Below are positions 1-31,505 of a stretch of DNA of 31,505 bases, one piece after another (position 1 is the stretch's first letter; the number at the start of each line of letters is the position of its first letter). The DNA comes from a virus. The notes under the pieces are model-generated. The model was not told the DNA's origin. It worked only from the letters and a program-made list of their open reading frames with translations, and did no database searches. The DNA is taken from IMG/VR virus record IMGVR_UViG_3300031951_000789, positions 1 through 31,505 of that record. One strand, given 5' to 3'. Both the position numbers and the translations under genes were made by a program.

Positions 1-18
1 AAGCGTCGTCTACCGAGA

Positions 19-270
19 ATGTACTCACACACGACAGGTTGGGCAACCGAGTCGGTAGCTAGTAACGGAAATCCAGCCCTGACTATAAACGGACGCGTAT
101 ACGCTCCAGCCGAAGCTGTAAAGCTCTACTTCCGCCATAACGGCTACAAGTCTCTAGTGGAGCGCGAAATCGAGCAGACTCCAATCGTTCTCGACGCTCT
201 AAAGAGCGCGGGCTTCACCGTTACCGAAATCCGTAACGGCTACTTCCTAGTAAAGAAAGAAGCGAACTAA
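19..270 (+). CDS. Hypothetical protein, possibly 5'-truncated by window edge
   Basis: An 83-residue reading that ends in TAA and runs into the next gene through a TAATG junction. The frame stays open from the ATG back to base 1, so the true start may lie outside the window; the sequence before this ATG has only a weak purine stretch. The C-terminal half (LDALKSAGFTVTEIRNGYFLV) looks like a small alpha-beta fold. No family recognised. It is the first visible member of the tightly packed early operon. Confidence 0.7.
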   Translation: MYSHTTGWATESVASNGNPALTINGRVYAPAEAVKLYFRHNGYKSLVEREIEQTPIVLDALKSAGFTVTEIRNGYFLVKKEAN

Positions 271-581
271 TGACCGAGACCATAACTCAAGACTTCGAAA
301 CTATGCTCGACGAAGCTCCAGACTACGCGAAAGAAACTGCCGCGCTAGTTAGGTGGTCGACTAACTACAACTACAACGACGAGGGAAATCCGTTACCTCT
401 CTTCCTTGACCTAATCGGATACAACGAGGAGCAGTTCGGAGAAAGCTCGGGACGTAAAGTATCCCCGCTCGGGTTCGTCGAGCTCGGCTACCTCGGAGAC
501 GCTCTTCGCGAATACGCGGAACGTCCGCAGGATATCTGGAACTGGCTAGAGCGCCTCTTCGCCTCGGAGATAGATAACTAA
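270..581 (+). CDS. Hypothetical acidic protein
   Basis: A 103-residue acidic protein whose ATG overlaps the upstream stop by one base (TAATG) and whose own TAA overlaps the next ATG the same way, so translation is probably coupled. The composition is rich in Glu, Asp, Tyr and Trp, with many Leu and Phe in the second half, suggesting a small helical protein. No motif recognised; function unknown. Confidence 0.75.
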   Translation: MTETITQDFETMLDEAPDYAKETAALVRWSTNYNYNDEGNPLPLFLDLIGYNEEQFGESSGRKVSPLGFVELGYLGDALREYAERPQDIWNWLERLFASEIDN

Positions 582-859
582 TGGGTGCTATCAAGAACAT
601 CTGGACAGCGCGGCAGGAATACGCCGAGAAACTCTCCGAAGCTCTCGGCGAGTCCGTCGAAATCCTCGAGAACCAATCGCCCGTGAACTCCCTCGAATGG
701 TGGAAGTTTCGCCTCGAGGACGGCGTCGTCCTCTCTAAGATTGACGACCTAACTTATATCGAACCCGCACCTATCGAGTGCGGCGCTAAAGACTTCGACG
801 AGATTAGAACGGCGATAGACGCCGTCCGCGCTCGTCACGAAGAGAAAGAAGATAACTAA
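581..859 (+). CDS. Hypothetical protein
   Basis: A 92-residue acidic protein between two TAATG junctions, directly upstream of the ssDNA-binding protein gene. An N-terminal helix is followed by a beta-rich centre (residues about 30-65) and a charged helical tail ending HEEKEDN. No catalytic motif seen. The neighbours suggest a role in early DNA metabolism, but this is only positional inference. Confidence 0.75.
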   Translation: MGAIKNIWTARQEYAEKLSEALGESVEILENQSPVNSLEWWKFRLEDGVVLSKIDDLTYIEPAPIECGAKDFDEIRTAIDAVRARHEEKEDN

Positions 860-1290
860 TGGCACTACCAACGATTACCCTAGTCGGTAACCTAACCGCA
901 GACCCCGAGCTTCGCGTAACGAACTCTGGTAAGCAGGTCTGTAACCTCCGCGTCGCGTGTAACGAGCGGAAGAAGAACGAAGCGGGAGAATGGGTCGACG
1001 GAGAGTCCGTCTTCCTCGACGTCTCTTGCTGGAAGAACCCCGAGAGTATCAACTCGACGCTGGCGAAAGGCTCGAAAGTCCTTATCCTCGGAACGCTCCG
1101 AGCTAATGACTACGAGAAAGACGGCGTCCGTATTCGCGGTTATCGCGTGAACGCGGACGAGGTCTCGAAGTTGATTATCGGAGCTAAGGGCGAGAGTAAC
1201 GCCGTCAAGGTCGAGAGCTCTACTGACGGCTGGACTTTACCGAATACCGACTCGGTGGCGGGCTTCGATACAGGGAGCGTCCCGTTCTAA
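859..1290 (+). CDS. ssb: Single-stranded DNA-binding protein
   Basis: A 143-residue OB-fold protein of the bacterial SSB family. The N-terminus (LVGNLTADPELR, residues about 9-20) is the classic first strand and loop, followed by FLDVSCWKNPES and a GSKVLILGTLR strand typical of the family. The C-terminus ends DTGSVPF, a degenerate form of the acidic DDDIPF tip that recruits replication and repair partners. It would coat single-stranded phage DNA during replication and recombination. The start is fixed by TAATG overlap with the upstream gene. The linker is shorter than in cellular SSBs, as is usual for phage versions. Confidence 0.95.
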   Translation: MALPTITLVGNLTADPELRVTNSGKQVCNLRVACNERKKNEAGEWVDGESVFLDVSCWKNPESINSTLAKGSKVLILGTLRANDYEKDGVRIRGYRVNADEVSKLIIGAKGESNAVKVESSTDGWTLPNTDSVAGFDTGSVPF

Positions 1291-1460
1291 TGATATTCCT
1301 AAAGTCTCTACTCTTCGGAGTAATCTTCTTCGGCGGTCTCGCATTTATTAGCGGACTTGTCGAGTTCCTAGCTTCTCTTTACTATCTAAGCCTCGGCGTG
1401 TTGATTGTTATTATCGGAACTTTATTCTGGTATGCCGTAAAGCCCGAGAGAGGTCGCTAA
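1290..1460 (+). CDS. Small two-helix membrane protein
   Basis: A 56-residue ORF joined to ssb by a TAATG overlap and to the next gene by another. It is strongly hydrophobic, with two predicted membrane segments at about residues 4-25 and 32-50, and a basic tail KPERGR. The positive-inside rule would place both ends in the cytoplasm. Function unknown; small early phage membrane proteins may act in superinfection exclusion or host takeover, but nothing here decides this. Confidence 0.75.
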   Translation: MIFLKSLLFGVIFFGGLAFISGLVEFLASLYYLSLGVLIVIIGTLFWYAVKPERGR

Positions 1461-1612
1461 TGGCTAAGGGACGTCACCGCGCTAACCCGAAACCGTGGAA
1501 TTGGCGCGAGGAGAAGAAGACTCTCCTAAACCGTTGGCGCTTCTTCTGGAAGCCCGCTATCCGCTCTTATCTGAAAGGACTCAAGCAACGTGCTAGAGCA
1601 AGAAATCTATAA
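1460..1612 (+). CDS. Small basic Trp-rich protein
   Basis: A 50-residue, very basic ORF starting at the TAATG junction after the small membrane protein. It has about 17 Lys/Arg and four Trp, including NPKPWNWREEKK and RWRFFWK. Its end overlaps the GTG start of the next gene by 23 bases. The composition suggests nucleic-acid or membrane binding; no family recognised. Confidence 0.65.
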   Translation: MAKGRHRANPKPWNWREEKKTLLNRWRFFWKPAIRSYLKGLKQRARARNL

Positions 1613-1865
1613 CCGAGTAATCGCTCAAGTCGAAGAGCGTCTAACCTCATTCGAAGCGTTCGAGATACTCAAGAACGCGAAACTCGCCGAGCCGTTCGGT
1701 ATCACGAACACGCAGGAGAAGCTCGTCGAGCTAGTGAAGAGGGAAGTCTCGCCGCAGAAGCTCGGAGCGCACCACCAATACATAGCAGGAGAAGCCGAAG
1801 AGGCTCTCTGCGCCGTCTGCGGAAGCTCCGAAGCGGAGAACGCTCCCGATTGTAGGTGGGACTAA
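1590..1865 (+). CDS. Hypothetical protein with C-terminal Cys pair
   Basis: A 91-residue protein with a GTG start preceded by AAAGGAC. The N-terminal two thirds look helical and charged. The C-terminus carries CAVC (residues about 74-77) and one more Cys near the end (PDCRWD), a possible partial zinc site. It ends in a TAATG junction with the next gene. Function unknown. Confidence 0.7.
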   Translation: MLEQEIYNRVIAQVEERLTSFEAFEILKNAKLAEPFGITNTQEKLVELVKREVSPQKLGAHHQYIAGEAEEALCAVCGSSEAENAPDCRWD

Positions 1866-2098
1866 TGGGACTCCTAGACGACCTCCAACCGATAAAGGGA
1901 CGACTCTATCCCTGTCGCGTCCGAACAATAGCCGAGAGCCTCGACGAGAAAGACCGAGCCGTCTTTATCGAAGCGATAAACTCTACTCGGTGGGGAATGA
2001 ACGCTCTCGCCGCAGAACTGACTAAACGAGGTCTCGACATAAGTCGATACTCAATAGCTAAACATAGAGAGAAGACCTGCTCGTGCTCGAAGACCTAA
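1865..2098 (+). CDS. Small helix-turn-helix protein
   Basis: A 77-residue protein. The chosen ATG overlaps the upstream TAA (TAATG); an in-frame GTG nine bases upstream is possible but lies inside the previous gene. Residues about 25-70 (LDEKDRAVFIEAI, then LAAELTKRGLDIS and SIAKHRE) have the pattern of a helix-turn-helix that reads DNA, ending in a Cys pair (CSC). It overlaps the next gene, a metallophosphoesterase, by 16 bases. Target unknown; a regulator or a DNA-processing accessory protein would both fit. Confidence 0.7.
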   Translation: MGLLDDLQPIKGRLYPCRVRTIAESLDEKDRAVFIEAINSTRWGMNALAAELTKRGLDISRYSIAKHREKTCSCSKT

Positions 2099-3108
2099 CA
2101 CCGCCCGCCGATGAACCCGAAGACATAAGTCTTCTACGCTCGGCTCTTAGAAGAACTCAAGTCCAACTCGCTCAAGCGAAAGAACGAAACGACCACCTCG
2201 TCGAAGTTACGAGGCAAGCCGCATTCGACGCTATGCTCTCACTAGGAGGCGTCCCCGTCACCGCTTCACCGAAGAAAGACGCGAGAAAGAAAGTCCGTCC
2301 CGAGGTCGCTCTCTGGGTTATGACTGACTGGCAAGGAGCGAAGAAGACGACCTCCTATAACTCGGAGGTAATGAGACAACGCGTTCTCCAGTTCGCGGAG
2401 AAAGCCGTTCATATTACCGAGCTTCACCGCTCGGCGCTTCCCGTCCGTAAATGCGTAATCGCTTTCGGCGGAGATATGATAGAGGGACTCTTCAACTTCC
2501 CGACTCAACCGTTCGAGATAGACGCGACGCTCTTCGAGCAATACGTCAACGTTTCGCGCCTAATGGTCGACGTCGTCCGAGTCGCTCTCGAGAACTTCGA
2601 AGAAGTCGAAGTCGTCGCAGAATGGGGAAATCACGGTCGCCTCGGCTCGAAGCGTGACGCCGTCCCGAGGTCGGACAATGCCGACCGAATGACTTACGAG
2701 CTCGCCCGTCAAATGCTCCGCGGAGAGAAACGCCTCAAGTGGGAAGACTCTCCCGAGGACGTTCAACGTATCGAAATCGGTAACTATCGCGCGCTCCTAC
2801 TTCACGGCGACGAGATAGGACGTAACGGGTTCGCCTCTCCTGCGGCTATCGTGCAACATATGAACCGCTGGCGCTCGGGAGCTTACCCGTGGGAGTTCCG
2901 CGACGTCTATATCGGTCACTATCACACACACGCCGAATGGGCTATGGCAAATGGTCTAGGAGCGGTCTACCAGACGGGCTCGACCGAGTCGGATAACCGT
3001 TACGCGGGAGTAATGCTCGCGGCAACCGCTATACCGTCTCAACGTCTACACTTTATCGACCCCGATAAAGGACGCGTAACTGCGGCGTATAAAGTCTGGC
3101 TGGACTAA
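2083..3108 (+). CDS. Calcineurin-like metallophosphoesterase
   Basis: A 341-residue protein with a GTG start. The metallophosphoesterase signature is complete in order: TDWQ (Asp82), GGDMIEG (Asp131), GNHG (Asn183, His184), LLHGD (His241) and GHYHTH (His279, His281). These residues hold a two-metal centre that hydrolyses phosphodiesters or phosphomonoesters. The first motif is normally D-x-H; here it is D-x-Q (Gln84). Residues 1-70 are a charged helical extension. Related phage proteins are usually thought to act on DNA, like the nuclease subunit SbcD/Mre11, but this one lacks the SbcD capping domain. Placement next to ssb and a HTH gene supports a DNA role; the substrate is unknown. Confidence 0.88.
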   Translation: MLEDLTPPADEPEDISLLRSALRRTQVQLAQAKERNDHLVEVTRQAAFDAMLSLGGVPVTASPKKDARKKVRPEVALWVMTDWQGAKKTTSYNSEVMRQRVLQFAEKAVHITELHRSALPVRKCVIAFGGDMIEGLFNFPTQPFEIDATLFEQYVNVSRLMVDVVRVALENFEEVEVVAEWGNHGRLGSKRDAVPRSDNADRMTYELARQMLRGEKRLKWEDSPEDVQRIEIGNYRALLLHGDEIGRNGFASPAAIVQHMNRWRSGAYPWEFRDVYIGHYHTHAEWAMANGLGAVYQTGSTESDNRYAGVMLAATAIPSQRLHFIDPDKGRVTAAYKVWLD

Positions 3109-3389
3109 TGAACTTCAATCCGCCAGAAGACCCTGCCTGTAAGCCCGACGACGCCGAGCTCTTCGATAACGAGTTCCTCTACGAAATGGCTCTCGGTATC
3201 TGTAAGGACTGCCCTATTCGCGCTTGGTGTCTCGAATGGGTAGACCCGAGTAATAGCTTCTTCGACGGAGTCGCGGGAGGTGTCGCTTGGAAAGAGGGTA
3301 GACCTCTTCCAGACTTTACTAATATTCGACGCGACGAAGTTCTAATCGCTTACCTCGGTCGCCGTCGTCAACTAAAGAAACTCAACTAA
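3108..3389 (+). CDS. WhiB-family iron-sulfur regulator
   Basis: A 93-residue protein with the four WhiB cysteines, C11, C32, C35 and C41 (CKDCPIRAWC), which ligate a [4Fe-4S] cluster. They are followed by the turn GVAGGVAW, where most relatives have GVWGG, and a basic C-terminal end (RRRQLKK) suited to DNA binding. WhiB proteins are confined to actinobacteria and their phages and act by binding region 4 of the primary sigma factor. This is the best host indicator in the window and a candidate controller of phage transcription. It starts at a TAATG overlap with the metallophosphoesterase gene. Confidence 0.92.
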   Translation: MNFNPPEDPACKPDDAELFDNEFLYEMALGICKDCPIRAWCLEWVDPSNSFFDGVAGGVAWKEGRPLPDFTNIRRDEVLIAYLGRRRQLKKLN

Positions 3390-3400
3390 AGGAGAAAGAA

Positions 3401-3514
3401 ATGCCTAAAGCTAAGAATAACCAGCGAAACGAAGACCGTAACAACGGGAAAGCTTGGAAGAAGCGTCCTAAGAAGTTCGACGCTACTAAGAGAAGATTGG
3501 TAACCGCGAAGTGA
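3401..3514 (+). CDS. Very small basic protein
   Basis: A 37-residue lysine-, arginine- and asparagine-rich ORF. It has one of the best ribosome sites in the early region (GGAGAAAGAA directly before the ATG), and its TGA overlaps the GTG of the next gene (GTGA). The good ribosome site and coupling argue that it is real despite its size. The composition suggests nucleic-acid binding; function unknown. Confidence 0.65.
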   Translation: MPKAKNNQRNEDRNNGKAWKKRPKKFDATKRRLVTAK

Positions 3515-3720
3515 TTATCAAGAAGAACCGCTATCAAGTCGCTATCGAAATCACTTACACGCTAGAGGGAGAACTCCTCGGAGAGTATCTCGACCAGCTT
3601 CAAGGCAACGAAGATACCGAGGAGGCTCGTAAAGAGTTCCTAATAGACCGCTTCGTTTCCCCGTGGTGGAAAGAACAAGTCGACCCGAAAGCCGAGCTCG
3701 TATTTAGGAAGCTCTCCTAA
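3511..3720 (+). CDS. Hypothetical protein
   Basis: A 69-residue protein with a GTG start overlapping the upstream TGA by four bases. It begins with a beta strand (RYQVAIEITYTLEG), followed by an acidic helix and a Trp-containing segment (SPWWKEQ). It ends in a TAATG junction with the zinc-ribbon gene. No family recognised. Confidence 0.7.
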   Translation: MIIKKNRYQVAIEITYTLEGELLGEYLDQLQGNEDTEEARKEFLIDRFVSPWWKEQVDPKAELVFRKLS

Positions 3721-3908
3721 TGCCGAGCTATGAGTATTCCTGCGAACCCTGCGGCGCTTCTCAAGTCGAGACGTTCTCGATAGAGCTCGAGCTTCCGCCT
3801 CCGTCTTGCCCTAACTGCTCTAAACCAATGACCCGCGTCTTCTCTCCTCCTGTTATCAAGTTCAACGGTAACGGGTGGGGAGCTGACCCTAAGAAAGAAA
3901 GAAACTAG
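3720..3908 (+). CDS. FmdB-type zinc ribbon protein
   Basis: A 62-residue protein with the FmdB/CxxC_CXXC layout: an MPSYEYSCEPCG start (C8, C11), then CPNC (about residues 31-34), which together bind one zinc. The family begins almost invariably with MP-x-Y-x-Y-x-C. The C-terminal tail FNGNGWGAD is also typical. These proteins are putative regulators or assembly helpers of unclear role and are common in actinobacterial phages. Confidence 0.85.
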   Translation: MPSYEYSCEPCGASQVETFSIELELPPPSCPNCSKPMTRVFSPPVIKFNGNGWGADPKKERN

Positions 3909-3911
3909 CTA

Positions 3912-4388
3912 ATGACCGAACCTATAAACCCTTGCGAGGAGTGCTCTAAGACGTCCTGCGGCGTCTGCGATGACCCGAGCTTCCCGTGGAGTCTCCGTAT
4001 CTATCAAGTAGAAGAGAACGGACGTAGGCTCTTCGAGTTCTTCATCGAGAAAGATAAAGAGGTTCTCGTTACGGGGAAAGCTAACGGCTTCTTCTCAATC
4101 ATCGACCAAGCACTCGAAGCCGTCGCCTCTTGGAACCTCGTCCCGAACCTCGGAGAGTCGCCGTCTCTAACTGACCTCGCTTTCTCGACGGGCGTCCTAG
4201 TCGAAAGAAACCGCGCGCAGAAAGTCCTAGACGAGCAAATCGCTACCCTCGAGATACAGAGAGACCTAGCACTCAAGCACCAAGACGAACTCCTCGAACT
4301 AACCCGCGAAGAGCTAGACGCGCTCATAACAGGAGACCCTGTCACGTTCGAAGCTCGGCTCAAGAAACTAAAGGAGGCGGCAAAGTGA
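3912..4388 (+). CDS. Hypothetical protein, Cys-rich N-terminus and coiled coil
   Basis: A 158-residue protein. The N-terminus has four close cysteines (CEECSKTSCGVC, residues 8-19), a likely zinc site. Residues about 25-75 alternate like a small beta sheet, and residues about 100-158 are a long charged helix likely to form a coiled coil. Its TGA overlaps the GTG of the next gene. Function unknown. Confidence 0.75.
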   Translation: MTEPINPCEECSKTSCGVCDDPSFPWSLRIYQVEENGRRLFEFFIEKDKEVLVTGKANGFFSIIDQALEAVASWNLVPNLGESPSLTDLAFSTGVLVERNRAQKVLDEQIATLEIQRDLALKHQDELLELTREELDALITGDPVTFEARLKKLKEAAK

Positions 4389-4561
4389 CTCACGCCGAGA
4401 AAGTCCGCGACTATTACCGTCGACAGGGCGAGAAGACCGAGAGAGAGCGTATCGTCGCTCTCCTCGAGAGAACCCCGTTCCTATGGGTTGGAGATAAACA
4501 ACTAATCCAACTCGGACGAGAAGAACTAATCGCCGAGATAAAGAAAGGGCGGGAGGAATGA
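4385..4561 (+). CDS. Hypothetical small helical protein
   Basis: A 58-residue basic ORF with a GTG start in a GTGA overlap with the upstream gene and an ATGA overlap with the downstream one. The purine-rich AAGGAGG lies about 10 bases upstream of the start. It reads as two or three amphipathic helices, with REELIAEIKKGREE at the end. No motif recognised. Confidence 0.7.
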   Translation: MTHAEKVRDYYRRQGEKTERERIVALLERTPFLWVGDKQLIQLGREELIAEIKKGREE

Positions 4562-4746
4562 CTAACCCGAACATCTACGAAGAACTCGAGAAGCTACGAG
4601 GCGACGTTCAAGTCTTACAAGTCGCGTTAGCTCTAATGGCGCAACGCCTCTACCCGACCGTAAAGATAGATAGAAGCTTCTGGGACGAAGTTCACGCTAT
4701 CGTTAGAGCGAACCTAGAGAAAGAACCCGAGGAGGCGAACGAATGA
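4558..4746 (+). CDS. Hypothetical small helical protein
   Basis: A 62-residue acidic protein coupled by ATGA overlaps on both sides and preceded by GGGAGG. Residues 5-30 (EELEKLRGDVQVLQVALALM) look like a short coiled coil, so it probably oligomerises or binds a partner. Function unknown. Confidence 0.7.
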   Translation: MTNPNIYEELEKLRGDVQVLQVALALMAQRLYPTVKIDRSFWDEVHAIVRANLEKEPEEANE

Positions 4747-4976
4747 CCGAGAGACCTCCGACTCCTATGGAAGCCTTTACTAGAGTCGTCATCGAAGCGC
4801 AGATAAGCTACGCCGTCAAGAACGAACGGAAGCGACTTATCGAGAAGCTAGAAAGCTACCTCGAGATAACCGTATTCACCGAGAACGTAGAGGGAGCAGA
4901 GCCTAATCCCGAATGGACTAAAGGCTTTCAAGCCGCACTATCTCTAATCAAGAACGAGGTTACGGGCGAAGAATGA
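4743..4976 (+). CDS. Hypothetical protein
   Basis: A 77-residue protein in the chain of ATGA-coupled small genes, with GAGGAGG just upstream. The pattern AFTRVVIEAQISYAVKNERKRLIEKLESYL, then PEWTKGFQAALSLI, resembles small phage helical proteins of unknown role. No catalytic residues apparent. Confidence 0.7.
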   Translation: MTERPPTPMEAFTRVVIEAQISYAVKNERKRLIEKLESYLEITVFTENVEGAEPNPEWTKGFQAALSLIKNEVTGEE

Positions 4977-5188
4977 TACGAGAGCGTTGCTCCTGCGGAG
5001 CGGAGTTCGAGACGGACGAGAAGACCGCCGTCCGACTTATCCGCGAATGGCGCGACGCTCACCGTCACGAACCCGAAACGCCGAACGAGAACCACGACGC
5101 GACTATCGAAACAACCCTCGGACTTTCAAGCGACCCGAGAGTCCCCGAACTACACATCGGGTTCAGACCCGACCCGCTAGAAGAATAG
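4973..5188 (+). CDS. Hypothetical protein, possible zinc binder
   Basis: A 71-residue protein starting in an ATGA overlap. Cys6 and Cys8 (CSCG) and a later HRH (about residues 30-32), separated by a helix (AVRLIREWRDA), form a C2H2-like spacing that could bind zinc. The C-terminal part is acidic and proline-rich, probably flexible. Function unknown. Confidence 0.65.
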   Translation: MIRERCSCGAEFETDEKTAVRLIREWRDAHRHEPETPNENHDATIETTLGLSSDPRVPELHIGFRPDPLEE

Positions 5189-5198
5189 AAAGAACCTA

Positions 5199-5450
5199 AT
5201 GCTAATCCAATCCCTCGGCGTCCTCCTAATCCTTAGCGGAGTCGCTCTATTTATCTACATCGTCCGAACGGTCGAACGTTACGAAGCTCACCAACGAGAC
5301 CTCAAGCGCGCAGAGCTCGCAGAAACACTAGACCGACACGCCCGACACGTTAGAGAGAACCAACTTCTCGTTACACGTTTCCTAAACTCGAAGAATGGAA
5401 CGGAAGAAACCGCTCAAGCGGACGACGAGACTCAAGCCCCGAAGCAATAA
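5199..5450 (+). CDS. Single-pass membrane protein
   Basis: An 83-residue protein with one N-terminal membrane helix (residues 2-23, LGVLLILSGVALFIYIV) followed by a charged helix likely to lie in the cytoplasm and an acidic Gln/Glu-rich tail. A purine-rich AGAAAGAA precedes the ATG. The last 56 bases overlap the HNH gene in another frame. Role unknown. Confidence 0.7.
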   Translation: MLIQSLGVLLILSGVALFIYIVRTVERYEAHQRDLKRAELAETLDRHARHVRENQLLVTRFLNSKNGTEETAQADDETQAPKQ

Positions 5451-5697
5451 GACCGCTAACCTCTACCGAACTCAACGAGCCCCGCTCGTCGCCGAACTCC
5501 TCGAAGCTATCCCTATCTGCCAACGTTGCCTCTCCGCCCGCTCTACCGACGTCCACGAAATAAAGTCACGCGCCCGCGGAGGCTCAATCCTAGACCGAGA
5601 GAACCTCGCCGTCCTATGCCGTCCCTGCCATTCGTGGATAACAACAAACCCCGCTCAAGCTACCGCCGAGGGCTGGCTTCGAAACTCTTGGGACTAA
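5395..5697 (+). CDS. HNH endonuclease
   Basis: A 100-residue HNH nuclease: C42 and C45 (CQRC) and C75 and C78 (CRPCH) bind structural zinc; DVHEI (His54, Glu55) and Asn70 form the metal-binding HNH core. In HK97-like phages a small HNH protein near the terminase genes often assists genome cleavage during packaging. This one lies 2.8 kb upstream of terS, so it could do that or act as a free-standing homing nuclease. It overlaps the membrane protein gene by 56 bases and is the last gene of the early block. Confidence 0.88.
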   Translation: MERKKPLKRTTRLKPRSNKTANLYRTQRAPLVAELLEAIPICQRCLSARSTDVHEIKSRARGGSILDRENLAVLCRPCHSWITTNPAQATAEGWLRNSWD

Positions 5698-5845
5698 CTA
5701 AACCCGCGTAAATACGCCTCTCTAGGGGAGGGGGAGTCAATCACTAGACCCGAACCTGCCGACCCTGCCTTCCACAGAGTCGGTCTCACACCCCCGAAAT
5801 TGGAAATCGGCTGTAACGGAACGCCTCGGGCTCGCGTAACGAAAC
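5698..5845. other. Non-coding gap between early and late blocks
   Basis: About 150 bases with no credible gene. A 6-bp hairpin (CCTCTC at 5717-5722 with GGGAGG at 5726-5731, loop TAG) could be a weak terminator for the early operon, though no T-run follows. A second 5-bp pairing is CCGAC 5759-5763 with GTCGG 5779-5783. Because it sits before the packaging operon, a cos-type packaging site is possible but nothing in the sequence proves one. Confidence 0.4.
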
Positions 5846-5872
5846 CGTGACACCGTCTTTAGCCTGTTTCTA
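5846..5872 (+). promoter_or_regulatory. Late-type promoter CGTGACAC-N6-TAGCCT-N6-A
   Basis: Octamer CGTGACAC at 5846-5853, then exactly 6 bases, the -10-like hexamer TAGCCT at 5860-5865, 6 more bases and the A of the ATG at 5872. If transcription starts 7 bases after the hexamer, the mRNA is leaderless, which fits the absence of a ribosome site before this gene. Same geometry as six other sites in the window. It would drive the modification and terminase operon. Confidence 0.7.
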
Positions 5873-6246
5873 TGGTCGAGATTAGGAAATGCGCTTGCGG
5901 GTGCGGACTCGAGACGGAGCGGAAAGCAAAGACGGGACGGCGTCCTCTCTACGCGACTAACGCTTGCCGTGTTCGAGCTCTTCGTCGTCGTCGCGCTCTC
6001 GAGAACTTAGGTCTAGCGCCCGAGTTCGAGGCTATCCCTGACCTAGCGAAACCCGAACCTGTATCCGTTTCGGCGTCTTCGGCGGACGAGCAGGTCGCTC
6101 GCTCAATCCTCGAAGCTCGCGCTATCGGTTACGCGTTCACCCGTCTCGGAACTTCGGCTCGTCCCGAGCTCGGCTGGCGGGCGACTAAAGTCGGTAACGC
6201 TATCCTCTCGGCTCTCGCCGAGTTCTTCCCTAATTCTGAAAGGTAA
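5872..6246 (+). CDS. Cys-rich basic protein of unknown function
   Basis: A 124-residue protein. The N-terminus has C7, C9, C11 and C32 around a strongly basic helix (RVRALRRRRALE), suggesting a small zinc-stabilised DNA-binding domain. The second half (residues about 70-120) is helical with no clear motif. It is the first gene after the promoter at 5846 and has no Shine-Dalgarno sequence, consistent with leaderless translation. It heads the operon that carries ParB-like, CmoA-like, methyltransferase and terminase genes, so a role in DNA packaging or modification is plausible but unproven. Confidence 0.75.
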   Translation: MVEIRKCACGCGLETERKAKTGRRPLYATNACRVRALRRRRALENLGLAPEFEAIPDLAKPEPVSVSASSADEQVARSILEARAIGYAFTRLGTSARPELGWRATKVGNAILSALAEFFPNSER

Positions 6247-6251
6247 CTCCT

Positions 6252-6761
6252 ATGGCTTTACAAGTGAAACACGTCGCTATCTCGAAACTTTCGTCCGACC
6301 CGCTAAACGTTCGGACGCACGACGAGAAGAACCTCAACGCGATAAAGCGTTCTCTCGAACTCTTCGGTCAACGTAAGCCGATTGTCGTCGCTCGCGCGAA
6401 TGACGGAAGCCTCGTAGTCATCGCGGGGAACGGAACGCTCGAAGCGGCAAGGTCTCTCGGTTGGACGGAGATAGACGTTACCGAAGTTCCCGAAGATTGG
6501 GACGCGGAGCGAGCTCGCGCTTACGCTATCGCAGACAATCGGACGGCAGAACTCGCGGACTGGAATAAAGTCGAGCTCGCTTCGGCTCTTCTCGAACTTG
6601 ACGCCGTCGGGTTCGAACCCGCGGACTTAGGCTTCTCGGTCGCTCAAGCTTCCTCGGGAGACGTCGACGTTCCCGATGACTTCCCCGAGTTCGACGAGAA
6701 CTCTTCTACCTCTCACCAATGCCCTAAGTGCGGCTACGAATGGAACGGGTCGACGAAATGA
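6252..6761 (+). CDS. ParB-like domain protein with C-terminal Cys pair
   Basis: A 169-residue protein. Residues 5-110 match the ParB/Srx N-terminal nuclease-like fold: SKLSSDPLNVRTH, then SLELFGQRKPIVV, VIAGNGTLEAARSLGW and AYAIADNRTAELADW. The C-terminus ends with CPKCGYEW (C157, C160), half of a zinc ribbon. In phages such proteins are commonly encoded beside DNA methyltransferases and terminases and are thought to bind or nick DNA; ParB-fold proteins can also hydrolyse CTP. Its stop overlaps the CmoA-like start (ATGA), linking it to the modification pair. Confidence 0.85.
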   Translation: MALQVKHVAISKLSSDPLNVRTHDEKNLNAIKRSLELFGQRKPIVVARANDGSLVVIAGNGTLEAARSLGWTEIDVTEVPEDWDAERARAYAIADNRTAELADWNKVELASALLELDAVGFEPADLGFSVAQASSGDVDVPDDFPEFDENSSTSHQCPKCGYEWNGSTK

Positions 6762-7450
6762 AAGACGAGACTCTTCCTACTTCGTCGTGGAAGTTTGACG
6801 AAGCCGTAACCGAAGTCTTCGACGATATGCTCGAACGCTCTATCCCTGACTATGCGGGTATGCGGCGGACGACGACGGAGCTCGCGCTTCGGTTCGCTAA
6901 AGAGGGAACGGCTATTGTTGACCTCGGTTGTTCTCGCGGTAAAGCTCTTCGTCCGATTATCGACGCTCTCGGCGACTCGAACTCTTACGTCGGAGTCGAA
7001 ATCTCGAAGCCTATGGCTAACGCCGCACGGAAAGAGATACCCGAGGCGAAGATACTCGAGCTCGACTTACGCGACGAGTATCCGACCGCGTCCGCTTCGG
7101 TGACGCTCGCGGTATTGACGCTCCAATTTACGCCTATCGAATACAGACAGCGAATACTCGAGGACGCTTACTCTCGGACGGTATCGGGCGGAGTTATCCT
7201 CCTCGTCGAGAAGATACTCGGTTCAACTTCTTACAATGACCGACTTCTCGTCGAAACCTATTACGGGCGAAAGGGCGAGAACGGTTATACCGCCGAGCAG
7301 ATTACCGCGAAGCGTAGAAGCCTCGAGGGAGTTCTAGTTCCCGTAACCGCGAAATGGAACGAAGAGCTCCTAGAGTCCGCGGGTTTCCGTAACGTCGAGT
7401 GCTATTGGCGACACCTAAACTTTGCGGCGTGGCTAGGCGTGAAACCGTGA
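6758..7450 (+). CDS. cmoA: CmoA-like carboxy-SAM synthase
   Basis: A 230-residue class I SAM-fold protein resembling CmoA from end to end rather than a general methyltransferase. Conserved blocks: WKFDEAVTEVF (11-21), ERSIPDY (26-32; Tyr32 aligns with E. coli Tyr39), the SAM-binding DLGCSRG (55-61), TLQF (121-124), EK (151-152) and NGYTAEQITAKR (175-186), where Arg186 aligns with E. coli Arg199, the residue that binds the new carboxylate. CmoA converts SAM and prephenate to carboxy-SAM, releasing phenylpyruvate. In bacteria CmoB then uses carboxy-SAM on tRNA U34; no CmoB is present here. The next gene, overlapping by GTGA, is a DNA cytosine methyltransferase, so DNA is the likely target. Asn132 of the E. 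coli enzyme appears to be Val119 here. Start chosen at the ATGA overlap; an upstream GTG at 6728 is less likely. Confidence 0.88.
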   Translation: MKDETLPTSSWKFDEAVTEVFDDMLERSIPDYAGMRRTTTELALRFAKEGTAIVDLGCSRGKALRPIIDALGDSNSYVGVEISKPMANAARKEIPEAKILELDLRDEYPTASASVTLAVLTLQFTPIEYRQRILEDAYSRTVSGGVILLVEKILGSTSYNDRLLVETYYGRKGENGYTAEQITAKRRSLEGVLVPVTAKWNEELLESAGFRNVECYWRHLNFAAWLGVKP

Positions 7451-8532
7451 AACCTCCCTATTCTCTTCCGTCGATGAAAGACGTCGAAGCTATCCGCGGA
7501 ACTAACGGTCTAACTATGGTCTCGACTTTCTCGGGTTGCGGAGGCGCTTGCCTCGGTTATGAACTCTCGGGCTTCAATCTGCTATGGGCTAACGAGTTCG
7601 TCGAGGAAGCTCGCGAAACCTATAAAGCTAATCACCCGCACGTTATTCTTGACGGGCGCGACGTCCGTAAAGTTTCGGGCTCGGAGATACTCGACGCTAT
7701 CGGTCTCAAGCAAGGAGAGCTCGACTTACTCGAGGGCTCGCCTCCCTGCGCTTCATTCTCTCGCGCTGGCTCGAAAGAGAAAGGTTGGGGAGTAGTAAAG
7801 AAATACTCGGATACCGAGCAACGTTCGGACGACCTCTTCTACGAGTTCGCCCGTTTAGTCGAGGAGATACAACCTCGAGTCTTCGTTGCGGAGAACGTCG
7901 CGGGACTCGTTCAGGGTAAAGCTATCGGCTACTTCAAACTAATTCTTGCCGAGCTCAAGTCGAAAGGCTACGAGGTCTCCGCTAAAGTTCTCGAAGCTTC
8001 TTGGCTCGGCGTTCCGCAAGGACGCGCGCGTCTAATCTTTATCGGCGTTCGTAATGACCTCGTCGCTAAGGGTATCCGTCCCGCGTTCCCTAAACCTCTT
8101 CCTTATCGCTATTCAATCTCGGACGTCCTCGACTCCGTCTCTCCGACTTCTATCCCGAGCTTCGTTGACCCTGAAACGGGAGCTAACATCGGGCTCGACG
8201 GTCACGCCGTCGGAGTCGAATACGATAAGACTCCAATCGGCGGAAAGTCCGATAAATACTTCCAACTAATGAAACCTGCCCTCGATAAACCGAGCTTCAC
8301 GATTACGGCTACGGGTGGAACTATCGGTGCGGCGTCCGTAGTTCACCCGATACATAAGCGAAAGTTCAATCTCGAGGAACTTCGTATCCTCTCCTCTTTC
8401 CCCGCGGACTTCGTTCTAACGGGAAACTATAAACAACGTTACGAACGAATAGGTCGCTCCGTCCCGCCTCTAATGGCTCAAGCTATCGGCGACGTAATTC
8501 GAGACAAGATACTAAAGCCGAGCTATGCCTAA
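7447..8532 (+). CDS. DNA cytosine-C5 methyltransferase homologue, likely carboxymethyltransferase
   Basis: A 361-residue C5 DNA methyltransferase with all main motifs: I FSGCGG (28-33), IV SPPCASFS with nucleophile Cys101, VI ENV (149-151), VIII QGRAR (191-195), target-recognition segment about 205-300, and X RIGRSVPPLMAQAI. Motif X is nearly always GNxVP; here Asn is replaced by Arg337. That residue lies next to the SAM methyl site, so Arg could hold the carboxylate of carboxy-SAM made by the upstream gene. Predicted product: 5-carboxymethylcytosine in phage DNA. GTG start chosen from the GTGA overlap; ATG 7474 is an alternative. No restriction gene is adjacent. Its end overlaps terS by 8 bases. 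The methyltransferase family is certain; carboxymethyl transfer is inferred. Confidence 0.9.
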   Translation: MKPPYSLPSMKDVEAIRGTNGLTMVSTFSGCGGACLGYELSGFNLLWANEFVEEARETYKANHPHVILDGRDVRKVSGSEILDAIGLKQGELDLLEGSPPCASFSRAGSKEKGWGVVKKYSDTEQRSDDLFYEFARLVEEIQPRVFVAENVAGLVQGKAIGYFKLILAELKSKGYEVSAKVLEASWLGVPQGRARLIFIGVRNDLVAKGIRPAFPKPLPYRYSISDVLDSVSPTSIPSFVDPETGANIGLDGHAVGVEYDKTPIGGKSDKYFQLMKPALDKPSFTITATGGTIGAASVVHPIHKRKFNLEELRILSSFPADFVLTGNYKQRYERIGRSVPPLMAQAIGDVIRDKILKPSYA

Positions 8533-9013
8533 AGGACGTCCCGTAGACCCGAAACGCGCTACCCGAAAGACGGGTAACCGTCCGCTTCCTAACGAAGCGA
8601 AGAAAGCGCGCGCGGTCTCACCGATACCCGTCAAGATAGAAGCGTTCCCGCCTCCCGCGACTTTACCCGTAGAAGTTCACGAAGTCTGGAGGGCAGTTGT
8701 CGAAGACCTCGGAGGCGCTAATCATATGCGGGCGAGTTTCATTCCGCAGATACAGGCTTATTGCGAGGCGGTCGCTATTCACGCTCAAGCGTCCGCGAAT
8801 ATTCAACAATTCGGAGTTCTTGTAAAGGGAGCGAACGGAGTTCCCGTAGCGAACCCGCTTATCCGAGTTCAGAAAGACGCGTCTGCTACTATTCTTCGTT
8901 ACGCCGAGTCTCTCGGTCTAACTCCTGCGGCGCGTATTAGGCTTGGTCTAATGGAGATTACAGGAATGTCTCTCCTCTCGACGCTAAACGCTTCAATCGA
9001 CGGAAAGAACTAA
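8525..9013 (+). CDS. terS: Terminase small subunit, P27 family
   Basis: A 162-residue protein with a basic N-terminus (RPVDPKRATRKTGNRPLP) and the C-terminal P27-family signature NPLIRVQKDASATILRYAES followed by LGLTPAARIRLG. It recognises viral DNA and regulates the large subunit in packaging. The ATG lies inside the end of the methyltransferase gene, and its own stop overlaps terL (TAATG), so modification and packaging genes are translated as one coupled set. Confidence 0.9.
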   Translation: MPKGRPVDPKRATRKTGNRPLPNEAKKARAVSPIPVKIEAFPPPATLPVEVHEVWRAVVEDLGGANHMRASFIPQIQAYCEAVAIHAQASANIQQFGVLVKGANGVPVANPLIRVQKDASATILRYAESLGLTPAARIRLGLMEITGMSLLSTLNASIDGKN

Positions 9014-10461
9014 TGCCTAGATACACGCAAGCGGGACTCGCGAAAGCGGAACGCGTAAAGCGGTTCTCTGAACTTCACGTCCGCCATATGAAAGATAGGT
9101 GGGCTGGAAGTCCGTTCAAACTCGAGCCGTTTCAATGGGAGAATATGATACTGCCTACTTACGGGCAGACGGTCAAGGGTAAGCGAAAGATAAAGCGCGC
9201 GCTCTATGGTATTCCTCGCTGGAACGGTAAATCCGAGCTAACCGCTATGCTTCACCTCTACCACCTCTTCGGCGAACCCGTCTTCGGTGGCGAACAATAC
9301 GCGTTCGCTACTACTAGACAGCAAGCGGCAATTATCTTCGACACGGCAAAGCGAATGATAAACGCTGACCCGCTTCTTCGAGCTATGTCTAAGGTCTATC
9401 GAAACGTAATCGAAGTCCAAGAAACGGGAGCGACGTTTCGCGCGTTACCGTTCGACGCCGATACCTCGCAGGGCTTCCACCCGAGCTTCGCCTCGGGAGA
9501 CGAAGTCCACGTTATGCGAAATCTTGAAATGGTCGACTCAATGGTAACCGGTATGGTCGGACGCGAAGAGGGACTCTTCGTCGCAATTACTACTGCGGCG
9601 GCAAGAAGCGGAGGAACTCTCGACGAGCTTCGCGAGCTTTGGAGTAATGACCCCGCCGCATACGTTTATTGGCAAGGCGCGAAAGAAACGGACGACCCGA
9701 GCGACCCCGCCGTCTGGCGTAAAGCGAACCCCGCTTCGTGGATAACAATGGATATGCTCCGAAGTCAATATCAAGCGTTACCGCTCCCTGTCTTCCAGCG
9801 TCTTCACCTCAACCTAACGCCGAAAGACGGAGACTCGGTTCGAGCGTTCAATTCGAAAGCTTGGGAACTATGCGGAGATGTTCCGACTATCGACCTCGAG
9901 AAGCCTTGCGTAATCGGCGTCGACGCCGCACCGCGACGCGATAAGACCGCGGTCGTCTTAGACCAGAGAGACGAGAACGGAGTTCATAACGTAAAGGCGT
10001 GGACTTTCGAAGCTGACCCCGAAGCGGGACTCCTAGACTTCGACGAGCTAAAGCACCTACTCCGAGAACTAAACGCGACCTATAACGTTTCCCGTATCGT
10101 CGTCGACCCCGCTCACCTCTTCGCAGTTATGGACGAACTCAACCGCGAGGGATTACCCGTAGAAGACTTCCCGCAAACCGCTTCGAGAATGATACCCGCC
10201 TCTATGAACCTCTATGACCTCATTCAATTAGGGCGAGTTCGTCACGGTGGAGACCCGCTTCTAACGAAGCACGTTCTCAATGCGGGAGCTAAAGAGATAC
10301 CGCCTAGCGGGTGGAGGCTAACGAAAGTATCTCGCCACGAGAACATAGACGGAGCGGTCGCTCTAGCTATGGCTTCTCATATAGCCGAGGCGGAATGGTC
10401 TCTCGGTTCTCAATCATTCTCGCAGACGGGCGGAGTATGGTCGCTCGACGTTACGCTCTAG
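9013..10461 (+). CDS. terL: Terminase large subunit
   Basis: A 482-residue packaging motor. The ATPase domain has Walker A GIPRWNGKS (66-74) and Walker B acidic pair Asp163-Glu164 in SGDEVH. The nuclease domain has Asp304 (VIGVDAAP), Asp365 (VVDPAHL) and Asp446 (NIDGAVAL), the usual RNase-H-like metal ligands. It pumps DNA into the prohead and cuts the concatemer. Length and layout fit the HK97-like Terminase_1 group. The gene ends at 10461, immediately before a CGTGACAC promoter. Confidence 0.95.
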   Translation: MPRYTQAGLAKAERVKRFSELHVRHMKDRWAGSPFKLEPFQWENMILPTYGQTVKGKRKIKRALYGIPRWNGKSELTAMLHLYHLFGEPVFGGEQYAFATTRQQAAIIFDTAKRMINADPLLRAMSKVYRNVIEVQETGATFRALPFDADTSQGFHPSFASGDEVHVMRNLEMVDSMVTGMVGREEGLFVAITTAAARSGGTLDELRELWSNDPAAYVYWQGAKETDDPSDPAVWRKANPASWITMDMLRSQYQALPLPVFQRLHLNLTPKDGDSVRAFNSKAWELCGDVPTIDLEKPCVIGVDAAPRRDKTAVVLDQRDENGVHNVKAWTFEADPEAGLLDFDELKHLLRELNATYNVSRIVVDPAHLFAVMDELNREGLPVEDFPQTASRMIPASMNLYDLIQLGRVRHGGDPLLTKHVLNAGAKEIPPSGWRLTKVSRHENIDGAVALAMASHIAEAEWSLGSQSFSQTGGVWSLDVTL

Positions 10462-10488
10462 CGTGACACCTGCGGGAAACTCGTTACA
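10462..10488 (+). promoter_or_regulatory. Late-type promoter CGTGACAC-N6-GAAACT-N6-A
   Basis: Octamer at 10462-10469, hexamer GAAACT at 10476-10481, predicted start A at 10488. It lies in the terL-portal gap. A transcript from here would have a leader of about 29 bases before the portal ATG at 10517. The GTG inside the octamer (10463) is in frame with portal but is better explained as promoter sequence. Confidence 0.65.
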
Positions 10489-10516
10489 TAGAACTATTAG
10501 GACGGACTCGCTATCT

Positions 10517-12310
10517 ATGGCACTAAACCCTCTTGCCGCCTTTAGACGTTCCGAGAAGAGAGACGCTATCGACGCTCTCGCTAACGCTTTCTTCTACGGA
10601 GGGACGGTATCTGCCGCGGGCGTTCGCGTAACTCCAGAGACCGCTCTCGCTTCCGTAGCCGTTGCGGCGTGTATAGAAGTTCGCGCCGAAACTTTCTCCG
10701 CGTTACCTCTCGGCGTATATCGTCGCGAAGAACGTAAGCGTATTCCGCTTCCCGAGCACCCTGTCGCACGTCTATTAGCCGACAAGCCAAATGACCTAAT
10801 GACGGGAGGCGAGCTTCTTCGTTGGAAACAAATTAGAGAAGACATCTCGGGTAACGCTTACGTCCGCGTGGTCTTTCGAAACGGTCGACCTAGCGAGCTT
10901 CTACCTCTTTACGCGAATAACCCCGAAATGCGTATCGCAAACGGTAAAGTCGCGTATCGCTACAAAGGCGATGACCTAACTCCAGCGGGCGATTACCCTG
11001 CGCGAGACATTCTTCACTTCAAGGGAGCTTTCCTCCGTAACCCGTTCGAAGCGGCAAGCCCTATCGACCTAATCAAAGACACGATTGGTTTATCTATCGC
11101 GACCGAGCAATTCTTCGGACGCTTTCTAAATAACGGCTCTCACTTCCCGACATACCTCGAAACCGACTCTGCTCTTTCACCCGACGACGTGAAAGCAATA
11201 GCTAGTTCTCTCAAGTCGACAGCGGGAGTTCTTGACGCGGGTAAAGTTCGAGTCTTCGACCGTGGTTTGAAAGTCAAACAGAACCCTCTCTCTATTCGTG
11301 ACGCTGACCTAAGCGCGCAAATGCGTTGGTATCTTGAGCAAATCTGCCGTATCTATCGAGTTCCTCTTCCGATTGTTCAAGATTGGACACACGGAACTTA
11401 TACGAACTCGGAGCAAGCGGGACTATGGTTCGCGCAACATACGATTACGCCTATCGCCGTCTCGACGGAGAGAACTCTAAGCTCTAACCTCTTCCTAGAC
11501 GGCGAAGCTGGAACATATGTAAAGTTCAACCTCGACGCTATTCTTCGCGGAGACTACGCGACTAGAACCGCGGGCTATAACACGCTAATAAACTCGGGCG
11601 TAATCTCGCGTAACGAAGCTCGCGCCTACGAAGACCTAGACCCTTATGTCGGCGGAGACGAGTATCTCGTTCCGCTAAATATGGCGAGCTCAACTTCTCT
11701 CGGAACTGACGCTAACCTCGATGAACCCGCTCCTCGTAACCCTAACGAACCGCGTTCAATTCTTCAACCTGTAATAGACGACGCTATCGAGCGGGTAAAG
11801 ATTAGAGCGAAGCAAGACGCCGTCCGCGGACGCGACGTCGAGACTACTAGAGAATGGGCTCTCGAGAACGTAATGCCCGCGGTCGAACGAGCTCTAAGTC
11901 TTGCGGGATTAGATATTCCTATTAGTTCTATCGTTGACGAAGCTCTTTCCGAAACCCGAGCAGTCTCTATCTCCGTCCCCGAATATGTTTCCGCTAACGC
12001 GAAGCGCGGACTCAAATACTACGAAGAGGGAAGAGGAGGCGACGGTTTAGTTCCTCAAACTATCCGAGACGCGCGGGAGCTCGCCGAGGGACGCGTATCC
12101 GAAACAAAGATTAGAAAGATTGCTCCGTGGATTGCTCGTCACCTAGTCGACCTCGAAGCTCCCGCAAACTCTAACCCTGACGACCCTGATTATCCCGCGG
12201 CAGGTTTAGTCGCTATGCTACTCTGGGGAGGAGGCGCGACTAAAGAGGGCGCGCTAAGAACTCAAGCGTGGGCAGAGAACGAAGTCGAGAAGCTCGACAG
12301 CGAAGCGTGA
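10517..12310 (+). CDS. Portal protein, HK97-like, with C-terminal extension
   Basis: A 597-residue protein, start taken at ATG 10517 (MALNPLAAFRR). The first about 400 residues are a phage portal: CIEVRAETFSALPLGVY, the LLRWKQIREDISGNAYV helix, HFKGAF, the ATEQFFGRFLNNGSHF segment and RIYRVPLPIVQDW are all recognisable. Portals form the dodecameric ring through which DNA enters. From about residue 500 a separate domain follows (EYVSANAKRGLKYYEEG, GDGLVPQTIRDAREL, IAPWIARH, AAGLVAMLLWGG), which in other phages accompanies portal or protease proteins and has no firm function. Its TGA overlaps the next promoter octamer. Confidence 0.92.
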   Translation: MALNPLAAFRRSEKRDAIDALANAFFYGGTVSAAGVRVTPETALASVAVAACIEVRAETFSALPLGVYRREERKRIPLPEHPVARLLADKPNDLMTGGELLRWKQIREDISGNAYVRVVFRNGRPSELLPLYANNPEMRIANGKVAYRYKGDDLTPAGDYPARDILHFKGAFLRNPFEAASPIDLIKDTIGLSIATEQFFGRFLNNGSHFPTYLETDSALSPDDVKAIASSLKSTAGVLDAGKVRVFDRGLKVKQNPLSIRDADLSAQMRWYLEQICRIYRVPLPIVQDWTHGTYTNSEQAGLWFAQHTITPIAVSTERTLSSNLFLDGEAGTYVKFNLDAILRGDYATRTAGYNTLINSGVISRNEARAYEDLDPYVGGDEYLVPLNMASSTSLGTDANLDEPAPRNPNEPRSILQPVIDDAIERVKIRAKQDAVRGRDVETTREWALENVMPAVERALSLAGLDIPISSIVDEALSETRAVSISVPEYVSANAKRGLKYYEEGRGGDGLVPQTIRDARELAEGRVSETKIRKIAPWIARHLVDLEAPANSNPDDPDYPAAGLVAMLLWGGGATKEGALRTQAWAENEVEKLDSEA

Positions 12311-12332
12311 CACGAAGAGGACGATAGAACTA
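12306..12332 (+). promoter_or_regulatory. Late-type promoter CGTGACAC-N6-GACGAT-N6-ATG
   Basis: The octamer (12306-12313) includes the TGA stop of portal. Hexamer GACGAT at 12320-12325, then 6 bases to the protease ATG at 12332, so a transcript would be leaderless. A purine run AAGAGG at 12315-12320 could also serve as a ribosome site on read-through mRNA. Confidence 0.65.
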
Positions 12333-13207
12333 TGGCTAAAGCAGAACTACGCGCCGTCGGAGAACTCACATTCTCGCTGGAGGGTAACCGTCCTCGTATC
12401 GAGGCGCGAGCAATCAAGTATGACTCTTGGTCTGTCGACCTCGGAGGCTTCCGCGAGCGTATCCTCCCGAACGCTATAAACCTAGACTCCGACCTCGTAG
12501 CTTTATTCGACCACGCTACCGATAAAGTCCTCGGACGCGTATCTGCGGGAACTATGACCGTTCGCACCGACGACGCTGGTATCTCTTTCACCGCTTACCC
12601 GCCCGAAACTTCTTGGGCTCAAGACCTACGCGTCTCTATGGAACGCGGAGATATAAAGGGTTGCTCTTTCCGTATGTTCGTCGATGAAGACCACTTCTAC
12701 GTCGAGAGCGGAGAAGTTCGTCGCGATATCCGCAAGGCTCGCGTTACCGAACTGACGATAACTTCTATGCCCGCTTACCCCGAAACTTCCGCCGAAGCGC
12801 GTTCAACCGCCGAAGCCCTGAAAGTAACTAGCGAAGAGAACCGCGCTGGACGCGTTCTATCTGCGGCTAACGAGATTGCCTTGAAAGCCGCACTCGAAGC
12901 TATTGACCTTGCCGAAACAACTCTCGAAAGCGTCCTCTCTCAAATTGACCCGACTTTCGACCCCGAAGCCGAAGACGGAGAAGACGACTCCGAGGACTCT
13001 TCCGAGGAAATGACTTCAACCGTAAAGCGTGACGCTTCTTGCCCTTGCTCTAATACCGAGTGCTCCTGCGCTCCTCAATCTTCCGAGACTACGGACGGCG
13101 CGTCCGTAGAGCCTCGAAGCACGGTCGGCGCGACCGAAACCCTCCAAACCCGTTCTTCCGTCTACTCGACGAAGTTCGGACTCATATCAACCCGAAAGGA
13201 AACCTAG
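12332..13207 (+). CDS. Prohead protease, HK97 family
   Basis: A 291-residue serine protease of the U35 type. Catalytic residues are visible as His61 in LFDHATDKVLGR and Ser112 in GCSFRMF, with the RKARVTELTITSMPAYPET segment (134-152) typical of the family. It trims capsid and scaffold-like regions during head maturation and then degrades itself. After residue about 200 there is an acidic stretch (EDGEDDSEDSSEE) and a Cys cluster (CPCSNTECSC), perhaps a disposable scaffold-like tail. It lies directly before the capsid gene with one base between. Confidence 0.92.
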   Translation: MAKAELRAVGELTFSLEGNRPRIEARAIKYDSWSVDLGGFRERILPNAINLDSDLVALFDHATDKVLGRVSAGTMTVRTDDAGISFTAYPPETSWAQDLRVSMERGDIKGCSFRMFVDEDHFYVESGEVRRDIRKARVTELTITSMPAYPETSAEARSTAEALKVTSEENRAGRVLSAANEIALKAALEAIDLAETTLESVLSQIDPTFDPEAEDGEDDSEDSSEEMTSTVKRDASCPCSNTECSCAPQSSETTDGASVEPRSTVGATETLQTRSSVYSTKFGLISTRKET

Positions 13208-13208
13208 A

Positions 13209-14351
13209 ATGGATTATCGTTCTATCGACCGCCAAGCCGAGGAGTTGCGCCAGATTGGTGCGGAATTGGCTGGCAAGGGCGAGCTCGCTCCAGAAGAGCG
13301 CGACCGCCTTATGAACATTACTGGCAGACTCGAAGAGCTAGACAGACTTCGTATTGAAGTTCGCGACGCTGAACTCGAGGAAGCTCGTTCAATCGCCGAA
13401 AGCGGACGCCCTGTTGGCGAGACCGCCGAGGCAGACAAGGCTTCTGCCGCTTTCCGTTCGTTTATCAAGACAGGCGCGGAAGACCGCACCTTGCTTGCTC
13501 AAACTGACGCTAACGGTGGTTTCGTTGTCCCCGAGCCTCTACGCGCTCCTCTAATCGAGAAGTTCCGTAAAGTCTCTCCTCTATTAGCAGAAGTATCTTC
13601 GTTCAACTTTACAGGCGACACGAAGTTCTATCTACCTCGTAAGGACACTCACGGTGTCGTTGCTAACGCCGCAGAAACGGGAGCTAGAACACAGCAAACC
13701 GACCCGACGTTTACCAACGCAACCCTAGAGGCGTTCGACTACTACACCGACCAGAGAGTTTCTCAGCAATTCCTCGACGGTGTAGACGGCGCAGAGAACT
13801 ACGTTACCGATTGGATATACGGAGACTTCGCAGAGCAGTTCGCTTCTCACGTTGCCGCTGGAACTACTGGCGCAACACAGAAGACTCAAGGTATCTTTAC
13901 CGCTAACGCGACTTACTCGTCTATCTTGTCGGGTGTAGCCGCAGGTTTGGTAAACACCAAGTTCCTCGAGCTGTTCTTCACCTTGCCGCAAGCTTTCCGT
14001 GCGAACGCTAAGTGGTATATGTCTCCTGCGACTCTTTCCGCTATCGTGGGTTACGCTTTCCCTAACTTGAACAACACTCCGCTTGTTCAAACTACGGCAA
14101 ACGGAACTTTCACTATTCTTGGAAAGCCTGTTGTCGAGGTTGACGACGCTCCAGCTATCGGTGCCGCTAACTTCCCTGTCGCCTTTGGTGACCTAAAGCA
14201 GGGTTACGCTACTGGTATCCACAAGACCGTCTCTATTCTCCGCGACCCTTACACCGCTACCCCTAACGTGCGTTTCTACGCTCTAGGACGTATGGGTGGA
14301 GTTCCGTGGAACAAGGACGCTGTCGTTCTACTCAAGTCAAACAACGCCTAA
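13209..14351 (+). CDS. Major capsid protein, HK97 fold
   Basis: A 380-residue capsid protein. Residues 1-70 are a charged helical delta domain (AEELRQIGAELAGKG, RLMNITGRLEELDRLR) that acts as internal scaffold and is normally cut off by the protease. The mature part starts near ADANGGFVVPEPL-type sequence (TDANGGFVVPEPLRAPLIE, about 98-116), the usual HK97-fold entry. It contains FGDLKQGYATGIH and FYALGRMGGVPWNKDAVVLLK, the classic C-terminal strand pattern. A ribosome site AAAGGAAA precedes the ATG. Codon choice shifts here (more TTG and CTT Leu, GTT Val), as expected for the most expressed gene, and a terminator follows. Confidence 0.95.
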   Translation: MDYRSIDRQAEELRQIGAELAGKGELAPEERDRLMNITGRLEELDRLRIEVRDAELEEARSIAESGRPVGETAEADKASAAFRSFIKTGAEDRTLLAQTDANGGFVVPEPLRAPLIEKFRKVSPLLAEVSSFNFTGDTKFYLPRKDTHGVVANAAETGARTQQTDPTFTNATLEAFDYYTDQRVSQQFLDGVDGAENYVTDWIYGDFAEQFASHVAAGTTGATQKTQGIFTANATYSSILSGVAAGLVNTKFLELFFTLPQAFRANAKWYMSPATLSAIVGYAFPNLNNTPLVQTTANGTFTILGKPVVEVDDAPAIGAANFPVAFGDLKQGYATGIHKTVSILRDPYTATPNVRFYALGRMGGVPWNKDAVVLLKSNNA

Positions 14352-14371
14352 TAGCGTTCGACTTAGCGACG

Positions 14372-14404
14372 CGCCTCTCGAGTCATCGGGAGGCGTTTCG
14401 CTTT
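14372..14404 (+). terminator. Rho-independent terminator after capsid gene
   Basis: 8-bp stem CGCCTCTC (14372-14379) with GGGAGGCG (14388-14395), one G-T pair, loop of 8, followed by TTTCGCTTT. It lies 20 bases after the capsid stop and would end the head operon transcript. Confidence 0.8.
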
Positions 14405-14559
14405 ACCTCGGAGTCTAGGCGGGCTTCTTTCTGTTACCTAATCGTTATCTTCGTTATCAAACCGTTATAGGAAACGGCTTGTATTGTGTCGCGCCTTGAG
14501 CTCGGCACGGTAGACTGGAAGTATCGAAAGCAAAGGGCTCTCGATAGATAAGGGAAGAA
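14405..14559 (+). promoter_or_regulatory. Intergenic region with candidate promoter for the two-gene cassette
   Basis: After the terminator comes a small hairpin (CCGTT 14462-14466 with AACGG 14473-14477) and then a -10-like TAGACT at 14511-14516 followed by GGAAGTATCGAAA. This stretch (14511-14529) matches the promoter at 15229-15247 at 16 of 19 bases, but the CGTGACAC octamer is absent. Predicted start is A14523, leaving a 37-base leader with ribosome site AAGGGAAG before the ATG at 14560. Confidence 0.5.
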
Positions 14560-14859
14560 ATGATTAGTTACGAAGACGGTCCAAGATACCGTATCGAAGC
14601 GCGAGCTATCGCGCGAAGTATCCACCGCTATTACGACCTCGAGAAGAAGATTGCGAACCCGAAGCGTTCCGACTTTCTAAAGGACGATTACCGCGAACAG
14701 CGTAAGAAGATAACATTTAGCGTTCTTCGACTCATTGCTAACTGGAACGAAACTCACGGCGAAGAGAGACCGCTCCATTGGAGTCAATATACCGAGGGAC
14801 TCTTCTGGTCGGAAGTAAGACGTTACCGCGAGGAAGTTCTCGGAGAGGGTAAAGCGTAA
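14560..14859 (+). CDS. Hypothetical protein of the terminator-flanked cassette
   Basis: A 99-residue basic helical protein. The ATG follows a good ribosome site (AAGGGAAGAA). Features seen are an N-terminal RIEARAIARSIHRYYDLEKK helix and an LHWSQYTEGLFWSEVRRYREEVL helix. No family recognised. It overlaps the next gene by TAATG. It sits inside the structural operon but has its own upstream promoter-like element and terminators on both sides, the arrangement of an accessory (moron) gene rather than a virion gene. Confidence 0.75.
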   Translation: MISYEDGPRYRIEARAIARSIHRYYDLEKKIANPKRSDFLKDDYREQRKKITFSVLRLIANWNETHGEERPLHWSQYTEGLFWSEVRRYREEVLGEGKA

Positions 14860-15134
14860 TGTCTACGATTGCGAAATGCGAAGAACTCGCTACTAAGCTC
14901 GGCGCTACTCTCGAAGACGATGGGTTTGCTATTCGACTTCAAGCGCCGCACGGTAAGACGGTCGACGTCGAAGTCCACGAATACGTCTACGACCGAACTA
15001 ACGTTGTTCTCGGGAGTCGAGGTATCTGGCGCGAGGTCTGGAGCGACCTCCGTCGCTTCGAGCGAGACGGTTTCGACGAGTGCGAACTCTACGCGACGCT
15101 CACTTGTGATTGGTGTAGCGAGGTGACTGCCTAG
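14859..15134 (+). CDS. Hypothetical protein of the terminator-flanked cassette
   Basis: A 91-residue acidic protein translationally coupled to the gene before it. It reads as a compact alpha-beta fold: KCEELATKLGATLEDDGFAIRLQAP, then VDVEVHEYVYDRTNVVLG, then a Trp-rich helix and a final CDWC pair that could bind a metal or form a disulfide. No family recognised. A strong terminator begins 32 bases after its stop. Confidence 0.75.
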   Translation: MSTIAKCEELATKLGATLEDDGFAIRLQAPHGKTVDVEVHEYVYDRTNVVLGSRGIWREVWSDLRRFERDGFDECELYATLTCDWCSEVTA

Positions 15135-15166
15135 ACTTTCCCGTTTCTCCGTTTCTCGGGTAAGAC

Positions 15167-15205
15167 ATAGACCCGTCCTCTCCTCTCGAGGGCGGGTCTA
15201 TTGTT
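15167..15205 (+). terminator. Strong hairpin terminator
   Basis: Nine-bp perfect outer stem ATAGACCCG (15167-15175) with CGGGTCTAT (15193-15201), a G-T pair, then inner CCTC/GAGG (15177-15180 with 15188-15191), loop of 7, followed by TTGTTAT. It closes the two-gene cassette and precedes the promoter at 15215. Confidence 0.85.
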
Positions 15206-15214
15206 ATCTCGGTT

Positions 15215-15241
15215 CGTGACACCGCTCTTAGTCTGGACGTA
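15215..15241 (+). promoter_or_regulatory. Late-type promoter CGTGACAC-N6-TAGTCT-N6-A
   Basis: Octamer 15215-15222, hexamer TAGTCT 15229-15234, predicted start A15241. It lies right after a terminator, the best positional support that this element is a promoter. The 24-base leader contains CGAGGAGAGAG, a ribosome site for the TTG start at 15265. It would drive the head-completion and tail genes. Confidence 0.75.
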
Positions 15242-15264
15242 TCTAAACTCCGAGGAGAGAGACA

Positions 15265-15462
15265 TTGAAATTACTTCTAAACGCCGACTACGAAGTTCAA
15301 ATAGTAACAGCCGAGGGTAACGCCGTCTATGGAGGTAAAGCTGGCGAGACTATCATCGTTCCGCAAGACGTCGCCTTATTATTTATCGAAGCGGGTGTAG
15401 CCGAGGGTGTAAAGAGCTCCGAGCGAGCTACTAAGAACAAGGGCGAGACCGCTACTAAGTAA
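15265..15462 (+). CDS. Small head protein, TTG start
   Basis: A 65-residue protein with a TTG start placed 7 bases after GGAGAGAG; no ATG is available in frame. A beta-rich N-terminus (MKLLLNADYEVQIV) is followed by AGETIIVPQDVALLFIEAGVAEG and a Lys/Thr-rich tail. The same layout recurs in the protein at 16878 (VGENEVHSSVAEVLVAQGLV plus a Lys/Thr/Ser tail), so the two may be paralogues. Position after capsid and before the connector gene suggests a head-associated role; no function known. Confidence 0.75.
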   Translation: MKLLLNADYEVQIVTAEGNAVYGGKAGETIIVPQDVALLFIEAGVAEGVKSSERATKNKGETATK

Positions 15463-15483
15463 GTCCGCTAGAGAGGCTCTCAA

Positions 15484-16407
15484 ATGCTACGCCTAAAGAA
15501 GAAGACCGTCGGTTCTTACACGTTCGAGTCGCTTTACTATGACGACGACGGAGTCCACGTTACGCTTCACGGTCCACTAACGCTTACCGTTCGCGACGGG
15601 GCGGGAACGTCAATCTATACAACACCTCCGACTCTTCACGCGGGACACGCGGACTCGATTATTCCTTTCGCTACTTTAGAGAAGCTCGATACCTACACGT
15701 TCACTTATACAGGCTTTCTCGACAATCAACAAACTCAACCTGTTTCGTGGACTGACGTAGTCGAAATCGTTGGAGGCTACCTCTTCGAAATAGCCGAGCT
15801 TCGAGCTTTCGATAGAGCTTTCCTAGATACTGCTAAGTATCCGACCTCGCTTCTTCGTGACGTTAGAACGTCCGTCGAGAACGTCATAGAGGGAGATACT
15901 GCGGCGCGCGTCGCGTTCGTTCCGAGGGGACGTCGCGTAACTCTTTCGGGTAACTCGCCAGACCTAAATAGAGGCTACTATCCGCTCTACTACGGAAACG
16001 ATTACCGCGAGCTTACCGTTCCTAACTACGAAGTCCGCTCTCTCTACTCGGGAAGCCTAAACGGCGTCGCTTTCACGCAAACCGAACTAGACGACATTAT
16101 CCCGAACGACAATACTCTCTTCCGCTCCTCGGGCGTAGCGTTCCCCGCGTGGAGCTTCGGTAAGAACAACATAAAGCTTCACTACGTCCACGGTTACGAT
16201 AGACCAGCGGGAGCGATTACCCGTGCCGCTCTAATTCTCGCGCGCGAGTTCCTAGTAAAGAGCGACCTCCCCGCGCGCGCTTCGGCTACTTCTATCGGAG
16301 ACCAACTCTTCCGTATCACTATCGCGGGACGTGACGGCATTACGGGTATCCCTGACGTCGACGCGGCAATCGCTCAATTCGGACGCGCGTCGTCCTCGAT
16401 TGGGTAG
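15484..16407 (+). CDS. Probable head-to-tail connector protein
   Basis: A 307-residue protein. Residues 1-95 look like an Ig-like beta domain (VHVTLHGPLTLTVRDGAG and TYTFTYTGFLDNQ), and residues about 96-307 contain the helical and beta pattern of head-tail adaptors (YLFEIAELRAFDRAF, SLLRDVRTSVENVIE, IKLHYVHGYDRPAGAITRAALILAREFL). Adaptors of this kind bind the portal ring and form the neck. The extra N-terminal domain is unusual in length compared with adaptors of 100-150 residues. Assignment rests on position and pattern. Confidence 0.65.
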   Translation: MLRLKKKTVGSYTFESLYYDDDGVHVTLHGPLTLTVRDGAGTSIYTTPPTLHAGHADSIIPFATLEKLDTYTFTYTGFLDNQQTQPVSWTDVVEIVGGYLFEIAELRAFDRAFLDTAKYPTSLLRDVRTSVENVIEGDTAARVAFVPRGRRVTLSGNSPDLNRGYYPLYYGNDYRELTVPNYEVRSLYSGSLNGVAFTQTELDDIIPNDNTLFRSSGVAFPAWSFGKNNIKLHYVHGYDRPAGAITRAALILAREFLVKSDLPARASATSIGDQLFRITIAGRDGITGIPDVDAAIAQFGRASSSIG

Positions 16408-16409
16408 CC

Positions 16410-16856
16410 GTGGCGTTCCAAACTAAGAGCTTCGAAGCGCAAGACGTTCTAGTCACCGCGCTAACCGCCCGAGCGGAACTAGCTTCGTGGCGTATCGACT
16501 TCGGTATCCCCGCAGGACGTCCAGAAGAGCAACATATCTGGGTCGACGAGAACGTTTCCGATTGGACGCAAGACTTACTAACTACGGGACTTCAATCCCG
16601 TAACGAGGTCTTTCGACTAGCCGTCTATGTTTACGATAAGAAGACGGGCGCGGACGCTAAAGAAATACGGGACGAACTATCTGCCGCCGCAAGTGTTATA
16701 TCCGACGTAATCGGTTCGGACGCTTTCCTCGGTGGCGTAGTTATGTTCGCTCAAATAGTCGGAGGCGAATACGAGGGCGCGTTCGCTGACCCCGAGGGAC
16801 GTATCCGCGAGGGCGTTCTGAAACTAACTATCGAGTGCCAAGCGTTCCTCGCGTGA
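16410..16856 (+). CDS. Probable tail terminator or neck protein
   Basis: A 148-residue protein with a GTG start two bases after the previous stop. The pattern FRLAVYVYDKKTGADAKEIRDELSAAASVI and GVLKLTIECQAFLA resembles the alpha-beta fold of tail-completion proteins that cap the tail tube before joining the head. Its place between the connector and the tail tube genes agrees. Its TGA stop lies within the next promoter octamer. Confidence 0.6.
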   Translation: MAFQTKSFEAQDVLVTALTARAELASWRIDFGIPAGRPEEQHIWVDENVSDWTQDLLTTGLQSRNEVFRLAVYVYDKKTGADAKEIRDELSAAASVISDVIGSDAFLGGVVMFAQIVGGEYEGAFADPEGRIREGVLKLTIECQAFLA

Positions 16857-16878
16857 CACGGACAGGAGACTTTACATA
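16852..16878 (+). promoter_or_regulatory. Late-type promoter CGTGACAC-N6-GAGACT-N6-ATG
   Basis: The octamer 16852-16859 contains the upstream TGA. Hexamer GAGACT 16866-16871, then 6 bases to ATG 16878, predicting a leaderless mRNA. An overlapping AGGAG (16864-16868) could act as a ribosome site on longer transcripts. Confidence 0.65.
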
Positions 16879-17108
16879 TGGCTAAGATAACTCTTTCGGA
16901 GGCGGTTCACGTCTCTATATCTCTCGACGGTAAAGCCGTCGAATTAGACCTCGCTGTCGGAGAGAACGAAGTTCACTCTAGCGTTGCCGAGGTTCTCGTT
17001 GCTCAAGGGCTAGTAAGTGACTCAAGCTCTAAGACTTCGAAGAAGACTTCCTCGACTCCAATCGTCGAGGAGACTCCAACTACTAAAGAAAGCACGGAGG
17101 CTAACTAA
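16878..17108 (+). CDS. Small head/tail protein, Ser/Thr/Lys-rich tail
   Basis: A 76-residue protein: beta-rich start (TLSEAVHVSISLDGKAVELDLAVGE), a short helix SSVAEVLVAQGLV and a low-complexity Ser/Thr/Lys/Glu tail. Similar in plan to the 65-residue protein at 15265, suggesting duplication or a shared role. It overlaps the tail tube gene by TAATG. Function unknown. Confidence 0.7.
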   Translation: MAKITLSEAVHVSISLDGKAVELDLAVGENEVHSSVAEVLVAQGLVSDSSSKTSKKTSSTPIVEETPTTKESTEAN

Positions 17109-18085
17109 TGCCCTTACAGAAAGTTTCTACCCTCGTCGGAGTAGCAAAGCAAGCTTCGGCTGGAACTCTTGCCGCTAACCCGACTTACGCTCACGGTCTC
17201 ACAGGTGGAGCGCCTATCTCGGTCGAACCGAGCGTCTCTCCCGTCGAAGTAACGGTAGCGAAGCGCGCCGCATACAACATTTATCGCGATGACGTAGTCA
17301 ACGGCGGAGAAGTCCAAAGCCTCGCCTACATCAGAAGCCTCGGTCTATGGCTCTTAGGAGCTCTTGGAACTGATACCGTAACGGGCTCGACTCCTTATAC
17401 GCATACTTACTCAACGGGCGACCTCCCTTATCTATCGCTATTTACTAAAGGCATAAGCACAACTAACTCTGGTATTCGCGATTGTAAAGTCGATGAACTA
17501 TCTCTAAAGTGGGACGGCTCTAAGCCTGTCGACTTGACCGTAAAGCTTCTCGGAACGGTCTTCTCTTATCCCTCAACATTCACTCCGACGACTGACGATA
17601 CAGGAGCAGAGTCTTACCTAACTCCTCTCGGTGGAACTTTCTCCCTCGACGTAATCGGTTCGACTAACGTAAGCGCCCGCGTAGTTGGTGGCGAGCTAAC
17701 AATCAAGAACAACGTTACCGCTATCCACCCGAGCGCAACTATCGAAGCGGGAGACGTCTGGGAGGGTGTACAGGAACACTCTCTAAAGCTGACTATCGTT
17801 CCCGACGACCTAGCTCTCTTCCGTAGCACCGTAACTGGAACCGTGAACGGAACTTCCGTCGCGACCGTCCAGCCAACGGGTTCTGTAAACCTAGTCTTCA
17901 AGGAGAACAACGGTTCTAATACGCTAACCGTAACGGGCAGTAAGATTGCTTATATGACCTCGTTCCCTGACGCTGACCCTAAAGGTGGCGCGGTGGAAAT
18001 CGAGCTCGTCGGTATGGCAGTAATGCCTAGCGCGGGAACTGCTCCGCTGGTCTATGCGCTAACAAACGCTATCGCAAGCTACTAA
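17108..18085 (+). CDS. Major tail (tube) protein
   Basis: A 325-residue beta-rich protein with few charges, rich in Thr, Ser, Gly and Val. Position directly before the tail chaperone pair and tape measure, and a sequence plan of a beta-sandwich tube core (LGLWLLGALGTDTV, DELSLKWDGSKPVDLTVKLLG, HSLKLTIVPDDLALFRS, GGAVEIELVGMAV), identify it as the tail tube subunit. N-terminal VGVAKQASAGTLAANPTYAHG is typical of actinophage tube proteins. Codon choice partly resembles the capsid gene, in keeping with high expression. Confidence 0.85.
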   Translation: MPLQKVSTLVGVAKQASAGTLAANPTYAHGLTGGAPISVEPSVSPVEVTVAKRAAYNIYRDDVVNGGEVQSLAYIRSLGLWLLGALGTDTVTGSTPYTHTYSTGDLPYLSLFTKGISTTNSGIRDCKVDELSLKWDGSKPVDLTVKLLGTVFSYPSTFTPTTDDTGAESYLTPLGGTFSLDVIGSTNVSARVVGGELTIKNNVTAIHPSATIEAGDVWEGVQEHSLKLTIVPDDLALFRSTVTGTVNGTSVATVQPTGSVNLVFKENNGSNTLTVTGSKIAYMTSFPDADPKGGAVEIELVGMAVMPSAGTAPLVYALTNAIASY

Positions 18086-18115
18086 ACAATAAGAGAAAGT
18101 TAGGGACTCGAATAA

Positions 18116-18481
18116 ATGATAAAGGGCACTATTACATTCCTAGACGGTTCTACTCCTATCGGAGTAACAATCGGACTAGGTGAAGACGTGAAAGCTCCTC
18201 GCGACCTTGCCGCGTTAGAGAAACAGGGTTGGGTTATTGACGACTCTATCTCAACCGCCTATAAAGCTTGGCTCGCTGGTAAGCGACAGGGAGACATTCC
18301 CGCAGACTCGAAGTTTGAAACTTGGGTCGATAACGTCGCCGAAGTAGACCTCAAGCCGTCAAGAAAGCAAATCGAGGCGGCAGTTGCGATTGGCAAGATG
18401 AGTCAAGAAGAAGCCGACAAGCTTCTAGCTTTCTTCGAGAGTAACGACTCGGGGGAAGCCGTAGCGCGGCAAGGCGAATAG
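18116..18481 (+). CDS. Tail assembly chaperone, short form (G-like)
   Basis: A 121-residue protein between the tail tube and tape measure genes, the invariant place of tail chaperones. Residues 1-60 are beta then helical, and 87-115 (PSRKQIEAAVAIGKMSQEEADKLLAFFES) are helical. Chaperones of this type coat the tape measure protein during tail assembly and are absent from the virion. A slippery site near the end allows a -1 shift to a longer form. Confidence 0.85.
   Translation: MIKGTITFLDGSTPIGVTIGLGEDVKAPRDLAALEKQGWVIDDSISTAYKAWLAGKRQGDIPADSKFETWVDNVAEVDLKPSRKQIEAAVAIGKMSQEEADKLLAFFESNDSGEAVARQGE
18451..18457 (+). promoter_or_regulatory. Candidate -1 ribosomal slippery site GGGGGAA
   Basis: In the zero frame the heptamer reads G GGG GAA (codon GGG 18452-18454, GAA 18455-18457). 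Slipping back one base keeps a perfect GGG match in the P site, and GAA re-pairs as GGA. The -1 frame is open from here to 18633, through the zero-frame stop at 18479-18481. G-rich slippery heptamers are common in tail chaperone genes. Confidence 0.75.
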
Positions 18482-18633
18482 CCTCCGTCGCGCTTGCTTC
18501 TGGCTTCGGTCTCAACTTAGAGACCTGCGACCCGCTCGTCTTCGAAGAACTCGAGGACTTGCTTCTCGAAAGACATAGAGAAGCGGAGAGGGAACGTATG
18601 GCGTCCGAGTTGAAAGCGAAGCTAGGTAAATGA
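18457..18633 (+). CDS. Tail assembly chaperone, frameshifted C-terminal part (T-like)
   Basis: The -1 frame reads about 58 residues after the slip without its own start: RIASVALASGFGLNLETCDP, then LVFEELEDLLLERHREAERE and ERMASELKAKLGK, stopping at TGA 18631-18633. The fused GT-like product would be about 172 residues. The end overlaps the next ATG as ATGA, just as other true genes do here. The charged helical C-terminus is typical of the T part, which contacts the tape measure and tube proteins. Confidence 0.8.
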   Translation, partial: SRSAARRIASVALASGFGLNLETCDPLVFEELEDLLLERHREAERERMASELKAKLGK

Positions 18634-19112
18634 GTAGACAGACGGCTATCGGAGTCGAGGGTGTTGCTAAGACCGTCCGCGCGCTCGACGCGTTCGCTCC
18701 TGAAATCAAAGCTCGCCTAAATCGTGAAATCCGTAAAGCTCTAAACGATACTAAGACGCGCGCGCAATCTAAATATCCAAAGGGCGCTTACGTTACGCTC
18801 GTCAACAAGAAGAAGATACTCGGTTCGGTGACGACCGCTCGCGGAGGCGTGAACGGTCGACGTTGGGGAGAAGCTGACGCGGGAGCTCGCGCCGCAATCT
18901 TCGAGTTCGCAGGTTCTCGTCAAGAGGGAAGAACTCCTCAAGCTCGAGGACTTATCAAGTCTCTAAACGCTCGCTACGGAACGACTGGTCGCTTTCTATG
19001 GTCTGCGTGGGACGAAACAGGTAAAGACGTCCTCGATAGAATTAGAACCTCGGTTCTTTCTGCCGAGCGTGACCTCCAATCTAAACTTGACTCCATAGGA
19101 GAAAGTTTCTAA
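18630..19112 (+). CDS. Probable HK97 gp10-like tail component
   Basis: A 160-residue basic protein starting in an ATGA overlap with the frameshifted chaperone. Residues 8-50 (VEGVAKTVRALDAFAPEIKA, RLNREIRKALNDTKTRAQSK) match the pattern of HK97-gp10-type head-tail or tail components, and AAIFEFAGSRQEGRT is another typical segment. These proteins usually lie upstream of the tube gene; a location between chaperone and tape measure is unusual. A minor tail role is inferred. Confidence 0.65.
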   Translation: MSRQTAIGVEGVAKTVRALDAFAPEIKARLNREIRKALNDTKTRAQSKYPKGAYVTLVNKKKILGSVTTARGGVNGRRWGEADAGARAAIFEFAGSRQEGRTPQARGLIKSLNARYGTTGRFLWSAWDETGKDVLDRIRTSVLSAERDLQSKLDSIGESF

Positions 19113-21647
19113 ATGGCAGTAAAGGTCACGGTCTACGGTCAAGCCGATATGCGGCAAATCGCGCGAGCGCGCGAGGAATTAGACCGTCTCGAGAAGAAAG
19201 CTCTCGTCTCTTCTAATCAGTTCTTCGGAGCGATGAACCGAATATCTAACTCTACGAAACGAGTTGGAACGGCTATGGCTTCGACGGGTGACTCTCTTAC
19301 TCGTAATCTAACTCTTCCTATTGTTGCCGCAGGTGCGGCGGTTGCTAAGTTCACCGCGAACGCGGCAGAAGACGCGCAACAACAAGTCGTCCTAGCTAAT
19401 ACTCTAAAGAATACGGCGGGCGCTACGGACGCAGTAGTCGCCTCGACGGAAGCTTGGATAACTAAACAGGGTGAACTTCTCGGAGTCGCGGATAGTGAAC
19501 TTCGTCCCGCTTTAGCAGTTCTCGCTGGCGCAACTAAAGACGTCGAGAAATCTCAAATGCTCGCGGGTCTAGCTATGGATATTGCCGCGGCAAAGTCCGT
19601 TCCTGTTGAGACTGCGGCGAAAGCTCTTGCTAAAGCTTACGCGGGAAATACTACTCAACTTTCGAGGCTCGTAGTTGGTATCGACCAGACGGCACTCAAG
19701 TCTAAGAACTTCGGCGAAATATATAAGTCCGTGAACTCTATTGTCGGCGGTCAAGCGGCAAAGTCCTCGGATACTGCCGCAGGAGCTATGAAACGGCAGA
19801 AAGTCGCGCTAGACGAAGCTACCGAGTCTCTCGGTTACGCCTTTATGCCGATTATGGAAGACGTTACAAAGCTAATTCAAACTAGCGTCGTCCCCGCTAT
19901 AAAGAAGCTCGCAGACTTCTTCGGGAGTCTCTCTAAAGAACAGAAGAACGCGATTGTCGGTATCGGTCTTCTTCTTGCCGTTCTTGGTCCTCTTCTTTCT
20001 ATTACAGGGCGAGTAATTACAGGTATCTCTTCTCTAGCTAATGGAATTATGTGGGTTGGGAAACACGCTATAACCGCCTACGGAGGTCTCCAGAACTTCG
20101 TTACTGGTCTAATGAACGCGTCTGCGGGTTCGTCCGCTTTCGCAACGCCGATGATGAAATTAGGCGGATACATAAGAACTGCGGCGACCGCGACTTGGGC
20201 GTTCGTTACCGCGACTTGGGCTAGTGTGACCGCGGGTATCAAACAAGCCGCAACTTGGGTTGCCGCTACGGCAACTCTAATAGCTCATAAGGTAGCTACG
20301 TTTGCGACTACGGTTGCGACTCAAGCGTGGACTGCCGCGCAATGGCTTCTCAATATCGCGCTAAACGCTAACCCTATCGGTTTAGTAGTTATCGCTATCG
20401 GGTTACTCGTCGGAGCAACAATTCTTATCGCAAGCCATACTAGAGAACTCGAAGCGACGTTCTCGAATGTATGGAAAGCGGTAACAGGGTTCGTTTCTGA
20501 CGCTATCTCCTCGATAACAGGTTGGCTCGACGGGTTCGTCGAAACTATGCGGTCGGTAGCTTCGGACGCGATGAACGGCTTTATCGACGGCTTCGCAGAC
20601 TTCTCTACGGAACTCTATAAAGCCGTACAGAAACCGATAACTGACGCTGTCGATTGGGTGAAAGCGAAACTCGGTATCGCTTCTCCGTCTAAAGTTACGC
20701 ACGAAATAGGAACGCAATTCGGGGCGGGCTTTACTAACGGAATAAAGGACTCGACCGCTGGAGCTGTATCCGCCGCAAATGACTTAGCTACTCAAACTTC
20801 GAACGCGCTTGCGAAAGGACTATATAACGTCAATAGGCAAGACGCGGTTAGTAAATTACAGGACGCGAAACTTCTCGGTCTCGGGCAGACTCTCGGTATC
20901 GACCCGAAAGTCCTAACGGACGCCGTCCTCGGTGATGAAGACGCTTACAATACGGTTCAGAACACCGCAAATAAACGTATCGCGCAAATAAAGGCTATGT
21001 ATGGCTCGAGTATGAACCCGAAGCTAAACTCATTCCTCGGGACTATCGAAAGCATAAAGGCAACGCTCCAGCAAGAGGGCGTAAGTAATGACCTAATCGC
21101 TAAAGCTTTAGGAGGCGAAGCGATTACTAAAGCGACCGATAAAGTTACTACCGCGCAAGAGAAACTCGCCGAGAAGATAAAGGAGGGAGCTCGTCTCGCT
21201 AAACAAGCTTTCTCGTCTTGGTCTATGGACGAAATCGTCAAGCCGATAACTACTTCTTTCGACACGGTTCTTTCCGCTCTCCAATCGCAAATACAAGCGA
21301 CAGCTAACTTCATAAACAATATTGCTACGTTGAAAGCTAGACAGCTAAACGCGGGCGCGCTCGCTTCGTTACTCGCTCTCGGTGCGGCGCAGGGTGGAGG
21401 TATCGCTCAAGCTTTAGCGCGCGCTTCGGACGCTCAACTCGCGCAATACAATACTTCTTACGGAGAGCAAACTCGACTTACAGGCATTCTTGGTATGACT
21501 CAAGCGGGCGCAAGTCCAATCGCTCCTGTTACTATTAGCGAGGGAGCTATTCAAGTTTCTATCGCTGGAAACGCTGACGAGACTACGGTAACCGAGGCTA
21601 TGTCGCAAGCGATAGACCAGTTAGTTAGAGAGTTGAGGTCGCGCTAA
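19113..21647 (+). CDS. Tape measure protein
   Basis: An 844-residue protein, by far the longest gene, directly after the chaperones. Charged N-terminal helices (IARAREELDRLEKKALV) lead to the GTAMASTGDSLTRNLTLPIV start found in many tape measures. Hydrophobic membrane-like segments occur at about 270-300 (IVGIGLLLAVLGPLLSITG) and 410-440 (NANPIGLVVIAIGLLVGATI), with an Ala/Thr/Trp-rich repetitive stretch between them, and WVKAKLGIASPSKVTHEIG is the common motif after the membrane region. It sets tail length (about 0.15 nm per residue, so roughly 120-130 nm) and may help DNA cross the membrane. Confidence 0.95.
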   Translation: MAVKVTVYGQADMRQIARAREELDRLEKKALVSSNQFFGAMNRISNSTKRVGTAMASTGDSLTRNLTLPIVAAGAAVAKFTANAAEDAQQQVVLANTLKNTAGATDAVVASTEAWITKQGELLGVADSELRPALAVLAGATKDVEKSQMLAGLAMDIAAAKSVPVETAAKALAKAYAGNTTQLSRLVVGIDQTALKSKNFGEIYKSVNSIVGGQAAKSSDTAAGAMKRQKVALDEATESLGYAFMPIMEDVTKLIQTSVVPAIKKLADFFGSLSKEQKNAIVGIGLLLAVLGPLLSITGRVITGISSLANGIMWVGKHAITAYGGLQNFVTGLMNASAGSSAFATPMMKLGGYIRTAATATWAFVTATWASVTAGIKQAATWVAATATLIAHKVATFATTVATQAWTAAQWLLNIALNANPIGLVVIAIGLLVGATILIASHTRELEATFSNVWKAVTGFVSDAISSITGWLDGFVETMRSVASDAMNGFIDGFADFSTELYKAVQKPITDAVDWVKAKLGIASPSKVTHEIGTQFGAGFTNGIKDSTAGAVSAANDLATQTSNALAKGLYNVNRQDAVSKLQDAKLLGLGQTLGIDPKVLTDAVLGDEDAYNTVQNTANKRIAQIKAMYGSSMNPKLNSFLGTIESIKATLQQEGVSNDLIAKALGGEAITKATDKVTTAQEKLAEKIKEGARLAKQAFSSWSMDEIVKPITTSFDTVLSALQSQIQATANFINNIATLKARQLNAGALASLLALGAAQGGGIAQALARASDAQLAQYNTSYGEQTRLTGILGMTQAGASPIAPVTISEGAIQVSIAGNADETTVTEAMSQAIDQLVRELRSR

Positions 21648-23710
21648 TGCCTACTTATACCCTTAGACCTATCTCCTACTATGGAGGCAGTCCCTATACT
21701 TCTTGGGGTAACGTCGCCTCTAATGCCGCCTTAGCTACCGCTTTAGGTGACAACTCGGACGCTACTTTCGCAACTCGTTCGGGTGCTAGCGGTCTAGGCA
21801 CTACGCAACCAATCTTCAACCTATCTGCTCCGTCTATCGGTGCGGGAGAGTTTATCGTTCGAGCTGGTCACTTCGTCCGTTGGAAAGGAGGAGGAGGCAC
21901 GGGAAATACAAACGAGAACCTCGGCGCGGTTGCTTTCCGTACAACTGACCCGACACCTTATCAGTCGCAAACTCTAATTACAGACGGACGCGTAACTGCC
22001 TCAACGACAGAAGTCGGTTATAGTATCGTAAGTTGGTCGGTCGCAGAAGTATCTACTCTGCGAGTAATGCTAAATAGTAATAACCGCATACTTTCAACAG
22101 CGCCGACAACGACGGTGTACGAAGTTGGTGCGACTCTTTATACCCTAAATGCGCCAAGCGTAACGGTTTCCAACCAGACTATAACTACTAACGCGAAGCC
22201 TACTATCGCGGTTTCGTTGACGATGACTATCGGTTGGGAGTCCGCTGTTCCTGAAACTTCTAATCTTCGTCGTGCGGTTACCGAAGTTCGTATCGAGTCG
22301 GGTGGAACGGGAGTCGGAACGGGAACTCTAGTCGGGTATGCCTATACGGATACTTTCAATGCTCAAACGGGGACGACTAACGTCTTCGTGAACTCGGTAA
22401 TAGCTAACGGAACTTACAACCTTTATGCGCGTTCGACCCGCTTCCGCGAGGGACAGACGGTAGACCAAGCTATCGCCTCGACGGGTCAATCGAGTGCGTG
22501 GGCTTCCGCTACTCTAACAATGAACAATCCCGTCCCGACCGCTCCGTCGCTATTTACCTTTGGAGACTCGTCTCTAAAGCGTATTGGCATAGGTGTTACG
22601 CCCGTTGCGACGTCGGGCGTATATGCCCCTGCGACTATCGACATCGAGCGTTCGACAAACGGTGGAATTACTTGGTCTGCGATTAGGCTATCGCCTCTTA
22701 CCGTCCGCCAGAACCTAATAAATAACCCGAGCTTCGAAACTAATACGACAGGCTGGACAGCTAACGCTAATACTACTCTTTCGAGGACTACGGGTTTCTT
22801 TAGTTCTGGAACGGCGTCGGCAAACCTAGTAGCTATTGCCGCAGGGACGGTTGGTATTACTTCGACGACTTCGACTCTCGGCGCGGCAATCGTTTCGCCT
22901 AATCTCTCCTATTCCGCAAGCGCGTATCTTCGTTCGACTGCCGCAAGCCGTAATGGCGTAATCTCTATCGTTTGGCTAACTACTGCTGGCACAACTATTA
23001 GCACTTCGGCGGGAGCGTCTACGGCTCTAACTTCTGGCTCTTTCATTCGTATAAGCGTAACGGCAACTGCTCCTAGTAATGCGGCTTTCGCTTATCTGAC
23101 TATAACTTCTCCCTCTACGTTCAACATTGGAGAAAGTATTTACATCGACGCCATTCTTCTCGAACAATCTGCGAGCGTTGGAAGTTACCTCGACTTTATA
23201 GCTACCGCTACGGTCTACGATTACGAAATGCCTCGAGGAACTTCTATAAGTTATCGCGCACGCGTGAACGCTTACTCCGTCGGCTATCCGACTTCTTCGC
23301 CGTATTCTAGTTCTAGTTCTGGCTCTATCCCTGTCAATGCCGAGTGGGCGCTGAAAGCTCCGCTAACGCCTACGCTAAACGTCTCTACACTAGAAGTCGT
23401 CGATACTCCGACCGAAGAACTAACCGAAGACCTCGGAGTCTTCCGTCCGCTTGATAGACGTTACCCTGTCGTGGTAGCGGGACAGCTTGGCGGTTATGAC
23501 GGGACTCTCTGTATTTATACGACTACTAGCGCAGAATGGACTTCGGTAAAGGCTTTGCTTGAGTCGCAACAAGTTCTTTATTTAGAAAGCGGTTTCGGGT
23601 GGTCGAAATATATTCGTTTAGTCTCGGGAGCTAGAGTCGAGATTATGGGAACAACTAACGCGCCTCGCCGAAAGATAGAAGTCTCTTACGTCGAGGTAAG
23701 CGCGCCGTAA
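21647..23710 (+). CDS. Minor tail protein with inserted carbohydrate-binding domain
   Basis: A 687-residue protein after the tape measure, overlapping it by TAATG. It is built of beta domains: an N-terminal tail-tip domain (1-165), fibronectin III-like domains (about 170-290 and 300-560) and a C-terminal domain (about 565-687) ending in EVSYVEVSAP. Residues 355-517 have the hallmark of a jelly-roll carbohydrate-binding module: start NLINNPSFETNTTGW, end DAILLEQSASVGSYLDF. It interrupts the second fibronectin-like domain between IERSTNGGITWSAIR and TVYDYEMPRGTSISYRARV. A distal tail protein that may grip cell-surface sugars. Confidence 0.82.
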   Translation: MPTYTLRPISYYGGSPYTSWGNVASNAALATALGDNSDATFATRSGASGLGTTQPIFNLSAPSIGAGEFIVRAGHFVRWKGGGGTGNTNENLGAVAFRTTDPTPYQSQTLITDGRVTASTTEVGYSIVSWSVAEVSTLRVMLNSNNRILSTAPTTTVYEVGATLYTLNAPSVTVSNQTITTNAKPTIAVSLTMTIGWESAVPETSNLRRAVTEVRIESGGTGVGTGTLVGYAYTDTFNAQTGTTNVFVNSVIANGTYNLYARSTRFREGQTVDQAIASTGQSSAWASATLTMNNPVPTAPSLFTFGDSSLKRIGIGVTPVATSGVYAPATIDIERSTNGGITWSAIRLSPLTVRQNLINNPSFETNTTGWTANANTTLSRTTGFFSSGTASANLVAIAAGTVGITSTTSTLGAAIVSPNLSYSASAYLRSTAASRNGVISIVWLTTAGTTISTSAGASTALTSGSFIRISVTATAPSNAAFAYLTITSPSTFNIGESIYIDAILLEQSASVGSYLDFIATATVYDYEMPRGTSISYRARVNAYSVGYPTSSPYSSSSSGSIPVNAEWALKAPLTPTLNVSTLEVVDTPTEELTEDLGVFRPLDRRYPVVVAGQLGGYDGTLCIYTTTSAEWTSVKALLESQQVLYLESGFGWSKYIRLVSGARVEIMGTTNAPRRKIEVSYVEVSAP

Positions 23711-24801
23711 TGTATAACGTTAGTTCTAGCTTTCTGACCGCACTACGGTCGTCAAGTATGAAGATTGCCGTCTCGGTTTCCGCTTCTGACGGAACGGTTC
23801 TCTCTATACAGAACGGCTCGGTAACTATGGACGCACGGCGTAATATTACCCGAACAGCAGAACTAGAACTTATCCCGACTCCTACAAAGACGATAGAGCA
23901 AGTCTTCGCTCTTCTATTGACGCCGAACGTAGAGATTACGATAAAGAGGGGACTCTATTTAGCCGACGGGTCTATCGAATACGTCTCGCTCGGAGTCTTC
24001 TCAACTGACGAAGCTTCCTACTCGAGAAGCGTTACGGGTGTCGTAAAGTGGTCTGGAAGTGACCGCTCGAAGAAGATAAGTCGCTCAAAGTTCGTCGACC
24101 CGTATCAAATAACCGCGGGAACGTCTCTAGCTACGGCAGGAGGAAACTTACTAACTTCACGCTTCTCTAACGTAACCACTAACTTCGGTAACGTCCTCGA
24201 GAATGTTACCGCTAACGTAATCTATGAAGCAAGTAACGACTCCGACCCGTGGGATAGTGCTAGAAGACTCTTCGCAGACTCGGGTTATGACCTAAACTTC
24301 GACGGTGACGGCGTAGCCCGCGCTGTTCAAGTTCCAGACCCCGCGACCGTCGTCCCTGTCTTCAACTTCGGAGCGGGCGCAACGAACCTAATTCTAAACG
24401 CCGAGGTCGGAGGAACTCTCGAGAAAGTCTATAACGGCGTAATCGTGACGGGCGAGGGTTCAAGTCTTACAACTCCCGTTAGAGGCGAGGTTTGGGATAC
24501 TGACCCTAGTTCTCCGACATACTATCTCGGCGGTTACGGGAAAGTTCCTCTCTATTGGTCGTCTGCTCTAATCACTTCTGCCGCTCTCGCTCAAGCGGTC
24601 GCAACCGTTCTACTCGCTAAACTAAAGGGACGGACAGAGTCTCTTTCTTGGTCTAATATAGTGAACCCTGCTCTCGAGCCTCTCGATGTAATCTCTATCA
24701 CGCTCAAGGGAACGCAAACAACCGCGGTTATCGACCAGCTAGTTATTCCTCTTCGAGCACAAGACTCTATGACTGCGATAGCGAGGCAAACGATAGTATG
24801 A
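23710..24801 (+). CDS. Minor tail protein, baseplate hub-like (DUF5047-like)
   Basis: A 363-residue protein starting in a TAATG overlap. The opening pattern (SSSFLTALRSSSMKIAVSVS, then GSVTMDARRNITRTAELELI) and the centre (WDSARRLFADSGYDLNFDGDG) match the actinophage tail family often listed as DUF5047, which is structurally like the hub proteins at the tail tip. YNGVIVTGEGSS and the C-terminal EPLDVISITLKGTQ also fit. It probably forms the tip ring with the preceding protein. Confidence 0.78.
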   Translation: MYNVSSSFLTALRSSSMKIAVSVSASDGTVLSIQNGSVTMDARRNITRTAELELIPTPTKTIEQVFALLLTPNVEITIKRGLYLADGSIEYVSLGVFSTDEASYSRSVTGVVKWSGSDRSKKISRSKFVDPYQITAGTSLATAGGNLLTSRFSNVTTNFGNVLENVTANVIYEASNDSDPWDSARRLFADSGYDLNFDGDGVARAVQVPDPATVVPVFNFGAGATNLILNAEVGGTLEKVYNGVIVTGEGSSLTTPVRGEVWDTDPSSPTYYLGGYGKVPLYWSSALITSAALAQAVATVLLAKLKGRTESLSWSNIVNPALEPLDVISITLKGTQTTAVIDQLVIPLRAQDSMTAIARQTIV

Positions 24802-25478
24802 CCGACTTTCAGAAAGTAGCCGAGGCTATTGCCTCAAGTTCGCAAGCTCCCGCCTTTAGGCGACGTATGGGGACGGTTTCAGCTATAAACGCGGGTTATA
24901 CGATAGACGTAACTATCGCGGGTTCGTCGACGGTTATTACGGGCGTTCGTTACTTCAATCACTATGCGCCGAAAGTTGGAGCTCAAGTCTGGCTCGATAC
25001 TGACGGACAAGATTGGATAGCTATTGGAGCGGTAGCGGGTCTCGGCGGTCAAGTTCCGACTTGTAAGGTTTATCGCACCGCGGACTTAGGTATCGCGTCG
25101 GGTTCGGGTTGGACAGCGATTACTTGGCAAGCCACCGAGTTCGACCCGTTCGGTATGTTCACCGTGAACTCGACTAATCTTACCGTTCCGATTACTGGTC
25201 GCTATCTTATTAGTGGCGCAGTTCTATTCGATAACTCAACTTCGACGGGGTATCGCGGTATTGCGATAAATAAGAACGGGACGCTAATTCAATACGCTCA
25301 AGTAATTACTAACGCGGCAAATACTATCGGCGTTCCGTTATCTACGGTCGTCAACCTAACTAAAGGAGATACCGTTTCTCTTTCTGCTCGTCAAGGCTCG
25401 GGCGTGAACATAAACCTAGTTTCTTCGAGCGCAATCGAGACGCACCTAATCGTAACTTACCTCGGAGCGGACTCTTAG
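24798..25478 (+). CDS. Minor tail protein with C1q-like C-terminal domain
   Basis: A 226-residue protein starting in an ATGA overlap. Residues 1-85 form a small OB-like domain (RRRMGTVSAINAGYTIDVTI, KVGAQVWLDTDGQDWIAIGAV), common in tail-tip proteins. Residues about 90-226 (CKVYRTADLGIASGSGWTAI, ATEFDPFGMFT, PITGRYLISGAVLF, GDTVSLSARQGSG, THLIVTYLG) have the strand order of the C1q/TNF-like trimeric jelly roll, a frequent receptor-binding head. Confidence 0.75.
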   Translation: MTDFQKVAEAIASSSQAPAFRRRMGTVSAINAGYTIDVTIAGSSTVITGVRYFNHYAPKVGAQVWLDTDGQDWIAIGAVAGLGGQVPTCKVYRTADLGIASGSGWTAITWQATEFDPFGMFTVNSTNLTVPITGRYLISGAVLFDNSTSTGYRGIAINKNGTLIQYAQVITNAANTIGVPLSTVVNLTKGDTVSLSARQGSGVNINLVSSSAIETHLIVTYLGADS

Positions 25479-25480
25479 CC

Positions 25481-25507
25481 CGTGACACCTAGCCGAGAAT
25501 GGCTTTA
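25481..25507 (+). promoter_or_regulatory. Late-type promoter CGTGACAC-N6-GAGAAT-N6-ATG
   Basis: Octamer 25481-25488, hexamer GAGAAT 25495-25500, then 6 bases to ATG 25507. It lies two bases after the previous gene and predicts a leaderless mRNA; no clear ribosome site is present. It shares the first 16 bases (CGTGACACCTAGCCGA) with the site at 27723. Confidence 0.7.
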
Positions 25508-25866
25508 TGGCTAATCTTTCTATCGTTTCGGGCGTCCTAGATATCATCGCTTCACAAGGTAAGACGTGGACGATAAGTATTACCGTCCGCGACGCGGGAA
25601 ATAACTTAGTCAACTTTACGGGCTATTCTGCTCGTTGGGACGTCCGCGTAAATCCTTATAGCGTCGATACCGTCTTATCTCTTTCGAACGGTTCGGGAAT
25701 AACTCTAACCGCGAACGGAGTTATTACTCTCACGGCTACTGCGGCGCAGACCGCGGACATTCCAGCGTCGTCTTACGTTCACGAAATCGAGCTCACAGAC
25801 CCGACAGGCGCAAAGCCTCCTTTCCTTGCGGGTAATCTGAAAGTGGTCGCGGAAGTAGTTAGATAA
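25507..25866 (+). CDS. Small tail/baseplate protein
   Basis: A 119-residue all-beta protein: SGVLDIIASQGKTWTISITV, YSARWDVRVNP, ITLTATAAQTADIP, SSYVHEIELTDPTG and LAGNLKVVAEV. This strand pattern is seen in small phage proteins encoded just before tail fibres and resembles the N-terminal domain of baseplate upper proteins. It probably links the fibre to the tail tip. The stop abuts the next ATG with no gap. Confidence 0.65.
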   Translation: MANLSIVSGVLDIIASQGKTWTISITVRDAGNNLVNFTGYSARWDVRVNPYSVDTVLSLSNGSGITLTANGVITLTATAAQTADIPASSYVHEIELTDPTGAKPPFLAGNLKVVAEVVR

Positions 25867-27495
25867 ATGGGCGTAATCGTTCAAGAAGTAACTACCGAAG
25901 CGACCGTCACCGAGACGAGCGTCTCCGTAAATGTTCAACAAACCGAGAACTCTATTACGGTTACAAGTCCTTTACCGACTGCGGTAGCGGTAACTTCGCC
26001 GATTACTAATACGGGAAGCTCGACCGCTCCGATTATCGGTATCGACCAGACGCTTCTATCTATTCAGCAAACGCAAGTTTCGGGACTCGTTTCCGCTCTC
26101 TCGGGTAAAGCTAATCTAACCGCTAACGCGTTCACGGACGCGCAATCTATTACGGGTTCTGTCGCAGGAAGTATACAGCTCTTCGTCAAGGGAGCGAGCG
26201 GGCAATCGGCAAGCTTCCTCGAGGTTCAAGCTTTCTCGAATAACACCCTCTTCCGCGTCAACTCTACGGGCTACGCTCTAGCTCCGCTCGGCTTTATCGG
26301 CGGAGGAACTAGCCAATCAACAAATACGAGCGCGGTTCTCGCTAACAATACTTTCTATCCGACCGCTACGAACCAGATAGGTCTAGCGGTTAGGCAAATC
26401 CTAAATCACGCGACTAATCTTCAAGAGTGGCAGAATAGCGCGGGCGGAACAATGGCGTATATCGACCAATTCGGCGGTTTCAGAACGAGCGCCTATTTAC
26501 AGCTACACAGTAGTTCTGCGACTACGCTTCTTCAATATAACCGCGCGGCAACGAACAACGTCGCTAACCTCCTCGAGTATCAAGACTCTTCTGCCGTCGT
26601 CCTCGGTGGTCGAAACGCTCTAGCTCAAATCTTCACGGGTTCTGCTACACCAATCTCGGGCGTCGGAAACACTATTACGATAAACAGCCAAACTCCAACT
26701 TACTCTTCGCCAAATACAACAATCGTCACGGCTTCTGCTCACGGTGTCGCCGTCGGGCAAACGGTTACGCTACAAGGTTTCACGCAGGGAAGCTATAACC
26801 AGACTTGGGTAGCTCAAGCTGGAACGAGCGGAACTAACTTAGTTATCCGAACTAACTCGAACTTTGGACCAACTCAAAGCTCGGGCTCGGCGCGTATTAC
26901 CTCGCAGGTTGGTATTACTTCTCGGTCTTCTACTACGGTCGGTCTTATAGTTCGAGGCGCGGCAAGCCAAGCGCATAACTTAGTTGAGTGGCAGGACTCT
27001 AGCGCCTCGTTACTAGCGAACGTTACAAGCGTCGGTGGCTTCAATACGAACAGCGCGAACGGTTATCAAATAGCTAATGCGGCGGGTTTCGTTTCTCTCA
27101 ATAGCGGACAGACCGCGCGTATCCAAGCGGGCTCTGCCGTCGGAACTAACCCGCACGTCGTCATTCGACAAAGCGCGTCGCAAACGGGAGACCTAACCGC
27201 GTGGCAGGACTCTAACGCCGTTCTACTTGCTGGCGTAAATAGTATCGGTTCAGTATTTACTGCGGCAATTATGGGCTTAGATAGACAGAACGCGATTGTC
27301 TTTGGTGGCACACGGAATATTGGTCTAAATGCTGGCTCGGCTAACTATGGTGGAGGTCAAGCCGTTACGTTTATCGGTAACGCTTCAACCGTGCCAACCT
27401 CTAACCCGACAGGTGGCGGTATTCTTTATGTAGAAGCTGGCGCGCTAAAGTATCGAGGCTCGTCGGGAACTATAACAACTATCGCTCTAGCATAA
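25867..27495 (+). CDS. Tail fibre with five ~37-residue repeats
   Basis: A 542-residue Ser/Thr/Asn/Gly-rich protein. An N-terminal attachment region (1-100) holds a VSGLVSALSGKAN turn typical of fibres. Five imperfect repeats follow at about 102-138, 171-206, 219-257, 358-393 and 429-464, with the core (G)L-x-V-R-x6-9-NL-x-EWQ-(D/N)-S-x5-7-A-x-(I/V)-x3-GGF. Between repeats three and four is a different beta domain (262-345, ITINSQTPTYSSPNTTIVTA). The repeats fit a trimeric beta-spiral shaft, with the last 60 residues as a tip. It probably binds the host cell surface. Confidence 0.82.
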   Translation: MGVIVQEVTTEATVTETSVSVNVQQTENSITVTSPLPTAVAVTSPITNTGSSTAPIIGIDQTLLSIQQTQVSGLVSALSGKANLTANAFTDAQSITGSVAGSIQLFVKGASGQSASFLEVQAFSNNTLFRVNSTGYALAPLGFIGGGTSQSTNTSAVLANNTFYPTATNQIGLAVRQILNHATNLQEWQNSAGGTMAYIDQFGGFRTSAYLQLHSSSATTLLQYNRAATNNVANLLEYQDSSAVVLGGRNALAQIFTGSATPISGVGNTITINSQTPTYSSPNTTIVTASAHGVAVGQTVTLQGFTQGSYNQTWVAQAGTSGTNLVIRTNSNFGPTQSSGSARITSQVGITSRSSTTVGLIVRGAASQAHNLVEWQDSSASLLANVTSVGGFNTNSANGYQIANAAGFVSLNSGQTARIQAGSAVGTNPHVVIRQSASQTGDLTAWQDSNAVLLAGVNSIGSVFTAAIMGLDRQNAIVFGGTRNIGLNAGSANYGGGQAVTFIGNASTVPTSNPTGGGILYVEAGALKYRGSSGTITTIALA

Positions 27496-27508
27496 GGAAC
27501 TAAAGGAA

Positions 27509-27715
27509 ATGTCTTTCGAAGTATCTAAAGAAGCGAAACTCGCTTTACTGACTCAACGTATCGAAGCTCTCAACCTCGAGGGCTATCAACACGAACTAAA
27601 TAAGAAGAGCGCGGAAGCTCTCGGTAACGAAGACGTCGTCGCTCAATCAGAACAAGCGATTATAGTTATCGAGTCCGCTATCGCGGTTCATAAGACCGAA
27701 CTAGAGTCTCTTTAG
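27509..27715 (+). CDS. Small coiled-coil protein
   Basis: A 68-residue acidic helical protein preceded by AAAGGAAA. Heptad-like Leu and Ile spacing (LALLTQRIEALNLEGYQHEL and AIIVIESAIAVHKTELESL) predicts a coiled coil. Located between fibre and lysis genes; a fibre chaperone or minor tail protein are possible, with no direct evidence. Confidence 0.7.
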   Translation: MSFEVSKEAKLALLTQRIEALNLEGYQHELNKKSAEALGNEDVVAQSEQAIIVIESAIAVHKTELESL

Positions 27716-27722
27716 CCTCTTT

Positions 27723-27749
27723 CGTGACACCTAGCCGATACTTGTAAGA
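27723..27749 (+). promoter_or_regulatory. Late-type promoter CGTGACAC-N6-GATACT-N6-A
   Basis: Octamer 27723-27730, hexamer GATACT 27737-27742, predicted start A27749. It would give the lysis genes their own transcript with a 22-base leader that has GGTTAGG rather than a strong ribosome site before ATG 27771. Confidence 0.65.
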
Positions 27750-27770
27750 GAACTCGGTTAGGTTAGTATT

Positions 27771-28274
27771 ATGTCGAAAGCGGCAAACGCGGTCGTCGCC
27801 TCCGCGAGAACTAAACTCGGCTATATCGAGGGCGAGAATAAAGATAACTTCTTCGGGCGCTGGTATGGCGCTAATAACTCCGCTTGGTGCGCTTGCTTCG
27901 TATCGTGGGCTCTAGCTAAAGCTAAACTAACTTACCTAATCGCGGGCGCGCAAACCGATAAGGGTTTCAATTCGTGCGGGGCTGGTATCCGCTTCTTCAA
28001 AGCTAAGAAAGCTTGGTATCCCGTCGCCGAAGCTAAAGTCGGAGACCTAGCGTTCTTCGATTGGGATAAAGACGGCGAACAAGACCACGTTGGTATCGTG
28101 ACCGCGATAGACCTAAAGAAGAAACAGATTAGAACTATCGAGGGCAATACAAATGACGTCAATCGTTCGAACGGTGGAACGGTTCAAGAGAAGTGGCGTA
28201 ACTTCTCCGTAATTATGGGAGTCGGACGTCCAGCCTATCCTGCGGACGACGCTTATCCTCCGAAGAAAGCGTAA
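27771..28274 (+). CDS. CHAP-domain endolysin
   Basis: A 167-residue enzyme whose whole length is one CHAP (NlpC/P60-like) peptidase domain. The catalytic residues are Cys40 in SAWCACFVSWAL, His106 in QDHVGIVTAI and an acidic/Asn partner in TIEGNTND (about 123-128). It cuts peptide bonds in peptidoglycan at the end of infection. No signal peptide and no separate wall-binding domain is present, so a holin is needed for access; two membrane proteins follow. The short single-domain form is smaller than most actinophage lysins. Confidence 0.9.
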   Translation: MSKAANAVVASARTKLGYIEGENKDNFFGRWYGANNSAWCACFVSWALAKAKLTYLIAGAQTDKGFNSCGAGIRFFKAKKAWYPVAEAKVGDLAFFDWDKDGEQDHVGIVTAIDLKKKQIRTIEGNTNDVNRSNGGTVQEKWRNFSVIMGVGRPAYPADDAYPPKKA

Positions 28275-28276
28275 CT

Positions 28277-28597
28277 ATGTCGCGCGTTCTTCTTCGTCTC
28301 CGCGCTATCGCTAAAGTAATCGGAAGTATTCTTTGGCGTTCGTTCGGTCTCCTCGGAATGTATCTTCCGCTTGGTCTAGGTGCGGGCTCTGCCGTTTCAC
28401 TATTTACCGCGCGAGTTACAGACGCGCTAGTCGGAGGAATTGTCGCTTGGCTTACCGCCGTTCTTCGCGCGTTCGCTGAAATCGGTAAAGAGATTGCTCT
28501 TACCGCTCGCGTTACGGACGCGTCTATCGTTCGCGGGTTCGCTATCGCGGTCGAGCAAGCCGAGGAAGCTCTCTCGAAATCGGATAAGAAGAAGTAA
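28277..28597 (+). CDS. Membrane protein, candidate holin
   Basis: A 106-residue protein two bases after the lysin. A basic start (SRVLLRLRAIAKVIG) precedes membrane segments at about 14-42 (SILWRSFGLLGMYLPLGLGA) and 50-66 (LVGGIVAWLTAVLRAF). The charged tail ends KSDKKK. Position and topology suggest a holin, which opens the membrane for the lysin, but no family was recognised. Confidence 0.6.
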   Translation: MSRVLLRLRAIAKVIGSILWRSFGLLGMYLPLGLGAGSAVSLFTARVTDALVGGIVAWLTAVLRAFAEIGKEIALTARVTDASIVRGFAIAVEQAEEALSKSDKKK

Positions 28598-28611
28598 GTT
28601 AGGGCTAGGAA

Positions 28612-28992
28612 ATGAACTTCTCTATCGCGAGCTGGTCGGACGTTGCTCTTCTAATCGGTATCTGTTCCGCTCTCGCGGGTATTACGGGCGGAATGATTAG
28701 GTCTAAGTTAGACCGTAAGAGCGCCGAGGAAGCTTCTAGCGACCGTCTAATTCGTCTTATCGAAGCCGAAGCGGAGAAGCGCGTAGAAATAGTCCGAACC
28801 GAGTTCAAACTTCAAATTACCGAGATACAACTAGAGCATAGAACTCAAATAGACGCTATGCGCTCCGAGTTCGAGCGCGAACTGAAATCTCTCAAGCGAG
28901 AGCACGACACTTATCGTTGCGAGCTCGCTCCTATCTGCGCTTGGCGTAACAAGAAGACTCCTCCTCCTGCTCCGTTCAAGGCGGAAGCATAA
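28612..28992 (+). CDS. Membrane-anchored coiled-coil protein, possible lysis protein
   Basis: A 126-residue protein with one N-terminal membrane helix (residues 9-29, SDVALLIGICSALAGITGGM), then a long charged coiled coil (30-100) and a Pro-rich end with two Cys. A ribosome site AGGAAATG precedes it. The topology resembles spanin-like or second-holin proteins next to lysins. It could also be a small tail-associated protein; the lysis role rests on position. Confidence 0.6.
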   Translation: MNFSIASWSDVALLIGICSALAGITGGMIRSKLDRKSAEEASSDRLIRLIEAEAEKRVEIVRTEFKLQITEIQLEHRTQIDAMRSEFERELKSLKREHDTYRCELAPICAWRNKKTPPPAPFKAEA

Positions 28993-29024
28993 GCTCGGCG
29001 CTTCCCTAACAGCGTCGAATGAAA

Positions 29025-29068
29025 GAGACCTCCTAGCCGACTCCCGCTCCTCTCGGCTAGGAGGTCTC
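29025..29068 (+). terminator. Perfect 16-bp hairpin terminator
   Basis: Left arm GAGACCTCCTAGCCGA (29025-29040) and its exact complement (29053-29068) around a 12-base loop, followed by ACTTCTTA. It is the longest perfect stem in the window and ends the late operon. Confidence 0.85.
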
Positions 29069-29115
29069 ACTTCTTACGCTATACTCTAAATGTTGCTATC
29101 TGGTGGTGGTAACTA

Positions 29116-29163
29116 GAAGCCTCGCCCGCTTTCTTTATTGAGTTCTTTCGTGGGCGAGGCTTC
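29116..29163. repeat. Inverted repeat, 12-14 bp stem with 20-base loop
   Basis: GAAGCCTCGCCC (29116-29127) pairs perfectly with GGGCGAGGCTTC (29152-29163), extendable by two pairs including one G-T. The loop is T-rich (TTTCTTTATTGAGTTCTTTC). It could be a second terminator or a stable small RNA. Confidence 0.75.
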
Positions 29164-29191
29164 GCTAATTTATAGACCTCGGTAATAAGGA

Positions 29192-29227
29192 AAGCCCGCC
29201 GAGAAAGGGAAGTAACTCGACGGGCTT
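29192..29227. repeat. Inverted repeat, 12 bp with one mismatch
   Basis: AAGCCCGCCGAG (29192-29203) pairs with CTCGACGGGCTT (29216-29227) with a single mismatch; loop AAAGGGAAGTAA. It lies 28 bases after the previous hairpin. Confidence 0.7.
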
Positions 29228-29229
29228 AG

Positions 29230-29255
29230 AGCGGTTCGTAGTGTCGGAAACCGCT
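29230..29255. repeat. Inverted repeat, 7 bp
   Basis: AGCGGTT (29230-29236) pairs with AACCGCT (29249-29255), loop of 12. It starts two bases after the preceding hairpin, so the two may stack or form one folded RNA. Confidence 0.6.
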
Positions 29256-29421
29256 TCTCCTACCATAGCAGACTATTTACGCGTAAGACACAAATCGCCG
29301 AGAAATCAGAAATCGAACTAAGTAAGAGCTATCCCGAAATGGTGCTAGGCTTGCGCTTGATGACTAGGGAAATCCTAATCTCTAGCCGTCTACCACTACC
29401 AAATAGAGGAGCAATAAGGAA

Positions 29422-29940
29422 ATGAGCATTAGACATATCTCGCTAGTTCTTGAGAACTTCACGGCGAAACCGACTCTAAAGTTAGTCGCAATCGTTCTAG
29501 CTGACCACGCGGACGCGGACGGAGTCTGTTTCCCTAGTTATCGACGTATTGCCGCGGTAACGGGTCAATCCGAGCGAAACGTAGCTCGGCAGGTGAAAGA
29601 ACTTATCGAACGCGGTATCGTGACGAAACTTAGGACGGGTTCGATAGTAAATAAGGACGGGAAGACTATTCGACTTTCGAACGCTTATCGGGTGAACGCG
29701 CACGTCCTCGAGCGGTTGAAGAGCGTAAAGTTATCAACAGGGAGGGTGGGGATAACTTCCGAGAATGTCTACCTAGAACAAGACAAATCTACACGTTCAA
29801 GGTGGACAAGTATGTCTACCAAACCGTCATATAACCATAAATCTAACCGTCAATCTAAAGAGGTTGGGGATAAGTCTGTAAGTCAACCGCAGACGCTCTC
29901 GGAAATCTTAGACGGACTTCTCGGAGAACGCGAAGAATGA
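29422..29940 (+). CDS. Winged-helix replication initiator-like protein
   Basis: A 172-residue protein with a good ribosome site. Residues 1-75 match the N-terminal winged helix-turn-helix of phage replication initiators: ENFTAKPTLKLVAIVLADHA, DADGVCFPSYRRIAAVTGQS and ERNVARQVKELIERGIV. The C-terminal half is polar and flexible (STRSRWTSMSTKPSYNHKSN), ending in a short helix SEILDGLLGERE. The plan resembles the O protein of lambda, which binds repeats within its own gene and loads helicase. DnaA-box-like sites do occur in this gene at 29731-29873. Confidence 0.72.
   Translation: MSIRHISLVLENFTAKPTLKLVAIVLADHADADGVCFPSYRRIAAVTGQSERNVARQVKELIERGIVTKLRTGSIVNKDGKTIRLSNAYRVNAHVLERLKSVKLSTGRVGITSENVYLEQDKSTRSRWTSMSTKPSYNHKSNRQSKEVGDKSVSQPQTLSEILDGLLGEREE
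29731..29873. other. Candidate replication origin inside the initiator gene
   Basis: Three 9-mers one base from the DnaA box TTATCCACA: TTATCAACA at 29731-29739, and TGGGGATAA (reverse of TTATCCCCA) at 29747-29755 and 29865-29873. Between the last two is an AT-richer stretch with direct repeats (ATCTAACCGTC, then ATCTAAAG). The coding meaning here is a flexible linker, so the DNA is free to hold sites. Confidence 0.5.
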
Positions 29941-30404
29941 CTCCTAGACCGTGGACGACTGGAGAGCTGAAAGTCCTAAGACTATTCGGAACTCTAGGAG
30001 CTTCTAACGTAGCGAAGCTCTTAGAACGCTCTACGTCTTCGGTCGAGAAGAAAGCTAGAGAGCTTCGTATTCCGCTCGTCTCGAACGGTGAAGACTTCGT
30101 CCTAACTAAAGAGACGAGCAGAATACTCGCTCACTTGAAAGAAGTTCCTAATCTAAACGTCTGCCCCGTTTGCGGTCTTCGTTTAGCGATTATGAAGAGC
30201 TCGGGTATCTGCCGCGTATGCCACCTCGACGCTCTTATCTCACTTCGAGAGGTTCAACTAACGGAGCAAGCTAGGGAGAAGAAACTAACTAAGCTTCGTC
30301 AAGATAAGAGGCGTCTCCGAGTCTGCGCTTATTGCGGTGACGCGTTCTTTCCTCGAGCTTCCGCGACTATCGAGTTCTGCCCGAAGTGCGAGGGGACGGA
30401 ATGA
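29937..30404 (+). CDS. Myb/SANT-like and zinc-ribbon DNA-binding protein
   Basis: A 155-residue protein starting in an ATGA overlap. Residues 4-45 (PWTTGELKVLRLFGTLGASN, VAKLLERSTSSVEKKARELR) have the three-helix Myb/SANT or GcrA-like pattern. Two zinc ribbons follow: CPVC and CRVC (about 76-95), and CAYC and CPKC (about 129-152). All features point to nucleic-acid binding, perhaps transcription control or replication. Specific role unknown. Confidence 0.72.
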   Translation: MTPRPWTTGELKVLRLFGTLGASNVAKLLERSTSSVEKKARELRIPLVSNGEDFVLTKETSRILAHLKEVPNLNVCPVCGLRLAIMKSSGICRVCHLDALISLREVQLTEQAREKKLTKLRQDKRRLRVCAYCGDAFFPRASATIEFCPKCEGTE

Positions 30405-30817
30405 GAGCGAAATCGTGTACGGTCTGCTCGCGTCGGACGCCCGACGGTTCTTCTCGTTGCTCTCTTCATAAGACGAACTCGGGTCGACCTCGCCCGTGTC
30501 TAATCTGTTCGCGGTCGACGCTTATCGGTAACTATTGCGAACTTCACCTCCCCGAAAGAGACGAAGCGGAGAGGAACGCTCGTAACCCGTATCGTCGAGA
30601 ATACAAGTCTGCCGAGTATGCGCGAAATCGACGTCACCGTTTCAAGCTCGCGCGTGGACGTTGCGAACTATGTAACATCGAACTTCAACCCGCAGAGTGG
30701 GAATGCGACCACCTTGTTACGTTGAAGAACGGCGGAACGAACGCGATAGAGAACCTCCGAGTCTTATGTAAGCCTTGCCACTATGCGAAGACTCGCGAAG
30801 ACCGTAAGAAGAAGTAA
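30401..30817 (+). CDS. HNH endonuclease with two extra zinc knuckles
   Basis: A 138-residue protein, start chosen at ATG 30401 in an ATGA overlap (an in-frame GTG lies 15 bases upstream). Two N-terminal C-C-C-H knuckles, C6/C9/C20/H23 and C33/C36/C46/H49, precede a basic stretch (ARNRRHRFKLARGR) and an HNH domain: C88/C91, CDHLVTL (Asp103, His104), Asn118, C123/C126/H127. A DNA-cutting enzyme, either accessory to replication or recombination or a mobile nuclease. The double knuckle arrangement is less common than the bare HNH at 5395. Confidence 0.82.
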   Translation: MRAKSCTVCSRRTPDGSSRCSLHKTNSGRPRPCLICSRSTLIGNYCELHLPERDEAERNARNPYRREYKSAEYARNRRHRFKLARGRCELCNIELQPAEWECDHLVTLKNGGTNAIENLRVLCKPCHYAKTREDRKKK

Positions 30818-30821
30818 GACT

Positions 30822-31283
30822 ATGACTTTATCTAAACCGCAACCGACCGAAGTAATCGAGTTCGAACTATTCGGGAAACCTACACCGAAAGCGAGACCTC
30901 GTTTCAATACGAAGACGGGTCGAGCTTATACTCCGTCGAAGACGCGTCACGCGGAAGCTTCTATCCTCGCGTCGTATATTCTTGCTGTCGGTAATCGTCC
31001 GCCGCACGACGGAGCTATCGAACTCGAACTCGTCGCGACGTTCGAACCTCCCTCGTCTTGGTCGAAGAAGAAACGCGAGTCCGCTCTCCGCGGTGAACTT
31101 CCGCACTTGACTAAACCAGACTTCGACAATCTCGCGAAGATTGTCGACGGACTGAACGGGCACGCTTGGCTTGACGACAAGCAAATTACCCGCGCAGTTA
31201 TCTCTAAGGGTTACGGCGTGAACGCGTCGACCCGTATTCGAATAACTATCTATCCGCTCGAAAGGAGCAACACTAATGAATAA
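30822..31283 (+). CDS. rusA: RusA-family Holliday junction resolvase
   Basis: A 153-residue nuclease. RusA features: GKPTPKARPRF (18-28) near the N-terminus, TKPDFDNLAKIVDGLNG (97-113) with catalytic Asp100 and Asp102, and AWLDDKQI with Asp118/Asp119. RusA cuts four-way DNA junctions and resolves branched replication intermediates before packaging. ATG 30822 is preferred over the upstream frame opening because it begins 5 bases after the HNH stop. Confidence 0.92.
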   Translation: MTLSKPQPTEVIEFELFGKPTPKARPRFNTKTGRAYTPSKTRHAEASILASYILAVGNRPPHDGAIELELVATFEPPSSWSKKKRESALRGELPHLTKPDFDNLAKIVDGLNGHAWLDDKQITRAVISKGYGVNASTRIRITIYPLERSNTNE

Positions 31284-31479
31284 AGCTATCCTCGCCTCTT
31301 ACGCCCGCGCGTTCCTCGCTACCGTCCTCGGAGCTATCTTCGCTATCGGGAAACTCCCTATCGACTTCACCTCCGCAGATTGGCGTAACGTAGCTAACGC
31401 CGTCTGGATTGCGGTTATCCCCGTAGCTATCCGTTACCTAAACCCGAACGATACGGCTTTCGGACGCGGGTCTAAGTAG
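31276..31479 (+). CDS. Small two-helix membrane protein
   Basis: A 67-residue protein with a strong ribosome site (GAAAGGAGC), overlapping the RusA end by 8 bases. Membrane segments at about 8-25 (SYARAFLATVLGAIFAIG) and 38-55 (VANAVWIAVIPVAIRYL); it ends YLNPNDTAFGRGSK. This ending is seen in small phage membrane proteins annotated as holin-like, so it may be a second holin, although it lies away from the lysin. Confidence 0.7.
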   Translation: MNKAILASYARAFLATVLGAIFAIGKLPIDFTSADWRNVANAVWIAVIPVAIRYLNPNDTAFGRGSK

Positions 31480-31505
31480 CTCGAACCCTCGGAAGACCGC
31501 CTAAA

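Follow-up and report, generated by a model that had tools for sequence, protein, structure and literature searches.

A predicted CmoA-CmoX DNA hypermodification cassette in a probable actinophage

We analyzed a 31,505-base IMG/VR record, classed as linear and hereafter called the window, which probably comes from an actinophage and very probably carries a DNA hypermodification cassette of two enzymes, with CmoA and CmoX giving 5-carboxymethylcytosine (5cxmC) as the likely final base. In the proposed mechanism, CmoA would convert SAM and prephenate to carboxy-SAM, the carboxylate of which would be bound by R337 of CmoX, an arginine replacing the motif-X asparagine. CmoX would then use C101 in a Cys-thiolate mechanism to transfer the whole carboxymethyl group to the cytosine C5 within a short DNA motif, yielding 5cxmC. 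With no CmoY amide ligase found in the window, 5cxmC would likely be the final, negatively charged mark, and this charge would help the DNA to escape some restriction enzymes. A ParB-like protein encoded upstream probably helps to target or regulate the transferase.

The CmoA and CmoX pair has been proven in the Synechococcus phage S-B43 (Yang et al., Nat Commun, 7 Dec 2025, PMC12783734), for which carboxy-SAM synthesis by CmoA was shown and 5cxmC, detected by LC-MS, was produced in vitro and, in a cmoA-dependent manner, in E. coli (PMC12783734). That study is the precedent for the activities of CmoA and CmoX, the role of the arginine, and HhaI resistance (PMC12783734); for the window, we infer the activity of both enzymes, the target motif, the end product, the role of the ParB-like protein, and the host. 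Natural DNA carboxymethylation is therefore not new, having been published in December 2025, and the window is a further member of that kind. The preliminary description of this DNA, made from the raw sequence alone, had proposed a putative natural DNA carboxymethylation system, which holds in substance but is not unprecedented (PMC12783734, December 2025). The mechanism at which this blind reading of the sequence arrived was proven as recently as December 2025, and we now see the system in a probable actinophage with a 31.5-kb record.

Gene organization and enzyme residues

The cassette comprises three genes on the plus strand. The first (6252-6761) encodes a small ParB-like protein of 169 aa with a ParB_N domain (PF02195, 6.8e-5; phrog_620, 7.2e-35) and a C-terminal CPKCGYEWNG segment. 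The second, cmoA (6758-7450, ATG start, 230 aa), encodes a homologue of carboxy-S-adenosyl-L-methionine synthase matching TIGR00740 and 4gek, and the third, cmoX (7447-8532, GTG start, 361 aa), encodes a predicted DNA cytosine-C5 carboxymethyltransferase matching PF00145 and 8yf3_A. The cmoA and cmoX reading frames are both complete and overlap in the tetranucleotide GTGA (7447-7450), confirming the preliminary description of a complete CmoA-like gene and a complete C5-methyltransferase gene joined in this way; that description had the gene pair right but missed the upstream ParB-like gene (6252-6761) and the motif-X arginine. The end of the ParB-like gene and the start of cmoA overlap in ATGA, and in view of the two overlaps all three genes look translationally coupled, an arrangement that is repeated in relatives. 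The start calls for cmoA and cmoX are backed by relative G009, in which MKDE and MKPPY starts occur at the same places and the genes also overlap by four bases. The region is 100% identical in two other IMG/VR contigs, making an assembly error unlikely. A ParB-like gene adjoins CmoA/CmoX in nearly all relatives; it also occurs beside Asn-type methyltransferases without CmoA, which indicates that the ParB partner is not specific to carboxymethylation. The cassette is shared with G009 at 53-65%, whereas the terminase, portal and capsid of the window have no detectable match there, so the cassette itself moves.

Downstream of the cassette lie genes for the terminase small subunit, the terminase large subunit (TerL), the portal, and the capsid. 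The two other IMG/VR contigs match the window at 100% identity over up to 18.5 kb. An IMG/VR contig, 3300042691_009339 (L003), starts one base from the window start, at window base 2, and is identical over 18.5 kb, so the left end of the window may correspond either to the actual end of the genome or to an assembly break common to both contigs; a terminal direct repeat was not found in the window. The presence of a WhiB-like gene (3108-3389), together with a TerL whose nearest matches are from Streptomyces phages (31%), suggests an actinobacterial host, and on these grounds the phage is probably an actinophage. Megablast revealed no near-identical phage in the annotated phage collection, and the search of cellular genomes yielded relatives at 34-40% only, too distant for a host assignment.

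The window CmoA matches TIGR00740 with an E-value of 2.1e-41 and a score of 142.2 bits, below the curated cut-off of 193.3, and also matches phrog_4752 (9.3e-69) and E. coli CmoA 4gek (1.2e-27). The TIGR00740 cut-off was considered as an exclusion test and was dropped after calibration with the biochemically proven SpCmoA, which scores 115.6 bits, less than the window CmoA and also below 193.3; the cut-off thus suits only the cellular CmoA proteins, and phage members are not excluded by it. R186 of the window CmoA (codon CGT, 7313-7315, plus strand) aligns with E. coli CmoA R199, which forms a salt bridge to the carboxylate of carboxy-SAM (PMC3663124). This residue was also dropped as a diagnostic of CmoA, since the corresponding residue in the alignment of the proven SpCmoA is Glu, and the conservation of R186 would accordingly say little for a phage CmoA.

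The C5-methyltransferase of the window matches PF00145 (8.5e-54) and aligns over its full length with PDB 8yf3_A (1.1e-65), the crystal structure with carboxy-SAM of SpCmoX, a proven DNA cytosine carboxymethyltransferase (8YF3; PMC12783734). In this alignment, the window enzyme keeps each of the nine SpCmoX residues published for cofactor binding and catalysis. The SPPC motif (residues 98-101; 7738-7749, plus strand), containing the catalytic Cys101, aligns with SpCmoX S95-C98, and F28, E50, F51, and D72 in the carboxy-SAM pocket correspond to SpCmoX F25, E47, F48, and D69. R337 (codon CGC, 8455-8457, plus strand), in the motif X sequence GRSV (IGRSVPP), occupies the position of SpCmoX R350 and M.HhaI N304; SpCmoX R350 is the carboxylate-binding residue (PMC12783734), and a carboxylate-binding role for R337 is supported by the alignment and by the association with CmoA described below. 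Wild-type SpCmoX used carboxy-SAM only and not SAM, and its R350N variant used neither cofactor (PMC12783734). A CmoA gene lies in the same genome neighbourhood, as the overlapping gene at 6758-7450, and the window enzyme has every sequence feature that defines CmoX. The homologous S-B43 pair and the CmoX residues together support the earlier proposal of carboxy-SAM-based carboxymethylation at the C5 of DNA cytosine. A single-sequence AlphaFold model of the window CmoX was discarded (mean pLDDT 32.6), and the structural argument is made by alignment to 8YF3.

Co-occurrence of CmoA with the motif-X arginine and a possible second partner of CmoA

The association between the motif-X residue and CmoA was assessed in 97 loci that carry a CmoX-like gene, drawn from IMG/VR and from annotated phages; this set includes overlapping fetches of the same contig. 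The motif-X residue was Arg in 88 of the 88 loci with CmoA nearby. The loci without CmoA had Asn (4), Leu (1), or Arg (4); three of the Arg loci (L045, L061, and L076) are cut at contig ends, and in the fourth, from an Erwinia phage (L167), CmoA is located about 17 kb away. Five cellular or MAG relatives with no CmoA on the stretch all carry Asn, with a ParB-like gene beside three of them. Leaving aside the Arg loci accounted for by contig ends or by distance, Asn or Leu is found in all 10 remaining CmoA-less relatives. In a maximum-likelihood tree built without the motif-X column, the Asn and Leu members from IMG/VR nest within the clade of Arg enzymes, and their occurrence coincides with the absence of CmoA. 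All four informative independent pairs agree, a number too small for significance (p = 0.125). The joint presence or absence of the motif-X Arg and CmoA provides a simple database rule for separating carboxymethyltransferases from methyltransferases.

At motif X, the CmoX-clade members of loci L038, L075, L077, and L079/L080 have Asn or Leu, and no CmoA is present on the stretch. They are candidate natural reversions to SAM-dependent methylation.

These results bear on the possibility that the window enzyme is an ordinary SAM-using 5-methylcytosine methyltransferase and CmoA an unrelated neighbour, serving for instance in tRNA cmo5U formation. The C5-methyltransferase fold would fit such an enzyme, the best-known role of CmoA is in tRNA modification, and E. 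coli CmoA alone can feed CmoX, so that linkage of the two genes is unnecessary for function. However, every CmoA-linked relative has Arg instead of Asn at motif X, the cmoA and cmoX genes overlap and are co-conserved, and SAM is not a usable cofactor for SpCmoX, which has the same Arg (PMC12783734). Moreover, neither a CmoB-like match nor tRNA or rRNA genes were found in the parts of the window searched, in agreement with the CmoB absence reported in the preliminary description. We consider an ordinary methyltransferase highly improbable and retain the CmoA-CmoX carboxymethylation cassette as the working explanation.

Loci fetched with the window CmoA included 71 without CmoX, of which 57 encode an upstream protein of about 505 residues. 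This protein belongs to phrog_5475, a family of no assigned function, and its model (pLDDT 78.5) shows a ParB-N fold (residues 1-94) and a class I SAM-methyltransferase fold (about 224-463). Among 86 phrog_5475 loci, which are mostly close relatives of one another, CmoA was found within 2.6 kb downstream in all 86 (for example, downstream of L108:7942-9456 on the plus strand, and in L255), and CmoX or CmoY in none. Divergent phrog_5475 members are Gordonia phage Evaa gp2 (L168), Pseudomonas phage SM1 gp52 (L169), and Aeromonas phage HJ05 gp2 (L170), and the CmoA homologues of these three phages match TIGR00740 at 1e-26 to 1e-35. The published survey began from CmoX homologues and reported no other transferase type (PMC12783734), and phage fusions of ParB-CTPase to SAM-methyltransferase domains have been described in general, without CmoA (PMC12704722). 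We propose phrog_5475 as a candidate second type of carboxy-SAM-dependent modification enzyme, the acceptor of which could be DNA or RNA.

The end product and restriction avoidance

In the published system, CmoY ligates glycine to the carboxylate of 5cxmC, and S-B43 virion DNA showed the glycyl form only (PMC12783734). Three diverse CmoY proteins used as tblastn queries gave no match in the window, which also has no match to PF00733, the only ligase family profiled; the contig is linear, and a ligase could lie outside it. PF00733/CmoY was also not found in the two window-identical contigs or in the six nearest relatives (G003-G007 and G010; 64-67% CmoX identity), a set that includes short fragments as well as one relative of 31 kb (G006). 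CmoY is present in G008/G009 (60% CmoX identity), between ParB and CmoA, and its distribution on the tree requires 13 gains or losses among the Arg members, which indicates that CmoY is an optional module. Its absence from the window and the nearest relatives points to free 5cxmC as the likely end product, and we predict this base for the window phage, unlike the glycyl form of S-B43.

The same cassette could instead produce 5cxmC as a mere intermediate, with the carboxylate conjugated by an unrecognised ligase, a host ligase, or the product of a gene outside the contig. This outcome would be consistent with the exclusively glycylated virion DNA of S-B43 (PMC12783734), with CmoY in neighbours as close as G008/G009 (60% CmoX identity), with a linear and possibly incomplete contig, and with the many window ORFs that have no assigned family. 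It is opposed by the failure to find an Asn_synthase homologue in the window, the two identical contigs, and the six nearest relatives, by the lack of any window match in tblastn with the three CmoY proteins, and by S-CRM01, whose CmoA-CmoX pair is also without an adjacent CmoY. We therefore regard the intermediate role as rather unlikely, and free 5cxmC as the probable end product. Virion DNA from this ligase-less clade would show directly whether free 5cxmC occurs in nature. A broader proposal, which we make tentatively and with slightly less than even confidence, is that in this clade 5cxmC would be the finished base, free and charged in virions, and that phage CmoA would be a hub feeding interchangeable transferases, either CmoX, as in the window, or phrog_5475 in other phages, which would be a second kind.

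The influence of restriction was assessed by comparing word counts with Markov expectation over the window (1-31505). Several restriction-type words are nearly or fully absent (observed vs expected: CCGG, 1 vs 148; TTAA, 0 vs 117; GATC, 0 vs 72; GGCC, 0 vs 57; CATG, 0 vs 18; TGCA, 1 vs 31; GTAC, 6 vs 87), whereas GCGC, CGCG, AGCT, TCGA, ACGT, and CTAG are near expectation. Counted on both strands of the window, CCWGG (0 of 50 expected), GAWTC (0 of 92), and GCWGC (0 of 67) are missing, and GGWCC is also nearly purged. The avoided word sets differ between relatives, including close ones with similar CmoX; for this reason word avoidance ruled out no target cleanly and was dropped for predicting the CmoX motif. 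The target of SpCmoX is GC, and the motif of other members was left open in that study (PMC12783734). Among GC-containing words, GGCC, TGCA, and GCWGC are avoided in the window and GCGC, AGCT, and CGCG are kept. Such avoidance would not be expected with protection at every GC, and it implies that the window CmoX does not modify every GC, that the enzymes concerned are not blocked, or that the avoidance predates the cassette. The preliminary description had suggested that the modified base blocks host restriction enzymes; this is plausible, given that 5cxmC blocked HhaI (PMC12783734), but can be only part of the story in a genome from which many sites have been purged. These phages probably face strong restriction pressure that is met largely by losing sites, with modification as at most one layer.

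The avoidance of many restriction-type words, as if the genome were unprotected, might also mean that the cassette is a remnant or inactive. Against this, the catalytic and cofactor residues are all intact, the frames are open and tightly coupled, and the cassette is identical in two other contigs and conserved across the clade; we give very little weight to a remnant and maintain that the cassette is probably functional.

Two further compositional features were observed in the window. AAAA/TTTT, which is not a palindrome, is absent (0 vs about 128 expected, both strands), although AAA is frequent and AAAA occurs at the expected level in relatives. CA/TG dinucleotides are at 0.49 of expectation and CG at 1.56, as in the relative L084 but not in G009.

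Comparison with known systems

The published survey lists 5,615 candidate CmoX sequences from IMG/VR and other sets, many beside a ParBc protein (PMC12783734), and the window CmoX is possibly among them. The S-B43 and window systems share CmoA and CmoX in clustered genes, and the SPPC motif, the residues of the cofactor pocket, and the Arg of motif X are conserved between them; ParB neighbours have been reported for many homologues. They differ in the ParB gene upstream of the pair in the window, in CmoY, which is present in S-B43 and was not found in the window, in sequence (about 38% identity for CmoX and about 28% for CmoA), in host (cyanobacterial for S-B43 and probably actinobacterial for the window), and in size (a genome of 214 kb vs a record of 31.5 kb).

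The closest cultured CmoX, with 49% identity to that of the window, is from Streptomyces phage TurkishDelight (genes 122-125; L163), which has a similar CmoX target-recognition segment and a ParB neighbour. In contrast to the window, its genes are ordered ParB-CmoX-glutamine-amidotransferase-type ligase-CmoA, and a ligase is thus present. Synechococcus phage S-CRM01 (SCRM01_149c-148c; L166) resembles the window in its CmoA-CmoX pair, the 4-base overlap, and the lack of an adjacent CmoY; however, it is a large T4-like cyanophage, and ParB was not found beside the pair. The engineered M.MpeI N374K is a C5-methyltransferase that can use carboxy-SAM owing to a basic residue at this position of motif X (as described in PMC12783734), but this is a laboratory mutant with a CG target, whereas the Arg of the window is natural. 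Finally, the E. coli CmoA-CmoB system for tRNA wobble-U modification has the carboxy-SAM synthase family in common with the window, where, unlike in E. coli, CmoB and tRNA genes were not found and the predicted acceptor is a DNA cytosine.
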